A model generated the notes under the pieces. The model was not told the origin of the DNA. It worked only from the letters and a program-made list of their open reading frames with translations, and did no database searches. A stretch of 64,000 nt of DNA from Gemmatimonadaceae bacterium. GTDB lineage: Bacteria > Gemmatimonadota > Gemmatimonadetes > Gemmatimonadales > Gemmatimonadaceae. Below are positions 1 to 64,000 of the stretch, one piece after another (the first letter of the stretch is position 1; each line of letters begins with the position of its first letter). Location of the stretch: contig JAICWO010000015.1 of assembly GCA_025934775.1 (NCBI GenBank), positions 62,001 to 126,000 of the forward strand, written 5' to 3'. The translations under genes were made by a program, and so were the position numbers.

Positions 1-494
1 CCGATCGCGTGTCGCGCCTCTGTCTCATCGACAGCGTCGCGTTCGGGGAGTGGCCGACCCTCGAGGCGCGCGCCGTCCGCGCGCTGCTGCCGCTCATCCG
101 GCTCCTGCCGCCCGAGGTGCTGACGTCGGTGCTGCGCCGCGACGTGCTGCGCGGCTACTCCAACCAGGACCACGCCGCGCATTCGATCGACCAGTATCTG
201 CGCCAGTTCGCGAGCAACGAAGGCCGCGCCGCGCTGGTGGCCCACGTGCGCGCGCTCACGAGCGGCGAGACGACGGCGATTGCATCAGCATTACGGAATA
301 TCAGAATTCCAACAGCAATCGTCTGGGGACAGCAGGACCGCGTGACGCCGCTCGGGACGGCCAGGCGCCTGCAGGCGGCCATTCCCGGCGCGACGCTCGA
401 CGTGATTCCGGACGCGCGGCACTTCACGCCGGAGGAAGCGCCGCGGCAGGTAGCCGAGGCGGTGGGGCGGCTGCTGGGGAGAGGGGTGGCGTAG
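1..494 (+). CDS. alpha/beta hydrolase, C-terminal part (5' truncated by window edge)
   Basis: The frame is open from the first bases, so the gene begins before the window; the GTG at position 9 is probably internal. The visible 160 or so residues are the C-terminal part of an alpha/beta-hydrolase fold: a helical cap region, then the strand IRIPTAIVWGQQDRVTP carrying the acid-loop aspartate, and ARHFTPEEAP, where the catalytic histidine is expected. The nucleophile elbow lies upstream and cannot be seen, so the substrate class cannot be judged. The stop TAG overlaps the first GTAGGGTCG repeat of the palindromic cluster that follows. Confidence 0.8.
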   Translation, partial: DRVSRLCLIDSVAFGEWPTLEARAVRALLPLIRLLPPEVLTSVLRRDVLRGYSNQDHAAHSIDQYLRQFASNEGRAALVAHVRALTSGETTAIASALRNIRIPTAIVWGQQDRVTPLGTARRLQAAIPGATLDVIPDARHFTPEEAPRQVAEAVGRLLGRGVA

Positions 495-713
495 GGTCGG
501 CGGCTTCGCCGCCTGTAGGGTCGCTGCGCTGTAGGGTCGCGTCGGGCCCGTAGCGGGCCCTCGCTGTAGTGCGTCGCCTTCGGCGACTGGAGCCTCGTGA
601 CGCCGTGACACGGCCGAAGGCCGTACATCAGCGAGGCGGCGAAGCCGCCGATGCGACCCTACAGTCGCGCGCCGTGCGCGCACAACCGTACCGCGAGCGC
701 AGCGAGCACCCTA
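491..713. repeat. cluster of GTAGGGTCG palindromic repeats at a convergent gene junction
   Basis: This noncoding gap between two converging genes is almost wholly built of short perfect palindromes. The word GTAGGGTCG starts at 491, 515 and 531, and its complement (C)GACCCTAC closes at 662, with a degenerate ACCCTAC at 707-713. Between them lie small hairpins such as GGCGGCTTCGCCGCC and CGGCCGAAGGCCG. The organisation resembles REP/BIME clusters, whose hairpins often carry a GTAG-type foot (established for REP families linked to RAYT transposases); no RAYT gene is present here. Similar clusters occur at 10695-10892 and 14911-14968. Confidence 0.8.
531..662. mobile_element. 132-bp MITE-like element, copy 1
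   Basis: The element begins GTAGGGTCGC and ends GCGACCCTAC, a perfect 10-bp terminal inverted repeat. It is exactly as long as copy 2 (10695-10826), and I count 11 differences in 132 positions (about 92% identity). It encodes no protein. Internal palindromes would fold the single strand extensively. I see no convincing target-site duplication. Mobility is inferred from two dispersed copies with identical ends; structural conservation as a bidirectional terminator is an alternative. Confidence 0.7.
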
Positions 714-719
714 CAGCTT

Positions 720-2675
720 CTACAGCTTCTTCAATTCCTCCGCCGCCCCGATCACATGCCCGATGTCCCGCGACAGCGCCCGCGCCTCCTGGGTCGCGCT
801 CGTCACGTCCTCGATCGCCGAACCGATCCCGGACGAGCGCAGCTTGAGCAAATCCAGTTTCAAGGTCTGTAACATCAGCGACGCGCTCTCGAGTTGGTTC
901 GCCAGCATCCGCCGGCGCTCGAGGAGATCGTGCAGCGTCGAGCGCTGCCGCTGAAGCAGGGACAGCCGCCGCTCGCGCTCGGCCGTCGCCGGCTCTGTCC
1001 CGAGCGCCGCGATGCGCTGGTCCAGCGCGCCGAGCGACGCGCCCGAGACGTCGGCGTCGAGGCGGTGCAGCGTCGTCGCAACCGACCCGACGCGCTGCGC
1101 CAGGGCGTCGATCGTCGGGCCGACGTCCGGGATCATCTCGCGCTCCACTGGCCGGAGCGCGGCGACGATGTCGCGCATCAGCGCGCGCTCGGACGCGGCA
1201 CGGCGCACCGATTCGCCGTGCGGACCGGCGAGTACATCCGGCGGCGCGAGCTCGGCGGCGAGTTGATCGGGGGTGAGAACGGGTTTGGGCGCGGCAACGG
1301 ACGACTGCGGTGATGCCGCTGCATCGGCCGCGCGCAGCTTCGCGCGGATCCCCTTCTTGAACGCGTCGATCGGGCCGATCCCGTCGGGCCAGATCGAACC
1401 GAGCTTGCGCAGCGCGTTGATGAACAAGAGTCCGCTCGGAATGAAGAACCACGGCGGACCGGCCATCGCGGCGTTCACCCCGAACAGCACGGTGCTCCAG
1501 ACCGCCCAGCTGATCACGCTGCGCCGAAACGAAGTCACGCGCTGTTCGAGCGGACGGTCGTCGAAGTGTCGATACGGCGTCGGCCACACCACGCGATCGT
1601 GCATCACCAATCCCACACCGCCGACCTGCTCGAGCTGCTGACGCACCGCGAGCCTCCGCTGCGTACGATGCCAGTCGCGCAGCTCACGGCCGCTCAGGCC
1701 AATCGGCGGCGCTGGAAAGGGCGCGGGCACCGGCGCGGGCGAATGCGGAATGCTCGGCATCGGCGGCACGAACGGCTGCGGCTCCGAGCGAAACCGCTTG
1801 CCGCGCGACGGAGCCGCCGCGGCGTCGAGGGCATCTCGGAATTCCGCGGCATCGCTCCACCGATCCTCGGGCCGCTTCGCGAGCGCGCGGTCGATCGCCA
1901 CCGCGAGATACGCCGGAATCTCCGGGCGCACGTCGCGGATCGGGCGCGGCCGCTCCGACACGTGCTTCACCAGCATCGCCGGTGTGTTCGCGGCCTTGAA
2001 CGGCGGCTCGCCCGCCAGCATGTGATAGCCGACCACGGCGAGCGAATAGAGATCGGAACGCCCGTCGAGCTCGCGCTCGCCCAGCGCCTGTTCCGGCGAC
2101 ATGTACGCCGGCGTGCCGACAGCCACGCCGGTCAGCGTGAGCCGCGTTTCACCCGCCGCCGCGCGCGCGATGCCGAAATCCGTCACCATCGGCCGGCCGG
2201 TCGCCCGCTCGATCAGGATGTTGTCCGGCTTGATATCGCGGTGCACCACCCCGCGTGCATGAGCATATGCTAATGCGTCCGCCACGTCGCGCAGCACGCG
2301 CACCGTGGCCTCGATCGGCCACGGGCCCTCGCGCTCGAGCCGCCCCGCGAGACTCTCCCCTTCGATGAACGCCATGACGAAGTAGACGAGCCCACCGCCA
2401 CTCGCGCCGCCTTCGTCCTCTTCTTCGACGCTGTAGATCTGGACGATATTCGGGTGGTTGAGCTGCGCCGCCGTCTGCGCTTCGCGAATGAACCGGGTGC
2501 GCACGTCGCTGTTGAACGCGACGTCGGGCGGAAGGACCTTGATCGCGACGGGTCGATGCAGCCGGAGATCCGTGGCGCGATATACCACCGCCATCCCGCC
2601 GCGCCCGACTTCGCCCTCGAGCAGATACTTCGTGCCGACCGCGACGGTGACGCGGTCGCGCAGATAGTCGTTCAC
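720..2675 (-). CDS. membrane-anchored Ser/Thr protein kinase (second of tandem pair)
   Basis: Hanks-type kinase of about 651 residues. The glycine loop GRGGMA is near residue 24, with VAIKVLPP, HRDIKPDN and DFG downstream. A proline-rich linker (repeated PxP, roughly residues 340-365) leads to a two-helix membrane segment, then a long charged coiled-coil tail. The frame is open much further upstream, but the GTG at 2675 is preferred: it lies two bases after the stop of the upstream paralogue and gives a protein of matching size and N-terminus (MNDYLRDRVTV). The pair is probably one operon. Its cytosolic kinase domain and C-terminal coiled coil suggest a signalling sensor; the ligand is unknown. 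Confidence 0.88.
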   Translation of the reverse strand: MNDYLRDRVTVAVGTKYLLEGEVGRGGMAVVYRATDLRLHRPVAIKVLPPDVAFNSDVRTRFIREAQTAAQLNHPNIVQIYSVEEEDEGGASGGGLVYFVMAFIEGESLAGRLEREGPWPIEATVRVLRDVADALAYAHARGVVHRDIKPDNILIERATGRPMVTDFGIARAAAGETRLTLTGVAVGTPAYMSPEQALGERELDGRSDLYSLAVVGYHMLAGEPPFKAANTPAMLVKHVSERPRPIRDVRPEIPAYLAVAIDRALAKRPEDRWSDAAEFRDALDAAAAPSRGKRFRSEPQPFVPPMPSIPHSPAPVPAPFPAPPIGLSGRELRDWHRTQRRLAVRQQLEQVGGVGLVMHDRVVWPTPYRHFDDRPLEQRVTSFRRSVISWAVWSTVLFGVNAAMAGPPWFFIPSGLLFINALRKLGSIWPDGIGPIDAFKKGIRAKLRAADAAASPQSSVAAPKPVLTPDQLAAELAPPDVLAGPHGESVRRAASERALMRDIVAALRPVEREMIPDVGPTIDALAQRVGSVATTLHRLDADVSGASLGALDQRIAALGTEPATAERERRLSLLQRQRSTLHDLLERRRMLANQLESASLMLQTLKLDLLKLRSSGIGSAIEDVTSATQEARALSRDIGHVIGAAEELKKL

Positions 2676-2677
2676 AT

Positions 2678-4624
2678 CTACCGCGCGGCCGGACGCGACG
2701 CCGGACGCGTGCCCGTGTTGCGGTTCATCTCGTCCGCCACGTACAGCGCGCTGTCGACGCTGTCGGCGAGATTGAGCGCGTCCATCGCGAGCGACGTGAT
2801 GTGCTGCGGCGTTTGCGATCCTGCGTTCAGCCGGATCAGGTCGAGCTTGATGTTCTGCAGGGCGACGACGCACGTGTCGAGCTTGGCCGCGATGCCGTCG
2901 CGCTTCGTCGCGATGTCGCCAACCGCGCGCCGCTGCCGCTTGAGATGCGCGAGACGGCGCACGCGCTCTTCACTCCCCGCGCGATCGAGCGGATTCGCCG
3001 CGCTCTCGAGCGCCGTGATCTCCGCCTCGATCGCGGCGAGCCCGCCCGCGCCCGCGCTCGCATCGAGATCGGCCATCGCGATCGCCAGCGACTTCACCTT
3101 GTCCGCCAGCGCCTCCGCGGACCGGCCCACGTCCGGAATCCGCTGGCGCTCGGCCGAGGGCATGCGGTCCAGCAGCCGGATGATCTCGTCACGATCGGCT
3201 TCGGCGCGCCGCACGCGCTCCGCGTACGGCCCCGCGGCTCGAAGCACGTCGTCGCCCGCGCCGCCGCCGGGCCTCGGCGCGAACGGCTGGGCGCCGCCCG
3301 GCGATGAGATGCGGCGTGCGCGGCGCGCCTCGCGCATCGCGCGGCGCTCGCTGCGATTGAACAGCGCGCGAACGTACGACATGGAGTCATCCGCGACATC
3401 GATCAAGTCGCGGTCGCGCGGCTGGCGGAACACATCGCGCCAATCGTATCCGTCGGCCCAGAGCTTCGCGTATTTGAACGCGAGATAGATGCTCCAGAGC
3501 ACCGTGAGGCCGAAGAAATCGCTGTCGCCGACGATCGAGGCGATCACGATCACGCCATTGACGAAGAGATAGGGCGCGAGCTTTCGGCGGAACGCCACGA
3601 CCTGCGGCGCTTCCCAGCGGCGCCACTCTTCCGGTGTCGGCGCGCGCTGCGTGTAGGGCTCCGGCGACTGCGTTCCGGCCGGCACGGGATACCTGGCTCC
3701 GGTCGAAGTGCCGGACGACGTCCGCGAGGCGGTCGTCCCGCCGGCGATGTTCGGCACGCGTCCCGTGTCGAGCGCGACGACCACCGCGCTCGCCGATGGA
3801 AAACGGTTCGCCGGATCCTTCTCGAGCAGCATCATGATCGCGCGCGCGAGATCCTGCGGCACGTCGCCCCGCCGCTGTTCGATCGGCGTCGGCTGCTCCG
3901 AGATGTGCTTGACGAGAATCGCCGGCGTGCTGTTCGCGATGAATGGCGGCTCGCCCGTCAACATCTGATAACCGAGCACGCCGAGCGAGTAGAGATCGCT
4001 GCGGCCGTCGATCGTACGCTCGCCGGCTGCCTGCTCGGGGCTCATGTACGTCGGCGTGCCGATCGCGATCCCCGTCGCCGTGAGCCGCGAGTCGCCTTCG
4101 CTCACCGCGCGCGCGATGCCGAAGTCGGTGACCATCGGCCGCCCGCTCTGCGAGTCGATGAGGATGTTGTCCGGCTTGATGTCGCGGTGGATCACCCCGC
4201 GCTCGTGCGCGTACGCGAGCGCGTCCGCGACGTCGCGAAGGGTCCGGCGCGTCTCGTCGCACGACAGCGCGCCGTGATCGTGGAGGCGCTTGGCGAGATT
4301 GTCCCCCGTGATGTACGCCATCACGAAGTAGACGATCCCCTCGGCTTCGTCGACGGCGTAGATGTCGACGATGTTCGGATGGTTGAGCTGCGCCGCCGTC
4401 TCGGCTTCGCGGAGGAAGCGCGTCTTGATCTCGCTGCGGAACGCCAATTCCGGCGGCAAGACTTTGATGGCGACGGTGCGCTTGAGCCGACGATCTTTGG
4501 CGCGGTACACGACGCCCATGCCGCCGCGGCCGATCTCCTGGTCCAGCTCGTAGTGCGGGCTGAGCACGCGCTCGACGTGCGTGCGCAACTCGGAGTCCGA
4601 GGATGGTACGACTGGATCGGACAA
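2678..4624 (-). CDS. membrane-anchored Ser/Thr protein kinase (first of tandem pair)
   Basis: A 648-residue Hanks-type kinase: GRGGMG at 32-37, catalytic lysine in VAIK (about 54), HRDIKPDN at 146-153, DFG at 167-169 and SPE in the activation segment. A Ser/Thr/Pro linker (about 290-335) is followed by two hydrophobic helices (about 351-366 and 369-386) resembling the 2TM module seen in other bacterial kinases, then a 240-residue charged, probably coiled-coil C-terminus. All residues needed for activity are present. It is paralogous along its whole length to the next gene, so the pair arose by tandem duplication. An extended -10 promoter lies about 45 bases upstream of the ATG. Confidence 0.9.
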   Translation of the reverse strand: MSDPVVPSSDSELRTHVERVLSPHYELDQEIGRGGMGVVYRAKDRRLKRTVAIKVLPPELAFRSEIKTRFLREAETAAQLNHPNIVDIYAVDEAEGIVYFVMAYITGDNLAKRLHDHGALSCDETRRTLRDVADALAYAHERGVIHRDIKPDNILIDSQSGRPMVTDFGIARAVSEGDSRLTATGIAIGTPTYMSPEQAAGERTIDGRSDLYSLGVLGYQMLTGEPPFIANSTPAILVKHISEQPTPIEQRRGDVPQDLARAIMMLLEKDPANRFPSASAVVVALDTGRVPNIAGGTTASRTSSGTSTGARYPVPAGTQSPEPYTQRAPTPEEWRRWEAPQVVAFRRKLAPYLFVNGVIVIASIVGDSDFFGLTVLWSIYLAFKYAKLWADGYDWRDVFRQPRDRDLIDVADDSMSYVRALFNRSERRAMREARRARRISSPGGAQPFAPRPGGGAGDDVLRAAGPYAERVRRAEADRDEIIRLLDRMPSAERQRIPDVGRSAEALADKVKSLAIAMADLDASAGAGGLAAIEAEITALESAANPLDRAGSEERVRRLAHLKRQRRAVGDIATKRDGIAAKLDTCVVALQNIKLDLIRLNAGSQTPQHITSLAMDALNLADSVDSALYVADEMNRNTGTRPASRPAAR

Positions 4625-4936
4625 GCGGTTAGCTCGGGGTTATGGATCGGGGGCCAAGGCTCTCGGATTTTAGCATACGGAGAACATTCCGGAAAGGATA
4701 CACGCCGCGGCGGCAGTGCCACGCAGACAGGGGCGCGGCGCGCATGATGCGTTTTGCTGCCAGGGTGACGGATTCGGCTGAGTGCGGACCTTGCCTCAAC
4801 TGTTCGCGGCAATCGCCGGACGCTCGTAAGTTGAAGCGCCAACGCGCTTAGAGCCACGGGCCCACGGCTGGAATAAAGTGTGCGACGGGGCGGACCGCCG
4901 CTCGGTCGCACGATCTCTATTTACGGAAATCACTAC
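4625..4936. other. divergent intergenic region between kinase operon and lon
   Basis: This 312-bp gap separates the divergently read kinase pair and lon. It contains a minus-strand promoter candidate at 4667-4695 and no convincing protein gene. Toward lon I see no CIRCE (HrcA) inverted repeat; a TTGAAG at 4832-4837 has no good partner at proper spacing, so how lon is transcribed is unresolved. Confidence 0.5.
4667..4695 (-). promoter_or_regulatory. extended -10 promoter for the kinase pair
   Basis: On the minus strand the sequence TGCTAAAAT (4675 down to 4667) is an extended -10 with TAAAAT matching the sigma-70 consensus at five of six positions. Seventeen bases upstream is TTTCCG (4695-4690), a weak -35. 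The implied start point is about 35-40 bases before the kinase ATG. Confidence 0.5.
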
Positions 4937-7531
4937 ATGGCCACCCGCCAAACTCTGCCGGTCCTCCCACTCCGGGGGACGGTCATTTTCCCGGGATTGA
5001 CTGCACCGATCGCGGCCGGCCGCCCGGGAACGCTCCGCGCCATCGAAGCGGCCCTCAAGGCTGAGCGGCTCGTTTTCGCCGTGGCGCAGCGCGATAACAC
5101 CGACGAGCCCACGCCGGATATCCTGTACTCGATGGGCGTCATCGCGCGCATCGGGCAGATCCAGCGCGGCTTGGGTGGCGTGCAGCTTCTGCTCCAGGGC
5201 GAGCAGCGCGCGACCGCGCTGCAGTACAACACCACCGAAGGCTATCTGAGCGCCGTCGTCGTGCCGGTGGAAGAGATGAAGCCGGTCAACGAGAACGATC
5301 CGGCGTTCGTCGCGCTGAGCAAGGAGCTGCGCGAGCGGGCCGCTGAGCTCGGCGAGCGGCGCGGTCTGCCCGAAGAGGTCGTCCACCAGGTGCTCGATGC
5401 CGTGACCGATCCGGGCCGGTTCGCCGATCTCGTCGCCGGCTACATCGAGCTCCAGCCGCCCGAGAAGCAGGGACTGCTCGAAACATTGAGCGTGGAGGAG
5501 CGGCTCCGCCGTGTGCTCGTGCACGTGCAGAAGCAGATCGGCATGCTCGAGATGCAGGAGGAGATCAAGTCGCAAGTCCAGGAGGAACTGGGCGAGCGGC
5601 AGCGCGAGATGTACCTGCGCGAGCAGATGAAGGCGATTCAGAAGGAGCTCGGCGACGACGATCAGTCCAAGGAGATCAGCGAGCTCCGGGAGAAGTTGAG
5701 CAAACTCGAATTGCCCAAGGAAGCCGCACAGGAAGTGGAGCGCGAGCTCGGCCGGTTGGAGCGGTCGGGACGCGAATCCATGGAGGCGCAGGTCATCCGC
5801 ACCTATCTCGAGTGGGTCGCCGAGCTGCCCTGGAACAACCGCTCCGACGACAACCTCGATCTCTCGCACGCCCAGACCGTGCTCGACGAAGACCACTACG
5901 GCCTGCCCGACGTGAAGGATCGCGTGCTCGAGTTCCTCGCCGTGCGCCAACTGCGCGCGCAGCAGATGGAAGAGGAGCTCAAGCAGACCGGTGAGATGTC
6001 GATCAGCAAGCTGCGCGCGGCGAAGGAAGACGCGAACCCGCAGCTGGGCGGAAACAATCAAGCCGACCGCGCGATCACCGACGCGAAGGAAGCCAAGGCG
6101 CGCGCGATGGCCAAAGGTCCGATTCTACTCTTCGTCGGACCGCCCGGCGTCGGCAAGACGTCGATCGCCAAATCGATTGCCCGTTCGCTCGGCCGCCAGT
6201 ACGTGCGCGTCGCGCTCGGCGGCGCACGAGACGAGGCGGACATCCGCGGTCACCGTCGGACATACGTCGGCGCGATGCCCGGCCGCATCATTCAGGGGAT
6301 GAAACAGGCCGGTACCAAGAACCCGGTCTTCCTGCTCGACGAGGTCGACAAACTCGGCATCTCGTTCCAGGGGGATCCGGCGAGCGCGCTACTCGAGGTG
6401 CTCGATCCGGCGCAGAATGACAACTTCACGGATCATTACCTCGGCGTTCCCTTCGACCTGAGCGAAGTGCTCTTCATCGCGACCGCCAACTTCATCCAGA
6501 ACATCCCTGGCCCGCTGCTCGACCGCATGGAAGTCGTAGAGTTCGCGGGGTACACGGAGCTCGAAAAGGCGGGCATCGCCACCAAGTACCTCATTCCTCG
6601 CCAACTCGAGGAAGCCGGCTTGGGCGACAAGAACGTCTCGTTCACGGACGACGCGGTCACCGCGGTGATCAGCAAATACACGCGCGAGGCGGGCGTGCGC
6701 CAGCTCGAGCGGCAGATCGGCGCCGTGTCGCGCAAGGTGGCGCGCAAGGTCGCGGCCGGCGATCAGAAAATCATCGAAGACGGAAAGATCGACGCCGATG
6801 AGGTGCGCGAGCTGCTCGGCCGGCCGAAGGTGCATCCCGAGCGCGCCGCCGAGGAGAATGAAATGGGCGTCGCGACGGGCATGTATTACACGCCCGCCGG
6901 CGGCGACATCATGTTCGTCGAAGCGGCGATTCGCCGGTTGTACGGCTACGGCCAGCGTGCGACCGACGATGAGAAAACTCAGGTGAGCGGCTGGGGCAAC
7001 GTGTCGCTGATTCTCACCGGACAGCTCGGCGACGTCATGAAGGAATCGGCGCGGGCGGCGATGACGTTCGCGGCGACGCACGCGTCGACGCTCCAGATTC
7101 CGGAAGACCGGCTCGGCTCGATCGAAGTGCACATCCACGTGCCGCAGGGAGCGATTCCGAAGGACGGCCCTTCGGCCGGTGTCACGATGGCTACGGCGCT
7201 GGTGAGCGCGATGTCGGGCCGCCCGGTGCGCCGCGACGTGTCAATGACGGGAGAGATCACGCTCCGCGGCCGCGTGCTGCCGATCGGCGGCGTGAAGGAG
7301 AAGGTGCTCGGCGCGCATCGGGCAGGAATCACGAACATCATCCTGCCCAAGGACAACGAAGCGGACATCGAGGACATTCCGGAGGACGTGCGCAAGCAGC
7401 TCAAGTTCCACTGCGTGAGCACACTCGACGAGGTGTTCGCGATCGCGCTGGTGCCGACGAACGAGTCGCACCCGGTGCAGCCGACGCTGATGGAAGAGGT
7501 GGAGAGCAAGACGGAGAGTAAGGTGGCGTAG
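4937..7531 (+). CDS. lon: ATP-dependent endopeptidase Lon
   Basis: Lon, 864 residues, a cytosolic AAA+ protease that degrades misfolded and regulatory proteins. The N-terminal substrate domain begins ATRQTLPVLPLRGTVIFPG; a coiled-coil region follows (about residues 180-270). Walker A GPPGVGKTS starts near residue 401 and Walker B LLDEVDK near 465. The protease domain has the catalytic serine in GPSAG (Ser746) and the lysine in GGVKEKVLGA. A hydrophilic insert of roughly 50 residues precedes the Walker A strand and explains the extra length. The ATG at 4937 fits the family N-terminus; an in-frame start at 4880 would add 19 atypical residues. The tail after the protease domain is acidic and unconserved. 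Confidence 0.97.
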   Translation: MATRQTLPVLPLRGTVIFPGLTAPIAAGRPGTLRAIEAALKAERLVFAVAQRDNTDEPTPDILYSMGVIARIGQIQRGLGGVQLLLQGEQRATALQYNTTEGYLSAVVVPVEEMKPVNENDPAFVALSKELRERAAELGERRGLPEEVVHQVLDAVTDPGRFADLVAGYIELQPPEKQGLLETLSVEERLRRVLVHVQKQIGMLEMQEEIKSQVQEELGERQREMYLREQMKAIQKELGDDDQSKEISELREKLSKLELPKEAAQEVERELGRLERSGRESMEAQVIRTYLEWVAELPWNNRSDDNLDLSHAQTVLDEDHYGLPDVKDRVLEFLAVRQLRAQQMEEELKQTGEMSISKLRAAKEDANPQLGGNNQADRAITDAKEAKARAMAKGPILLFVGPPGVGKTSIAKSIARSLGRQYVRVALGGARDEADIRGHRRTYVGAMPGRIIQGMKQAGTKNPVFLLDEVDKLGISFQGDPASALLEVLDPAQNDNFTDHYLGVPFDLSEVLFIATANFIQNIPGPLLDRMEVVEFAGYTELEKAGIATKYLIPRQLEEAGLGDKNVSFTDDAVTAVISKYTREAGVRQLERQIGAVSRKVARKVAAGDQKIIEDGKIDADEVRELLGRPKVHPERAAEENEMGVATGMYYTPAGGDIMFVEAAIRRLYGYGQRATDDEKTQVSGWGNVSLILTGQLGDVMKESARAAMTFAATHASTLQIPEDRLGSIEVHIHVPQGAIPKDGPSAGVTMATALVSAMSGRPVRRDVSMTGEITLRGRVLPIGGVKEKVLGAHRAGITNIILPKDNEADIEDIPEDVRKQLKFHCVSTLDEVFAIALVPTNESHPVQPTLMEEVESKTESKVA

Positions 7532-7558
7532 AGGGGGCGTCGGGCGCGCGAGAGACAT

Positions 7559-7606
7559 CAACGGCCGCCGGGGTGCTCGCGCACTGCCGGCGGCCGTTGC
7601 ATTTTT
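7559..7606 (+). terminator. intrinsic terminator after lon
   Basis: CAACGGCCGCCGG (7559-7571) pairs perfectly with CCGGCGGCCGTTG (7587-7599); a T-run (CATTTTTG) follows. It lies 28 bases after the lon stop. Confidence 0.85.
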
Positions 7607-7659
7607 GCGCCGTCCCTCCGCCCGATTCCGGGCGATCATCCCTCCGGAGCAACTCTCGT

Positions 7660-9297
7660 ATGACAATGTCGAAGATTTCGGCTGGCGCGGCGCTGCTCGC
7701 GCTCGGCTTTCTGCCGGTGGTTGCAGCGGCGCAGGGCCGCGGCGGTCGCGGCGCGGCGTCGGGCGCGGCACCCGGCCAGGAACAGCAGTCCACGGATACC
7801 AACGCGATGGCGGGCCGTCGTGGCGCCGGCGAGGCCCAGTCGGCCGAAACGCGCGACATCATCGCGCGCTCCGAAGCGCATCCCGTCATCTCGCATCACA
7901 CGATCAACGTGCGCGGCCAGACGATCAACTACACCGCCACGGCGGGCATGCTGCCGATCCGCAACGTGCAGACCGGCGCGGTCGAAGCCGGGATGTACTA
8001 CGTCGCGTACACCAAGGACGGCGCGAACCCGGCCTCGCGGCCGCTCACGTTCGCGTTCAACGGCGGGCCCGGAAGCGCAACCGTTTGGTTGCATTTGGGC
8101 GCGTTCGGGCCGAAGAAGGTGCGCCTCAACCCGGATGGCACCGCGCCGCCGCCGCCCTACACGTTCGAAGACAACCCGAACACGCTGCTCGACCAGACCG
8201 ATCTCGTATTTATCGACGCGATCGGCACCGGGTACAGTCGCGCGGTGACGCCGCAGCTCGGACCCAAATTCTGGGGACTCGATCAGGATCTCAACGCGTT
8301 CCGCGAGTTCATTCGCCTGTACCTCACGCGCTTCGATCGCATGTCGTCGCCCAAGTTCCTCGCGGGCGAGAGCTACGGCACCACACGCGCGTCGGGACTC
8401 TCGGGCCTCCTCACTGACGACGGCATCGCGCTCAACGGCGTCGTGCTCCTCTCGTCCGTGCTGGACTTCGAGTATTCATCGCAGTCGCGCGGCAACGACA
8501 TCGGGTTCATCAACTTCATTCCGACCTACGCCGCGACGGCCTGGTACCACAAGAAGCTCCCGGCGGATCTGCAGCGGATGCCGGTCGAGCAGGTCGCGGC
8601 GATGGCCGAGAAGTGGGCGGCGAACGAGTACGCCGACGCGCTGATGAAGGGAAACAAGCTCACACCCGCCGAACGCCAGGCAACGATCGATCAGATGGCG
8701 CGCTTGACCGGCCTCTCGAAAGACGTCATCGACCTCAACGACCTTCGCGTATCGCTCGGCACGTTCGATCAGGAATTGCTCAAGGATCAGCGGCTCACCG
8801 TGGGGCGCCTCGACGGCCGGTTCACCGGCTTCGCGCCGATCGGCGGCGGGCGCGGCGGCGGCTTCGGCGTGGGCGATCCGAGCGACATCAGCATCCGGAA
8901 CACGTTCACGCCCGTGCTCACGGACTACACGCGCCGCGAGCTCGATTACAAGGACGAGGACCTCTACTACATCCTCGGCGGCGGCATCGGGCACTGGACG
9001 TATCCCGAGAATCAGTACGCGACGGTCGTCCCGAATCTCGAGCGGGCGTTCGCGAAGAACGCGTACATGAAGCTGTTCGTCGCCGAGGGCTACTACGACG
9101 CGGCGACCCCGTACTTCGCGGTCGATTACACGCTGTCGCACCTCTCGATCGACCCGCGGGTGGCGAAGGACAACATCACGGTCGCGCGGTTTACGGCCGG
9201 CCACATGATGTACATCGACGCGCCGTCGATGAAGACGCTGCGAAACGATCTGGAGAAGTTTTACGACCAGGCCGTCGGCCAGAAAGCGGTGCCCTGA
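7660..9297 (+). CDS. secreted peptidase S10 family serine carboxypeptidase
   Basis: A 545-residue exported protein with a clear signal peptide (hydrophobic core ALLALGFLPVVAAAQ) followed by a Gly/Arg-rich mature N-terminus. Serine carboxypeptidase hallmarks are NGGPGSATVWLH (oxyanion region), the nucleophile in GESYGTTRASG (Ser238), and late YYDAATP and TAGHMMY elements carrying the presumed Asp and His of the triad. The family removes C-terminal residues from peptides, and export implies peptide scavenging. The start at 7660 is supported by GGAG about 11 bases upstream and gives the signal peptide directly. It has its own terminator, so it is probably monocistronic. Confidence 0.92.
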   Translation: MTMSKISAGAALLALGFLPVVAAAQGRGGRGAASGAAPGQEQQSTDTNAMAGRRGAGEAQSAETRDIIARSEAHPVISHHTINVRGQTINYTATAGMLPIRNVQTGAVEAGMYYVAYTKDGANPASRPLTFAFNGGPGSATVWLHLGAFGPKKVRLNPDGTAPPPPYTFEDNPNTLLDQTDLVFIDAIGTGYSRAVTPQLGPKFWGLDQDLNAFREFIRLYLTRFDRMSSPKFLAGESYGTTRASGLSGLLTDDGIALNGVVLLSSVLDFEYSSQSRGNDIGFINFIPTYAATAWYHKKLPADLQRMPVEQVAAMAEKWAANEYADALMKGNKLTPAERQATIDQMARLTGLSKDVIDLNDLRVSLGTFDQELLKDQRLTVGRLDGRFTGFAPIGGGRGGGFGVGDPSDISIRNTFTPVLTDYTRRELDYKDEDLYYILGGGIGHWTYPENQYATVVPNLERAFAKNAYMKLFVAEGYYDAATPYFAVDYTLSHLSIDPRVAKDNITVARFTAGHMMYIDAPSMKTLRNDLEKFYDQAVGQKAVP

Positions 9298-9318
9298 TTC
9301 GATGCAGTGGTGTCGATG

Positions 9319-9350
9319 AAAAAGGCCGCGCGTTCGCGCGGCCTTTTTTT
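9319..9350 (+). terminator. intrinsic terminator after S10 peptidase
   Basis: AAAAAGGCCGCGCG and CGCGCGGCCTTTTTT form a long stem with a two-base TT apex region and a run of seven Ts. It begins 21 bases after the stop codon. The A-run on the other side makes it bidirectional in principle. Confidence 0.92.
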
Positions 9351-9430
9351 ACGCGAGGTGGTCGGACTCAGCCGGGAACGATCCGAAGAATAAGTCAATT
9401 GCTTTCTTGCCTTATTCCCTGGAGCCTGAC

Positions 9431-10687
9431 ATGGTGCAGCGAACCGATCCACCAATCCACCACCCACCCGAGACCCGCGGCTCGAAGTGGGGCATCGTCT
9501 TACTCGTCGCCTTTGGCGCCGCGGTCGCGTCGATCTTCACGGCGTGCGACAACTCGAAGAACGCGGTCGCGCCGGTGCATCCCGAAACGCTCGACCCGAC
9601 GCTCGTCGCGCAGGGCAAGACGATTTTCCGCTTCAACACCTTTGGCGACGAGACGTACTGGACCGATACGCTCCACATGAACAGCGTCGTGCAGAGCGGC
9701 GTCAGTCCGAAGACCGCGCTCGCCGTGGGGCTCAAGGTGGACATGGATACCCTGCCGCCGGCGGTCGTCAGCGCGATCCAAGCCGGGCAGGTGAACCTCG
9801 ACGATCCCGCGACCACGGTCACGCTGCTCAAGCTGGGCGCGGTCGTCGGCGTCGAAGGCAAGGTACAAACCGTCAACGGCAAAGACTCGCTCGTGTCGCT
9901 CGGCATCACGTGCGCCTTCTGCCATTCTACCGTCGACAACGCGTTCGCGCCCGGCATCGGCCATCGACTCGATGGTTGGCCGAACCACGACCTCAACGTC
10001 GGCGCGATCGTCGCGCTCTCCCCCGCGGTGCCCGCCGCGCTCAAGGCAATCCTCAACTCCTGGGGACCAGGCAAGTACGATCCGCGCACGAACTTCGACG
10101 GAAAAAACATTCCCGCCGTGATCCCGCCGGCGTACGGCCTCAACGGCGTCGCGAAGGAGATCTATACCGGCGACGACACGGTCTCGTACTGGAACGCGTA
10201 CGTGGCGGTGACGCAGATGCACGGCCACGGCGTATTCCGCGATCCTCGCCTCGGCATCAACGTCAGCAACGGGACGGACGTCGTGACGCCGCTGCTTCCA
10301 GCGCTGCGCGAATACCAGTTCAGTCTCGCCGTGCCCAAGCCGGCCGCGGGCGTGGTCGATGCCGCGGCAGCCGCGCGCGGCCAAGCGTTGTTCGACGGCG
10401 CGGCGCGCTGCTCTACCTGTCACGTCGGCACGCTGTTCACGGACATCAACAGCGGGCGCCTGCACACCGCGCAGGAAGTCGGTCAGGATCCCGGCTACGC
10501 CGCGCGTAGCGTGACCGGGCGGTATCGCACCACACCGCTTCGCGGCCTGCTCCAGCATGCGCCGTATTTCCACGACGGCAGCGCCGCCACGCTCTCGGCG
10601 GTGGTGGATCATTATGATACGCTCATGTCGCTCCGCCTGACGGCGCAGCAGAAGTCCGATCTGGTGGCGTACTTGAGTACACTCTAA
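9431..10687 (+). CDS. secreted diheme cytochrome c, peroxidase-like C-terminus
   Basis: A 418-residue exported protein. A hydrophobic stretch (residues about 19-37) ends in FTAC, a possible lipobox. Two c-type heme sites are present: CAFCH (161-165) and CSTCH (327-331). The C-terminal part has TTPLRGLLQHAPYFHDG, the motif that follows the second heme in bacterial cytochrome c peroxidase/MauG-like proteins. The N-terminal heme domain is not typical of those enzymes, so peroxidase activity is uncertain; electron transfer in the periplasm is the safe reading. The ATG at 9431 is chosen over 9407 because GGAG lies six bases upstream. Confidence 0.85.
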   Translation: MVQRTDPPIHHPPETRGSKWGIVLLVAFGAAVASIFTACDNSKNAVAPVHPETLDPTLVAQGKTIFRFNTFGDETYWTDTLHMNSVVQSGVSPKTALAVGLKVDMDTLPPAVVSAIQAGQVNLDDPATTVTLLKLGAVVGVEGKVQTVNGKDSLVSLGITCAFCHSTVDNAFAPGIGHRLDGWPNHDLNVGAIVALSPAVPAALKAILNSWGPGKYDPRTNFDGKNIPAVIPPAYGLNGVAKEIYTGDDTVSYWNAYVAVTQMHGHGVFRDPRLGINVSNGTDVVTPLLPALREYQFSLAVPKPAAGVVDAAAAARGQALFDGAARCSTCHVGTLFTDINSGRLHTAQEVGQDPGYAARSVTGRYRTTPLRGLLQHAPYFHDGSAATLSAVVDHYDTLMSLRLTAQQKSDLVAYLSTL

Positions 10688-10694
10688 TAGTGGA

Positions 10695-10826
10695 GTAGGG
10701 TCGCATCGGGCCCGTACCGGGCCCTCGCTGTAGTACGTCGCCTGCGGCGACGGAAACGGCGTGACGCCGTGACACGGCCGAAGGCCGTACGTCAGCGAGG
10801 CGGCGAAGCCGCCGAAGCGACCCTAC
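10695..10826. mobile_element. 132-bp MITE-like element, copy 2
   Basis: It has the same ends (GTAGGGTCGC and GCGACCCTAC), length and orientation as the copy at 531-662. Differences cluster in the middle (positions 41-66 of the element), where compensating changes keep the palindromes paired (for example CGCCTTCGGCG versus CGCCTGCGGCG). That pattern suggests selection on structure or recent shared origin. Confidence 0.7.
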
Positions 10827-10892
10827 AGGCGCGCCATGCGCGCCGACCATACAGGCGAACGCCCGCGCAAAGCGCGGGCGTTCGTCGACCCT
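10695..10892. repeat. second GTAGGGTCG palindromic cluster
   Basis: Converging genes (cytochrome c and the penicillin-binding protein) are separated by a palindrome-rich gap. It comprises the 132-bp element (10695-10826), a short GGCGCGCC-ATGCGCGCC segment, and a hairpin GAACGCCCGCGC / GCGCGGGCGTTC (10858-10881) followed by GTCGACCCTAC ending at 10892. No coding potential is seen. Confidence 0.8.
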
Positions 10893-10908
10893 ACCTCTCA
10901 TCGACCCA

Positions 10909-12993
10909 CTACGGCACGAACAACGGCCCCCACTGCGGCACCTTCCACGGATTGTTCCGCATCTCCACCGGCTCGGTGCCCGGGAGGAAATACTCGACGT
11001 ACCGCCGATCGGGCGCGGTCATCGGTGTCGCGACCAGGCCCGTGTCCTTGTCCATCTCGGCGTACACGAGACCGTCGGGCGGCGGTCCCCAACCGCTGCT
11101 CGACTTGTTCTCGTAGTAACGTCCGATCATGTCGCCCCAGATCGGCGCCGCCAGACTGCCGCCGAATGCGGTGCGCTCCACCATTTTCGGCTTGTCGAAG
11201 CCGACCCACACCGCCGCGACCAGCTCCGGCGTCATGCCGACGAACCAGAGATCCTTGTTGTCGTTCGTCGTGCCCGTCTTGCCGGCGATCGGGATTCGGC
11301 TCGGCACCGCCTCGCGCGCCGGCACGCCAGTCCCGTGCTCGGCTACGTCGCGCAGCATGTCTCGCACCATGAACGCGACCCGCGGATCGATCACCTGCTG
11401 CGGTGTCGACACCGCTTGGCGATACACCGCGCGTCCCGCCTGATCGTTGATCTGCGTGATCAGCCGCGGCTGGACCACGGCACCGTTGTTCGCGAACGCC
11501 GTGTACGCCGCGACCAGATCAATCGGCTTCACTTCGGAGGCGCCGATCGCGCTCGAGGGATACGGATTGATCGGCGTGGTGATGCCGAGCCGCTGCGCGA
11601 GCGCGGCCACGGAGTCCATGCCGACGCGCAGCCCGAGCTGGATCGCCACTGCGTTGCGCGAGTGCACGAGCGCTTGGCGTATCGTGAGCGCGCCCGCCGG
11701 CACACCCTCGTGGATCACGACGTTGCCCCAGAACCGTCCGTCGTCCTCACCCGGCTTGTACATATCTCCGCTCGGGAGCGGGATCTCGAGCGAGGTGTCG
11801 GGGACGATCGCGTTGCCCGGAATGCTGTCGGCGAGCGCGACGGAATACACGAACGGCTTGAACGACGATCCGGGCTGCCGGAGCATGAACGCGCGATTGA
11901 GCGGCGCGCGTGCGTAATCGCGTCCGCCCACGAGCGCCTTCACGTCGCCGGTGTACGGATCGATCGCGATCGCGACGGACTCGAGGTAGTCGCTCGAGCC
12001 GGACTTGATCGCTTCGGCTTTGCTCGGATGATGATAGTTCTTCTCGGCCTCGATGCGGTTCGTGCCGTTCACGACGGCCGTCACCGCGTCGCGCTGGAGC
12101 GCCGGATCGAGCGTCGTGTAGATGCGATACCCGCCGTTCATCACCGAATACCCGGCGCGCTCCGCCGCCTGCTTCACCGCGTCGACGAAGTATCCCGCGG
12201 CCGCCGACATGCCTGCGTTCGGCGCCGTGACGAGCGGCGTGGTAACCGCTTGCGCCGAATCGGATGACGAGATGTAGCCCTGGGTCGCCATTGCGGCGAT
12301 GACGACGTCGCGCCGAGCCTTCGCGCGCTCGGGGTGCGCGATGGGGTCGTAGAGCGTCTGCGACTTGGGAAGCGACGCGAGCATCGCCGCTTCGGGAAGA
12401 GTGAGTTGCGAGGCGTGCTTGGCGAAGTAGTGGCGCGCGCCCGCTTCCACACCGTACCAGCCGCGGCCCAGGTTCACCTGGTTGATGTACGTCTCGAGGA
12501 TCACCTGCTTGGTGTAATGCTTGTCCATCTCGCGGGCCGCGGCCTCGCCGTGGAGCTTGCGCATGGGACTCATGTCCCGCCGATCGATGAGATCGGGGTG
12601 CATGTAGCCCGCGAGCTGCTCCTCGATCGTGCTCGCGCCGCCGCGATTGTTACCGATGATCTTTCCGACGACCGCGCTCGCGATGGCTTTCGCGTCGACG
12701 CCGTCGTGCTCGAAGAAGCGGCGGTCCTCGATCGCGACGAACGCCTGCCAGACGTACTTGGGGACGGACGAAATCGGAATGCTCGTGCGGTCCTGGCGGC
12801 CGATCTCGCCGATCAACGATCCGTCGCGCGCGTACACGAGCGACGATTGCGGGAGCTGATAGAGCTGCCACGCCTCTCCGCCTTTACCGGCGGTGTCCTG
12901 CGCCCGCAACGGAACGAACGCGAGCGCGGCACAGCCGGCGGCGATCACCGAGGCACGATAGGAACGCCGGGCGTTTGGACTACGCACGAACAT
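10909..12993 (-). CDS. class A penicillin-binding protein (transglycosylase/transpeptidase)
   Basis: A bifunctional peptidoglycan synthase of 694 residues. After an N-terminal signal/anchor (ASVIAAGCAALAFVPL), the GT51 domain shows EDRRFFEHDGVD (catalytic Glu about 89), GASTIEEQLAG in place of the usual STITQQLA, and LETYINQVNLGRGWYGVEAG. The transpeptidase domain has the acyl-serine motif SSFK (about 376), SRN and KTGTT (about 585). The deviation from QQ to EE in the GT domain is unusual but outside the primary glutamate. The ATG at 12993 follows a GGAG; an in-frame GTG at 13023 would add ten residues. Confidence 0.93.
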   Translation of the reverse strand: MFVRSPNARRSYRASVIAAGCAALAFVPLRAQDTAGKGGEAWQLYQLPQSSLVYARDGSLIGEIGRQDRTSIPISSVPKYVWQAFVAIEDRRFFEHDGVDAKAIASAVVGKIIGNNRGGASTIEEQLAGYMHPDLIDRRDMSPMRKLHGEAAAREMDKHYTKQVILETYINQVNLGRGWYGVEAGARHYFAKHASQLTLPEAAMLASLPKSQTLYDPIAHPERAKARRDVVIAAMATQGYISSSDSAQAVTTPLVTAPNAGMSAAAGYFVDAVKQAAERAGYSVMNGGYRIYTTLDPALQRDAVTAVVNGTNRIEAEKNYHHPSKAEAIKSGSSDYLESVAIAIDPYTGDVKALVGGRDYARAPLNRAFMLRQPGSSFKPFVYSVALADSIPGNAIVPDTSLEIPLPSGDMYKPGEDDGRFWGNVVIHEGVPAGALTIRQALVHSRNAVAIQLGLRVGMDSVAALAQRLGITTPINPYPSSAIGASEVKPIDLVAAYTAFANNGAVVQPRLITQINDQAGRAVYRQAVSTPQQVIDPRVAFMVRDMLRDVAEHGTGVPAREAVPSRIPIAGKTGTTNDNKDLWFVGMTPELVAAVWVGFDKPKMVERTAFGGSLAAPIWGDMIGRYYENKSSSGWGPPPDGLVYAEMDKDTGLVATPMTAPDRRYVEYFLPGTEPVEMRNNPWKVPQWGPLFVP

Positions 12994-13054
12994 GGACTCC
13001 GGTGGGATATCAGGTTGGTACACTGAAAGATACTGCTCGGTTCGGGTTTGCTTT

Positions 13055-14902
13055 ATGTTTCCGGCGATGCCACCGGTCCTTCACGTCGCCCTGGCCCAGC
13101 TCAAGCCGCGCAAGGGCGACTACGCGGGGAACATCGAGCGGCTGGCCGCCGTGTTCGCGCAGCTCGACGCGCTCGAGCCGCGGCCGATGGTGCTGTGCCT
13201 CGCCGAGAGCGCGCTGACCGGCTACTTCCTCGAGGGCGGCGTCCGCGACAACGCGGTCACCGCGGGCACGCTCGCCCGCGACCTCGACGCGGTCTACCGC
13301 CGCGCCCTTCCCGCCCCCAAGCCGCTCGACGTCACGCTCGGCTTTTACGAGATCTGGAATAACAAGTTATATAACAGCGCGATCTACGTGACGCTCGGCG
13401 ATGGCGAGCCGCGCATCCGCCACGTGCATCGCAAGGTGTTCCTCCCCACCTATGGGCTGTTCGACGAGGAGCGCTTCGTGGAGCGCGGCCGCCGCGTGCG
13501 CGCCTTCGATACGCCGTGGGGCCGCGCCGCGCTCCTCGTCTGCGAGGACGCGTGGCACAGCACCACGGCAACGATCGCCGCGCTCGATGGCGCGCAGGTC
13601 GTCTTCGTCTGCGCCGCGCCGCCGGCGCGCGGCGCGTGGCCCAAGCCAGACGACGTCCCCGGCCCGGCGAGCGTGAGCCGGTGGGACCGGCTCATCCGCG
13701 ACATCGCGGACGAACATGGCATCTACGTCGCGCTCGCGAACCTCGTCGGGAGCGAAGGTGGAAAGCTCTTTCCCGGCGGGTCGTTCGTCGCCGGACCGAA
13801 AGGCGACGTGCGCGCGCGCGCACCGCTCTGGGATGACGCGCTGCTCTCGGTGACGATCGACCTCGCCGACATCACGCGCGCGCGCGCCGACACGCCGCTC
13901 GTCGCCGATCTCGAGGTGATGCTGCCGCACCTCACCGCCAGCCTCGACGAAGCAATGGCCGGCGCGCCGACCGCGCTCGAGTATGACCCGCCGGCGCTCC
14001 CGACGCGCGGACCTGCGCCGAAAGACGCAGGCACGCCGCCCGCCGGCCCGCTCCGCGTCGTGCGCGAGGCGCCGTCGCGCGACTCGCCGCCGTCCCCGCT
14101 AACCATCGACCCGGCGCTCGCCGAAGAGTGGCTCGAGCAGTTCATTCGCGACGAGATGCAGCGCCGCAACTTTGACTGCGCGGTGGTCGGCGTTTCGGGC
14201 GGCGTCGACTCCGCCGTGACGGCCTATCTCGCGGCGCGCGCGCTCGGGCCGGAGCACGTGCTCGCGGTGCGCATGCCCTATCGCACATCGAGCAAGGAGA
14301 GCTTCGATCACGCGCAGATGGTGATCGACGCGCTCGGCGTGCAGTCGCGCACGATCGACATCAGCGCCGCCGTCGACGGCTATCTCGCGTGTGAGCCCGA
14401 TGCGGAGCCCGGCCGCCGTGGCAACGTGATGGCGCGCACCCGCATGATCGTGCTGTTCGATCTCGCGGCCAAGCACCGCGGAATCCCGCTCGGAACGGGC
14501 AACAAGACAGAGCGGTTGTTCGGCTACTTCACATGGCACGCCGACGACTCGCCGCCAATCAATCCGCTCGGCGATCTCTTCAAGTCACAGGTGTGGGCAC
14601 TCGCCCGGCATCTCGGCGTGCCCGACGTGATCGTCAGCAAACCACCGACGGCCGATTTGATCGTTGGCCAGACCGACGAAGGAGACTTCGGCGTCAGCTA
14701 CGCGATCGCGGACGAGCTGCTCAACTGGATGCTGCACGGCTACAGCGACGCCGAGCTCGTGGCACGCGGCTTCGACGCACAGGAGGTCACGATTGTGCGC
14801 AAGCGTGTGGAGTCGACGCATTGGAAACGCAGGCTCCCGACCGTCGCGATGCTGAGTCCGACCGCGATTGGAGAATCGTATTTGCGGCCGGTGGACTACT
14901 GA
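13055..14902 (+). CDS. nadE: glutamine-dependent NAD+ synthetase
   Basis: A two-domain enzyme of 615 residues that amidates deamido-NAD+ using glutamine. The N-terminal nitrilase-type glutaminase has Glu in LAESALTGY, Lys in HRKVFLPTYGLFDE and the nucleophile in LVCEDAWH (Cys163). The C-terminal synthetase has the ATP pyrophosphatase loop SGGVDS (381-386), GTGNKTERLFGYFT and KSQVWALARHLGVP. A Pro/Ala-rich linker (about 310-340) joins them. ATGs at 13055 and 13067 are both plausible; neither has a clear ribosome site. The gene starts 62 bases from the divergent penicillin-binding protein. Confidence 0.95.
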   Translation: MFPAMPPVLHVALAQLKPRKGDYAGNIERLAAVFAQLDALEPRPMVLCLAESALTGYFLEGGVRDNAVTAGTLARDLDAVYRRALPAPKPLDVTLGFYEIWNNKLYNSAIYVTLGDGEPRIRHVHRKVFLPTYGLFDEERFVERGRRVRAFDTPWGRAALLVCEDAWHSTTATIAALDGAQVVFVCAAPPARGAWPKPDDVPGPASVSRWDRLIRDIADEHGIYVALANLVGSEGGKLFPGGSFVAGPKGDVRARAPLWDDALLSVTIDLADITRARADTPLVADLEVMLPHLTASLDEAMAGAPTALEYDPPALPTRGPAPKDAGTPPAGPLRVVREAPSRDSPPSPLTIDPALAEEWLEQFIRDEMQRRNFDCAVVGVSGGVDSAVTAYLAARALGPEHVLAVRMPYRTSSKESFDHAQMVIDALGVQSRTIDISAAVDGYLACEPDAEPGRRGNVMARTRMIVLFDLAAKHRGIPLGTGNKTERLFGYFTWHADDSPPINPLGDLFKSQVWALARHLGVPDVIVSKPPTADLIVGQTDEGDFGVSYAIADELLNWMLHGYSDAELVARGFDAQEVTIVRKRVESTHWKRRLPTVAMLSPTAIGESYLRPVDY

Positions 14903-14910
14903 GTGAGCAG

Positions 14911-14968
14911 GTAGGGTCGCTCGCTACGCTCGCTGTAGGGTCGGCACGCCGCCGCGCGACGACCCTAC
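14911..14968. repeat. third GTAGGGTCG palindromic cluster (short)
   Basis: GTAGGGTCGC at 14911 is followed by the palindrome CGCTCGCTACGCTCGC, then GTAGGGTCG (14935-14943) facing CGACCCTAC (14960-14968). It again lies between converging genes (nadE and an HNH gene). It lacks the 132-bp core of the other two clusters. Confidence 0.75.
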
Positions 14969-14975
14969 CCCTCCC

Positions 14976-15386
14976 TCACGCCGCCCGCGCGTACGCCAAG
15001 CTCACCGCCCTTCTCGCGCACCGCTTCAACGCCCGATGCACCGCTCGCGCGTACTGAATGAAGTTCGCTCCCGCCCACGGATAGCGAATGAAAAATTCGG
15101 TCGGCAGCAGATCTCCCTTCAATCGATTGCACCGTGCGCACGCCAGGACCACGTTGCCGGGCACGTGCGCTCCGCCGTGCGACAGCGGAAAGACGTGGTC
15201 GAGCGTCGCGATCTCGAATTCCAAACGCGAGGCACAATACACACAGCGTCGGCCGCAGTCGCGCATGGCGGCGCGTTTGATCGCTCGCTTCTGAGGTCCG
15301 GATGGAATTGGTTTGGCCCGGCGAGTAGCGCGCGGGAGGCGGGGAAGGGAGACATGGTGGAATTGCCGACGTCGGGACAATGTCAC
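14976..15386 (-). CDS. HNH endonuclease family protein
   Basis: A small nuclease-fold protein of about 136 residues. The zinc pair CVYC, then LDHVFPLSHGG (the HNH histidine) and NVVLACARCNRLKG with the second Cys pair define an HNH/McrA-type domain; a basic C-terminal tail follows. Such stand-alone HNH proteins are common and mostly uncharacterised. The start is uncertain: GTG 15386 lies just after an intrinsic terminator, whereas ATG 15266 would leave only the nuclease core. The longer frame upstream runs through the terminator hairpin and is unlikely to be translated. Confidence 0.8.
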   Translation of the reverse strand: MTLSRRRQFHHVSLPRLPRATRRAKPIPSGPQKRAIKRAAMRDCGRRCVYCASRLEFEIATLDHVFPLSHGGAHVPGNVVLACARCNRLKGDLLPTEFFIRYPWAGANFIQYARAVHRALKRCARRAVSLAYARAA

Positions 15387-15392
15387 CTCGCT

Positions 15393-15438
15393 AAAAAGGG
15401 ACACCCCGCGACGGGAGCCTATCCCGTGGCGGGGTGTC
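15393..15438 (-). terminator. strong intrinsic terminator, minus strand
   Basis: On the minus strand GACACCCCGCCACGGGA (15438-15422) pairs with TCCCGTCGCGGGGTGTC (15416-15400), 17 bp with one mismatch and a six-base loop, followed by CCTTTTT. It ends transcripts coming from the HIT gene or from the noncoding stretch just upstream. Confidence 0.88.
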
Positions 15439-15440
15439 GC

Positions 15441-15649
15441 GCCGATCCTGAGAGAGCCGGCCGATCCGGAGACCAACGTGCGCGCGCCGCTGTCGTCCTC
15501 GCGGCGCCCGACATGATGCTCGATGTCGTTCGAGTGGGCTCATCAGCCTCCGGTATGCGAGCTCGGGCCCGCTCGGCCCGTGCTCGCGGTACTAATGTGA
15601 CGAACACTCCGTTCGCGCAAGAGCCGAGCGCGACGATTTACCAATTTCC
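15441..15649 (-). other. noncoding, hairpin-rich stretch; possible structured RNA or 3' UTR
   Basis: About 210 bases between the HIT stop and the terminator hold no plausible protein. Minus-strand hairpins include GCGAGC-A-CGGGCC with its complement (15557-15587), GGCT-GATG-AGCC next to it, and CGACAT / ATGTCG (15509-15528). The run ends in the intrinsic terminator at 15393-15438. I do not recognise a known RNA family; it could be a small RNA, a long structured 3' UTR, or incidental palindromes. Confidence 0.35.
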
Positions 15650-16384
15650 TCACGCCGCATCGCCGCCGTCGGGCACGCGCTCGTACAGCAGCTCGCCGTG
15701 CGCGCCTTCGCGCGCGCGCCAGCGGCCCGCGCGCCGCGGCGTCCAATCCGGCGACGACACGTCAGCGCTCCGCTGATCGTTCGACTCGTCGAATAGCGGG
15801 ACTGAGACCGCGCGCTCCGACGCATTCGAGGCGGCGTTCGCGTCGGCTCGGTCGCCGTGCTCCACCACCGGCGAGTCGACCGGCCGATCCGCCGCGCGTT
15901 TGCGGCCGCCCGCGTCCCCCGGTGGCTCATCGTGCGCGTGCCGCAGCGCTGACACGATCCGCGCGGCGTACGCGTCGAGGATCGTGCGCTCCGGCATCGC
16001 CGACGCGTTGAACGGGAGCGGAATGTCGAACCCGTCCCCCTGTCGCCGCGGGATGATGTGCACGTGATAGTGCGGCTCGTCCTGGCCGGCCTCCGCGCCG
16101 CTGTTCACGACGATGTTGAGATCGTCGCAGCCGCTCACCGCTCTCACCGCGGCGGCGATGCGCATCGTCACCTTGAAGAGGTGCAGGCCGAGCGCCTGTG
16201 GCACGTCGGTGAGCGATTCGTAGTGCTGTCGCGGCACGACGAGCACGTGCCCGTTGTTCACGGGCTGAATGTCCATGAAGGCGATCGAATCAGCATCTTC
16301 ATGGCAGATTGACACTTCCGCGGCCCCTTGGATCAAGTCGCAGAAGGTGCAGTGCGCCTGAGCGCCGTGCGCATCGTGATCCAT
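15650..16384 (-). CDS. HIT family nucleotide-binding protein with long hydrophilic tail
   Basis: A 244-residue protein. The first 140 residues form a complete HIT domain: CTFCDLI (zinc half-site), FMDIQPVNNGHVLVVPR, NSGAEAGQDEPHYHVHIIPR with the histidine triad. HIT enzymes hydrolyse nucleotide phosphoramidates or dinucleoside polyphosphates. Beyond the domain is about 100 residues of charged low-complexity sequence rich in Asp, Arg and Ala with no recognised fold, roughly doubling the usual length. The ATG at 16384 gives the standard HIT N-terminus; the long upstream open frame overlaps the divergent GGDEF gene and is discarded. Confidence 0.9.
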   Translation of the reverse strand: MDHDAHGAQAHCTFCDLIQGAAEVSICHEDADSIAFMDIQPVNNGHVLVVPRQHYESLTDVPQALGLHLFKVTMRIAAAVRAVSGCDDLNIVVNSGAEAGQDEPHYHVHIIPRRQGDGFDIPLPFNASAMPERTILDAYAARIVSALRHAHDEPPGDAGGRKRAADRPVDSPVVEHGDRADANAASNASERAVSVPLFDESNDQRSADVSSPDWTPRRAGRWRAREGAHGELLYERVPDGGDAA

Positions 16385-16461
16385 GCCCCGGCAAAACGCA
16401 CGGACGATGCCAGGCGCGGCGTCCGCTTCAGCGGCGTGCTCGACCGGCCGAAACTGGGAGC

Positions 16462-18207
16462 ATGAGGTTTTGGTCGATGCTGATCGCCCTCCCGCCGCGC
16501 GCGTGGCTGCCGCTGGCGCTCGCCGTGCTCGCGCCCATCGCGCTGCTCGCGCTGGCGGGCGTCTCGCGTCGGAGAGCGCGTGGCATCGCAACGGTCCTCG
16601 CTCTCCGCACTGTCGTGCTCCTCGGCGTCGGCTTCGCGGGACTGGCGGGCACCGCGACGATGTTCGTCTTCGACACCGGGCTGAGCGAGCTTCATCAGCG
16701 GCACGAGGCCGACGTACGTGCCCTCGCGCGCTCCATTGCCGCATCGCCGCTGGGACTCGTCGGCGTCGACGCGCAGCTCCAACTCGCCCTCTTCCGCGCC
16801 AAGGACGCCAGCATCGGCTGGATTGCCGCCGGCTCCGAGGGCTGCCGCGCGAGCTGCGTACTGAGTGCGAGCGACAAAGGTCCTCCACCTTCCGTCGTAA
16901 AGGCGCGCCTCGCCGCGATCTGGCCGCACGACCGCGAAACGCACTACGCAGTCGCCGTCGCGGGACGGCCGTATCTCATCGCGGCCGCGCCCGTGCTCGA
17001 TGCGAGCGGCGTCGCACGCGAGACGGTCATCGCCGGCATCGATGCCGCGTATCTCGTGGATCAGGCGCGGCGCACGGCGTGGGTGCTGCTCGTGCTATCC
17101 TACGCGCTGCTGGCCGTGGTGGGATGGAGCTCGTGGCAGCAGGTGAGCCACTCGCTCGCCGCGCGAATCCACGCCATCACCACGCAGGTGCGCGACGGCA
17201 GCGTCGCCAACCCGGGCGAGCTCCCCGAGATCGAAGGCGCCGAGCTCCGCGATCTCGCCGAGAGCGTCACGACCTACATCAAATCCACGCTCGAGGAACA
17301 GAAGTCGAGCGACGAGCGCTATCGGCGCCTCGTGGAGCTCGCGCCCGACGCGGTGTTCATGTGCTCGGGGCTCGGAATCAAATTCGCCAACACGGCGGCC
17401 ATCGCGTTGACGGGCGCTCGCGGACGCACCGACGTGATCGGCGTACCAATTGAGAAATTCCTCAACTTCGAGAAGCCCATCGGCAGCGAGCGCCGGAGCA
17501 ACGCGCTGCGGCCCGCGCGCTGGCAGCGCCTCGACGGGACGGTGCTCCACGTGGAAGTCGCCGAGATCTCCGACGCGAGCACCGACGGGACGCGGCAGTA
17601 CATGGTGCGCGACGTCACCGACCGCCGCATTCACGAAGCGACGCTCGCCCACCGCGCGGAGCACGATTCACTCACCGGATTGGTCAATCGCGCGCGCTTC
17701 GAGTCGCGCCTCATCGAGCTTCTCGAGTCGGCACCCGTACGCCTTGGCGACGGTCGACACCTTGCCGTGATGTTCATCGACCTCGACGGATTCAAGCCGG
17801 TGAACGATCGTCACGGGCATGCGGCGGGCGACGCGGTGCTCGTCGCCGTCGCGTCGCGGCTTCGCGAATCCACGCGCGACACGGACCTCATCGCGCGACT
17901 CGGCGGCGACGAATTCGCCGTGCTGCTCGAGGTGAGCGATCCCTCGGAGATCCGCGTCGTCGTCACGCGCATCATGGAGGCGTTCCGCCGTCCCGTGCCG
18001 TTTGGCGAGATCGATCTCCCGATTGGAGGGAGCATTGGCGTCGCGTGCACGCACCCCGCCGCCACGCCGCCGGTCCGCGTCGATGGGAGACCGGCCGGTG
18101 AGATCGCGACAGACCTGCTCCGTGCCGCCGACGCCGCGATGTATTCCGCCAAATCGGCCAAGCCGGAGCGGCATTCCACCTCGGGGCGCCACCAGGCCGT
18201 CGCCTGA
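16462..18207 (+). CDS. membrane PAS-GGDEF diguanylate cyclase
   Basis: A 581-residue c-di-GMP signalling protein. Two hydrophobic segments open the protein (about residues 11-35 and 43-65), a roughly 120-residue probable periplasmic sensor follows, and a third membrane helix lies near residue 200 (AWVLLVLSYALLAVVGW). Then come a HAMP-like linker, a PAS domain (ERYRRLVELAPDAVFMCSG) and a GGDEF domain with intact LGGDEF at 481-485. The intact motif and preceding FIDLDGFKPVND support cyclase activity. The ATG at 16462 follows GGGAG directly; the longer frame overlaps the HIT gene antisense. Confidence 0.92.
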   Translation: MRFWSMLIALPPRAWLPLALAVLAPIALLALAGVSRRRARGIATVLALRTVVLLGVGFAGLAGTATMFVFDTGLSELHQRHEADVRALARSIAASPLGLVGVDAQLQLALFRAKDASIGWIAAGSEGCRASCVLSASDKGPPPSVVKARLAAIWPHDRETHYAVAVAGRPYLIAAAPVLDASGVARETVIAGIDAAYLVDQARRTAWVLLVLSYALLAVVGWSSWQQVSHSLAARIHAITTQVRDGSVANPGELPEIEGAELRDLAESVTTYIKSTLEEQKSSDERYRRLVELAPDAVFMCSGLGIKFANTAAIALTGARGRTDVIGVPIEKFLNFEKPIGSERRSNALRPARWQRLDGTVLHVEVAEISDASTDGTRQYMVRDVTDRRIHEATLAHRAEHDSLTGLVNRARFESRLIELLESAPVRLGDGRHLAVMFIDLDGFKPVNDRHGHAAGDAVLVAVASRLRESTRDTDLIARLGGDEFAVLLEVSDPSEIRVVVTRIMEAFRRPVPFGEIDLPIGGSIGVACTHPAATPPVRVDGRPAGEIATDLLRAADAAMYSAKSAKPERHSTSGRHQAVA

Positions 18208-18305
18208 GCGCGTCCGCGCTCGAGCGCCGCGTCGAGCGATCGGGGCCGCCGTTTTGCCGGACGTGGCGATAGATTTCGCCTGTCGTTTCCGACGCGTGGA
18301 GACCA

Positions 18306-20414
18306 ATGGCAACAACGACTCGTGCCGAGCGGAAGAACGCCGCCGGCCTCTCGCGCGACCAGCTCGTTGCGGCATACCGCACGATGCTGCTGTCGCGCCG
18401 AATTGACGACAAAGAGATCCAGCTCAAGGGCCAGAACAAGATCTTCTTCCAGATCTCGAGCGCCGGCCACGAAGCGATCATGGCGGCCGCCGGCCTCGTG
18501 CTGAAGCCGGCGTACGACTGGTTCTATCTCTACTACCGCGATCGCGCGCTCTGTCTCGAGCTCGGCATGACCGCGGAAGAGATGCTCCTGTCGGCCGTGG
18601 GAGCCGCGGCTGATCCAAATTCCGGCGGCCGGCAGATGCCGAGCCACTGGGGACACAAGAAGCTCAACATCGTTTCGACCTCCTCGCCGACCGGAACGCA
18701 GTTCCTCCAGGCGGTCGGTTCGGCCGAAGCCGTGGTTCGCGCGAAGCAGCTCGGCATCACCGACGGCTTCGAGAAGGACGAGGTGGTGCTCTGCACCACC
18801 GGCGACGGCACGACGAGCGAAGGCGAGTTCTGGGAGTCGCTCAACAACGCCGCGAACCTCAAGCTGCCGATCGTCTACATCGTCGAGGACAACGGCTACG
18901 CGATCTCGGTCCCCGTCGAGGTCAACACCGCGGGCGGCAGCATCTCCAAGCTCGTCGCGTCCTTCCCGGATCTCTACATCGAGGAAGTCGACGGCTGCGA
19001 CTTCGTCGCGAGCTACCAGGTGATGCAGAAGGCGGTGGACTACGCGCGCAAGCGCAAGGGACCGGCGCTCGTGCACGCGCACGTCATTCGGCCCTACTCG
19101 CATTCGCTGTCCGACGATGAGAAGCTCTACAAGCCGCCCGAGGAACGCGAGGCCGAAGCGCAGCGCGATCCGGTCTCGCGCCTGGCCAAGTGGCTCGTCG
19201 GCGAAGGCTACGCGAGCGACGCCGAGCTGGCGCGCATGCAGGAGGAGGTGGACGCGGAAGTGAACGCGGCCGCCGACGCCGCGCTCGCGTCGCCGCAGCC
19301 GGACGAGAGCACCGTCTACGTGAACGTCTACTCGCCCGACGTCGACCCGACGAGCGAGCAGTTCGACACCGAGGACGACCCGCAGTTCAGCGGCAACGAG
19401 ACGACGATGGTGGATCTGATCAACGCCTGCATGAAGGACGAGATGCGGCGCAATGACAGAATCCTCATGTTCGGCGAAGACGTCGCCGACGTCTCGCGCG
19501 AGCAGTACCTCGGCAAGGTCAAGGGCAAGGGCGGCGTGTTCAAGGTCACGCACGGGCTCCAGAAGGAGTTCGGCGCGGCCCGCGTGTACAACTCTCCGCT
19601 CGCCGAGGCGACGATCGTCGGCCGCGCGATCGGGCTCGCGGTGCGCGGGTTCAAGCCCGTGGTCGAAGTGCAGTTCTTCGACTACATCTGGCCGGCGTAC
19701 ATGCAGATCCGCGACGAGCTGGCGACGATGCGTTGGCGCTCGAACGGCGACTTCTCGTCGGCGATCGTGGTGCGCACGACGTACGGCGGCTACATCCGCG
19801 GCGCGATCTATCACTCCCAGACTGGCGCGTCGATCTTCACGCACTGCCCCGGACTGCGCGTGATCTGCCCGGCGACCGCGCTCGACGCCAACGGGCTGCT
19901 GCGCACCGCCATCCGGTGCGACGACCCCGTGCTCTTCCTCGAGCACAAGCACCTGTACCGGCAGACGTACAACAAGGCGGCGAACCCCGGGCCGAACTTC
20001 ATGATCCCGTTCGGCAAGGCGAAGGTGGTGCGCGAGGGGACGGACGTCTCGATCATTACCTATGGCGCCACGGTGCAGCGCGCGTTCGCGGCAGCGAATC
20101 AGCTCGCCGACTCGGGCATTTCCGCGGAAATCATCGACCTGCGCTCGCTCTCCCCGTGGGATCAGGAGGCGGTGTACGCGTCGGTGAAGAAGACCAATCG
20201 CGCGCTCGTCGTGTACGAGGATTCGATCTCGTGGGGCTACGGCGCGGAGATCGCGGCGCGGATCGCCGACGACTGCTTCGCCTGGCTCGACGCGCCGGTG
20301 AAGCGGATCGCGTCGACCGACACGTTCGTCGGCTACGCGCCTCAGCTCGAGGACGCGATCCTGCCGCAGATCGCCGACGTCAAGCGTGGCGTCGAGGAAC
20401 TAGTCCGCTTCTGA
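18306..20414 (+). CDS. 2-oxoacid dehydrogenase E1, alpha and beta subunits fused
   Basis: A thiamine-diphosphate enzyme of 702 residues that decarboxylates a 2-oxoacid and passes the acyl group to E2. Residues 1 to about 345 are E1-alpha, with the ThDP motif [10 protein letters not shown] and [11 protein letters not shown]; from about 370 the beta subunit follows ([49 protein letters not shown]). An acidic linker separates them. The pattern is closest to branched-chain 2-oxoacid or pyruvate-type heterotetrameric E1s; substrate cannot be fixed because no E2 or E3 gene is nearby. GGAG precedes the ATG. A terminator follows, so it is expressed alone. Confidence 0.92.
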
Positions 20415-20455
20415 AGTCAGTCGGTAATCATTAGAAGCGAGCTCGTCTTCGTAAA

Positions 20456-20488
20456 ACGAAAGGACCAGCTAAGTGCTGGTCCTTTCGT
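20456..20488 (+). terminator. intrinsic terminator after E1 gene
   Basis: ACGAAAGGACCAGC (20456-20469) pairs perfectly with GCTGGTCCTTTCGT (20475-20488) around a five-base loop, about 40 bases after the stop. The trailing U-tract is poor (CTTTCGTGTCTT), so efficiency is uncertain. Confidence 0.7.
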
Positions 20489-20674
20489 GTCTTACGATTT
20501 TGCCAACGCAAATTGTGACGCAGGGCGCACCGGGAATGTGATGCTCAGTGTTGACAGTGTGATGACCCAGAGCACAATCTAGCTCGCTGGAGTTTTTCTA
20601 ACTGCTGGCCCCGCAAGCGTTTCGTCCGTCCTGGACGATGCGCTCGCGCTGTTTTTGTGCCCCATCGGATACAC

Positions 20675-22705
20675 ATGCGCCCTTTCGTCCCGTTTCGCTC
20701 CATCGCGACGCTGCTGATGGCTGTCGGCGTCGCCACGTGCTCCGATGCTCCAAGTGCGCTCGTCGGCACGCATCCGGTGCCGCGCCGCGCGGTGGGCAGA
20801 TTGGGATTCGAGCCGCAGTTCTCGCGCAGAGCGCAAGCGGTCTACGATCAGCGCGCCGCGTTCGACATTCATTATGACAGCGTGCACGTCGTGATTCGGG
20901 GCTACCCCGACACGACCGTGATCGTGAAGGACACGACCGTGTTCTTCACGGACACGTCGAGCACCCTCACGCTCGACATCGACGTGCCGGTCCAGACCGA
21001 CGATCAGCGCTTCAACGCCGCGCTCGGGTACGAGAACGGGCACGACGTGGTGTTCTATGGATCCGGCGTCGTCCAGTCACACGCGCCCGACAAGCCCGCG
21101 CCGCCCGATCAGCAAACGATCACGATCAACTACGCCGGTCCGGGATCCGGCGTCGCGCGCATCGCGATCTCGCCCAAGACGTCGTCGATTCGCGCCGATG
21201 AGGCGGTGGCCTACACCCTGACGGCGTTCGATTCCTCGAATAAGAGCACCGCACCGCCGCCCATTCACTGGTCGGTCGACAACACCTCGCTCGCGAGCAC
21301 GACGAACGAATCGAATACCGGCGCGACGGTGGTCGGGCGCGGCATTTCCGGAACCGTCACCGTGCTCGCGTCCTCGGTCTCCGGACTCACCGACGCGGCG
21401 ACGATACAGCTCGCGTCACCCCCGTCGGGGATCGTGCTCGTGAGCGGCGGCGGTCAGACCGGCAAAGTGCACAGCGTGTTGGCGGCGCCGGCAGGCGTGC
21501 GCGTCGTCGCGGCGGACGGCGGCGGCGTGGCTGGCGTGACCGTTCTCTTCTCGGCGCCCACGGGCGGCAGTGTCGGATCATCGAGTGTCGTCACCGACGG
21601 CGCCGGCAACGCGTCGACGTCGCTCACCCTCGGCAGCGCGTCCGGCACGCAGGGCTTCGCCGCGACGGCGCTCGGCTTCAGCGTTGGTATCACAGAACAC
21701 GCAACGGCCGGAGATCCGTCGGCGATCACCATCGTCTCGGGTGATGCGCAGGCCGACACCGTTGGACATGCGCTCAAAGCGCCGCTCGTCGTGAAAGTCG
21801 CCGACTCGTTCGCGAACCCTGTGGCCGGCGTCGTCGTATCGTGGTCGCGAACGGGCAACGGCTCGCTCGCCGCCGCGACGTCGACGACCGGTAGCGATGG
21901 GACGGCGAGCATCGGCTACACACTGGGCAAGACGACCGGCTCCGACGAGATCGATGCGACCGTGAACGGCGTGAGCGGCGCCGCGAAATTCACCGCGACT
22001 GCGGTCGCCGGCAGTGCGGCCAAGATCGAGAGCGTGTCGGGCGACAGGCAGACGGCCGACGCGGGCAAGCAGCTCCCGGCGGCGTTCGTCGTACGGGTGA
22101 CCGATGCCGGCGGGAATCCCGTGTCGGGTGCGGTGGTCACGTGGAGCACGACGAGCGGAACGATCACGGCATCGACCACCACCGACGGCAGCGGCGTCGC
22201 GCGCGACACGCTGACGCTCGGCAAGACCGTGGGGGACGTCACCGTCACCGCAGCCGTTGCGGCGGACAAGTCAGTCGCGTTCATCGCGACGGCTGTTCCG
22301 GGTCCCGCGGCGGCGACGGCGTTCGGTACGCAACCAACGAGCATCACCGCGGGCAGCACGATGCCGAACGTCACCGTGACGATCACGGATGCTTACGGCA
22401 ATCTGACTAACGCGTCCGGATCGGTGACGCTCGCACTCGGCAGCAATCCGGGAAATGCGACGCTGAGCGGCACGCTCACGCGGGTCGTCGCGAACGGCAT
22501 CGCGACCTTCGACAACCTGAAGCTCGACAAAGCCGGCACCGGTTACACGCTGCTTGCTTCGGGTGACGGACTCACCGCGACGAGCAACACGTTCAACGTG
22601 ACGGTCGGGACGCCGGCAAAGCTCGCGGTGATTGGCCCGACGTCGATCAGCGTCGTCGCAGGAACCGCTGGCGCGCTGCCGAAGCTCCTCGTGAGCGACG
22701 CGTGA
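20675..22705 (+). CDS. giant Ig-repeat surface protein, fragment 1 of 3 (ends at in-frame TGA)
   Basis: N-terminal part (676 residues) of a giant exported protein. A signal peptide with possible lipobox (LLMAVGVATC) leads to a 130-residue unique region and then tandem Big-type immunoglobulin-like modules with the DxxGNPVxG signature (for example RVTDAGGNPVSGAVVTWS). The frame stops at TGA 22703-22705 inside such a motif (SDA-stop-ANPVANA), and the same frame continues as the next module, so this is a broken gene rather than a natural C-terminus. ATG 20675 is chosen over GTG 20657 because it opens the signal peptide. TTGACA at 20551 is a possible -35 without a good -10. Confidence 0.85.
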   Translation: MRPFVPFRSIATLLMAVGVATCSDAPSALVGTHPVPRRAVGRLGFEPQFSRRAQAVYDQRAAFDIHYDSVHVVIRGYPDTTVIVKDTTVFFTDTSSTLTLDIDVPVQTDDQRFNAALGYENGHDVVFYGSGVVQSHAPDKPAPPDQQTITINYAGPGSGVARIAISPKTSSIRADEAVAYTLTAFDSSNKSTAPPPIHWSVDNTSLASTTNESNTGATVVGRGISGTVTVLASSVSGLTDAATIQLASPPSGIVLVSGGGQTGKVHSVLAAPAGVRVVAADGGGVAGVTVLFSAPTGGSVGSSSVVTDGAGNASTSLTLGSASGTQGFAATALGFSVGITEHATAGDPSAITIVSGDAQADTVGHALKAPLVVKVADSFANPVAGVVVSWSRTGNGSLAAATSTTGSDGTASIGYTLGKTTGSDEIDATVNGVSGAAKFTATAVAGSAAKIESVSGDRQTADAGKQLPAAFVVRVTDAGGNPVSGAVVTWSTTSGTITASTTTDGSGVARDTLTLGKTVGDVTVTAAVAADKSVAFIATAVPGPAAATAFGTQPTSITAGSTMPNVTVTITDAYGNLTNASGSVTLALGSNPGNATLSGTLTRVVANGIATFDNLKLDKAGTGYTLLASGDGLTATSNTFNVTVGTPAKLAVIGPTSISVVAGTAGALPKLLVSDA

Positions 22706-22738
22706 GCGAACCCGGTCGCGAACGCGTCGATCCATGTC

Positions 22739-25700
22739 GTGATCGCCAGCGTCTCGCCCGCGAAGACGATCCGCGACACGACCGTTACGACCGACGCGAG
22801 CGGCGTGTTCGATCTCAACCAACCACTCCCGCAGCTCACCGCGGCTGGACAATTCGCGCTGACGGCGAGCGTGGCGGGCGCGCAGGGCAGCCCGGTGGTG
22901 TTGAGCGCGAACGTCACACCGGCCGCCGCCGCGAAGGTGGTGTTCGCGACGTCGCCGACGTCCGCCGCGGCGGGCGGACCGCTCTCGCCGCAGCCACAAG
23001 TCGCGGTGATCGACGCGTTCGGCAACACCGTGACCAGCTCGACGAGCGGGATCACGCTCTCGATTCAGCCGGGCACCGGCACGCCGGGTGCGACGCTGTC
23101 CGGCACGACCAGCGTGAACGCCGTGAACGGCGTCGCGACATTCACAGATCTCTCAATCGACCGGCCCGGCGCTGGCTATTGTTTGCAAGCAACGGCGGCC
23201 GGTCTGACGCCATCGTGCACCCCGCCGTTCCCCGTCAATGCGGGCGCCGCGTCGAAGCTGGTCATCCTGCAGCAGCCGGCGGGTGGGAGCGCCGGAACCG
23301 ACATCGGCTCGATCAACGTCGGCGTCGCGGACGCGAACGGAAACGTTCTCACCAACGTGACGGCATCCGTCACCATCGTGCTGGCGACGAACCCGGCGTC
23401 GGGAATGCTGACGGGGACGCTCACACACGCGGCAGTGAATGGTGTGGCGACGTTCGGCGGATTGTCGATCGACAAGGCCGCGGCGGGTTACGTCGTCTCC
23501 GCAAGCGCGAGCGGGCTCGCGAGCGCGTCGACGAATGCGTTCACCATCACCGCGGGGCTACCGGCAAAGCTCGTGTTCACGACGCCGCCAACGAGCGCGG
23601 AGGCCGGCGTCGCGATCACACCGGCGATCGTCGTGCAGCTTCAGGATCAATTCGGAAATCTCGCGGCGAGCGCGACGAACCCGGTCGTCCTCGGCGTCGC
23701 GAGCGGCCCGTCGAGCGCGCAGCTCTCCGGCAAAGGACCCGTCAACGCGCAGAACGGCGTTGCGACATTCTCCGGCGTCGCGTTGAACACGGCTGGCGAT
23801 TACACGTTGAGCGCCTCCTCGGGCACACTGACGGCGGCGACGAGCGCGAGCTTCGCCATCTCGGCGGCGGCGCCGAGCACGTTGCAGGCGAGCGGCTCGG
23901 CATTCACGATCACGGCTGGAAGTTCGATCGCGAGCGGAACGGTCACGCTCATCGACGGTTCGCACAATCCGGTTCAAGGCGCCGCGATCACGTTCACGAT
24001 GAGGCAGCAGAGCGGCTCCGTGATCAGCGGACTGACGCCGCGTGTGCTCACGACGGGCGCGCTGGGCACCGTGTCGCTCGCCGATCTCACAAGCGCCGAT
24101 CTCGGGAATAAAGCAGGTTCGTACGATCTCGAGGCGAGCAGCACGCCTGGCGTGACCCCAATTCATCTCACGCTCACGATCAATCCGGCAGCGGCCGCGA
24201 AGCTCGTGATCACGCAGCAGCCGTCGGCGACGGCGACGAGCGGCGTCACGCTCGCGATGCAGCCAGTGCTCCAGGTGCAGGATCAGTTCGGGAACGCGAC
24301 GACGCTCGCGACGCCGATCACGGTGACTGCGAGCGCGGGCACTCTCGGCGGCGCGACGAGCAGCACGCCGAGTGTGGGCGGCGTGGCGGCGTTTACAAAT
24401 CTCTCAATCACGGCGCCCGCTGGAAATGTGACACTCGCGTTCGCGGCTGCTCCTACGTCTGGCGTGGGCGCGGTCACGTCGAACAGCATCGCGATCGCAG
24501 CGGGAACGGCGTCGAAACTGGTGCTCTCGCCGGCTTCACCGGCCTCGTTCATCGTCACCGCCGGCTCGATACCCGCGAGCGCACCGGTGATCAAGTCGCT
24601 CGACGCGGGTGGAAATCCGGTGGGCAACGTCCCCGTGCACGTCGTCGTGGATACGGGCACGGCCCCGGCGACGGCAACGGTGTCCGCGGTCGATGTCGCG
24701 ACTGACGCGTCGGGCGTTCTCACGTTCGCCGGCGCGATGCCGACGATTGTCGGCGTCTATCACGTGACCGTGACGAGCAGCGCGATCCCGGGTGCGAGTG
24801 TGACGGCGACGGTCGGCATCACGCCGGGGGCAGCGGCGAAGCTCGCGTTCATCGTCCCTCAAGGCATCACGAGCTATTCCGGGCAGGCCGGCTCGTCGAG
24901 CTTCACTCCGGGCCTGGCGGTCGCGGTCGAGGATCAGTTCGGGAACATCGTGATCAATCAGCCAGCGACGGCGATTTCGCTGGCGATCGCGTCGAATCCC
25001 GCCGGTGGAACACTGAGCAGCGTGAGTGCGAATACGAATGTCGCGGGAGTTGCGGTCTTCACATCAGTGTCGTTCGACAAGCCCGCTGCCGGATACACCC
25101 TCACTGCATCCTCGGCGGGACTCACCAGCGCGACCAGCCTCCCGATCAACATCTCGGCGGGAGCGGCGAGCAAGCTGGTGTTCACGACGCAGCCGTCGAA
25201 CGTGGTGACCAACACGCCGATGTCGCCGGTGGCCGTGCAAGTGCAAGATCAATTCGGGAATCTCGTCTCAAACGACGGCTCGCCGACCGTGTCCCTCAAG
25301 CTCACGGATCCCAAAGGCGCGACGATACTCGGTAACTCGGTGAGCACGAGCGGCGGCAACGCGTCGTTCCCGTCGTTGATTATCGATCTACCGGGCACGT
25401 ACACGTTGACCGCGACGAGCTCGAACAGCTTGACGCCGTCGACGAGCAGCAGCTTCACCGTGTCGGCCGCGACAGCCACCAACATCTCATTAGCGCCAGG
25501 TAGCCCGCCCAGCGCGACGGTCATTGCGGGCGGCACGATAGCGACTCCGCCGTCAGTGGTGGTGAAGGACGGCACGGGGAAACCAGTCGCGGGCGCGAGC
25601 GTCACGCTGGCCGTGAAGAACGGATCGACGACCCTCACGTCGCAGCCGGCGACGACCGACGCGACCGGAACGGTCTCATTCAGCGCACTCACCGCGGGCG

Positions 25701-27487
25701 ACCTACCCACGACCGTTGGCGCGTACTCGATCGAAGCATCCGTCGGTGCGGTCACTCCGGTGTCCGTGGGACTCACTGTCTCAGCAGGCGCGGCGAGCAA
25801 GATCAAGCTCGTGCCCTCGAACGGCGCGCCACCGGCGGGCGCTGAGATCGGCGTGGTGGCGATTGCCACGGACGCGTTCGGCAACGAGGCGACGGACAAT
25901 ACATCGCGCGCGATCACGTGGTCGATTTCCTCCGGTGACACGGATGGATCCGCGCCAACGACGATGAACAGCGGCATGAGTCAGCCGTTGTTGTTCATCA
26001 GCGGGCTGTCCTCGTCGACGATTACGGCGACCGACCAATCGAACGGCTTGGCGCAGGGAAGCACGACGATCACGCCATCAGCGGCAGGGATGTCGCTCAC
26101 CGTGTCTGGCGCCGCGCTCGCGACGTCCGCGACGGTGAATACGAGCGTGGGCGCGCCCGCGGTGAAGGTGACGACGACTGGGGGCGCGCCGGTCTCGGGC
26201 GTGATGGTGAAGTTCTCGGTGGTCGCCGGCGGCGGGAAAGTGGTGTCCGGCTTGCCGGTCGACGCCGCGACGAAACAGACCGAGACGTCCGGCGCCGCAT
26301 CCGTGTCGGCGTGGAACCTGGGCGCGGCCGCCGGATCGCGGAACAACGCGCTGCAGATCACGGCGCATGGCACGAGCGACGTGCTGACGGACATCGCGAG
26401 CGCGACAGCCGGCACAGCATCACACCTCACGATCAGTGCTATCCCTGCCGCGGTGGCCACAAATAGCAGTCTCGGTACGATCACCGACACGTTGCAGGAC
26501 AGTTTCGGAAATACCGTGACCGATGCGTCTGGAACGGTCACGATGTCGATCTCTGGCGGCGGCACTCTCAGCCCTTCGGCAAGCGCCCCCCTGACCGCCG
26601 GAGTCGCGACATTTAGCAATCTCTCAATCCTGACCAGCGGGAGTTATACGCTGACGGCGACGTACGGATCGTTGACGGCGACGTCGGCGGCGGTCAACGT
26701 GACGGGCCAGACGGCGACGCACCTGCACTTCACACAGCAGCCAACGAACGTTACCTCGCTCGCATCGATGTCTCCCGCCCTGACCGTGCAAGTGCTCGAC
26801 GCGAACAACGCGCTAGTAACCAGCTCGAACGCGTCGGTGACGCTGAAGCTGCACTCGTCGGGCGGAGCGACACTCACCGGTGGAACCACGACCGCGGTGA
26901 ACGGAGTCGCGACGTTTCCGAGCGTCACTGTCAATCTCGCTGGCACGTATACCCTCGATGCGTCATCGAGTGGCGGCCTAACTGGCGAGACGAGCGGTTC
27001 GTTTCAGGTCACCCCGGGCGCACCGGCGGCACTCTCGCTGTCTCACGGAGGCGGAGTCGACGCGCCGGTCTCGATACCGGATGACAGTTCATTCAAGGAC
27101 AACGGCAACTCGGGCCCGAAGGTTCAGGTCGTCGATGCGGCCGGAAATTCGGTGCTGATTGCCAGCATCAGCGTCAATGCTGACGCCGAAAGCGACAATG
27201 TCGTACCGTCGGCGCCGGGTCCGAGCTGGAGCGCGAGCGGAGCAATGTTCTTCGCGCCCACGATCACGCTCGCGAGCGCGCTGACCGATGGCAACGGTCT
27301 CGCCGACTTCAGCGGCGCGAAGCTCAAGGGCACCGTCGGCGGCCTGAAGATTCATTTCACGGCCATGTACAACGGCGTAACGCTCACCGAGATCCGCTCG
27401 AGCCATCTAAACCTCACGCACGGCCGCGCACACTCGGTCACGCAGTTGGTCGTGCCACCCGCCTCGTTCGTCCTAGCCACAAGTTGA
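22739..27487 (+). CDS. giant Ig-repeat surface protein, fragment 2 of 3
   Basis: This is the same reading frame as fragment 1, resuming directly after its TGA; the GTG at 22739 is just the first possible start. The 1582 residues are almost entirely 90-110-residue Ig-like modules, about 14 of which show the DQFGN or DAxGN signature (VQVQDQFGNLVS, VIDAFGNTVTS). Ser, Thr, Ala and Gly dominate; Cys is nearly absent, as in bacterial adhesins. The frame ends at TGA 27485-27487, where homologous reading shifts to frame 1. If translated alone it has no export signal, so it is likely a non-functional remnant unless the interruptions are sequence errors. Confidence 0.8.
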   Translation: MIASVSPAKTIRDTTVTTDASGVFDLNQPLPQLTAAGQFALTASVAGAQGSPVVLSANVTPAAAAKVVFATSPTSAAAGGPLSPQPQVAVIDAFGNTVTSSTSGITLSIQPGTGTPGATLSGTTSVNAVNGVATFTDLSIDRPGAGYCLQATAAGLTPSCTPPFPVNAGAASKLVILQQPAGGSAGTDIGSINVGVADANGNVLTNVTASVTIVLATNPASGMLTGTLTHAAVNGVATFGGLSIDKAAAGYVVSASASGLASASTNAFTITAGLPAKLVFTTPPTSAEAGVAITPAIVVQLQDQFGNLAASATNPVVLGVASGPSSAQLSGKGPVNAQNGVATFSGVALNTAGDYTLSASSGTLTAATSASFAISAAAPSTLQASGSAFTITAGSSIASGTVTLIDGSHNPVQGAAITFTMRQQSGSVISGLTPRVLTTGALGTVSLADLTSADLGNKAGSYDLEASSTPGVTPIHLTLTINPAAAAKLVITQQPSATATSGVTLAMQPVLQVQDQFGNATTLATPITVTASAGTLGGATSSTPSVGGVAAFTNLSITAPAGNVTLAFAAAPTSGVGAVTSNSIAIAAGTASKLVLSPASPASFIVTAGSIPASAPVIKSLDAGGNPVGNVPVHVVVDTGTAPATATVSAVDVATDASGVLTFAGAMPTIVGVYHVTVTSSAIPGASVTATVGITPGAAAKLAFIVPQGITSYSGQAGSSSFTPGLAVAVEDQFGNIVINQPATAISLAIASNPAGGTLSSVSANTNVAGVAVFTSVSFDKPAAGYTLTASSAGLTSATSLPINISAGAASKLVFTTQPSNVVTNTPMSPVAVQVQDQFGNLVSNDGSPTVSLKLTDPKGATILGNSVSTSGGNASFPSLIIDLPGTYTLTATSSNSLTPSTSSSFTVSAATATNISLAPGSPPSATVIAGGTIATPPSVVVKDGTGKPVAGASVTLAVKNGSTTLTSQPATTDATGTVSFSALTAGDLPTTVGAYSIEASVGAVTPVSVGLTVSAGAASKIKLVPSNGAPPAGAEIGVVAIATDAFGNEATDNTSRAITWSISSGDTDGSAPTTMNSGMSQPLLFISGLSSSTITATDQSNGLAQGSTTITPSAAGMSLTVSGAALATSATVNTSVGAPAVKVTTTGGAPVSGVMVKFSVVAGGGKVVSGLPVDAATKQTETSGAASVSAWNLGAAAGSRNNALQITAHGTSDVLTDIASATAGTASHLTISAIPAAVATNSSLGTITDTLQDSFGNTVTDASGTVTMSISGGGTLSPSASAPLTAGVATFSNLSILTSGSYTLTATYGSLTATSAAVNVTGQTATHLHFTQQPTNVTSLASMSPALTVQVLDANNALVTSSNASVTLKLHSSGGATLTGGTTTAVNGVATFPSVTVNLAGTYTLDASSSGGLTGETSGSFQVTPGAPAALSLSHGGGVDAPVSIPDDSSFKDNGNSGPKVQVVDAAGNSVLIASISVNADAESDNVVPSAPGPSWSASGAMFFAPTITLASALTDGNGLADFSGAKLKGTVGGLKIHFTAMYNGVTLTEIRSSHLNLTHGRAHSVTQLVVPPASFVLATS

Positions 27488-28371
27488 GCGTGCACCCAAA
27501 GGTCCAGGTGTTCGACGGAGACGGAAATTTCGTCGATGGAAGCGCCGTTCAGTTCACATTCGGGGGCACGGGCGGCGGCGATCAACTCGGCTCGAGCAGC
27601 TCGGCGACCGTGACCACGGATGCCAGCGGATTCGCCGAAACGCCGGATTGGACCGTGGGCAGTGCGGGAACGCACGTGTTGCATGCCACGATCGACGGAG
27701 TCACGAGCGATGTTTCGGTCACGTCTGCACCTGCGCATCATGTGTCGCTGTCGATTCATTCGCTGAGCGGAATGAAGAATGGCGATCTGCTTCCATCGAT
27801 CGACGCGGCGGTGCTCACCGCGTCGAATGACACGCTGCTCGACGAGGTATTTCCAATCGTTCTCGCCGGCTCGCCGCACGAGACGGGAAAGCACATCTTC
27901 AATTCGGCCAGTCAATCCAGCAACAACCGCGGCAAGACCACCTTTTCGGGTTTGAGCTTGGATGCGGAGGCGCAGACGGGGGGCGCGCTCGTGTTCTCCG
28001 TTTCGGGCGAGTCAGCGATCGCGGCGGACTCGGTGACGTTCGATGCAATCAGTGCCGGATCGCCCATCGACGTCGGTGGCTCGCAAAGTTCGTACTCGGT
28101 TGCCTTGCGGGGGCTTCTGTCCGGCACCAATGCCCCGTCGGTTCAACTTAAAGATCACAAAGACCGCAACGGCGTCTCCGGAATGCAAGTCGCGTGGTCA
28201 CTCTCTGGTTGCGATGGAATCATCTCACTTGCTGGAACTACTTCGAACTCCGATGCGACTGGTAAGGCCGTATCACCAGATATCACAGGAATCGGGATTG
28301 GTAGTTGTAGTCTGACCGCAAAGGCCCCGAGCCTATCGCCGACATCCTTCACCATTGCCGTAACGCCGTAG
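27484..28371 (+). CDS. giant Ig-repeat surface protein, fragment 3 of 3 (C-terminal)
   Basis: C-terminal continuation in a different frame. The upstream frame ends LATS-stop, while this one opens LSVHPKVQVFDGDGNFVDG, a normal module start, so adding one base near 27480-27484 would restore continuity. The 295 residues include further Ig-like modules (AVQFTFGGTGGG, MQVAWSLSGCDGI) and stop at TAG 28369-28371 without an LPxTG, autotransporter or other recognised anchor. No slippery heptamer for programmed frameshifting is visible at the junction. Confidence 0.75.
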   Translation: MSVHPKVQVFDGDGNFVDGSAVQFTFGGTGGGDQLGSSSSATVTTDASGFAETPDWTVGSAGTHVLHATIDGVTSDVSVTSAPAHHVSLSIHSLSGMKNGDLLPSIDAAVLTASNDTLLDEVFPIVLAGSPHETGKHIFNSASQSSNNRGKTTFSGLSLDAEAQTGGALVFSVSGESAIAADSVTFDAISAGSPIDVGGSQSSYSVALRGLLSGTNAPSVQLKDHKDRNGVSGMQVAWSLSGCDGIISLAGTTSNSDATGKAVSPDITGIGIGSCSLTAKAPSLSPTSFTIAVTP

Positions 28372-28393
28372 CGACCAGCAGTGATACAAGCGA

Positions 28394-28422
28394 CAAGGGC
28401 CGCGCTCCCCGCGCGGCCCTTG
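28394..28422. terminator. hairpin at convergent junction
   Basis: CAAGGGCCGCGC pairs with GCGCGGCCCTTG around a five-base loop between two converging genes. There is no T-tract on either side, so it may be a weak or Rho-assisted bidirectional terminator. Confidence 0.55.
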
Positions 28423-28442
28423 CTCCATCTCGGCCCACCAAC

Positions 28443-29357
28443 TCACTTCGTCCGCGGCATCCCCCGCCACCGAGCCGCCGCCGCCGCGCTCACCGTATCC
28501 ATCCCCGGCAACGCCACCTGCTTGTACCCCGCCGGCAGCATGAGCAAACGCTCATCAACCGGCCGTGATGCCAGATCCGACACTTCCGACGTCTGCTCTG
28601 TCTGCACGTTCGAGCTTGGCGCCTCCAGCAGCATCCGGCTCACCGTCCGCGTCCGCAGCGCCACCTGCGATCCCATCCGCGCCGCCACCGAATCCACTCG
28701 CTTCGACAGCTCCGCGAACGCACCCGCCGACATCGGGCCGCCCGCGAATCCGTTCGGTTGAAGCAGCGGATTCCCCGGCATCCCGGGAATCGCGGCCAGC
28801 CAGTACGTCGTCGTGTTCTCCGCCGCGAAGCGCGACTGCATGAACCCCGCGTCCACGCTCATGTTGAACCCGATCGTCATGCGATAGCGTGTCGTCGCGT
28901 GCCCCGCGACGGTGTCGCCGGCGCCCAGGCTGTCGAGCGTCACCTCGAGGTCCGTCATCTTCATCGTGATGCCGTTCGCCTCGAGCTGCCGCATCGCCGT
29001 GCCGCTCGTGTCGTGCGTCAGCGGCACCCACTCGGCACTCGCCGGATGCACGATCGCGAGGTCGTGTCCCGCGAACAGGATATAGTCGCCTTTCGAGAAT
29101 AAATTGGGCACGCCGCCGTTGACGATATCCATCCGCCCGCGGCCGGCCGCGAAAATCACGTTCGCGGTGTAGTTCTGCGCCGCGCCCGTTACGGCGGCCG
29201 CCGACCCGCCGCCCGACTGAGGACCCGACGTCACGTGAATCGTGTACGCCATTCCCGGAACCGACTGGCGCGCGATGGTGAACGGAACGATCGCCGCGAC
29301 CGCGGCCACCATCGCGTATGCTCGGGCGCGACTCGACTTTGCTCTCGCCATGTTCAT
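28443..29357 (-). CDS. secreted protein of unknown function (DUF4412-like)
   Basis: A 304-residue protein with an N-terminal signal sequence (AYAMVAAVAAIVPFTIA). The body contains GRGRMDIVNGGVPN, GDYILFAGHDLAIVHP and an AGHATTRYRMTI strand, a beta-rich pattern reminiscent of exported DUF4412-type proteins in which a reporter-like strand is followed by LPAGYKQV near the end. No catalytic motif is visible. It starts 19 bases after the stop of the amidohydrolase and is probably cotranscribed with it. The family assignment is tentative. Confidence 0.7.
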   Translation of the reverse strand: MNMARAKSSRARAYAMVAAVAAIVPFTIARQSVPGMAYTIHVTSGPQSGGGSAAAVTGAAQNYTANVIFAAGRGRMDIVNGGVPNLFSKGDYILFAGHDLAIVHPASAEWVPLTHDTSGTAMRQLEANGITMKMTDLEVTLDSLGAGDTVAGHATTRYRMTIGFNMSVDAGFMQSRFAAENTTTYWLAAIPGMPGNPLLQPNGFAGGPMSAGAFAELSKRVDSVAARMGSQVALRTRTVSRMLLEAPSSNVQTEQTSEVSDLASRPVDERLLMLPAGYKQVALPGMDTVSAAAAARWRGMPRTK

Positions 29358-29376
29358 CGTTCTCGAATGCCCGTCA

Positions 29377-30999
29377 TCATGCCGCCTCGTGCACGATCCG
29401 ACCGCCGACCACCGTCATCATGACGCGTGCCTCGGCGATCGCCTCCGCCGCGACCCGGGTGATGTCGCGATCGATGAGCACGAGATCGGCCAGCTTCCCG
29501 CGGCTGATGCTCCCTTTCTCCCGCTCGTCGAATGACGCGTACGCCGCGTCGATCGTGTAGCCGCGCAACGCCTCCTCCACCGTGATACGCTGCTCGGGGA
29601 TCCACCCGTCGGGATGCGCGCCGTCCAACGTTCGCCGAGTCACCGCCGCGTAAATTCCCTCCAGCGGCGAAGGTGGTGCGACGAACCAATCGCTCCCCAA
29701 CGCGAGCGTTGCGCCGCCGTCGAGCAGCGAACGAAATGCATACGTCATTCTCGCGCGCTCGGCGCCCACCACGCGCTCGGCCCAGCGGCCGTCGTCGATC
29801 GCGTGGTACGGCTGCACGCTCGCGATCACGCCGAGTGCGCCGAAACGGCGCACGTCGTCCGGCGCCATGTGCTGCGCGTGCTCGATGCGAAAGCGCCGAT
29901 CGCGGGGACCATTGTCACGGGTCACACGCTCGTAGATGTCGAGTTGTGTCCGGTTCGCGAGATCTCCTATCGCGTGCACGATCAAGTGCAGCCCAGCCGC
30001 ATCGGCGCCCAGCGTCCAGCGGTAGAGATCGTCGCGCGTGTTCAGGAACAACCCACAATTGCCGGGCTCGTCGTCGAACGGCTCGATCATCGCCGCGGTG
30101 TGCGAGCCGAGCGATCCGTCGATGAACCCTTTGAGCGCGCCGATTGCGAGCCACTCGTCTCCGCGCCCGGCGCTCGCAACACGGTCGCGCAGGCGCTCCC
30201 ACGTGTCGATCGGCACCGCGGCGTAGATCCGTGTCGTGAGCCGCCGCGCCGCGTGTGCGCGCTCGAACACGGCGAGGTCATCCCACGTTCCCATGTGGTG
30301 CACGGACGTCACACCTTTGCTCGCGACGAATCGCATCGCGGCGTCGAGTGCTCCGTCGAGATCGGCGTCTGATGGCGGCGGCGCCGCGCGATCGACGAGC
30401 GATTGCGCATTGTCCTTGAGGACGCCCGTCGGCTCGCCGCGCTCGTCGCGGACGATCGTGCCGCCGTCGACGTCCGGCGTGTCGCGCGTTACGCCCGCCG
30501 CTCGCAGCGCGGCGCTGTTCGCCAGCGCCATGTGGCCGTCGAGCCGATTGAGCCACACCGGATGATCGGCGGTGACACCGTCGATCCACTCGCGGCGCGG
30601 CAGCTCCCCGCCCCACCGCTCGTGGTCCCAGTCGCCGTTGCGGATCCACCCGCCCGCCGGCTGCGTGCGCGCAAACTCGGCGATGCGGCGCACGAATTCA
30701 TCGCGCGTCGCCGCGTCGCGCAGTTGCACCGACGCGAGGCCCAGGCCGCCGAGGAGGAAGTGGATGTGCGAGTCGATGAAACCGGGCGCGACGAACGCAC
30801 CTCGCGCGTCGATCACGCGCGCGGACGCCGATACGCGTTTCATGATCTCCGCGCTCGATCCCACCGCGGCGATCCGGTCGCCGGACGTGAGCACGGCGTC
30901 AGCCCAGCGGCGGCGATCATCGCCCGTCCAGACGCGCGCGTTCACGATCGCGAGCGATTCGGCGCCGTCGCGCGCTGGCGTTGCTGGTGTCGTCGTCAT
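29377..30999 (-). CDS. YtcJ-like metal-dependent amidohydrolase
   Basis: A 540-residue amidohydrolase-superfamily protein. An N-terminal beta-sandwich segment leads to the metal motif FIDSHIHF; DGHMALANSAALR, GALKGFIDGSLGSHTA, HAIGDLAN and LGSDWFVAPP are typical of the YtcJ group. GSISRGKLADLVLID closes the small sandwich domain. These enzymes hydrolyse amide or related bonds in small molecules; the substrate cannot be predicted. No signal peptide is present, so it is cytosolic. The start lies 80 bases from the divergent terC. Confidence 0.9.
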   Translation of the reverse strand: MTTTPATPARDGAESLAIVNARVWTGDDRRRWADAVLTSGDRIAAVGSSAEIMKRVSASARVIDARGAFVAPGFIDSHIHFLLGGLGLASVQLRDAATRDEFVRRIAEFARTQPAGGWIRNGDWDHERWGGELPRREWIDGVTADHPVWLNRLDGHMALANSAALRAAGVTRDTPDVDGGTIVRDERGEPTGVLKDNAQSLVDRAAPPPSDADLDGALDAAMRFVASKGVTSVHHMGTWDDLAVFERAHAARRLTTRIYAAVPIDTWERLRDRVASAGRGDEWLAIGALKGFIDGSLGSHTAAMIEPFDDEPGNCGLFLNTRDDLYRWTLGADAAGLHLIVHAIGDLANRTQLDIYERVTRDNGPRDRRFRIEHAQHMAPDDVRRFGALGVIASVQPYHAIDDGRWAERVVGAERARMTYAFRSLLDGGATLALGSDWFVAPPSPLEGIYAAVTRRTLDGAHPDGWIPEQRITVEEALRGYTIDAAYASFDEREKGSISRGKLADLVLIDRDITRVAAEAIAEARVMMTVVGGRIVHEAA

Positions 31000-31079
31000 G
31001 TGCCGGACGAAGTCTAGCGCTTCTCGATTGCAGACGCCGGGCGCGTGTCGCCGCCCGGCCGCCTAGTTTTCGATTCGTC

Positions 31080-32006
31080 ATGATTGCGACGAACATCTGG
31101 TTCTGGGTCGGATTCGTGGCGTTCGTGCTCGGAATGCTCGCGATCGACCTCGGCATCGTGCACCGAACGCCGCACGAAGTTCGGCCGAAGGAAGCGGCGA
31201 TTTGGACGGGCGTGTGGGTCGCGCTCGCGCTCGCCTTTGCCGGGGGCTTGTACGCCATCTACGGCCGGCATCCGAGCCTCACGTTCCTCACCGGATACGT
31301 GATCGAAGAGTCGCTCAGCGTCGACAACATTTTCGTGATGGTGCTGATCTTCGACTACTTCCGCGTCCCGAAGTTCTGCCAGCACCGCGTGCTCTTCTAC
31401 GGCATCCTCGGCGCGCTCGTGATGCGAGGCCTGTTCATCGGACTCGGCACGGCGATCGTTTCGCGCTTCGCGTGGGTGCTCTACGTCTTTGGCGTGATGC
31501 TCGTGATCACCGGCGTCCGCATGGCATTCAAGCGCGACGAGGAATTCAACGGCGAGCAGAATCCGGTCGTGCGCCTGACGCGCAAGGTGCTGCCGCTCGC
31601 GCGCGACTACCATGGCAAGCGCTTCTACGTGCGCGAATCGGGGCGGCTCGTCGCGACGCCGCTGCTCCTGGTCCTCGTGCTCGTGGAGTTCACGGATCTC
31701 ATCTTCGCGGTCGACTCGATCCCGGCGATCTTCGGCGTGACGACGCACGCGTTCATCGTGTTCACGTCGAACATCTTTGCGGTGCTCGGGCTTCGGTCGC
31801 TGTACTTCCTGCTCGCCGCCGTCGTCGACCGGTTCTATCTGCTCAAGTACGGACTGGCGGTGATCCTCACCTTCGTCGGGGTGAAGATGCTCGCCGCGCC
31901 GTGGGTGCACGTGGACATCGGCATCTCACTGGCGGTCATCCTGGCGGTCCTCGGCGTAGCGGTCGCGGGATCGCTGCTCTTCCCCAAGCCGACGAGCGAG
32001 CGCTGA
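31080..32006 (+). CDS. TerC/Alx family integral membrane protein
   Basis: A 308-residue protein with about eight or nine membrane helices. TerC signatures are SLSVDNIFVMVLIFDYF near residue 80 and the second acidic motif VEFTDLIFAVDSIPAI near 205. TerC/Alx proteins are linked to Mn2+ export and to tellurite or alkaline stress; metal ion efflux is the best-supported role. The ATG at 31080 opens the first helix (NIWFWVGFVAFVLGMLAID). No other ter genes are present, which fits the Alx-like group rather than a tellurite operon. Confidence 0.93.
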   Translation: MIATNIWFWVGFVAFVLGMLAIDLGIVHRTPHEVRPKEAAIWTGVWVALALAFAGGLYAIYGRHPSLTFLTGYVIEESLSVDNIFVMVLIFDYFRVPKFCQHRVLFYGILGALVMRGLFIGLGTAIVSRFAWVLYVFGVMLVITGVRMAFKRDEEFNGEQNPVVRLTRKVLPLARDYHGKRFYVRESGRLVATPLLLVLVLVEFTDLIFAVDSIPAIFGVTTHAFIVFTSNIFAVLGLRSLYFLLAAVVDRFYLLKYGLAVILTFVGVKMLAAPWVHVDIGISLAVILAVLGVAVAGSLLFPKPTSER

Positions 32007-32007
32007 C

Positions 32008-32331
32008 TCAGCCCTTGCGCTCGAGCGCGTCGCGCACGTCGAGCAGGATCTCGAAGTAGAGTTGCTCGCGGCGGTAGGCAAAATCGAGCGTCGCCATCTG
32101 CGCGTCGTCACCCGTGGTCTTCGCGCGCTCGAACGCTTCGCGGTACATGTCGTCGAGGTTGGCCAGGATGCGTTCGCGGGAGCGTGACATACGGATCTTC
32201 TCGAGGGCTTGAAGGGTCAAACGGGGAGGACTTTCATCGGCACGCTGCGCGGGATCGCCTTCGATCTGCTCGAGCAGATACTCGCGCGCTTTGTCGAGCA
32301 GGTATCGCCGGGGCTTCGGGAGATTGTCCAT
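32008..32331 (-). CDS. small conserved-looking protein of unknown function
   Basis: A 107-residue, highly charged and mostly helical protein without Cys, signal peptide or membrane segment (KPRRYLLDKAREYLLEQIEG, MATLDFAYRREQLYFEILLD). It converges on terC with a one-base gap. Its ATG (32331) shares a base with the TTG start of the divergent HNH gene. I do not recognise the family; regular heptad-like spacing suggests a helical bundle. Confidence 0.65.
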   Translation of the reverse strand: MDNLPKPRRYLLDKAREYLLEQIEGDPAQRADESPPRLTLQALEKIRMSRSRERILANLDDMYREAFERAKTTGDDAQMATLDFAYRREQLYFEILLDVRDALERKG

Positions 32332-32657
32332 TGAGCCGAAACAGAATCTTCGAGCGCGACCAGTTCCGATGCGTGTACTGCGGCGAGCAATTCCCGGCGG
32401 AGGAGCTCACGGTCGACCACGTGCAGCCGCGCGTGCGCGGCGGTGATCGATCGGAGGGCAACTTAGTGACGGCGTGCAGGGCGTGCAACAATCTCAAGGG
32501 CCAGCGTCGGTTGAGCGCGTTTCTGCACGACGCGCCGGACGCCCGCGAACAGTTCTTCCGTTCCGCCGTGCACGTCTGGCCGCGGCTGCTCCGCTTGCTG
32601 CACGAGGAGCTGGCGCAGCTCGACGAGGCCCCGCGGGCCGCCATTAAGAAACGCTAA
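32331..32657 (+). CDS. HNH endonuclease family protein
   Basis: A 108-residue stand-alone HNH protein: RNRIFERDQFRCVYCGEQF, LTVDHVQPRVRGGDRSEGN and CRACNNLKGQRR give the two zinc Cys pairs and the conserved His. The TTG at 32331 is preferred because CGGGAG lies about eight bases upstream and homologues begin a few residues before the FERD motif. It differs from the HNH protein at 14976-15386 outside the core. Role unknown; such genes are often housekeeping orphans rather than restriction enzymes. Confidence 0.83.
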   Translation: MSRNRIFERDQFRCVYCGEQFPAEELTVDHVQPRVRGGDRSEGNLVTACRACNNLKGQRRLSAFLHDAPDAREQFFRSAVHVWPRLLRLLHEELAQLDEAPRAAIKKR

Positions 32658-32917
32658 CGAAGCCCCCGCTCGCGCAGCAGCTGCACGATCACGCGATCGT
32701 CGCGCGCGTGCGGCTCGAGCTCGGAGAGCACGGCCGCTTCGCTCGCCGCCTCGCAATGCATCAGCGGAGGCGGCGTGCCGATCCCCTCGCGCGGCGTGCC
32801 CGCGCGGCGATCCACCTCGAGCACCGCCGTCACCGGCATGAGCCCGGGCTCGCTCGTGCGGCGGATGCGAACCGCCGGCCCGTGCGCCATGAATCGCTCG
32901 TACAGAACGTCCGACAT
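32654..32917 (-). CDS. small protein of unknown function
   Basis: An 87-residue protein starting MSDVLYERFMAHGPAVRIRR, with a proline-containing middle and a C-terminus EPHARDDRVIVQLLRERG. No recognised motif. It overlaps the converging HNH gene by four bases at CTAA and lies 41 bases after the ferredoxin gene, so it could be read from the same transcript. A TTG at 32953 would add 12 residues. Confidence 0.55.
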   Translation of the reverse strand: MSDVLYERFMAHGPAVRIRRTSEPGLMPVTAVLEVDRRAGTPREGIGTPPPLMHCEAASEAAVLSELEPHARDDRVIVQLLRERGLR

Positions 32918-32958
32918 GCCATTGAAACTGTGGCGCCAGCCTCGCGCGTGCAATCAGG

Positions 32959-33264
32959 TCAGAGCCGGTGGAACACCGCCTCCTCCACGATCCGGCCATC
33001 GCGCAGATGCTCGACCACGATGCGCTCGAGCAGCGCCGGCGTGACTCCGGCGTACCAGACGCCTTCCGGATACACCACGACGATCGGGCCGCCGGCACAG
33101 ACGCCGAGGCACGGCGTCTCGCCGCGCTTGACGCGCCCCGGTCCGAAGAGGAGCCCCTCGCGCTGGAGCAGCGACGGCAAGAGCCCATACAGCTCACGCC
33201 CTCGATGGTCCGGCGAGCAGTACCCGCCCACGCACACGAGCACGTGGCGCGAATACGAATCCAT
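32959..33264 (-). CDS. thioredoxin-like [2Fe-2S] ferredoxin
   Basis: A 101-residue protein of the NuoE/thioredoxin-like ferredoxin type. Four cysteines in the family arrangement, CVGGYC near residues 11-16 and TPCLGVCAGGP about 36 residues later, bind a [2Fe-2S] cluster; VVVYPEGVWYAGVTP is the usual strand-turn before the C-terminal helix. It probably serves as a soluble electron carrier; partners are not evident. ATG 33264 (MDSYSRHVLV) matches family N-termini better than ATG 33294. Confidence 0.88.
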   Translation of the reverse strand: MDSYSRHVLVCVGGYCSPDHRGRELYGLLPSLLQREGLLFGPGRVKRGETPCLGVCAGGPIVVVYPEGVWYAGVTPALLERIVVEHLRDGRIVEEAVFHRL

Positions 33265-33328
33265 GCGCGGGCGCGGGTCGGCGGTCGGGGGCATCGCCGA
33301 ATACTAGCCTGTCGCTCAGATTCATCGC

Positions 33329-34108
33329 ATGAGCGAATCCATCCGGATCGGCGATCTCACGGTGCTGAGCGCGCAGCCGGCGCACGCCGCCAGGCCGCCG
33401 GTGCTCTTCATCCACGGCTATTTCGCGGACGCGACGGTCTTCGACGCCTGGTTGCCTTTCTTTGCCGATCGCGGCTTTTCGGCGTACGCGGTGAACCTGC
33501 GCGGCCGCGGAGGCAGCCGACCCTCCACTGATCTGGGCCGCGCGTCGATCGCCGACTTCGTGACGGATGCCGCCGAGGTCGCGCGGGCGATCGGCACCCC
33601 GGCGGTCGTCGGCCATTCGATGGGCGGACTGATCGCGCAGCGGCTCGCCGCGCTCGGCGATGTGCGCGCGGCGGCGCTCATCGCGCCCGCGCCGCCGCGC
33701 GGCATCAGCGTGCTCTCGCCGAGACTGGTTATCAAACAATTGAAATACCTTCCCTCGATCATCGCGTCGAAGCTCGTCCACCCCTCGCGCGAGGACTTGC
33801 GCGATCTCGTGCTCAATCGCGTCCCCGCCGGCGATCAAGACGCGCTGCTCGACCAATTCATTCCCGACAGCGGGCGCGCCGCGCGAGACATGTCGGTCAC
33901 GGGCGTGCCGGTCGAGGCGTCGCGTGTTCACTGCCCGATGCTCGTCATCGCCGCCGAGAACGATCGATTCATCCCGATGCCGGTCGTCACCCGAGTCGCC
34001 GCACGTTATCACGCGCCGCTCCAGACGATGCTCGGCCACGGGCACATGATCGTTCTGGAACCCGGGTGGGAAGCGGTGGCCGACACCATCGCACGCTGGC
34101 TGGCCTGA
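33329..34108 (+). CDS. alpha/beta hydrolase
   Basis: A 259-residue complete alpha/beta-hydrolase: oxyanion strand VLFIHGYFAD, nucleophile elbow GHSMGG (serine near residue 95), acid-loop AENDRFIP and the histidine in GHGHMIVLEPGWE. No signal peptide. Substrate unknown; the cap is short and helical. It shares no strong similarity with the truncated hydrolase at the left edge. The gene diverges from the ferredoxin with about 64 bases between starts. Confidence 0.9.
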   Translation: MSESIRIGDLTVLSAQPAHAARPPVLFIHGYFADATVFDAWLPFFADRGFSAYAVNLRGRGGSRPSTDLGRASIADFVTDAAEVARAIGTPAVVGHSMGGLIAQRLAALGDVRAAALIAPAPPRGISVLSPRLVIKQLKYLPSIIASKLVHPSREDLRDLVLNRVPAGDQDALLDQFIPDSGRAARDMSVTGVPVEASRVHCPMLVIAAENDRFIPMPVVTRVAARYHAPLQTMLGHGHMIVLEPGWEAVADTIARWLA

Positions 34109-34144
34109 GGGACCTGCCCTTACTCGACGGCGTATCTTTCGCCC

Positions 34145-34477
34145 ATGGCGACAGCCGAGGAGTTTTTCGCGATCGACATGCGAGTCGGCACGGTGCTCCG
34201 GGCCGAGCCATTCCCGGCGGCGCGCAAGCCGTCGATCAAGCTGCTGATCGACTTCGGGCCGGAGCTGGGCGAGAAGCGGTCGAGCGCGCAACTGACGGTG
34301 CACTACACACCCGAGTCGCTCGTCGGCCGGCAGGTGATCGCCGCGGTCAATCTCGGCGAGCGCCGGATCGCGGGATTCGTGAGTGAGGTGCTCGTGCTCG
34401 GCGCCATGCCGTCGCCGACGGACGTGGTGCTGCTGGCGGTCGACCATCCGGTCGCGAACGGTACGCGGATTGGATAG
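34145..34477 (+). CDS. csaA: CsaA-type tRNA-binding domain protein
   Basis: A 110-residue single-domain protein of the EMAP/tRNA-binding OB fold. FFAIDMRVGTVLRAEPFP, IKLLIDFGPELGEKRSSAQL and VNLGERRIAGFVSEVLVLG match CsaA. Members form homodimers that bind tRNA and have been proposed to assist protein export. It is compactly placed 36 bases after the hydrolase. Confidence 0.93.
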   Translation: MATAEEFFAIDMRVGTVLRAEPFPAARKPSIKLLIDFGPELGEKRSSAQLTVHYTPESLVGRQVIAAVNLGERRIAGFVSEVLVLGAMPSPTDVVLLAVDHPVANGTRIG

Positions 34478-34500
34478 AATACTATAAATACGATTTACTT

Positions 34501-34986
34501 ATGACCGACACGACGAACGCCGCTCCCGCGGCCCCGGTGATCTCCCGGACCCATGTGGCCTGGCGCGGCGCGCGCGCGTTCGACGCCGGCCCGGAAGGCC
34601 GCACGCACCGGATCGACGCCGACGCCAAGGACGCGCCCGGGCCCGTCGAGGCGCTCCTCGGCGCGATCGCCACCTGCTCGGCGGTCGACATCATCGACAT
34701 CATCGAGAAACGAAAGACCCCGGTGGCCAAGCTCGAGGTGAACGTTGCCGGCGAGCGGCGCGGCGATTTCCCGCGGCGCGTGCAGCGGCTCGACGTCGAG
34801 TATCGCGTGGATGGTACGGGGATCGAGCGGGTGCACGCCGAGCGCGCGATCGCGCTGTCGTTCGAGAAGTATTGCTCGGTCGCGTGCTCGCTCGCGCCGG
34901 ATATCATCGTCGAGGCGCGGCTGACGCTGAATGGCGAGGAATTCCCTGCGGTGAGACAGAGGATCTGGACGCCCGCCCGCGCGTGA
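34501..34986 (+). CDS. OsmC family protein
   Basis: A 161-residue OsmC/Ohr-fold protein. The two reactive cysteines are in AIATCSAVDIIDII (about residue 60) and in EKYCSVACSLAPD, so thiol peroxidase chemistry on organic hydroperoxides is possible. YsfB/YhfA-like OsmC proteins have the same layout. The 23-base gap from csaA is AT-rich and includes TATAAA at 34483-34488, a possible -10, though no good -35 is seen, so cotranscription with csaA remains likely. Confidence 0.88.
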   Translation: MTDTTNAAPAAPVISRTHVAWRGARAFDAGPEGRTHRIDADAKDAPGPVEALLGAIATCSAVDIIDIIEKRKTPVAKLEVNVAGERRGDFPRRVQRLDVEYRVDGTGIERVHAERAIALSFEKYCSVACSLAPDIIVEARLTLNGEEFPAVRQRIWTPARA

Positions 34987-35011
34987 ACGCCGCGCGGGCC
35001 CGGCGCGACCG

Positions 35012-35290
35012 CTAGAGCTCCGCCGCTTCCGCCATGGCGCTATCGAGCATGTCGGTCACTTTGGCCCTGATGTGCCAGGGCGCGCCGCGCGTCGCGCGCC
35101 GCGACGCCATCGCCTTCATATAGCTCGCCTGGAACAGCTCGTACCTCAGGCAGGGCGCGCACTCATCCAAGTGCGTGCGCAGGGATTGCATCTCCTCCGG
35201 CGCAAGGCGTCCGTCGAGATAATCCCACACGCGCAGCAGCACCTGCATGCAGGCCGGCGTGAGTGCTGGTTCGGGCGGCTGATCGATCAT
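35012..35290 (-). CDS. zinc-finger (zf-HC2 type) anti-sigma factor
   Basis: A 92-residue soluble protein with a HxxxCxxC zinc site (THLDECAPCLRYELF) and an upstream Cys, typical of ZAS-domain anti-sigma factors. Without a membrane helix it resembles RsrA-like redox or zinc-responsive regulators. It follows, and overlaps by 128 bases, the ECF sigma gene, the usual partner arrangement. ATG 35290 (MIDQPPEPALTP) is preferred; the longer frame start at 35344 adds an Arg-rich stretch. Confidence 0.85.
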   Translation of the reverse strand: MIDQPPEPALTPACMQVLLRVWDYLDGRLAPEEMQSLRTHLDECAPCLRYELFQASYMKAMASRRATRGAPWHIRAKVTDMLDSAMAEAAEL

Positions 35291-35885
35291 CGCGTTGGCG
35301 ACCACCGTTGGCCGGACGCACGCCGTAGCCCGCGTCCTTGGCATAGGTGACCAGTTGCTCCTGCATCAAACGGCGTCCACGGAATAGCCGGGATCGCACC
35401 GTGCCGATCGGCACCCCGAGCATCTCGGCGGCCGATTCGTACGATTGATCTTCGACATCCACAATAATCAGCGTCGTACGGAATGGTTCCGGAACGTTCG
35501 CCAACGCGGCCTCGATCGCGGGCCCGAGGTCGAGACGCGCGAAGATGTCATCCAGCCCGTCCTGGACTGCGCCAGCGTAAACCGACCCAGCGGCGACCGA
35601 ATCGACGTCCACCGCGTCCAGCTCGACGGTTGGCTTCGCGCGCTCACGCGAACGCAGAAAGACGTTGCGACAGATCGTGAAGAGCCACCGTCGGCAATCG
35701 CTGCCGGGGAGATACGTATGCCAGGAGCGGAATGCCCGGAGGAAGGTGTCCTGGACGACGTCGTCGGCGTCCGACTCGTCTCGCGTCAGCGAGAGCGCGA
35801 ACCGATAGACGTCATCGATCCACGGCAGCGCCTCGGCCGCGAAGGCGGCCTCCCGTTCTGTTATTGCGTGATTAGATGATTGCAC
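35163..35885 (-). CDS. ECF sigma factor with C-terminal extension
   Basis: An RNA polymerase sigma-70-family ECF factor. Region 2 reads YRFALSLTRDESDADDVVQD and TFLRAFRSWHTYLPGSDCRR; region 4 includes EPFRTTLIIVDVEDQSYESA and GVPIGTVRSRLFRGRRLMQE, the helix-turn-helix for the -35. The fold ends near residue 190, yet the frame stays open for about 45 more Arg/Ala/Gly-rich residues inside the anti-sigma gene. Starts are GTG 35885 or GTG 35918; neither has a Shine-Dalgarno. A palindrome TTGACGTGTCAA lies between them, suggesting control at the start region. Confidence 0.85.
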   Translation of the reverse strand: MQSSNHAITEREAAFAAEALPWIDDVYRFALSLTRDESDADDVVQDTFLRAFRSWHTYLPGSDCRRWLFTICRNVFLRSRERAKPTVELDAVDVDSVAAGSVYAGAVQDGLDDIFARLDLGPAIEAALANVPEPFRTTLIIVDVEDQSYESAAEMLGVPIGTVRSRLFRGRRLMQEQLVTYAKDAGYGVRPANGGRQRDDRSAARTSTHAGLHAGAAARVGLSRRTPCAGGDAIPAHALG

Positions 35886-35897
35886 GTTTGTAAATTG

Positions 35898-35909
35898 TTG
35901 ACGTGTCAA
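35898..35909. promoter_or_regulatory. operator-like palindrome at sigma gene start
   Basis: TTGACGTGTCAA has perfect five-base arms (TTGAC/GTCAA) around a two-base centre. It lies 13 bases before GTG 35885 of the ECF sigma gene and overlaps a TTGACA hexamer on the minus strand, so a repressor or the sigma factor itself could act here. Confidence 0.35.
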
Positions 35910-35961
35910 GTATATCACGAAAAGAACGGGCTGGCGAGAGTCAAAATGTGCCAGCCCTGGG

Positions 35962-35970
35962 TGCTATAAT
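35962..35970 (+). promoter_or_regulatory. extended -10 promoter for hybrid histidine kinase
   Basis: TGCTATAAT is a perfect extended -10 on the plus strand. The -35 region about 17 bases upstream (CAAAAT) is poor, as often with extended -10 promoters. Transcription would start near 35977, giving a leader of about 160 bases before the kinase ATG. Confidence 0.6.
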
Positions 35971-36135
35971 GATAACCCCGTGCCGGTGGATTTGGTCATC
36001 CCCCCTGCGGCAATCCCCGGGCCTGCCGAGTTAACTGTCGGCTGGACTGGTTAAGTGCAATTTTTCCGCCAAGCGACGTGATTGCATCGCGCCAGTTTGG
36101 CGCCGCGGGCGGAAACGTGTGAGATTGGGACCGCG

Positions 36136-37668
36136 ATGCGCCCCGAGCCGCGCTCATTGAAGCCTTCCGACATCTCACGCCTCCGCGACGCGCTCCATGA
36201 GAGCGAGGCGCGGTACGCGGCGCTCGTCGCGCGCGCCGGATATGGCGTGTATCGCTCCACCCCCGAAGGCCAATTTCTCGACGCGAACGTCGTACTCGTG
36301 CGAATGCTTGGCTACCAGACGCTCGAGGATCTACTCGCGCTCGACCTCGCGCACGACGTGTACCTCGATTCCGAGGAACGCGATCGGCTGCGGCAGCGCG
36401 CCGCCAAAGCCGTCGTTCCGGACTGGGTGGAGACCCGATGGAAGCGGCGCGACGGAACGCCCGTCACCGTTCGTCTTTCGGTGCACGAGGTGCGCGACGA
36501 CGCGGGCGCGGTCGTGTGGTACGACGGGCTGGTGGAGGACATCACCGAGCGCCAGCGCCACGACGAGCTGCTGCGGCGGAGCGAGCGCATGGCGAGCATC
36601 GGCACCACGCTCGCCGGCGTCGCGCACGAGCTGAACAATCCGCTCGCGGCGATCATGGGATTCACACAGTTGTTATTAAAGAAGACTTGGCCCACCGAAG
36701 ATCGCGCGGCGCTCGAGACGATCAACCACGAGGCCATTCGGTCGGCGACGATCGTCAAGGATCTCCTCACGCTGGCGCGCCGGCGCGACGTCGGGCGGCG
36801 CGCGCCGGCGAACATCAACGACATCGTCGGCTACATCGTGCGTACGCGCCGCTACGCGCTCGAGACGGCGGGGATCGCCTGCCGCCTCGAGTTGGATGAG
36901 GCGCTGCCGCTCGTCTACGCCGATCGGGCGCAGCTCGAGCAGGTCGTGCTCAACTTGATGAGCAACGCCGAGCAGGCGCTCCGCACCGCGATCGACGAGT
37001 CGCGCGCGTCGTCGGGCAGCGCGGAGATCGTCATCCGGACGCGCTACACCGGCCCGGACGTGATCGTGGAGGTTCAGGACAACGGGCCGGGGATCCCGGA
37101 AGCGGCTCGTTCGCAGATCTGGGACCCGTTCTGGACGACGAAGAACGAGGGCGAGGGTACGGGACTCGGTCTCGCGGTGGTGCACGGGATCGTCGCGGAG
37201 CACGGCGGCACCATCTCGCTCGACAATCAGCCTGGCGGCGGCGCGCGGTTCGTGATCCGTCTGCCGGTGGCGCACGACGCGACCGCCGTGAGTCATGTCG
37301 GCCAGGCGCCGCAGCCGCTCGACGTGTTGATCGTGGACCCCGGAGCGTCGGATCTGATCTTCATCGAGCGTTTTCTGACGTCGCGGGGACACGCGGTCGT
37401 GAACGCGGGGAGCGGCGAGCTCGCGATCCGGCTGGCGGATCAGACGTCCTTTGACGCCGTCGTGTGCGACGCGCGCCTTCTGAGCCGCGATGGCGCATCG
37501 GTCGCGGCGACACTCCGCGCGGCGAGCGGCTGCGCGCACGCGCGGTTCGTCTTATCCGCGCCGGAGCCGCTCGGCGCCGACGCTCTGCCTCCTGGAGTCG
37601 AGAACGCGATGCTGGTGACGCGGCCGTACGACGTGGAGGAGCTTCGGCGGCTGATCGAGGGCGATTAG
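36136..37668 (+). CDS. PAS hybrid sensor histidine kinase with degenerate receiver
   Basis: A soluble 510-residue hybrid kinase. A PAS domain (SEARYAALVARAGYGVYRS to VEDITERQ) is followed by HisKA with the phospho-His in AGVAHELNNPLAAIMG, an HATPase with NLMSNAEQAL, DNGPGIPE and GTGLGLAVVHGI, and a C-terminal receiver. The receiver keeps VLIVDPG and the acceptor-position Asp in AVVCDARLL, but has Arg in place of the conserved Lys (VTRPYD), so its response may be altered. No membrane helix is present. ATG 36136 follows TTGGGA; the longer frame start at 36082 is less supported. The stop overlaps the converging M61 gene by four bases. Confidence 0.92.
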   Translation: MRPEPRSLKPSDISRLRDALHESEARYAALVARAGYGVYRSTPEGQFLDANVVLVRMLGYQTLEDLLALDLAHDVYLDSEERDRLRQRAAKAVVPDWVETRWKRRDGTPVTVRLSVHEVRDDAGAVVWYDGLVEDITERQRHDELLRRSERMASIGTTLAGVAHELNNPLAAIMGFTQLLLKKTWPTEDRAALETINHEAIRSATIVKDLLTLARRRDVGRRAPANINDIVGYIVRTRRYALETAGIACRLELDEALPLVYADRAQLEQVVLNLMSNAEQALRTAIDESRASSGSAEIVIRTRYTGPDVIVEVQDNGPGIPEAARSQIWDPFWTTKNEGEGTGLGLAVVHGIVAEHGGTISLDNQPGGGARFVIRLPVAHDATAVSHVGQAPQPLDVLIVDPGASDLIFIERFLTSRGHAVVNAGSGELAIRLADQTSFDAVVCDARLLSRDGASVAATLRAASGCAHARFVLSAPEPLGADALPPGVENAMLVTRPYDVEELRRLIEGD

Positions 37669-39284
37669 CCGCTCGTCGTTCCGTGCACCCAGCCGTCGCG
37701 AATGCGCGCCTGGGCCGGCGTCGCGTGCTCGATCGCTTCCACGCTCCAGTCGTCGCCTTGGTGCACGAGGCGCATTCCCGCCGGCGCGAGGACTTCGTCG
37801 TAATCCATGTCCTCCGTGCCGCCCACGTGCCGCTCGAACCACTCGTGCATGTCGGCGCCGGCGGCGTCGCTCACGGCCTGCTCGACGTCGGCTTCGGTGT
37901 AGCCGCGGCCCTGCAGATAGTACGAGGCGTTCGGCGCATTCCACGTGCGATCGCGCAGCAGCTTGAACGCGTCATTCAGCGACTTGCGGTTCTGGGTGTG
38001 CTCGCGAATGAAGAGATCGAGATAGAGCGCGATGCCGGCGCCCTTGGTGTAGTAGCTGAAGAACGCGGTGCGGTCCACGTCGAAGCCGGGGACGGCGCCG
38101 TCCCAGAACGGCGCCTCGAACGACGCCATGCGCGCCGATACTTCCTTCCGGCCGGGGGCGGTGAGGTTCGCGCGGATCAACGACGCCGCCACGTTGTAGA
38201 TCTCGGTCGATCGGACGACACCCGAGCGCGGCAGCGCGACCAGCCCGTAGTACTGCGTCCATCCCTCGCCCACCCAGAGGCTCGGCTGATACACCTCACG
38301 CGTGTAGTCGAACGGGCCGAGGGCCGCCGCGCGAACGCGCTTCATGTTCCAGACGTGGAAGTACTCGTGCGCGGCGGTCGAGATGCCGGGAAGCACGTCC
38401 TGATCCTGCCACTTCACGCGCGACTGGATCTGGGTGGAGAAGAGGTGCTCCATCCCATCGGATCCGGCATAACCGATATTGAATAAGAATGTGTACATAT
38501 CGAGCGGCGGCGGATCGAACACGCCGTTCTCGTACTTGACGATCTTTTCGAGGTCGCTCAGGAAGCGCTTGTGCTCGTCGGCCGTGGTCGGGCCGTTGTG
38601 ATGGATCATCGCGCGGTAGACGCGATCGTCGATCCGGAGCGTGTCGAGCGTGAAGCCGCCGGACACTTCCGTCGGCGCATCGGCCAGCCGGTCATAGTTC
38701 TCGAATCGGTAGTCGGCCTGGTCCACGGCGCGCGTGTCGCCGTTCACGATGTGCCAGCCGCGCGGCGCGGTGATGTGCAGTGTGACCGGATCGGGCTTGT
38801 GATCGACCACGTACATGAAGAGCGACGGACCGTTCCAGTTCGCGTGCGCGGTATCGAGCACGCTGAACGTGCCGGAGAGGGTGTTCGCGTACACGTGGTA
38901 GCGCACCGTGAAGTGGGACGCGCCGTTGGGGTAGACGCGCCAGAGCGAGCCGTTCTCGCGGTCCCACCGCAGGGGAGTGCCGCCGTTGGCGACGGTGAAC
39001 TGCGTGACGTTTCGCGCGAAGAAGAACGGCGCGTATCGGCCGGGGGACCAGACGGGCATCTGGAGCTTCACCACGCCGCCGCTCACCTTGCCGACATCGA
39101 TCTGAATGTCGTAGAGATGCGTGCTCGGATCGCCCCATCCGATCCGGTACGCGATATCGAATGGCGCCGCCGCGCGGCGTTCAGCGTTCGCCGCCGGCGC
39201 GGGGCCGGACGGCCTCGAACCGCCGTGGCAACCCATGAGCACGGCGGCAGCGAACAAGACAGCGCGGTTCGTCCGATTCAGCAC
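37665..39284 (-). CDS. M61 family metallopeptidase, probable lipoprotein
   Basis: A 539-residue zinc peptidase related to glycyl aminopeptidases. The start GTG 39284 follows a strong AGGAGG and opens a lipoprotein signal ending LMGC (near residue 17). An N-terminal beta domain precedes the catalytic part with HEYFHVWNMKRVR (HExxH zinc site) and the downstream glutamate in GEGWTQYY. The C-terminal PDZ-like part seen in many M61 members is reduced here. It likely acts at the periplasmic face of a membrane on peptides with small N-terminal residues. Confidence 0.9.
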   Translation of the reverse strand: MLNRTNRAVLFAAAVLMGCHGGSRPSGPAPAANAERRAAAPFDIAYRIGWGDPSTHLYDIQIDVGKVSGGVVKLQMPVWSPGRYAPFFFARNVTQFTVANGGTPLRWDRENGSLWRVYPNGASHFTVRYHVYANTLSGTFSVLDTAHANWNGPSLFMYVVDHKPDPVTLHITAPRGWHIVNGDTRAVDQADYRFENYDRLADAPTEVSGGFTLDTLRIDDRVYRAMIHHNGPTTADEHKRFLSDLEKIVKYENGVFDPPPLDMYTFLFNIGYAGSDGMEHLFSTQIQSRVKWQDQDVLPGISTAAHEYFHVWNMKRVRAAALGPFDYTREVYQPSLWVGEGWTQYYGLVALPRSGVVRSTEIYNVAASLIRANLTAPGRKEVSARMASFEAPFWDGAVPGFDVDRTAFFSYYTKGAGIALYLDLFIREHTQNRKSLNDAFKLLRDRTWNAPNASYYLQGRGYTEADVEQAVSDAAGADMHEWFERHVGGTEDMDYDEVLAPAGMRLVHQGDDWSVEAIEHATPAQARIRDGWVHGTTSG

Positions 39285-39403
39285 GTCCTCCTCCTGTGTC
39301 AGGTACGCGACGCCGAAGTGTGTCGCGTCCGGCGCAGCGGCGCTACTGCCGAGCGCGGGGCATGGGGCTTGCCGCCGTGGCGGGTATCCAGGAGCAATCT
39401 GAT

Positions 39404-40120
39404 ATGGCGACACGCAAGCGCGGCAAGCGCGCCGCACGCGGCTCGAGCAGTCCGCTCGCCGAATACAAATCGAAACGCGATTTCGCAAAGACGCGCGAGC
39501 CGGAAGGGCGGGTCGCGGGGAGCCGCGGCACGAAGAAGAAGCTGCATTTCGTCATTCAGAAACACGCGGCGAGCCATCTGCACTTCGACTTCCGTCTCGA
39601 GCTGGACGGCGTGATGAAGAGCTGGGCGGTGCCGAAAGGCCCCAGCTACGATCCGAAGGTACGCCGGCTCGCGATGCAGGTGGAGGATCACCCGATCGAG
39701 TACAACACGTTCGAGGGGACGATTCCCGAGGGCGAGTACGGCGGCGGCACGGTGATGCTCTGGGACCGCGGAACGTACGAGGCGGAGAACGGCGGCGGAC
39801 TCGAGGCGCTCCGCGACGGCTACGAGCGCGGCGATCTGAAAATCCTCATGCACGGGAAGCGCATGGAAGGCGGCTGGGTGCTCGTGCGGATGCGGACGGA
39901 CGACCGCGGCCGGTCGCAGTGGCTGCTGATCAAGCACCGCGACGAATTCGCCGATCCCGACTACGACGTCGTCGGCGACGAGACGACGTCCGTGACGACC
40001 GGCCGCTCGATGGAGGAAATCGGCACCAAGAGCCGGCGCGTCTGGAGCAGCAATCGCACACCGCGCAAAAGCGCGGCGGCTCCATCACGAAAGAAGCGGG
40101 CGACGCGCAGCAAGCGCTGA
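39404..40120 (+). CDS. stand-alone LigD-type 3'-phosphoesterase
   Basis: A 238-residue protein matching the phosphoesterase module of bacterial NHEJ ligase D: basic N-terminus, LHFVIQKHAASHLHFDFRLE with the metal-binding His pair and Asp, SWAVPKGPSYDP, RLAMQVEDHPIEY and FEGTIPEGEYGGG. The enzyme trims 3' phosphates or ribonucleotides at DNA ends before joining. Neither the ligase nor the polymerase module, nor ku, is in the window. The ATG at 39404 follows AGGAG. Both ends of the protein are Lys/Arg-rich, consistent with DNA binding. Confidence 0.93.
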   Translation: MATRKRGKRAARGSSSPLAEYKSKRDFAKTREPEGRVAGSRGTKKKLHFVIQKHAASHLHFDFRLELDGVMKSWAVPKGPSYDPKVRRLAMQVEDHPIEYNTFEGTIPEGEYGGGTVMLWDRGTYEAENGGGLEALRDGYERGDLKILMHGKRMEGGWVLVRMRTDDRGRSQWLLIKHRDEFADPDYDVVGDETTSVTTGRSMEEIGTKSRRVWSSNRTPRKSAAAPSRKKRATRSKR

Positions 40121-40147
40121 CTCACACGCGCGCGCGGCGAAGCTGCA

Positions 40148-41152
40148 TCAATCGCGGTCGGGCTGCACCGGATGTTGGCGCGGGTCGGTGCTCCGCTTGA
40201 TCACGCGCACCTGCATCAGCCCGCGATCCGCGCGGTCGAGCAGATGTGGGAGCGATTCGCCATGCTCGCGCGCCGCCCAGCCGAGTGAGAACGGCACGGG
40301 GGCATGCTCGAGGGCTTCGGCGCGCAGGCGCTCGGCCACGAGCTTGGTCGCGGTCGCATCGGCGTCGCCCAGCATCACCACGAACTCGTCGCCGCCAATG
40401 CGGAGCACGGCCTCCTCGGCGCGGACGTAGCGCATGAGGAATCGCGCCATGCGCTTGAGCACCTCGTCGCCCTCGTGGTGGCCGTAGCGATCGTTATAAA
40501 CCTTGAAATGATCGATGTCGACGAAGATGCAGCCGCAGCGGTGCTCCGCATCGCTCGAGAACTTCTCCTCGACCTGCATGAGGTAGTGGCGATTGAGGGC
40601 GCCGGTGAGCGCGTCATGCGTGCTCATCTCGACCAAGCGCGCCTCGAGCTGCTTGCGCGCCGTGATGTCGACGAGAATGCCGTGGATGAACGCTTCGCCG
40701 GTATCCGGATCGCGGATCAGATAGCAGGTGTCGAGCACGATTCGGCGCTCGCCGTCGGGACGCCGCAGCTCGACCTCGAACTCGCGAACGTGGCCCTCGT
40801 TCTCGAGGAGGCGCAGCTGTTCCGTTCGGCGCTCGGGATCGACCCAGAGATCCGGCGCTCCGTTCTCGCCAAGCTCCTCGATCGACCGAACGCCGAACAT
40901 CTCCAGGAACGCGCGGTTCGCGTCCAGGATGCGCCCATTTCGAGTCGTGATGTAGATGCCCTCGCGCAAGTTCTTGGCGAACTCGCGAAGGCTGTCAGGA
41001 TCACTCAAACTGCGAAAGCGAGTGGGCATCGCGTAGCTGCGAACGTCGTCGTTCGGTAAAGCCCGAATCGAGGCCTCATTCGGGGTCTCTACGGGAGCTC
41101 GACTGGCATGATCCATGTGTTGCAGTATCGGCGACCCTGGCGAGTTTCGCAT
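40148..41152 (-). CDS. PAS-GGDEF diguanylate cyclase
   Basis: A soluble 334-residue protein with a PAS domain (EGIYITTRNGRILDANRAFLE through ILVDIT) coupled to a GGDEF domain containing FVDIDHFKVYNDRYGHHEGD and RIGGDEFVVML. The intact motif implies c-di-GMP synthesis; no obvious RxxD inhibitory site is seen before it. The hydrophilic 40-residue N-terminus has three possible ATGs (41152, 41116 and one further in). It is unrelated in N-terminal architecture to the membrane cyclase at 16462-18207. Confidence 0.9.
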   Translation of the reverse strand: MRNSPGSPILQHMDHASRAPVETPNEASIRALPNDDVRSYAMPTRFRSLSDPDSLREFAKNLREGIYITTRNGRILDANRAFLEMFGVRSIEELGENGAPDLWVDPERRTEQLRLLENEGHVREFEVELRRPDGERRIVLDTCYLIRDPDTGEAFIHGILVDITARKQLEARLVEMSTHDALTGALNRHYLMQVEEKFSSDAEHRCGCIFVDIDHFKVYNDRYGHHEGDEVLKRMARFLMRYVRAEEAVLRIGGDEFVVMLGDADATATKLVAERLRAEALEHAPVPFSLGWAAREHGESLPHLLDRADRGLMQVRVIKRSTDPRQHPVQPDRD

Positions 41153-41207
41153 CCCAAGGTCATGATCGTCACGCTGTTCCTGCGTTCCGCCCCTGCCTGG
41201 AGCTCAG

Positions 41208-41627
41208 ATGCCGCTGTTTGCACGCCGGACCCGACCCGAAACCACCGGGTATTCAGTCATCGACGAGCACGCCGTCGTGCACGGTGAGATCACCAGTCAA
41301 GGGACGATCCGCATTGATGGACGTATCGACGGCCAGCTGCACCGCGCGGATACGCTCATCGTGGGGCGCACCGGCAGCATCGCCGGCGACATCGAAGCGC
41401 GCGAGGTCGTCGTGGCCGGCGCGGTCGAGGGCAATATTCTGGCGGAGATGCGCGTCGAAATCCAGCCGACAGGCTCCGTGCGCGGTGACATCACCGCGAG
41501 CGCGATGCATCTGGCCGAAGGCGGAGCGGTGACCGGCCACGTCGCGATCGCGTCGCGGGAGGCCGCCGCTCCGGACATTCCACGCATCGAAGCGGCGCGG
41601 CATCGCACGCCGGCGCTTCCAGGCTGA
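41208..41627 (+). CDS. bactofilin
   Basis: A 139-residue bactofilin (DUF583). The central 90 residues repeat short beta-helix rungs with the family's Gly/Ile spacing (GTIRIDGRIDGQL, GSIAGDIEAREVVVAGAVEG, GSVRGDITASAM). Bactofilins polymerise without nucleotide and organise cell-wall enzymes in shape control. The next gene, four bases later, encodes an M23 peptidase, the association seen in several phyla. The extended N-terminal segment before the core may bind membrane or the peptidase. Confidence 0.93.
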   Translation: MPLFARRTRPETTGYSVIDEHAVVHGEITSQGTIRIDGRIDGQLHRADTLIVGRTGSIAGDIEAREVVVAGAVEGNILAEMRVEIQPTGSVRGDITASAMHLAEGGAVTGHVAIASREAAAPDIPRIEAARHRTPALPG

Positions 41628-41631
41628 CGCG

Positions 41632-42351
41632 ATGGCTTCGCGCGGTCGCTGGACCTTCATTCTCGTGCCGCCCGATCCGGCTGCGCGGACGCGCCGTGTG
41701 AGCGTCGGCGCGCGCGCGCTCAAGTCGGTCGCGATCGCGGCGACGGCGGTGATCGCGGCGGCCGGACTGTGGGCCGGCGCCGATTCCGCGGCGGTCGTGA
41801 CCACGTCCGACCAGCTCGCGGAGGCGCGCCGCATGGTGCTCCAACTCCACGACTCCGTCCACGTCCTCGAGGCGCACGTGCTCGCCGATGCAGCGCTCGT
41901 CGACTCCGCGCCGGAGATGATCATGCCCGTAACGGGTCGATTGACGAGCCGGTTCAGTCGGTCGCGGCTTCACCCGCTGCTGCAGATCTTCCGTCCGCAT
42001 CGAGGCATCGATCTGTCCGCGCCGGTCGGCACGAAGATCGTCGCCACCGCCGTGGGCACGGTGACGTTCGTCGGGTGGCGGCTGGGCGACGGGCTCACGG
42101 TGGAACTGTCGCACAACGGCGACGTGATGACGCGGTACGCGCACTGCCGCACGACACTCGTCCGCGTGGGGCAGCGCGTCCCCGCAGGTGCGCCCATCGC
42201 GACGGTTGGATCGAGCGGCATCGCGACCGGCCCGCACGTGCATTTCGAGGTACTCGTGCACGGCAAGGCGGTCGATCCGCTCGAGTATCTCGCCGCGTCG
42301 CATGATTCGGTGACGGCGGTCGCCGAGCGGCTCCGCGGCGAGGATCGCTAG
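41632..42351 (+). CDS. M23 (LytM) peptidoglycan endopeptidase, membrane anchored
   Basis: A 239-residue protein with one N-terminal membrane helix (SVAIAATAVIAAAGLW), a short helical region and a LytM domain. Zinc ligands are visible in HRGIDLSAP (HxxxD, near residue 124) and GPHVHFEV (HxH, near residue 203), so the enzyme should be active. It cleaves peptide cross-links in peptidoglycan. Cotranscription with bactofilin suggests localised wall remodelling. Its stop overlaps the converging dinB stop in CTAG. Confidence 0.93.
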   Translation: MASRGRWTFILVPPDPAARTRRVSVGARALKSVAIAATAVIAAAGLWAGADSAAVVTTSDQLAEARRMVLQLHDSVHVLEAHVLADAALVDSAPEMIMPVTGRLTSRFSRSRLHPLLQIFRPHRGIDLSAPVGTKIVATAVGTVTFVGWRLGDGLTVELSHNGDVMTRYAHCRTTLVRVGQRVPAGAPIATVGSSGIATGPHVHFEVLVHGKAVDPLEYLAASHDSVTAVAERLRGEDR

Positions 42352-43559
42352 TCGATGAGCCTTGCGGGAAGAATCCCCTTGTCGCCGAACTTCGCCCGCA
42401 CCTGATCGACGGTTCGCGCGAGGAGGCGATCGCGATCGCTCTCGACCAGTGCGTCCTTCCGTTCGAAGAACGTGAGCTGATCCGCCGTGGCATCCACCGC
42501 CAGTGAAGACAGACCGACGCCGATGAGACGCGCCGGAACACGGCGGCCGGCGCGCAGCTTGGCCAGCAAGCCCCGCGCGACGTCGAGAATGATTCGATCC
42601 GAGATCACGGGCGCATCGAGCGTGCGGCCAGCTTGCCGCGTCTTGAAGTCGAAGTCGCGGATGCGGACGGTGATCGTGCGCGCGGTGAGCGCGTCGCCGC
42701 GGAGGTCGGCCGCCGCGCGCGTGACCAGCGAGAGGAGCTCGCGCGCCAGCTCGTCATCATCGTTGATGTCGGCGTGGAAGGTCTCGTCGCGGCTGATGCT
42801 CTTCGCATCGCCGCCGCGCTCGACCTCACTGGCGTCGATTCCGCGCACCCGGTCGTAGAGCCAGGCCGCCTCACGCTCGCCAAGCCACTGCGTGAGCGTC
42901 GGTACATCGTATTGAAGCACGTCGGGCACGCTCCGCATGCCTAGCGCCGCGAGCCGCTCCTGAAAGCGCGGGCCAATGAGCGGAATGTCGGCGAGCTGGA
43001 TCGTGCGAAGAAACTCCTCCTCCTCTCCGGCCGGGACGACGTGTACGCCCGTCGCTCCAGTGCCGGGTTTTGGCTTCGCACGTTCGACCGCGAGCTTGGC
43101 AACGAGCTTGGACGTGCCTCCGCCGATCGAAACCGAGAGCCCGGTCTCCGCCACCACACGTTCGCGAATACGTGCGGCGGTCGCGGCGAGTGGCTCGCGG
43201 TACAGCTCCTCGGTGCCTCCGAGATCGAGATACCACTCATCGATGCTCGCGCCTTCGACGACCGGCGCAAAGCGGTCGAGCGCGGCGCGAATCGCGTGGC
43301 TCTTCTCGCCGCACGCGCGCCGCGGCACCGGGACGCACATCGCGTTAGGGCAGAGTCGCAGCGCCCGCGCGATCGGCATGGCCGATCGCACCCCGAATTT
43401 CCGCGCCTCGTACGAAGCCGAGCAGACGACACCGCGACTCTCGCGCGTGCCGCCGACGATGAGCAGCGGCTCCTTCCCCGCGCCTTCCGGATCGACCATC
43501 CGGGCGACGGCGACGAAGAACGCGTCCGCGTCGGCGAGGAGGATCCGCCGCGCGTTCAC
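42348..43559 (-). CDS. dinB: DNA polymerase IV (Y family)
   Basis: A 403-residue error-prone translesion polymerase. Catalytic acidic residues are in ILLADADAFFVAV and SIDEWYLDLGG; the GVVCSASYEARKFGVRSAMP finger, SIGGGTSKLVAKLA and the helix-hairpin-helix region IPLIGPRFQERLAALGM are standard, and a little-finger domain follows. No obvious C-terminal beta-clamp peptide is seen. Its ATG overlaps the stop of the preceding small gene in ATGA, so translation is probably coupled. No LexA box was recognised upstream of the pair. Confidence 0.95.
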   Translation of the reverse strand: MNARRILLADADAFFVAVARMVDPEGAGKEPLLIVGGTRESRGVVCSASYEARKFGVRSAMPIARALRLCPNAMCVPVPRRACGEKSHAIRAALDRFAPVVEGASIDEWYLDLGGTEELYREPLAATAARIRERVVAETGLSVSIGGGTSKLVAKLAVERAKPKPGTGATGVHVVPAGEEEEFLRTIQLADIPLIGPRFQERLAALGMRSVPDVLQYDVPTLTQWLGEREAAWLYDRVRGIDASEVERGGDAKSISRDETFHADINDDDELARELLSLVTRAAADLRGDALTARTITVRIRDFDFKTRQAGRTLDAPVISDRIILDVARGLLAKLRAGRRVPARLIGVGLSSLAVDATADQLTFFERKDALVESDRDRLLARTVDQVRAKFGDKGILPARLID

Positions 43560-43813
43560 CGGACGCGCAGGTCCTGAATGAACCGGGAGCTTTCGGAGTA
43601 GCGCGTGACGCCGAGAGTTCGCGCCATGATCTCGCCGACCACGCCGGCGACGTGATCGCGATATTCCTCGTCGTCCATGCCGTCAGACGGCTCCGTGTTG
43701 TCGACGACGTAATCGATCACGGCGCCCGGCGTATCCAGGCTCTCCGCATCGACCACCGAGAGCCCGAATTCCTCTTCCACACCGGCGAAGAACTCGTCGA
43801 GCGCCCAACTCAT
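43556..43813 (-). CDS. small acidic protein resembling an acyl carrier protein half
   Basis: An 85-residue, strongly acidic helical protein. FFAGVEEEFGLSVVD followed by ESLDTPGAVIDYVVD resembles helices II-III of acyl carrier proteins (ALEEEFxIEI...TVGDxVDYI). The segment that would carry the phosphopantetheine serine (DSL before EEEF) is absent, so it cannot be a functional ACP. It is coupled to dinB by ATGA overlap. Function unknown; the ACP resemblance is my reading of the pattern only. The longer frame upstream (to 43945) is less likely. Confidence 0.65.
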   Translation of the reverse strand: MSWALDEFFAGVEEEFGLSVVDAESLDTPGAVIDYVVDNTEPSDGMDDEEYRDHVAGVVGEIMARTLGVTRYSESSRFIQDLRVR

Positions 43814-43975
43814 TCGAGCGACCCGTCGCGCGAGCGGCAGCGATCGGACCGGCGCAACGAAGAGGCGTGGATGGCCATGATGGCTCTCAATGTCGCCGTC
43901 GCATGCGGCGCGAGCAACGTCAAGTGTGACGGTCGTTGCCAGCATGTGCCCGGCGCGTCAATATAAGGCCAGCCC

Positions 43976-44740
43976 ATGACATCGATGCGCAAGAACGGAA
44001 CGCGATCGCACGCGAGCGCGAGCGACCTCTCACTCGGCAGCGCCGCTGATGCGCCGCACGGCTCGCGCCCCGAGCAGGTGTACGCGCGGCTGCGCGATCT
44101 GATCGTGCAGGGCTCCCTCGCGCCCGGAAGCCGCATCGTCGAGACCGAGATCGCAACGCGCCTCGGCGTGAGTCGCACGCCGGTGCGCGAAGCGCTGCAG
44201 CGGCTCCAGCAGGAAGGCTACGTCATGGGATCGCCCGGCGCGCAGCAGTCGCGCCTCACCGTTGCGCCGCTCACGCGCGACGACGTCCACGAGCTGCTCA
44301 ACATCGTCGGCGCGCTGGAGGGTCTCGGCGCGCGACACTCGGCGCAGATCCCGCTGGCCGACCGGAAGAATCTCGCGCGCGACCTGCGCAATCTGAACGC
44401 GGAATTCCACCGCGCGGGCAAGACGTCGCCGATCGATCACGGCAGCTTGTACGACGCGGACGAGAAGTTCCATCGCCGCATCGTCGACGCGAGCGCGGGT
44501 CCGCGGCTGTTGTCGCTGCACGACGCGGTGAAGCCGCAGGCCGAGCGGTACATTCGCATGTACATCAGCATGCTGACCGGCGACATTCGCGCGTCGGTGT
44601 ACGAGCATGACCTGATCATCGCCGCGATCGAAGAAGGACGCGCCGACGACGCGGAGCTCGCGGTGCAGGTGAACTGGCGTCACGCCGCCGACCGTCTGAG
44701 CAAGGTGATCGCGATGGCCGGCGAGCGGGGGTCCTGGTAG
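43976..44740 (+). CDS. GntR family transcriptional regulator (FCD subgroup)
   Basis: A 254-residue repressor or activator. The winged helix covers about residues 30-95 (EQVYARLRDLIVQGSLAPG, IATRLGVSRTPVREALQRLQ) and is followed by an all-helical FCD ligand domain with YDADEKFHRRIVDAS carrying candidate metal or ligand residues. Such proteins sense carboxylic acids. The neighbours (dinB pair, rsgA) offer no obvious regulon; it may act at a distance. The start is 162 bases from the divergent small gene, leaving room for an operator, though no clear palindrome stood out. Confidence 0.9.
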   Translation: MTSMRKNGTRSHASASDLSLGSAADAPHGSRPEQVYARLRDLIVQGSLAPGSRIVETEIATRLGVSRTPVREALQRLQQEGYVMGSPGAQQSRLTVAPLTRDDVHELLNIVGALEGLGARHSAQIPLADRKNLARDLRNLNAEFHRAGKTSPIDHGSLYDADEKFHRRIVDASAGPRLLSLHDAVKPQAERYIRMYISMLTGDIRASVYEHDLIIAAIEEGRADDAELAVQVNWRHAADRLSKVIAMAGERGSW

Positions 44741-44749
44741 GACCAGCGA

Positions 44750-45673
44750 CTAAGTCAGCTCCGCCAGCAGCCGCACATAGCTCTCGTACCGCTGCTCCGT
44801 CATCGCGCCGGCGCTCACGGCTTCACGTACGGCGCAGTCGGGCTCGGAGAGATGGCGACAGTCGGCGAAGCGGCATTCCCCGCGCACGGCGCGCATTTCG
44901 GGGAAGCAGCGGTCGAGCTCCGCGGCCGGGAGCGCCCACAAGCCGACCTCTCGCAGTCCCGGCGTGTCGATCACGTAGCCGTCGGCATCGCCGGGCAGCG
45001 GAAGCATGTTCGCGCCGACGGTCGTGTGCCGGCCCTTGTTCACGGATTCGCTGATCGCGCCGACGCGCAGGTTCGCGCCGGGGAAGAGCGCGTTGAGGAG
45101 CGACGACTTGCCGACCCCCGAAGGGCCGGTGACGACGGAGCGTCGGCCGGCGAGCGCGACCCCGACGCTCGCGAGTCCGTGCTCCGCCTTCACGCTGACG
45201 TAATGGACGGGATAGCCGACCCGCTCGTACGCGTCGAAGATCTCGCGCGCGGCCGGCTCGCCGGCGACCTCGATCTTGTTCACGACGATGCGCGCGGGAA
45301 GCGCGTTGCCCTCGGCGATGACGAGGAAGCGGTCGAGCATCCGCGGATGGGGATCGGGCCTGGCGGCGGCGAACATGACGACCACTTGATCCACGTTCAC
45401 CGCGACGATGCGCTCGCCGGCTCCGCCGCCCGGGGCGCGGCGGGCGAGCTTGGAGCGCCGCGGGAGGATCTCGGCGATCACCCACGCCTCGCCGCGCGCG
45501 GGACGCTCGATCCGGACGTCGTCCCCGACCGCCAGCTTCATATAACTAGTATTCTCGATCTTTAATCGACCGCGCAGCGTCGCATCGACCACCTCGCCCG
45601 TGACGGCGCGCACGCGCCAGACGCCGCCCGTCCCGCCGAGCACCACACCGGCGACCGGGGTGTCGTCGCTCAC
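44750..45673 (-). CDS. rsgA: ribosome small subunit-dependent GTPase RsgA
   Basis: A 307-residue circularly permuted GTPase that aids 30S maturation. An OB fold (about residues 8-70) precedes the GTPase with the permuted order NKIE (G4), GPSGVGKSSLLNALF (G1), GRHTT (G2) and DTPGLRE (G3). The C-terminal zinc finger contains CRFADCRHLSEPDCAV. The start GTG overlaps the upstream stop (GTGA), indicating translational coupling in the minus-strand series. It is the last gene of that series and converges with the GntR gene. Confidence 0.95.
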   Translation of the reverse strand: MSDDTPVAGVVLGGTGGVWRVRAVTGEVVDATLRGRLKIENTSYMKLAVGDDVRIERPARGEAWVIAEILPRRSKLARRAPGGGAGERIVAVNVDQVVVMFAAARPDPHPRMLDRFLVIAEGNALPARIVVNKIEVAGEPAAREIFDAYERVGYPVHYVSVKAEHGLASVGVALAGRRSVVTGPSGVGKSSLLNALFPGANLRVGAISESVNKGRHTTVGANMLPLPGDADGYVIDTPGLREVGLWALPAAELDRCFPEMRAVRGECRFADCRHLSEPDCAVREAVSAGAMTEQRYESYVRLLAELT

Positions 45674-46071
45674 GCGTCCTCGGCGTCGGCGCGGACCGCG
45701 TCCCGCCAGCGGCGGGTCGAGTCGGCGCCCGCGCGCTCGGCGATCAATCCATCGAGCAGGCGCTTCACTTCCGCGAGCGGCGTTTCGCCCAGGCGCGCGC
45801 GCGCTTCGGCGTCGGTCGCGCCGTGCGCGAGGTAATCGCTCTCGAGATGTCCCTCGGGCGTCTGGGCGCCGAGGCGCGCCCATTTCACGAAGAGGAAGAA
45901 CGCCGCCCACGGCGCGGCGTGCTCGCCCGTCTCGTCGGCGACGAGCTCCACGCTGTACGAGAAGCCGTCGCTGCCTTCGAATGCCGCCGGCCGATCGTGC
46001 ACGGCGGCATAGCCGCCGATCGTCGACTCATCGCCCTTGGCGTAGTCGGGCTGGCGGTACTGCGCGGCCAT
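45670..46071 (-). CDS. protein of unknown function in rsgA operon
   Basis: A 133-residue soluble protein (QYRQPDYAKGDESTIGGYAA, FSYSVELVADETGEHAAPWA, LESDYLAHGATDAEARARLG). The aromatic-rich N-terminal half and helical, charged C-terminal half have no motif I recognise. It is coupled on both sides: its ATG shares a base with the proline dehydrogenase stop (TGATG) and its stop overlaps the rsgA GTG. The long open frame upstream is a shadow of proline dehydrogenase. Confidence 0.8.
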   Translation of the reverse strand: MAAQYRQPDYAKGDESTIGGYAAVHDRPAAFEGSDGFSYSVELVADETGEHAAPWAAFFLFVKWARLGAQTPEGHLESDYLAHGATDAEARARLGETPLAEVKRLLDGLIAERAGADSTRRWRDAVRADAEDA

Positions 46072-47006
46072 CAGCGTTTCTTCCTGAACGCTTCGCGCAT
46101 GACGTTGCCGGTGATGAATGCCACGTTCGCCGGGCGCTCGGCGAGCCGGCGCATGAGATAGGGATACCACTGCGTGCCGAACGGGACGTAGACGCGCATG
46201 TTGTACCCGTCGCGCACGAGCTGCTCCTGGAGATCGCGGCGCACGCCGTAGAGCATCTGGAACTCGAAGCGCGACCGGTCGATCCCCCGCTCCGCCACGA
46301 AGCGCTTGGCGTCGTTGATCATCGCGGGGTCGTGCGTCGCGACGCCCGGATAGTTGCCGCGCTCCGTCAGCGCGTGCATGCACTTTAGATAATTCTGATC
46401 CACCTCGCGCTTCTCCGGAAACGCGACGGACGCCGGCTCCTTGTACGCTCCTTTGCACAAGCGCACGCGGCATTTCGCCTCGATGGCCTGCTCCACGTCG
46501 GACCACGTGCGGTAGAGATAGCTCTGCAGCACGATACCGACGTTCTCCTTGTAGGCCGGATAGAGCCGATCGTAGAACAAGCGGAGCGTGCGCTCGGTGT
46601 ACGCGCTCGACTCCATGTCGAGCCGCACGAACGTGCCGTACGCGCGGGCGCGATCGAGCACGTCGTGCATCACCGAGATGCACAGCTCCTCGGAGATGTC
46701 GAGGCCCATCGCCGTGAGCTTGACCGAGACGTTCGCGTCGAGCTTCTGGTCGTGAATGCGGTCGAGGATCTGGAGATAGCCGCTGCCCGCCGCGCGCGCT
46801 TCGCGCTCGTTCGTCACACTCTCGCCAAGCAGGTCGAGCGACGCGGTGATGCCTTTGTCGTTGAGCGCCCGCACCGCGGCCAGCGCTTCATCGAGCGTTT
46901 CGCCCGGAACGAAGCGCGCGGCGAATTTCTTCGCGAGTCGATTGTTGCGGACGAACCGGAAGACCCGCGGCTGGTTGGAGAGATACAGGAAGGTTTGACG
47001 AAGCAT
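46071..47006 (-). CDS. proline dehydrogenase
   Basis: A 311-residue monofunctional FAD enzyme oxidising proline to pyrroline-5-carboxylate. The beta/alpha barrel shows ITASLDLLGESV, NVSVKLTAMGLDI, FVRLDMESSAYTERTL, QSYLYRT, RLCKGAYKEP, VATHDP and the C-terminal FEFQMLYGVRR with VYVPFGTQWYPYLMRRLAERP. No P5C dehydrogenase domain is fused and none is nearby. Its ATG shares a base with the M14 peptidase stop (TGATG), linking proline catabolism to peptide degradation in one transcript. Confidence 0.94.
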   Translation of the reverse strand: MLRQTFLYLSNQPRVFRFVRNNRLAKKFAARFVPGETLDEALAAVRALNDKGITASLDLLGESVTNEREARAAGSGYLQILDRIHDQKLDANVSVKLTAMGLDISEELCISVMHDVLDRARAYGTFVRLDMESSAYTERTLRLFYDRLYPAYKENVGIVLQSYLYRTWSDVEQAIEAKCRVRLCKGAYKEPASVAFPEKREVDQNYLKCMHALTERGNYPGVATHDPAMINDAKRFVAERGIDRSRFEFQMLYGVRRDLQEQLVRDGYNMRVYVPFGTQWYPYLMRRLAERPANVAFITGNVMREAFRKKR

Positions 47007-48838
47007 CAGTCGCGAACGGCGTGAGTGCGCAGCGTGGCCGGCTGGGCGATACGAAGCACCGGGAACTCGTGATTGGGCGCGACGAGTGAACCGTAGAAGC
47101 TCCACTGCATGAGACCATCTTCGCTCTCCGGCTCGAGCAGGTAGTACGCGAGCAGCCCGTACGGCTGGCCGGCGCGCACCACGTACGTTCCGGCGGGCAG
47201 TGTTCTCGCCGCGGCGGCGTTCCAGCGGCCCGCCACGTCCGACATGCGACGCGAGGTCTCCGACGGCCCGCGGTCCATGACGCTGTCCACGGCGAACGAC
47301 TCGACCGTCACCTTCGCCGGCGTGGCGAGTCGCTCCACCACGAGACCGTGCATGCGCAGCGTCGGCGCGATCGCCGCAGCCGTCGCGGAGTCGAACGCGT
47401 ACGCGAACGGCAGCGTGCTGGTGAGCGTCGGCGTGAAGCTCGCCATCACCGGCATGCGCACCAGCTTGATGATGCCCGTGCGCTGGCGGTTCCCCATCCC
47501 GGCTTCACGCTTGGTGCTGTCGGTGAGCGGCACCACCTCTTCGACGCGAACGTCCTCGACGCGCGTCGTGTCCATGCGAGAGCGGAGCGACAGCTTGGGC
47601 GATCGCGCCGGATGCGCGGCCCACGACGCGACCTTCGCGTCACCTGCCGGCCCGAGCGCGAGCACTGCCTTCCGATGCTCCGCGACCCAGGACAGAATCT
47701 CGCTCACGAAATCGTATGTCGACGCCACGCGACGGTCGAAGGGATCGTGCGAGAACGCCTCGCTGAGCACGGCGAGCCTGTTGCGCAAACCGTAATAATT
47801 GGTTCCATATCGCGCGAACGGCTCGTACGTCGAGAAGGTCCAGCCCGACGTCGGAATCGAATCCGCGATGATCTGCTCCAGCGACGGCGGTCTGGGGCCC
47901 CGCGCGCCGCCGCGGCCCCGGCCAAAGCCGCCGCCGCCGAGCGCACCGCCCGGTGCTCCGCCGCGAACACCAGGGCGTACGCGGCTGAAGTCACCGTAGT
48001 CCTGGACCTCGAAGCCTTCGCGATCGCGCATGCGCGTGCGAATCTCCGCGAGCATCTTGGTCGCGAACGGAATCACGTTCACGGCGGTCGCGGTGAGCGG
48101 CGGCGAATAGGTGAGATCGTAGCCATGGATGCTGCCGTCGGTCGTGTGCAGATCCATGAAGAGATCGGGATTCCACTCGTTCAGCATCGCGATGGAACCG
48201 CGCGTCTCGGGCGCGTCCAGATCGACGTAATCGCGATTCAGGTTCCAGTGCGACGCGTTCTGGCGCGTCCCCACCAGCTCGGGGCCGTTCTGCGAGCCGC
48301 GATTCCGCGACTGGGGGCCCCACGCCTCGTTCCCGTCGGCGTTGTAGATCGGCTGAACGATCAGCACAATCGAATCGAGCACGTTCTTGTGCTTGTCGAA
48401 GAGCAGGTCGCGCAGCAGCGACTGCATCGCTTCTTTGCCTTCGACTTCGCCGGCGTGGATGTTCGCCTGGATGTACGCGACGGGGCGGCGGAGCCGGCGC
48501 GCTTCGGCCGGCGTGGTGATCAGCGGGCGCGAGGTGATCACGTACGGCAGCTCTCGCCCTTGGATCGTCTTCCCGATCGAGCCGGTCGCGATGTTCGCCC
48601 CGAGGAGCTTGAGCGAATCGATGAACGTGACGACGTCGTCGTAGTGCGACGTCTCGGTGAAGTTCGTGCGCTCCGCGCGCGTGAGCGGGCGCTTGCCCAC
48701 GAAACTCTGAAGCGTGTAATGGCTGCGTGCGGGGATCGTGTAGCGATCCACCCGCTGCGCACCCAGCGTGGCCGTGCAGGCGACGGACACGAGTGCCGCG
48801 CGGACGGCCGCGCGTCGAATGAATTTTCGATCAGTCAT
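47006..48838 (-). CDS. secreted M14 family metallocarboxypeptidase
   Basis: A 610-residue exported zinc peptidase. A signal peptide (VRAALVSVACTATLGAQ) is followed by the M14 fold with NIHAGEVEGKEA (HxxE zinc motif), the third ligand in DLHTTDGS and SRNRGSQNG-type substrate contacts. A Gly/Arg-rich insertion (about residues 300-325: RGGAPGGALGGGGFGRGRGG) interrupts the domain, probably a surface loop. A beta-rich C-terminal extension of roughly 200 residues follows. It likely supplies amino acids, in line with the proline dehydrogenase downstream. Confidence 0.92.
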   Translation of the reverse strand: MTDRKFIRRAAVRAALVSVACTATLGAQRVDRYTIPARSHYTLQSFVGKRPLTRAERTNFTETSHYDDVVTFIDSLKLLGANIATGSIGKTIQGRELPYVITSRPLITTPAEARRLRRPVAYIQANIHAGEVEGKEAMQSLLRDLLFDKHKNVLDSIVLIVQPIYNADGNEAWGPQSRNRGSQNGPELVGTRQNASHWNLNRDYVDLDAPETRGSIAMLNEWNPDLFMDLHTTDGSIHGYDLTYSPPLTATAVNVIPFATKMLAEIRTRMRDREGFEVQDYGDFSRVRPGVRGGAPGGALGGGGFGRGRGGARGPRPPSLEQIIADSIPTSGWTFSTYEPFARYGTNYYGLRNRLAVLSEAFSHDPFDRRVASTYDFVSEILSWVAEHRKAVLALGPAGDAKVASWAAHPARSPKLSLRSRMDTTRVEDVRVEEVVPLTDSTKREAGMGNRQRTGIIKLVRMPVMASFTPTLTSTLPFAYAFDSATAAAIAPTLRMHGLVVERLATPAKVTVESFAVDSVMDRGPSETSRRMSDVAGRWNAAAARTLPAGTYVVRAGQPYGLLAYYLLEPESEDGLMQWSFYGSLVAPNHEFPVLRIAQPATLRTHAVRD

Positions 48839-48874
48839 AGCACGCGAATTGTACGCGATGTGGTGATCGAGCCG

Positions 48875-49489
48875 CTACTCTGTAGGCCGCGCGGGCGGGG
48901 CGGCGGCGCGGAGCACCAGCCCGCGGGCTCGGGTGCGCGCGGCGATGCTGGGATCGGCGCCGCGATCGATGTCCGAGCGGACGTTCCGCTGATAGATGGC
49001 GAGATCGGAATCCTTCACGCCCGCGCGCTCGAGCTGCACGACGAGAGCAGTCGCGGTCGCGACGGGCACGCTGCGCCCGATGAGATCCATCACGACCGCG
49101 AGCGGCATAGTGACCGGACCATTGCCCGCCGCGGCGCGAATTCGAGCGAGGTCGCGCTGCGAGATGCCGGCGTCGAGCGCGCCGGCGGCCGTCTTGATCT
49201 CGTCTGCCGTTGCGCGCGCACCGAGTACGCGGCGCGCCGAGCTCATCCGGATCGAGAGCTGATGGACGGCGGTAACGATCTTCTCGCCGTCGGAGCCCTT
49301 CGCCGCGCCCTCGAGCGCTTTGTCGACGAGCGGCGCGGTCGGCAGCTTGGCGTGTCGCGCCGAGTCGATGATCGCGTTGACGGCGGCGAAGGTCGGTTTG
49401 TCGAGGCGACTCGCCAGGCGCACGTCCTGCGCGCCGGCGGCGGGCGCGAAGAGCATCAGCGCCAAGAGCGCGCGCCCGCGCGCGTTCAC
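48875..49489 (-). CDS. small secreted protein of unknown function
   Basis: A 204-residue protein with a signal peptide (ALLALMLFAPAAGAQ) and a helical, Ala/Arg-rich body (EKIVTAVHQLSIRMSSARRV, PVTMPLAVVMDLIGRSVPVA). No catalytic motif or cysteine pair. The GTG start overlaps the stop of the preceding CBM48 protein (GTGA), and the M14 gene follows after 36 bases. Its constant association here with a sigma factor and a sugar-binding membrane protein suggests an envelope role, but this is inference. Confidence 0.75.
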   Translation of the reverse strand: MNARGRALLALMLFAPAAGAQDVRLASRLDKPTFAAVNAIIDSARHAKLPTAPLVDKALEGAAKGSDGEKIVTAVHQLSIRMSSARRVLGARATADEIKTAAGALDAGISQRDLARIRAAAGNGPVTMPLAVVMDLIGRSVPVATATALVVQLERAGVKDSDLAIYQRNVRSDIDRGADPSIAARTRARGLVLRAAAPPARPTE

Positions 49490-50070
49490 TTATCGTCTTC
49501 GACGACGATCGCCGAGTTGGGCATGCCGTAGTCGTTGTCCATGACGCGCGGCGCCGTGGGATCGGCGACCCAGACGCTGTCGTCCACGACGAAGGAATAG
49601 CGATGGTGCCCCGGCGGCACTGGCGCGGTCACCGACCACACGCCGCCTCCGCGCTGCTTGGCTTGATAAGCCGCGTGCGTCGGGTCCCAGCCGTTGAAGT
49701 CCCCCGCGACGGCGACCTTCTTCGCGCCCGGCGCAACGAGGACGAACTGCACCGGCCGCGCATGCACGAGCCGGGGCGGCTGATGGAAGAGCGCCGACGC
49801 GATCGGCTTGGCGGCGACGTCGAGCACCTGATACTCGCGCACGACGCCAATCCCCGCGAACACCACGAGCGACGCCGCGAGCAGTCCCCACGAGAGCGGC
49901 GTCACGGTGACCGTGCGCGGCGTCGTGAGGCGGCTCCAGAACCCGAACCGATGACGCGGCATGCCGCGCACGGCCGCCATCACCCGGTCGTCCACGCTGG
50001 AGCTCACCGGCACCGGCCCGTGCAGGTGCCGTGCGATATTCCTCATTCGCATATCATCATCGCCGCGCAT
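49486..50070 (-). CDS. membrane protein with AMPK/CBM48-type glycogen-binding domain
   Basis: A 194-residue protein: a 50-residue cytosolic N-terminus, one membrane helix (PLSWGLLAASLVVFAGIGVV) and an extracytoplasmic CBM48/AMPK-beta-like domain (VQFVLVAPGAKKVAVAGDFN, GWDPTHAAYQ, YSFVVDDSVWVADP). The placement directly after an ECF sigma gene, with a 14-base overlap, and the N-out/C-out single-pass topology suggest an anti-sigma-like regulator with a carbohydrate sensor, though no known anti-sigma motif is visible. ATG 50070 has GAGG upstream inside the sigma gene. Confidence 0.85.
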   Translation of the reverse strand: MRGDDDMRMRNIARHLHGPVPVSSSVDDRVMAAVRGMPRHRFGFWSRLTTPRTVTVTPLSWGLLAASLVVFAGIGVVREYQVLDVAAKPIASALFHQPPRLVHARPVQFVLVAPGAKKVAVAGDFNGWDPTHAAYQAKQRGGGVWSVTAPVPPGHHRYSFVVDDSVWVADPTAPRVMDNDYGMPNSAIVVEDDK

Positions 50071-50608
50071 TGTGCACCTCGCTCAACAGCTCCCGGAGCC
50101 GGTCGCACGCGCGCATCACGCGCATCTTGAGCGCCGACACCCCGACCCCCGTGAGCTGCGACATCTCGTCGTAGCCCAAATCCTCGACGTACTTGAGCAG
50201 GAAGGCTTCCCGCTGCTCCGCGCGCAGCCGCTGCAGCGCGCGATCGATCTCCTCGCGCCACGCCGTCTGCTCGGCGGGATGCTCCTGCGACGCGCCGAGC
50301 AGCGCCACCTCGTCCGACACGAACGTGCGCGATCGCCGGCCGCGCCTCGCCCCCAGCGTGCGACACCGGTTCACCAGAATGCGAAAGAGCCACGCGCCAA
50401 AGCGCTCGGGATCCTCGCATCGAACCAATGACCTGTACGCGCGCGTGAACGCGTCCTGGAGCGCCTCTTCGGCGTCCTCGCGGTTGCCGAGCATGTGAAA
50501 CGCATACCGCGAATACCGGTCGCGATACCGCTCGACGAGTCCGCGAAATGCTTCGACATCGCCGCGCAGCACGCGGCCGACGATCACTGCATCCGAGCTA
50601 CCTTCCAC
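50057..50608 (-). CDS. ECF-type RNA polymerase sigma factor
   Basis: A 183-residue ECF sigma factor. Region 2: AFRGLVERYRDRYSRYAFHM, GNREDAEEALQDAFTRAYRS; region 4: LRAEQREAFLLKYVEDLGYD and GVGVSALKMRVMRACDRLRE. The LKMRV spacing resembles RpoE-like groups that are paired with membrane regulators. It heads a minus-strand series of seven close genes down to rsgA, so it may also control that series. Start GTG 50608 lacks a strong ribosome site. Confidence 0.93.
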   Translation of the reverse strand: MEGSSDAVIVGRVLRGDVEAFRGLVERYRDRYSRYAFHMLGNREDAEEALQDAFTRAYRSLVRCEDPERFGAWLFRILVNRCRTLGARRGRRSRTFVSDEVALLGASQEHPAEQTAWREEIDRALQRLRAEQREAFLLKYVEDLGYDEMSQLTGVGVSALKMRVMRACDRLRELLSEVHNARR

Positions 50609-50666
50609 GAAGCACTGACCTGGCCAGGAGGTTGGGAGTCACAGCCGGCGTATCACTCGCGTTGTA

Positions 50667-52838
50667 CTACCGCTCGGCAGGATAAAAGCTCCGGCGGGCG
50701 GCGGCCATGTCCACGAGAAGCTGCGCCGGCGCAAAGCGAGGCGCAAATCGCAGATTGAGATCCTCGAGCCGATCCACGATCTCCCCGACACCCTCGCCGT
50801 CGATGTACCGGAATGGTCCGCCGCGAAACGGCGGGAACCCGATGCCGAACACGGCCCCGATGTCGCCATCGCGCGCCGATCGCAGGATGCCCTCCTCGAG
50901 GCACCGCGCGGCTTCGTTCACCATGGCCAGCACGCATCGCGACACGATCTCGTCTTTCAGAATTTCGCGGCGCGGCACGGCGATCAGCTCGTACACGCCC
51001 TCGTCGACGCGGCCCTTCTTGCCGGTCGAGTCGTACAGATAAAAGCCCTTGCCGCCTTTGCGCCCGGTGCGCCCCGCGACCACCACGCGGCGCATCGCGT
51101 CCGACGGCGCCATGCGTTCGCCGAACGCGTCGGCGAGCACCTGGCCCACCTTGCCGCCCACGTCGATGCCGACTTCGTCGAGCAGCGTGATCGGGCCCAC
51201 GGGAAAGCCGAATTCCACCAGCGCCGCGTCCACCGCGTCGATCGCCGCGCTTTCGTCGAGCAGACGACCCGCTTCGTTCATGTACGCCGAGAGCGTGCGG
51301 GTGGTGTAAAAGCCGGGTCCGTCGTTGACCACGATCACGGTCTTGCCGAGTCGCTTGCCGTACGCCACCGCGGTGACCGTCGCTTCGCGCGCGGTTTGCG
51401 GTGTGACGATCACCTCGAGCAGCGGCATGCGATGCACGGGTGAGAAGAAATGCATTCCGAGCACGCGCTCGGGCCGGTGCGCCACGTCGGCGATGCGCGC
51501 GATCGGAATCGTGCTCGTGTTCGAGGCATAGATCGCGAGCGGATCGAGCACCGGCTCGACTTCGGCGAGCACGCGGTGCTTGAGCTCGAGATCCTCGAAT
51601 ACCGCTTCGATCACGAGGTCCGCCGACTCGAAGCCGGAGTAGTCGGTGCTCCCGCCGACGAGGCTCATGTCGTCGTCGAGCTGGTGCCGTGTGATCTGCT
51701 TTCGCGCGAGCCGCTCTTGCAGCACGCCGCGAATTCCCGCGAGACCTTTGCCGATTCGCGCGGTGTCCGTGTCCTTGAGCCGCACGAGCGTGCCTTGCTG
51801 CACCGCGACGGACGCGATCCCCGCGCCCATGAATCCCGCGCCGAGCACGCCGAGCTTGTGCACCACGCGCGGTTCGGGCGCGGGAGCTTCGACGCCTGGA
51901 TCCTTCTTCAGCGAATTGCTCGCGAAGAAGATGAAGACGAGCTGGCGCGAAACGTCCGTCATCGCCATCTCGCCGAAGAGCCGCGACTCCTCGCGCTGGC
52001 CGTGCTCGAAGCCGCCGGCGTATCCGGCCTGCACCGCCTCGAGCGCGGCGAGTGGTGCGGGGTAGTTCCCGTGCGTTTTTTCGAGCACGCTCGCGCGCGC
52101 CTTCTTGAACACCACGCGCCGGCCGAGCGGATTGTGCTCGAGGAGCATGCTGGTCGGCCCGCGCGAGCCAGGCCGCGACGGCGCGCGCGTTCCGTCGGCG
52201 AGCCCGCGCGCGCGGTCGATGGCGATCTCGCGCAGGATGGCCGGATGCACCACCTCGTCGACCAGGCCGGTCTGGAGCGCGCGCCTGGGCCGCACATTGC
52301 GGCCCGTGAGAATCATGTCGAGCGCCGCCTGGAGCCCAACGCGCCGCGGGAGGCGCTGGGTGCCGCCCATGCCGGGGATGAGCCCGAGCTGCACCTCGGG
52401 CTGCGCGAGCGTCGTTTTGGGATGATCCGTACAGATGCGGTAGCGGCACGCGAGCGCCACTTCCAATCCGCCGCCGAGGCAGGCGCCATGGATCGCCGCG
52501 ACGACGGGCACGCGCAGCCGCTCCAGGCGGACGAGCAGATCCTGTCCGAGGCGGCTCACCCGCTCCGCGTCCGCCGCGGACCGGAACGTCGTGAACTGCT
52601 CGATGTCCGCGCCGGCGATGAACGTGTCCGGTTTGCCGGAGATCAATACTACTGCTTTAATGAGCAAATCCTGGTCGACCCGCAGAAACACGCCCTCGAA
52701 CTCGCCGACCAGCGCCGGCGAGAGCGTGTTCACCGGCTCGCCCGGGCGGTCGATCGTGACGACCAGCACGTCGTCGACGACGTCCGTCGACAGCGCGGCG
52801 CCCGGCGCCCGGCGCAGCCCCTCGATCGAATCACTCAT
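50667..52838 (-). CDS. fadJ: fatty acid oxidation multifunctional enzyme (enoyl-CoA hydratase / 3-hydroxyacyl-CoA dehydrogenase)
   Basis: A 723-residue beta-oxidation enzyme. The N-terminal crotonase domain has GADIEQFTTF, VAAIHGACLGGGLEVALACR and LGLIPGMGGTQRLPR with the paired glutamates; the C-terminal dehydrogenase has VLGAGFMGAGIASV (NAD loop), EAVFEDLELK, SNTSTIPI, HFFSPVHRMPLLEVI and NDGPGFYTTR. Its ATG overlaps the thiolase stop in ATGA, as in fadIJ-type operons. The product symbol is given by that arrangement; FadB-like naming would be equally defensible. Confidence 0.93.
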   Translation of the reverse strand: MSDSIEGLRRAPGAALSTDVVDDVLVVTIDRPGEPVNTLSPALVGEFEGVFLRVDQDLLIKAVVLISGKPDTFIAGADIEQFTTFRSAADAERVSRLGQDLLVRLERLRVPVVAAIHGACLGGGLEVALACRYRICTDHPKTTLAQPEVQLGLIPGMGGTQRLPRRVGLQAALDMILTGRNVRPRRALQTGLVDEVVHPAILREIAIDRARGLADGTRAPSRPGSRGPTSMLLEHNPLGRRVVFKKARASVLEKTHGNYPAPLAALEAVQAGYAGGFEHGQREESRLFGEMAMTDVSRQLVFIFFASNSLKKDPGVEAPAPEPRVVHKLGVLGAGFMGAGIASVAVQQGTLVRLKDTDTARIGKGLAGIRGVLQERLARKQITRHQLDDDMSLVGGSTDYSGFESADLVIEAVFEDLELKHRVLAEVEPVLDPLAIYASNTSTIPIARIADVAHRPERVLGMHFFSPVHRMPLLEVIVTPQTAREATVTAVAYGKRLGKTVIVVNDGPGFYTTRTLSAYMNEAGRLLDESAAIDAVDAALVEFGFPVGPITLLDEVGIDVGGKVGQVLADAFGERMAPSDAMRRVVVAGRTGRKGGKGFYLYDSTGKKGRVDEGVYELIAVPRREILKDEIVSRCVLAMVNEAARCLEEGILRSARDGDIGAVFGIGFPPFRGGPFRYIDGEGVGEIVDRLEDLNLRFAPRFAPAQLLVDMAAARRSFYPAER

Positions 52839-54133
52839 GCCCGCTCGATCACCATGGCGTGTCCCATGCCTCCCGCGGCGCAGACGGTCATCAGCCCGAA
52901 CTGCCCGCCGCGGCGCACCAGCTCGTTGGCGAGCGTCGTGAGAATGCGGCCGCCCGTCGCGCCAAACGGATGCCCGATCGCGATCGATCCGCCCATCACG
53001 TTCAGCTTCGAACGATCCACCTCGCCCACCGGCTCGCCGAATCCCGCGCGACGCGCCCACTCGCGCGACGTGAATCCCTGGAGATTGCACAGCACCTGCG
53101 CCGCGAACGCCTCGTGCATCTCGATCATGTCGATCTCGGCCAGGGTGAGCCCCGCGCGCTGGAGCGCCACGGGGGCCGCGAGCACTGGGCCCATGAGCAG
53201 TTGCTCGCCGGGATCGAGCGCCGCGTACGCATACGAGCGAATGAACGCGAGCGGCCGATACCCGAGCACCTCCGCGCGTTCCTCGCTCATCAACAGCACC
53301 GCGCTCGCGCCGTCGGTGAGCGGCGAAGAATTCCCCGCGGTGACCGTGCCGTACCGCTTGTCGAAGACCGGTTTGAGCGCGCGAAGCTGCTCGATCGAGG
53401 TGTCGGTGCGGATTCCATTGTCGCTCGTGAGCGCCGACGCATAGGGCGGCGACCCGTAGACGGGTACGATCTCCGCCGTGAGCCGGCCATCCTCGGTCCC
53501 CACCGCCGCCAGCCGGTGCGAGCGGAGCGCGAACTGGTCCTGCTCTTCGCGCGCGATGTGGTTGAGCTTCGCCATCTTCTCGGCCGACTGTCCCATCGTC
53601 TCGCCGGTCGACGGTTCGGCAATCGCCGGCGTGATCGGGACGAGGTCGCGCGGCCGAATCGAGCCGAAGATCTTGAGCCGCTGCGCGACGCTCTTGGCGC
53701 GCGACGCGGCGACCAGCTTATCCGACATCGAGCGGGAATGCAGAATTGGCACGTTCGACAGCGACTCCGCGCCGCCCGCGATCACGATGTCGTGATGCCC
53801 GAGGAGGATCTGGTCGGCCGCATCGGTGATCGCCTGATTGGCCGATGCGCACGCGCGGCTCACGGTGTACGCCTCGCAGCCGCGCGGCAGCATGGGCATG
53901 AGCGAGACTTCGCGCGCGATGTTCGGCGCGATCACCGATGGCACGACGGTTCCATAGATGATTGCGTCGACGAGATCGCCGTCGAGATTCGTACGCTGTA
54001 TCAACTCGGCCACGGCGAGCTTTCCGAGCTCGATCGCCGAGAGATCTTTGAGCGCTGTTCCGGCGCGCGCGAACGGCGTGCGCACGCCCGCCACGATCGC
54101 GACGCGTCGACCCGGACTCCCAAGCGGAGGCAT
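52835..54133 (-). CDS. fadI: acetyl-CoA C-acyltransferase (beta-oxidation thiolase)
   Basis: A 432-residue thiolase completing beta-oxidation. The nucleophile is in SRACASANQAITDAA, the base in EMHEAFAAQ, GHPFGATGGR and the second cysteine in VCAAGGMGHAM. Length and YGTVVPSVIAPNIAREV fit the FadI trifunctional-complex subgroup. ATG 54133 is preferred (MPPLGSPGRRVAIVAGVRTP); sequence further upstream in frame belongs antisense to glpD. The multifunctional enzyme follows with overlapping stop and start. Confidence 0.93.
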   Translation of the reverse strand: MPPLGSPGRRVAIVAGVRTPFARAGTALKDLSAIELGKLAVAELIQRTNLDGDLVDAIIYGTVVPSVIAPNIAREVSLMPMLPRGCEAYTVSRACASANQAITDAADQILLGHHDIVIAGGAESLSNVPILHSRSMSDKLVAASRAKSVAQRLKIFGSIRPRDLVPITPAIAEPSTGETMGQSAEKMAKLNHIAREEQDQFALRSHRLAAVGTEDGRLTAEIVPVYGSPPYASALTSDNGIRTDTSIEQLRALKPVFDKRYGTVTAGNSSPLTDGASAVLLMSEERAEVLGYRPLAFIRSYAYAALDPGEQLLMGPVLAAPVALQRAGLTLAEIDMIEMHEAFAAQVLCNLQGFTSREWARRAGFGEPVGEVDRSKLNVMGGSIAIGHPFGATGGRILTTLANELVRRGGQFGLMTVCAAGGMGHAMVIERA

Positions 54134-54170
54134 GATTGGAAACTGGTCAGGCCATGAAGGGCGTGGAAGG

Positions 54171-55784
54171 GTGATATCGCGCCCAGAGCGGTTCGCCACC
54201 CTGGCGGCGCGACGCATCGACCTGCTCGTGATCGGCGGAGGGATCACCGGCTGTGGCGTCGCGCGCGACGCCGCGCTCCGCGGCCTGTCCGTCGCACTCG
54301 TCGAGAAGAGCGACTTCGCCAGCGGGACATCGAGCCGATCCTCGCGGCTCATCCACGGCGGCGTTCGGTACCTGGAACATGGGCAGTTGCACCTCGTGTT
54401 CGAGGCGAGCGCGGAGCGGCGACACCTGCTGAAGCTCGCGCGGCATCTCGTTCGACCGCTCGCGTTCACGTGGCCAGTGTACGAAGGCGCACGCATCGCT
54501 CGGTGGAAGCTCGGCGCCGGCCTCGCGCTCTACGACGCGCTCGCGCTTTTCCGCAATGTGAAGCGGCATCACCGGCTCGGCCGCGAGCAGGTGCTCGAGT
54601 CCGAGCCGCACCTGCGCCGCGAGGGGCTGCGCGGCGGCGCGCGGTACTACGACGCCGCCACCAACGACGCGCGGCTGACGCTCGCCAACGCGATGAGTGC
54701 CGCGGAAGCCGGAGCCACCGTGCTGAATCACGCCGAGGTCACGGCGCTCTTACTGGATGGAGGACGCGTAAGGGGCGCGACGGTGCGCGACACCCTCTCC
54801 ACCGCGGTCGTCGAGGTGGACGCAACCGTGGTCGTGAACGCGACCGGCCCGTGGAGCGACGATGTACGTCGCCTGGAGGGCGATCGCGGCGCCGCCGTGC
54901 GCGGGAGCAAAGGCGTGCACATCGCCGTTCCGCGCGAGCGCATCGGCAATCGCGAGGCGTTGACGCTCATCGCTCCGACGGATGGCCGCGTCTTCTTCGT
55001 TCTACCCGCGGACGAGCATGCGATCATCGGAACCACCGACACGTATACGTCGTCGCCGCCGGACGATGTGCGCGCGTCACACGAAGACGTTCAGTATCTC
55101 CTCGGCGCGGCAAACTATTTCTTCCCGAATGCCGCACTCGTGGAGCGCGACGTCGTGAGCGCTTGGGCCGGCATCCGGCCGCTCATATCCGCTGAGGCAG
55201 GCAATCCCGGAGCGGTGTCGCGCGAGCACGCAGTCGACACGAGCTCGCACGGACTCATTTCTATCACGGGCGGAAAGCTCACGACCTACCGGGTGATGGC
55301 GCGCGATGTGATGCGCGCGGTCGCGACGCAGCTCGGGCGGCGGATCGGAGGGGAGCGAACGAAGTCGGTGCCGCTCCCCGGCGGCGAATTCGATTCCATC
55401 CAAGATCTCATCGCCGAAATCGCGCGTGCGACGAACGACGTTGCGCTGGCGACGCATCTGGCACATGCGTATGGAGCGCGCTGGCGACGCGTGTGGGTCG
55501 AGATCACCTCGCCGGGCGGGGACGAGCGTATTGTCGAGGACCTGCCCTACACGATCGGCGAGGTTCGGTACGCCGTCGAGCACGAGATGGCCTGCACCCT
55601 CGGCGATCTGCTGATGCGGCGGACGCACCTCGCGTTCGAGACGGCCGATCACGCCGTCGGGGTGTCAGGGCGTGTCGCTCGAGCAATCGCGGGATTGCTT
55701 GGCTGGGACGATGTGCGCCGTAACTCGGAGATGGCCTCGTATGCGGCCGAAGCGATAAGGATGTTTTCGATCGCCGGCGACTGA
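54171..55784 (+). CDS. glpD: FAD-dependent glycerol-3-phosphate dehydrogenase
   Basis: A 537-residue membrane-associated flavoenzyme that oxidises glycerol-3-phosphate to dihydroxyacetone phosphate and feeds the quinone pool. FAD binding: DLLVIGGGITGCGVARDAAL; substrate and family motifs: SSRSSRLIHGGVRYLEHGQ, NATGPWSDDVRRLEG, GTTDTYTSSPPDDV and SITGGKLTTYRVMARD. The C-terminal helical cap is present. GTG 54171 (AAGGG eight bases upstream) puts the FAD motif at the usual distance; ATG 54132 would overlap the divergent thiolase start by two bases. Confidence 0.93.
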   Translation: MISRPERFATLAARRIDLLVIGGGITGCGVARDAALRGLSVALVEKSDFASGTSSRSSRLIHGGVRYLEHGQLHLVFEASAERRHLLKLARHLVRPLAFTWPVYEGARIARWKLGAGLALYDALALFRNVKRHHRLGREQVLESEPHLRREGLRGGARYYDAATNDARLTLANAMSAAEAGATVLNHAEVTALLLDGGRVRGATVRDTLSTAVVEVDATVVVNATGPWSDDVRRLEGDRGAAVRGSKGVHIAVPRERIGNREALTLIAPTDGRVFFVLPADEHAIIGTTDTYTSSPPDDVRASHEDVQYLLGAANYFFPNAALVERDVVSAWAGIRPLISAEAGNPGAVSREHAVDTSSHGLISITGGKLTTYRVMARDVMRAVATQLGRRIGGERTKSVPLPGGEFDSIQDLIAEIARATNDVALATHLAHAYGARWRRVWVEITSPGGDERIVEDLPYTIGEVRYAVEHEMACTLGDLLMRRTHLAFETADHAVGVSGRVARAIAGLLGWDDVRRNSEMASYAAEAIRMFSIAGD

Positions 55785-55813
55785 GCGATAAAATTTTTAG
55801 CACGCAAAATTGC

Positions 55814-55841
55814 TTGCCTGAAAAGAAATTTCACATATATT
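55814..55841 (+). promoter_or_regulatory. possible sigma-70 type promoter upstream of lipoprotein
   Basis: TTGCCT (55814-55819), a 16-base spacer and TATATT (55836-55841) form a reasonable plus-strand promoter in an AT-rich stretch. It overlaps a TGAAA-N5-TTTCA inverted repeat (55819-55833), which could serve as an operator or as an activator site for the sigma-54 promoter downstream. Confidence 0.4.
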
Positions 55842-55898
55842 GGCTGCATACTGTTCAGCTCACAAGCTAAGTTGTTTCAGCAATTGCCTTTATGAAAC

Positions 55899-55914
55899 TG
55901 GCACGCGGCCTGCT
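55899..55914 (+). promoter_or_regulatory. near-consensus sigma-54 (-24/-12) promoter
   Basis: TGGCACGCGGCCTGCT matches the sigma-54 consensus TGGCACGNNNNTTGCW at 11 of the 12 specified positions; the -24 GG and -12 GC are correctly spaced. The predicted start near 55925 leaves a 50-base leader before the lipoprotein ATG. Directly upstream is an inverted repeat GTTTCA-N13-TGAAAC (55874-55898), and a related TGAAA/TTTCA pair lies at 55819-55833; these are candidate enhancer sites. A sigma-54 activator gene lies two genes downstream. Confidence 0.65.
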
Positions 55915-55975
55915 TTAGCCACGAGCTCGGTAGATCAACATCAGGCTCTCCTTCCGAAGGAAACAGGGACACTCG

Positions 55976-56575
55976 ATGCGTCTTCGAATTTTGAGCACGC
56001 TTACGGCCACGCTTGCAGCCGCGGCCCTCGCGTATGGCTGCGCCGTCGATTCCACGACGGCGCCCTCGTCCAAGGCCGCTCCCAGTCAATCCGCATCGCA
56101 TTCACTCCTCGGAGGATTGCTCAGCTCACCGACCACGGTGACGCCGCTCGAGCGCACGACACCTCTGGCGGCGCCGATCACTGCGTCGGCGAGGATCGGC
56201 GTGCTCGGAGGCGCGCTGGCGATTCCGGGGGCCGGCATCTCGGTGATCGTTCCGCCGCTGGCATTGGCCAGGACCACGACGATCAGCGTGACGGCGCTCG
56301 CCGGGTCGGACGTCGCGTATGAGTTCGCGCCGCATGGCACGCGCTTCAACGTGCCGCTCCTCGTCACGCAGAACCTGGCCAACACGCAGGTGAGCGCGGG
56401 GCTCGTGAATCCGCTGTCGCTGTACGTCGGCTACTTCCCGGACTCGAGCAACATCACGAGCGTGACCGAGCTGCTGAGCGTCGGCGTGAATGCGCTGAAT
56501 CTCTCAGCGACGTTCACGGTCTGGCACTTCTCCGGCTACATCATCGCCACCGGCCGTAGCGACGACAGCTACTGA
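55976..56575 (+). CDS. lipoprotein with ZU5-like beta domain
   Basis: A 199-residue exported protein. The signal ends in a lipobox (LAYGC, Cys near 22) and is followed by a 40-residue Ser/Thr/Pro linker. The core GGALAIPGAGISVIVPPLAL, then TTISVTALAG and YEFAPHGTRFNVPLLV resembles ZU5-type domains found in surface proteins. The C-terminus continues as beta strands. It is preceded by the sigma-54 promoter and an AGGG ribosome site. Role unknown; surface or envelope attachment is likely. Confidence 0.85.
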   Translation: MRLRILSTLTATLAAAALAYGCAVDSTTAPSSKAAPSQSASHSLLGGLLSSPTTVTPLERTTPLAAPITASARIGVLGGALAIPGAGISVIVPPLALARTTTISVTALAGSDVAYEFAPHGTRFNVPLLVTQNLANTQVSAGLVNPLSLYVGYFPDSSNITSVTELLSVGVNALNLSATFTVWHFSGYIIATGRSDDSY

Positions 56576-56675
56576 CGCGTTCGACCAGCCAGCAGGCGGA
56601 GAGCGCCGACAGTCGCAGCTCCCGCTGCTCCCAATCGTCTCCCGCGCCATCTGGCGCGGGCCCCCGCAGTCAGAC

Positions 56676-57740
56676 ATGGGAAGCACCGGTAATCAAAAAA
56701 CTCTGAAAAAACCCCCGGCCACCGTGGAAGCGCGGCGGCTGGCGGAGCTCGCCCGTGCAGCAGGCTTGGGCGACTCCCCTGACGATGCGCTGGGGCTGAG
56801 CCGCGACGCGCTCGCGCTGCTCGCCGGCGAGGAGCCGACGCCGCTCCTGGCCGACGTGCTGCGCTGGCAAGGCTCGGTGCTGCGCGACCGCGGCCAGACC
56901 TCGGACGCACAACCGCTCTACGAGGAGAGCCTTCGCGTCTCGACGGCGCTCGCGTACGACGCGGGGCACGCGCACGCCCTCAACTGCCTCGGATCGCTCG
57001 CCCAACGGCGGGGTGATCTCGTTGCGGCAGCCAATTATTTCAGCGACGCGCTCGCCCTCGCCGAGCGGTGCGGCGAGACGCGGCTGCTCGGGATGCTGCA
57101 GCAGAACCTCGGCGTCATCGCCGACATCCGCGGGAATCCGGCGGCGGCGCTCGCGCACTACCGCGTGGCGCTGCGCACGTTCGAAGCGTCGAATGACTCC
57201 CAGTACGCGAGTTGGGTCTTGAGCAACCTCGGTTACCTGCACGCCAAGGAGCAGCGCTTCGACGAGGCGCGCGCCTCGTACGATCGCGCGTTGGCGATCG
57301 CCCGCGAGCGCGGTGATCTGCTCTCCGAGGGGATCATGCAGGAGAATGTCGCGGAACTGGAACTGATACGCGGTGAGCTCGACAAGGCGCGCACCGCGGT
57401 CGCTCGGGCGCTCAAGATCGCCGAGCAGCGGGATGATCCGGTGCGCCGCGCGGCGGCACTCAAGCTCCTCGGGGCGTATCAGCGTATGGCGGGCGACGCA
57501 CGCGCGTCCGCCGACACGCTGAGCCATGCGCTGACGTTGAGCGCCGTGGGTGAGGATGCGCTGCTCGGCGCCGAACTCCTCTTCCAGTTCGCCTCGACCC
57601 TGTCGAGCCTTGGCGACGACCGCCTCGCGACAGACGTGTTCCACAATGCGCAGGACGCCTTCGAGCGCATCGGTGCCAGACAATGGGTTGGCCGCGTACG
57701 GCGGCGGTTGACCGATCCTGCGCCGCAACGCTACTTCTAA
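56676..57740 (+). CDS. tetratricopeptide repeat protein
   Basis: A 354-residue soluble protein made of about seven TPR units ([60 protein letters not shown]). No enzymatic domain, signal or DNA-binding motif. TPR solenoids bind peptides or proteins; its position just ahead of a sensor-less sigma-54 activator suggests it may control that activator. The repeat style closely matches the N-terminal half of the HD-GYP protein two genes on, so the two probably share ancestry. Confidence 0.9.
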
Positions 57741-57768
57741 TTCCGCTGATGCCCGCCCGCGCGCGACG

Positions 57769-58827
57769 ATGCCCAGTACATTCGCTACAAGGTCCGCGGT
57801 GACCAACGCTGATGGAGGTTCGGCCGCGAGATTCGCGACCGAGCGCGCGTTCGCGTTTCGGAACGTGATCGGCACGAGCTCGTCGATCCGCGACGCGGTC
57901 AAGCTGGCGACGCGCGTCGCGGCGGCGCGCCGCACGACCGTGCTCCTGATCGGCGAAACCGGGACCGGAAAGGAGCTGTTCGCGCGCGGGATTCACTACT
58001 CGAGCGAAGCCGCGGCGGATCCGTTCGTCGCGATCAACTGCGCGGCGATTCCGGAGAACCTGCTCGAGTCCGAGTTGTTCGGGCACGAGCGCGGCGCGTT
58101 CACCGGCGCCGACGCGAGGAAGCAGGGCCTTCTCGAGCTTGCGGCGGCGGGCACCCTCTTTCTCGACGAGGTGCACCACCTGCCGCCGGCGCTGCAGCCG
58201 AAACTCTTGCGCGCGCTCGAGTCGCGGCAGGTGCGTAGGCTGGGCGGTTTCGAGGAGATTGCGATCAACTGCCGCATCATCGCGGCGGCGGGGCCGCTGC
58301 TCGAGCAGGTGGTGGCGACGGGCGAATTCCGGGAAGACCTCTACTATCGGCTCAACGTCTTCTCGATCGTGCTGCCGCCACTGCGCGATCGATTGGAAGA
58401 CATCGACGTGATCGCCCGCCACTTTCTGGCGCAGGAGACGCGCGAGCATCAGCAGCCGAAAGCGTTTTCGCCCGACGCGATCGCGGCGCTGCGCGTTCAT
58501 CGCTGGCCGGGGAATGTTCGCGAGCTGAAGAACGTGATCGAGCGGGCGGCGATCCTCAGCGCTGAGACGCCGGTGATTCGCGCGGAGCACCTGATGATCC
58601 AGCGGCGCGTGATGCGCTCGGGGCCGAACGAGGAGTCGGTCGGGGAGATTCGCATTCCGCCGGGCGGCAAGCTGCTCGCCGAGATCGAGCGGGAAGCGGT
58701 CGCGCTCACGCTCAAGCTCACGAACGGGAATCAGGCGGCCGCGGCGCGACTGCTCGGCATCTCGCGGCCGACGCTGGCCAAGAAGATGCCGCCGCGCACG
58801 CCGCGGTCCGATTCCGAGCACAGCTAG
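57769..58827 (+). CDS. sigma-54-dependent transcriptional activator without sensory domain
   Basis: A 352-residue bacterial enhancer-binding protein. The AAA+ domain begins almost at once: Walker A GETGTGKE (62-69), sigma-54 contact loop GAFTGAD (109-115), Walker [12 protein letters not shown], and sensor segments [13 protein letters not shown] and [13 protein letters not shown] Fis-type helix-turn-helix ends the protein ([20 protein letters not shown]). Only about 35 residues precede the ATPase, so there is no receiver, GAF or PAS domain; as in PspF, control must be in trans. The stop TAG shares a base with the next gene's GTG. Confidence 0.94.
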
Positions 58828-60464
58828 TGACTCCGGCGCTCGGCGTTCCGGTGCTTCCCGCGCACATCGCGGCGCTCATCGACGAGGCGCAGCAGGCGGA
58901 GCGCGCGGGCCACCGCGAGATCGCACGGCGGCGCTACGAGACGGCGCTGTATCTCCTGCGCGGCGATCACGGTCCTGCCGCGACGTCGATTCTGCGGCGG
59001 ATCGGGCGAACGCACATCGACGACGGACACTTTGACGCGGCGATGGACTGCCTGGTCGTCGCGCTCGCGACGGCCGAGGCGCTCGGCGAGACCGTGGCGA
59101 TCGCGCAAGCGCTGAACAGCATGGGCGGCGCGCACCTGCAGCGCGGCGACCTCGACGAAGCCGAGGCGATGTACGAGCATGCGCGGCAGGTCGCGAGCAC
59201 CGGCACCGACGCGCAGCTCAGAGCGATGATCTCGCAGAATCTGGGAATCATCGCGAGCATGCGTGGCGACTTCGCGGCGGCGCTCGACCACTACGCGGCG
59301 GGCCTCGTCACGTATCGCACGAGCGGCATGCGCGAGTACATCGGGCCGGTGCTCAACAACATGGGCCTGGTCTACACCAATCTCGATCGGCTCGACGAAG
59401 CGCAGGCCGCGTACGACGACGCGATCGTGCACTGCCATCAGACGGGCGACATCCCGCACCTGCTGCTCGCGCTCATCAACTCGACGGACCTCTGGCTGGC
59501 GCGCGGCGACATCGAGCGCGCGGCGGTGCTCTGCGACACGGTCCTCGCGCACGCGACGGCGGTGAAGGACGAGCGCGCGCTCGCCGAGACGTTCAAGCAT
59601 CTCGGCATCATCGCGCGGGTGCGCGGCGACATGCCGGAGGCGGAGCGGCGCTTCGCGGCGGCGTACGAGTACGCGATGAGCCGGGACGATCAACTGCTCG
59701 CGGCCGAGACGGCGCGCGAGCAAGCGGAGCTCTACGAGTCGATGGGCCGGAACCGCGAGACGCTGCAGGCGCTGACGCAGTCGCATCGCCTGTTCACGCG
59801 GCTCCGCGCGTCGCAGAATCTGGCCGACGTGAACCGCCGCGTGGAGCGGCTCGAGAGCCGGTTCACGGTGCTCGTCATGAACTGGGCGCAGACGATCGAG
59901 GGGAAGGACGCCTACACGCTGGGCCACTGCGAGCGCGTTGCGGACTACGCGTGCGCGCTCGCGCGCGACGTCGGCATGGACGAGATCACGATGTTCTGGT
60001 TCCGGATCGGCGCGCTGCTGCACGACGTCGGCAAGATCGTGGTGCCATCAGAGATCTTGAACAAGCCGGGCCCGCTGACCGCGGAGGAGCGCGAGGTCAT
60101 GCAATTGCACGCGGCGGCCGGCTACGACCTGCTGCGCGACATCGATTTTCCGTGGGACGTGCTGCCGATGGTCCGCGGACATCACGAGCGGTGGGCGGGC
60201 GGCGGATATCCGGACGGCCTGGCCGGCGAGGCGATCCCGCTCACGGCGCGGATCATCTGCGTCGCCGACGTGTTCGACGCCCTCACATCGGACCGCCCAT
60301 ACCGGAAGGGCTTCTCGCGCGAGGACGCGCTCGCGCTCATGACAGGGGAGTCGGGCAAGACGTTCGATCCCGATCTCTTCGCGCGCTTCGAGCGACTGGC
60401 GCGCACGACGAGCGTGCTCACGAATGCGATGACGACGCCGCGCGCCGCGGTGAGGGCCGGCTAG
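58827..60464 (+). CDS. TPR-HD-GYP protein, probable c-di-GMP phosphodiesterase
   Basis: A 545-residue soluble protein. Residues about 20-340 are TPR repeats (ISQNLGIIASMRGDFAAALD, GPVLNNMGLVYTNLDRLDEA); a short coiled linker leads to an HD-GYP domain with HDVGK (HD at 399-400), HHERWAGGGYPDGLAG (GYP at 460-462) and DVFDALTSDRPYR. All metal and GYP residues are intact, so c-di-GMP hydrolysis is expected. The GTG start overlaps the activator stop (TAGTG), coupling the two. The stop overlaps that of greA in CTAG. Confidence 0.93.
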   Translation: MTPALGVPVLPAHIAALIDEAQQAERAGHREIARRRYETALYLLRGDHGPAATSILRRIGRTHIDDGHFDAAMDCLVVALATAEALGETVAIAQALNSMGGAHLQRGDLDEAEAMYEHARQVASTGTDAQLRAMISQNLGIIASMRGDFAAALDHYAAGLVTYRTSGMREYIGPVLNNMGLVYTNLDRLDEAQAAYDDAIVHCHQTGDIPHLLLALINSTDLWLARGDIERAAVLCDTVLAHATAVKDERALAETFKHLGIIARVRGDMPEAERRFAAAYEYAMSRDDQLLAAETAREQAELYESMGRNRETLQALTQSHRLFTRLRASQNLADVNRRVERLESRFTVLVMNWAQTIEGKDAYTLGHCERVADYACALARDVGMDEITMFWFRIGALLHDVGKIVVPSEILNKPGPLTAEEREVMQLHAAAGYDLLRDIDFPWDVLPMVRGHHERWAGGGYPDGLAGEAIPLTARIICVADVFDALTSDRPYRKGFSREDALALMTGESGKTFDPDLFARFERLARTTSVLTNAMTTPRAAVRAG

Positions 60465-60943
60465 AGCTCGGCCTCGCTCAGATCGTGGATGGTCTTGAGC
60501 TCGACGACCTTCAGTTGGCGCACCATCGTGGGAAGCTTGAGATGGGCGACTTCTCCAACCGCTTTGTCCAGCAGCGCACGACCGATGGGCGACGCCATCG
60601 TGACGTGGCCTTCCTCGAACTCCAGCGCGTCGCCGAACACGAGATAATACGTTTCCTTCGAGTGGGTTCTCTGATCCTCGACGACCACTTTCGACCCGAG
60701 CCCGACGCGGTCGGACGGAATCTGGGCCGGGTCGATCGATGAGAGCTTGCTCAATCGTTGGCGGAGCTGCCCCAAGCGGGCCTGAACGAACTGCTGGCGT
60801 TCCAGCGCGGCCTTGTATTCGCTGTTCTCGCGCAAATCACCCAACTCGACCGCTTTCCGGATCTCGTTGGGGAGCGTGACGTTCAGCTCGTATTGGAGCT
60901 TCTCGACCTCTTCTCCGAGTTTTTGCTTGAGTGCTTCGATCAT
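60461..60943 (-). CDS. greA: transcription elongation factor GreA
   Basis: A 160-residue GreA: N-terminal antiparallel coiled coil with the acidic tip ELGDLRENSEYKAA, which enters the RNA polymerase secondary channel to stimulate transcript cleavage, and a C-terminal FKBP-like domain (VVVEDQRTHSKETYYLV, SPIGRALLDKAVGEV). Full length. A perfect 10-bp hairpin lies 35 bases upstream of the ATG in its leader. Confidence 0.95.
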   Translation of the reverse strand: MIEALKQKLGEEVEKLQYELNVTLPNEIRKAVELGDLRENSEYKAALERQQFVQARLGQLRQRLSKLSSIDPAQIPSDRVGLGSKVVVEDQRTHSKETYYLVFGDALEFEEGHVTMASPIGRALLDKAVGEVAHLKLPTMVRQLKVVELKTIHDLSEAEL

Positions 60944-60977
60944 GGCAAGGCGCGCGCGGTGCGTCGATAAAACTTGA

Positions 60978-61002
60978 GCGCCCGGCCGGAGGGGCCGGGC
61001 GC
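60978..61002 (-). terminator. GC-rich leader hairpin upstream of greA (possible attenuator)
   Basis: GCGCCCGGCC and GGCCGGGCGC form a perfect stem with a five-base loop. Read on the minus strand it is followed by TCAAGTTTT, a weak U-tract, 27 bases before the greA ATG. It could terminate or attenuate greA transcripts; it could equally be a terminator-like palindrome in the divergent promoter region. Confidence 0.4.
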
Positions 61003-61061
61003 CATCGTTCCCGTCAAGTTATCCCTGTGTCAGCACTCTGGCAAACCATAGGCCCGGCCCG

Positions 61062-61862
61062 GTGACGCTGCGAATCGAGCGCTACGGAGACGTCGCGCGA
61101 TTGCGCATGAGCAGCATCGGGAGTCGCGCGTTCGGGATGGACGTGAGTGCGTACGTCGTGCGCGGCGTGATGATCGACACGGGCTTTCACCATGCACGCA
61201 GCGAGCTCGACGCCGCGCGTCGCGAGCTGCGCGTCGACGCCGCGATCATCACGCACTGGCACGAGGATCACGCCGGCAACGCGGCGATGCTCGCATGGCA
61301 CGGCGTGCCAATGCTCGTGCGTCCCGACACCGAGATCACGCTGCGCGAACGTCCGCGCATTCGACTCTATCGGCGACTCCTGTGGGGACATCCGCCGGCG
61401 CTCGACGCGGCGCTTCTGCATTTCGAGAGCGACACGCTCGAGGTGATCCACACGCCGGGGCACTCGCCGGATCATCAAGTCGTATTCGACCGCGAGACGG
61501 GGACACTCTTCTCCGGCGATCTGTGGCTCGGTGTGCGGTCGCACGTGCTGCATGCGACGGAGAATCCATACCAGATCGCGCAGAGTCTCGCGCGCGCGGC
61601 GGCGCTGTCGCCCGCGCGCATGTTCGACGCGCATCGCGGACTCGTCGCGCGTCCGGTCGAGGCGCTCACCGCGCGGCGCGCGTGGCTGCTCGAGACACTC
61701 GCCGACGTCGCGCGGCGGATCGCCGAGGGTTGGGACGACGCGGAGATCGTGAAGCGGGTGCTGGGCGGCGAGGAACGCGCCGCGCTGGTGTCGCGCGGTG
61801 ACTACTCGCGGCGGAATTTCGTGCGGGCGGTGAGGAGAGGGGACGTGGGACGTGGAGCGTAG
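61062..61862 (+). CDS. metallo-beta-lactamase fold hydrolase
   Basis: A 266-residue MBL-fold protein. The metal motif ITHWHEDHAGN (about 63-73), HTPGHSPDHQVVFD with the next His, GTLFSGDLW with the bridging Asp and FDAHRG with the last His are all present, so a binuclear hydrolase is expected; substrate unknown. The C-terminal residues after VRRGD are encoded by the 7-bp repeat array that starts at 61841, and the stop TAG lies within a variant repeat unit, so the original terminus has probably been replaced. Confidence 0.9.
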   Translation: MTLRIERYGDVARLRMSSIGSRAFGMDVSAYVVRGVMIDTGFHHARSELDAARRELRVDAAIITHWHEDHAGNAAMLAWHGVPMLVRPDTEITLRERPRIRLYRRLLWGHPPALDAALLHFESDTLEVIHTPGHSPDHQVVFDRETGTLFSGDLWLGVRSHVLHATENPYQIAQSLARAAALSPARMFDAHRGLVARPVEALTARRAWLLETLADVARRIAEGWDDAEIVKRVLGGEERAALVSRGDYSRRNFVRAVRRGDVGRGA

Positions 61863-61935
61863 ACGGTGGACCGTGGGACGTGGGACGTGGGACGTGGGAC
61901 GTGGACCGTGGACCGTGGGACGTGGACCGTGGGAC
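61841..61935 (+). repeat. array of 7-bp repeats, left arm (13 units)
   Basis: Thirteen contiguous heptamers: mainly GGACGTG (seven) and GACCGTG (four), with GAGCGTA and GACGGTG as single variants, then a broken GGACC. The first three units are inside the MBL-fold gene. The unit GACCGTG recurs, in opposite orientation, in the right arm at 62421-62475. There are no spacers, so it is not a CRISPR array. Confidence 0.92.
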
Positions 61936-61950
61936 CTCGGGAACGGCTGA

Positions 61951-62346
61951 CTACGGCCCAGCCTTACGCGCCAGGCTCGCTTGAAAGCGGTTCAGCTTTC
62001 GTCCGAGTCGGTCCAACAACTCGAGCGTCGGCCGCAGTTCCGTGAGCCCGACGTAACCCAGGCGAAAGCTGATTTCGAGTTGCGTCTCGAGCTCGACGAG
62101 CGAGCCGCGAGCGTGAGCGACGATGCGGAGTTGATCAGCAGCCGTGCGCCGCTCGTTCCCCTCCGCGATGTTCGACGGAATCGACGTCGCCGCGCTTCGC
62201 AGCTGCGCTGTCAGCCCATAACGCTCGTCGCGAGGAAATGATCGAGTCACGGAATAAATCAACTCGACCGCCTCCATCCCCAGCCGCCATACCTCCAAGG
62301 TCCGGTACCCACGCGGCCATCGAAACAGCTCGTCTAACTCCGCCAT
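61951..62346 (-). CDS. four-helix-bundle protein (S23/23S rRNA intervening-sequence family)
   Basis: A 131-residue protein of the four-helix-bundle family first known from intervening sequences in 23S rRNA. Signatures are YRTLEVWRLGMEAVELIYSV, FPRDERYGLTAQLRSAATSI and PSNIAEGNERR, followed by LVELETQLEISFRLGYV. The family is related in fold to the Avd accessory protein of diversity-generating retroelements. No rRNA, reverse transcriptase or variable gene is near. The gene sits between two arrays of 7-bp repeats in inverted orientation, 16 and 74 bases away, which looks like a compact inserted unit. Function of the stand-alone forms is not established. Confidence 0.93.
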   Translation of the reverse strand: MAELDELFRWPRGYRTLEVWRLGMEAVELIYSVTRSFPRDERYGLTAQLRSAATSIPSNIAEGNERRTAADQLRIVAHARGSLVELETQLEISFRLGYVGLTELRPTLELLDRLGRKLNRFQASLARKAGP

Positions 62347-62420
62347 GGGACAATGATCGCATCGCTCGGCCGTTGCTTCGGTATCAGCGGACTCGCCACC
62401 GAATCATTCCCACGCCACCC

Positions 62421-62475
62421 CACGGTCCACGGTCCACGATCCACGATCCACGGTCCACGATCCACGATCCACGGA
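62421..62475 (-). repeat. array of 7-bp repeats, right arm (about 8 units)
   Basis: Read on the minus strand, heptamers GACCGTG and GATCGTG alternate (three and four copies) with one degenerate end unit. The array begins directly after the TAG stop of the DHS-like gene and ends 74 bases before the four-helix-bundle ATG. It is in inverted orientation to the left arm and shares the GACCGTG unit, so the arms could pair over most of their length. Confidence 0.92.
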
Positions 62476-63666
<1,191 letters not shown>

Positions 63667-63704
63667 GGTGCGGAAATGTAAGATGGAGGGTTGGCGGATG
63701 CGCC

Positions 63705-64000
63705 CTACACTTCCTCCCCCACCTGCGACCGCCACGCCTCGATCACGGCGTGCGCCGCTTCACGCGGATCATCGGTCAGCAGGATCAGATCCAGATCGCC
63801 CGCCGAGATCTTCCCCTCGGTCAATACCCGCGACTGAATCCAGCGGATCAGGCCGGCCCAGTAGTGCCGCCCGAACATGATCACCGGGAACTGGTAGATC
63901 TTGCCGGTCTGGATCAGCGTCAGCGCCTCGAACGCTTCGTCGAGCGTGCCGAAGCCGCCCGGGAAGATGATGAACGCATTTGAGTATTTGATGAACATCG
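63705..64000 (-). CDS. LOG family protein, C-terminal part (5' end beyond window)
   Basis: The visible 98 residues are the C-terminal half of a Rossmann-like LOG protein (TIGR00730 type). The phosphate-binding motif [20 protein letters not shown] is followed by [14 protein letters not shown] proteins are cytokinin-riboside phosphoribohydrolases or similar nucleotide hydrolases, once annotated as lysine decarboxylases. Because the frame is open to the window edge, the ATG at 63998 is probably internal. Confidence 0.88.

What the first reader, a model, noticed from the sequence alone, without database searches (positions are those of the whole stretch)
61841..62475. Four-helix-bundle gene framed by inverted arrays of 7-bp repeats: candidate undescribed mobile or regulatory unit
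Seen directly: 13 heptamers (GGACGTG/GACCGTG) on the plus strand to the left and about 8 (GACCGTG/GATCGTG) on the minus strand to the right enclose a single S23-type four-helix-bundle gene. The arms are inverted and share a unit, so they could base-pair into a long stem with the gene in the loop. Known: this protein family occurs in rRNA intervening sequences and is related in fold to Avd of retroelements. Inference: protein plus repeat arms form one unit that moves or is maintained together, perhaps with the protein binding the repeat RNA or DNA.
Basis: partly seen in the sequence, partly recalled or inferred. Interest (0 to 1): 0.75.

Follow-up and report, generated by a model that had tools for sequence, protein, structure and literature searches.

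The report
S23 gene inside inverted heptamer arrays
A small gene of a family known mainly from inserts in ribosomal RNA sits here between two mirror-image runs of a seven-letter DNA repeat; the same layout, with a different repeat each time, recurs across many bacterial phyla and predicts which seven-letter repeats are scattered through the rest of the genome, pointing to an undescribed selfish gene-plus-repeat system.

Summary
The gene (61951-62346, minus; PF05635/TIGR02436) lies between inverted heptamer arrays (61840-61935 plus, 62417-62474 minus). Of 87 stand-alone S23 loci in Gemmatimonadota, 90% have locus-specific inverted arms, against 2-5% of controls. In 76 loci from many other phyla it is 54% against 1.4%, and none of the 80 loci fetched lies in rRNA. 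Period 7 dominates. The gene-sense 5' arm is G-rich in 131 of 136 loci. Two congeneric genomes keep the same neighbouring genes with no gene and no arms, so the ~635-bp unit came or went whole. Gene-less hairpins of the same unit are dispersed: 13 of 17 heptamer arrays in 1.12 Mb of this genome carry exactly a unit of one of its own S23 loci. In 149 genomes of the family of Luteimonas, array-rich genomes are 38/64 with S23 and 7/85 without, and the dispersed unit follows the unit in the S23 arms. Neither a reverse transcriptase nor a Y1 transposase is required. Best reading: a REPIN/RAYT-like selfish system whose partner protein is not a known nuclease. The unit and association are shown; action of the protein in trans is inferred.

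The parts
61840..61935 (+). Left arm: ~13.7 heptamers (GGACGTG / GACCGTG; canonical GGGACGT, GGACCGT), G-rich on the plus strand
   Evidence: TRF score 99-112; cross-gene inverted-repeat score 75
61951..62346 (-). S23 / IVP four-helix-bundle gene, 131 aa
   Evidence: PF05635 8.8e-32, TIGR02436 1.6e-29, 2GSC 1.6e-27
62347..62416 (-). Spacer between right arm and start codon (upstream region of the gene)
   Evidence: sequence
62417..62474 (-). Right arm: ~8 heptamers (GACCGTG / GATCGTG), G-rich on the minus strand; begins directly after the stop codon of the next gene
   Evidence: TRF score 87-103
61841..62475 (.). Whole unit (arm-gene-arm), absent as a whole from the same gene junction in two congeneric genomes
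61062..61862 (+). Left neighbour: metallo-beta-lactamase-fold gene; its last codons and stop lie in the left array
62476..63735 (-). Right neighbour: homospermidine/deoxyhypusine-synthase-like gene (PRK00770), co-directional with the S23 gene

Best explanation
This is one copy of a widespread small selfish unit: an S23-family gene carried between two inverted arrays of a G-rich heptamer, nearly always with the G-rich strand 5'. SHOWN: the arms are specific to each locus; the unit is gained or lost as a whole; gene-less hairpins built of the same heptamer are scattered in the same genome; and S23 presence and arm unit predict which heptamer is scattered. INFERRED (about 50%): the S23 protein, a pentameric four-helix bundle with no known catalytic site, acts in trans on its own heptamer hairpins, probably by binding the G-rich strand or the hairpin as single-stranded DNA at forks or breaks and letting host enzymes copy or join it, so that gene-containing and gene-less units spread and are kept. 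That is the logic of RAYT and REPINs with an unrelated protein. SPECULATIVE (about 15%): the fixed polarity would result if both 3' ends at a break were extended with G-rich heptamers and then joined.
For: Arms: 90% of 87 Gemmatimonadota loci score >=34 against 2.3% of mismatched left/right pairs and 5.4% of shifted controls; 54% of 76 loci from other phyla against 1.4%. Period 7 in 19-20% of flanks against 0.9-1.0% of controls. G-rich 5' arm in 131/136. Empty sites lack gene and arms. Gene-less hairpins and a deleted S23 remnant at the accB-accC site, more gene-less hairpins elsewhere. Own genome: 17 period-7 arrays in 1.12 Mb against 0-4 for other non-multiple periods; 13/17 have exactly a unit of its own S23 loci; 8/17 have an inverted partner on the expected side, 0/17 on the wrong side. 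Family of Luteimonas: arrays >=10 matches in 38/64 S23+ against 7/85 S23- (p=1e-11); all 8 GGGACYC-armed genomes are rich in GGGACYC (median 119), GGGAATC-armed genomes median 44 GGGAATC and 0 GGGACYC. S23 orthologues are under purifying selection, dN/dS 0.17.
Against: No movement has been observed. The genome co-occurrence is not corrected for phylogeny. Seven S23-less genomes still hold many arrays. Similarity of S23 proteins hardly predicts similarity of arms in Gemmatimonadota (rho 0.08). Some S23 loci have long non-heptamer arms (L004, L007) or none (L006). No target-site duplication was seen at the empty/filled junctions.
Confidence: 0.6

Rival explanations
1. Heptamer hairpins arise by another process, and S23 genes merely insert into their loops as a preferred target; the protein has no role in making or spreading the arrays.
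For: Gene-less hairpins occupy the accB-accC gap in G149 and G204, where other genomes hold S23; 7 of 85 S23-less genomes have >=10 array matches; weak protein-arm correlation.
Against: At the window site the two closest empty relatives lack the arrays as well; most S23-less genomes lack arrays although S23 is usually a single copy; the dispersed unit matches the unit of the S23 arms.
Confidence: 0.22
2. An intervening-sequence-like RNA element: the arms are kept because they pair in the transcript and RNase III trims the insert, protecting the host operon.
For: Same gene in a stem-loop as in rRNA intervening sequences (PMC4990558); strong RNA fold; insertion between accB/accC and carA/carB, which would be co-transcribed.
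Against: No excess of G.U-compatible over incompatible transitions between arms (219 against 201, p=0.41); none of the 80 loci fetched from other phyla lies in rRNA; does not explain dispersed gene-less arrays or the fixed G-rich polarity.
Confidence: 0.08
3. The arrays are REP-like hairpins moved by a Y1 (RAYT-type) transposase elsewhere in the genome; S23 is a passenger.
For: Y1_Tnp genes are common in the family and slightly more so with S23 (50/64 against 52/85, p=0.03).
Against: Array-rich genomes such as G084 (290 matches) and G159 (186) have neither a Y1_Tnp nor an RVT_1 match.
Confidence: 0.04
4. S23 works like its relative Avd, as cofactor of a reverse transcriptase that copies the hairpin RNA back into DNA.
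For: Weak similarity to Avd/bAvd.
Against: RVT_1 matches in only 14 of 64 S23+ genomes and 18 of 85 S23- genomes, no association.
Confidence: 0.03
5. The arrays are ordinary regulatory or terminator hairpins, and the gene neighbourhood is coincidental.
For: Arrays are intergenic and near gene ends (PMC4692102).
Against: Complementarity is across the gene and locus-specific; period 7 and the cognate-unit result are unexplained.
Confidence: 0.03

Closest known systems
23S rRNA intervening sequences with S23 ORF (Coxiella, Leptospira, Brucella)
   Same: Same gene family; gene in the loop of an inverted repeat; suspected selfish element (PMC4990558)
   Different: Here outside rRNA, in intergenic and operon-internal sites; arms are G-rich heptamer arrays of locus-specific unit; gene-less copies dispersed in the genome
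REPIN-RAYT systems
   Same: A usually single-copy gene flanked by a repeat whose gene-less inverted pairs are dispersed in extragenic space and tied to presence of the gene (PMC3116915)
   Different: The protein is not a Y1/HUH transposase; the repeats are tandem heptamer arrays, not short palindromes with a GTAG-type tag
G-rich heptameric simple repeats of Xanthomonas (GGGAATC) and Nostoc (GGGGA[C/T]T)
   Same: Same kind of repeat, same convergent inverted pairs (70 pairs in Xcc, PMC4692102); Luteimonas (L161) uses the same GGGAATC unit in its S23 arms
   Different: That work describes repeats only; a word search of the paper finds no S23 or four-helix term
Avd of diversity-generating retroelements / bAvd
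   Same: Distantly related four-helix bundle (PF22296 20 bits, NF033474 29 bits, both below cut-off)
   Different: No reverse transcriptase required; different context

Membership tests
S23 / IVP protein family (PF05635, TIGR02436) | Profile match above the curated cut-off | tested here: met
   109.9 bits (cut-off 33.8) and 102.3 bits (cut-off 24)
23S rRNA intervening sequence | Lies inside a 23S rRNA gene | tested here: not met
   Window copy lies between two protein genes; none of the 80 all-phyla loci has an rRNA match
23S rRNA intervening sequence | S23 ORF in the loop of terminal inverted repeats | tested here: met
23S rRNA intervening sequence | Cleaved out of the transcript by RNase III | not testable with these tools
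   Needs RNA data; the mismatch spectrum gives no sign of selection for an RNA stem
REPIN-RAYT | Partner gene encodes a Y1/HUH transposase | tested here: not met
   The protein matches only S23/Avd-type families; array-rich genomes without any Y1_Tnp exist
REPIN-RAYT | Gene-less inverted pairs of the flanking repeat dispersed in extragenic space | tested here: met
REPIN-RAYT | Observed excision or new insertion | not tested
   No population reads available
Diversity-generating retroelement Avd | Avd equivalog score | tested here: not met
   29 bits against cut-off 80
Diversity-generating retroelement Avd | Reverse transcriptase in the genome | tested here: not met
   No RVT_1 match in 50 of 64 S23+ genomes of the family of Luteimonas; not tested in the window's own genome
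Heptameric simple sequence repeats (LSSR/STRR) | Intergenic tandem arrays of 7-bp units | tested here: met
Insertion sequence / transposon | Target-site duplication and transposase | tested here: inconclusive
   No known transposase domain in the protein; no evident duplication at junctions, but relatives are too diverged to be sure

The most novel reading that the evidence does not exclude
S23 proteins are a new class of repeat-maintenance proteins without a known nuclease fold: each creates and spreads its own G-rich heptamer hairpins. This would explain the over-represented heptameric repeats seen in bacteria such as Xanthomonas and Nostoc and would make rRNA intervening sequences merely S23 units that landed in rRNA.
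Probability: 0.42. Interest if true: 0.93.

Novelty: categorically new. Interest (0 to 1): 0.84.

Why it matters
Two loose ends, the function of the S23/IVP protein family and the origin of heptameric intergenic repeats in bacteria, become one testable system. If right, it is a widespread gene-plus-dispersed-repeat system comparable to REPIN-RAYT but run by a protein with no known nuclease fold, so its way of spreading DNA would be new. It also suggests why S23 ORFs turn up in ribosomal RNA, and it predicts from sequence alone which heptamer a given S23 protein should recognise.

Tried and rejected
1) Chance repeats: rejected. 2) A single dispersed GTGGACC repeat family next to an unrelated gene: arrays do occur without the gene, but the other S23 genes of the genome have arms of other sequence. 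3) rRNA intervening sequence: no rRNA near any of the 80 all-phyla loci. 4) RNA-stem selection: no wobble excess. 5) Reverse-transcriptase cofactor: no association with RVT_1. 6) RAYT-driven: array-rich genomes without Y1_Tnp. 7) Protein-arm co-evolution across Gemmatimonadota: only rho 0.08, so no fine one-protein-one-unit code is claimed. 9) Literature searches found no paper that links S23 with heptamer arrays; subscription journals and bioRxiv are not held.

Full report
OBSERVATION. The window holds an S23/IVP four-helix-bundle gene (61951-62346, minus; PF05635 109.9 bits, TIGR02436 102 bits, 2GSC E=1.6e-27). A plus-strand array of 13.7 heptamers lies to its left (61840-61935) and a minus-strand array of about 8 to its right (62417-62474). 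The two arrays are an inverted repeat (score 75) and the segment folds with the gene in the loop (z -7.8 as DNA, -10.6 as RNA). They are the two highest-scoring tandem arrays in 64 kb.

DO OTHER S23 GENES HAVE ARMS? The window's genome has seven S23 genes. A strict search for the GTGGACC-type heptamer finds arrays at about 15 other places and at none of the other six S23 genes, which at first looks like a refutation. It is not. When the left flank of each S23 gene is aligned to the reverse complement of its right flank, six of seven loci have inverted arms above background, each of different sequence (75, 42, 62, 118, 62, 394; only L006 at background), while cross-pairs stay at 20-30. Extended to 87 loci from the window's genome and its relatives in the same genus, family and order, 90% score >=34 and 69% >=50. 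Mismatched pairs of flanks give 2.3% and 0.4%; shifted positions in the same loci give 5.4% and 0.8%. In loci fetched from many other phyla (Proteobacteria, Bacteroidota, Acidobacteriota, Planctomycetota, Nitrospirota, Patescibacteria, Clostridia, Cyanobacteria and others), 76 with usable flanks give 54% >=34 against 1.4% of 913 controls. None of the 80 loci fetched lies in rRNA.

ANATOMY. Period 7 stands out: 19-20% of flanks against about 1% of controls, with 14 the only other common lag. The 5' arm in gene sense is G-rich in 131 of 136 loci with score >=40. Mismatches between arms show no excess of G.U-compatible changes (219 against 201, p=0.41), so there is no sign that the arms are kept as an RNA stem. 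S23 orthologues at one site (accB-accC) are under purifying selection (median dN/dS 0.17).

EMPTY SITES. The window unit lies between a metallo-beta-lactamase-fold gene and a homospermidine/deoxyhypusine-synthase-like gene in convergent order. Congeneric genomes G002 and G004 keep the two genes in the same order with gaps of about 27 and 10 bp and have neither gene nor array; G003 has a ~240-bp gap with neither. Arms and gene were therefore gained, or lost, together. In the family of Luteimonas (149 genomes around G059), S23 sits mainly between accB and accC or carA and carB. S23-less genomes mostly have a clean gap of about 10 bp between accB and accC. G149 and G204 have a gene-less inverted heptamer hairpin there, and G161 has arms around an internally deleted S23 remnant.

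DISPERSED COPIES AND THEIR UNIT. In 1.12 Mb of the window's genome there are 17 period-7 arrays, against 0-4 for other periods except the harmonic 14. Their units are GGACCGT, GGATCGT and relatives (the window S23's unit) and GGAGAGT or CGAGAGT (the unit of the L002 S23). 13 of 17 match an S23-arm unit exactly (chance 1.1% each; since arrays of one family are not independent, the fairer count is 4 of 8 distinct units, p=1e-6), and 16 of 17 match within one mismatch. Eight have an inverted partner on the expected side, none on the wrong side. In the 149 genomes, 64 have S23, mostly one copy. At least 10 matches of doubled GGGAATC or GGGACYC are found in 38/64 S23+ and 7/85 S23- genomes (Fisher p=1e-11, not phylogeny-corrected). 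All 8 genomes whose S23 arms are GGGACYC are rich in GGGACYC (median 119), whereas GGGAATC-armed ones have median 44 GGGAATC and 0 GGGACYC. The counts are overlapping pattern matches, not arrays. Gene-less copies include hairpins with the same G-rich-5' polarity, and some single arms.

MECHANISM. The data behave like REPIN-RAYT: a usually single gene flanked by a repeat whose gene-less inverted pairs are scattered, with presence and unit linked (PMC3116915). But the protein is a four-helix bundle whose Xanthomonas relative is a homopentamer (PMC4990558), not a Y1 transposase, and array-rich genomes exist with neither Y1_Tnp nor RVT_1 (G084, G159). I commit to a selfish gene-plus-repeat unit in which S23 acts in trans on its own heptamer hairpins and host enzymes do the DNA chemistry. 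The main rival is that hairpins arise otherwise and S23 merely inserts into them. The fixed polarity is what one would see if both 3' ends of a break were extended with G-rich heptamers and joined; this is speculation.

WHAT IS KNOWN. G-rich heptamers and their convergent pairs were described in Xanthomonas (186 arrays, 70 pairs) and Nostoc (PMC4692102). S23 in stem-loops was described inside 23S rRNA (PMC4990558). In the open literature searched nobody links the two. From sequence, Luteimonas salinisoli L161 (74% identical to XCC0516) carries GGGAATC arms around its S23 gene and 119 dispersed GGGAATC matches. 'Categorically new' rests on the tested failures of the defining features of each known kind; the parts themselves are known and the mechanism is unproven.

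LIMITS. Co-occurrence is not corrected for phylogeny. No movement was seen. The census covers 23% of the genome. Some S23 loci (L004, L005, L007) have long arms that are not plain heptamers, and about one in ten has none. Protein similarity predicts arm similarity only weakly.

Noticed in passing
L007 (G000:C7:38651-41956): An S23 gene in the window's genome lies between very long inverted arms (233 bp aligned, score 394) made of 17-, 25- and 34-bp tandem units instead of heptamers.
   Followed up: partly
L006 (G000:C12:39205-39519): The only S23 gene of this genome without any inverted arms; it lies next to what looks like the start of an ATP synthase alpha gene.
   Followed up: no
L264, L278-L305, L316-L335: In the family of Luteimonas, S23 units sit between accB and accC or carA and carB, i.e. 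inside what should be operons; effect on expression of the downstream gene unknown.
   Followed up: partly
L336 / L415 (G161): Arms plus an internally deleted S23 remnant between accB and accC: looks like a miniature, gene-dead derivative.
   Followed up: partly
L174 1369-1445 and L175 1398-1486: SAH riboswitches about 1.6 kb upstream of S23 genes in two betaproteobacterial MAGs.
   Followed up: no
L207 3983-4028 and 4556-4601: Two Acido-Lenti-1 sRNAs close to an S23 gene.
   Followed up: no
L369 (G001), directly after the DHS-like stop codon: An 8-bp tandem array (GGCGACTC)n follows the same gene in another congeneric genome, without S23 in reach.
   Followed up: no
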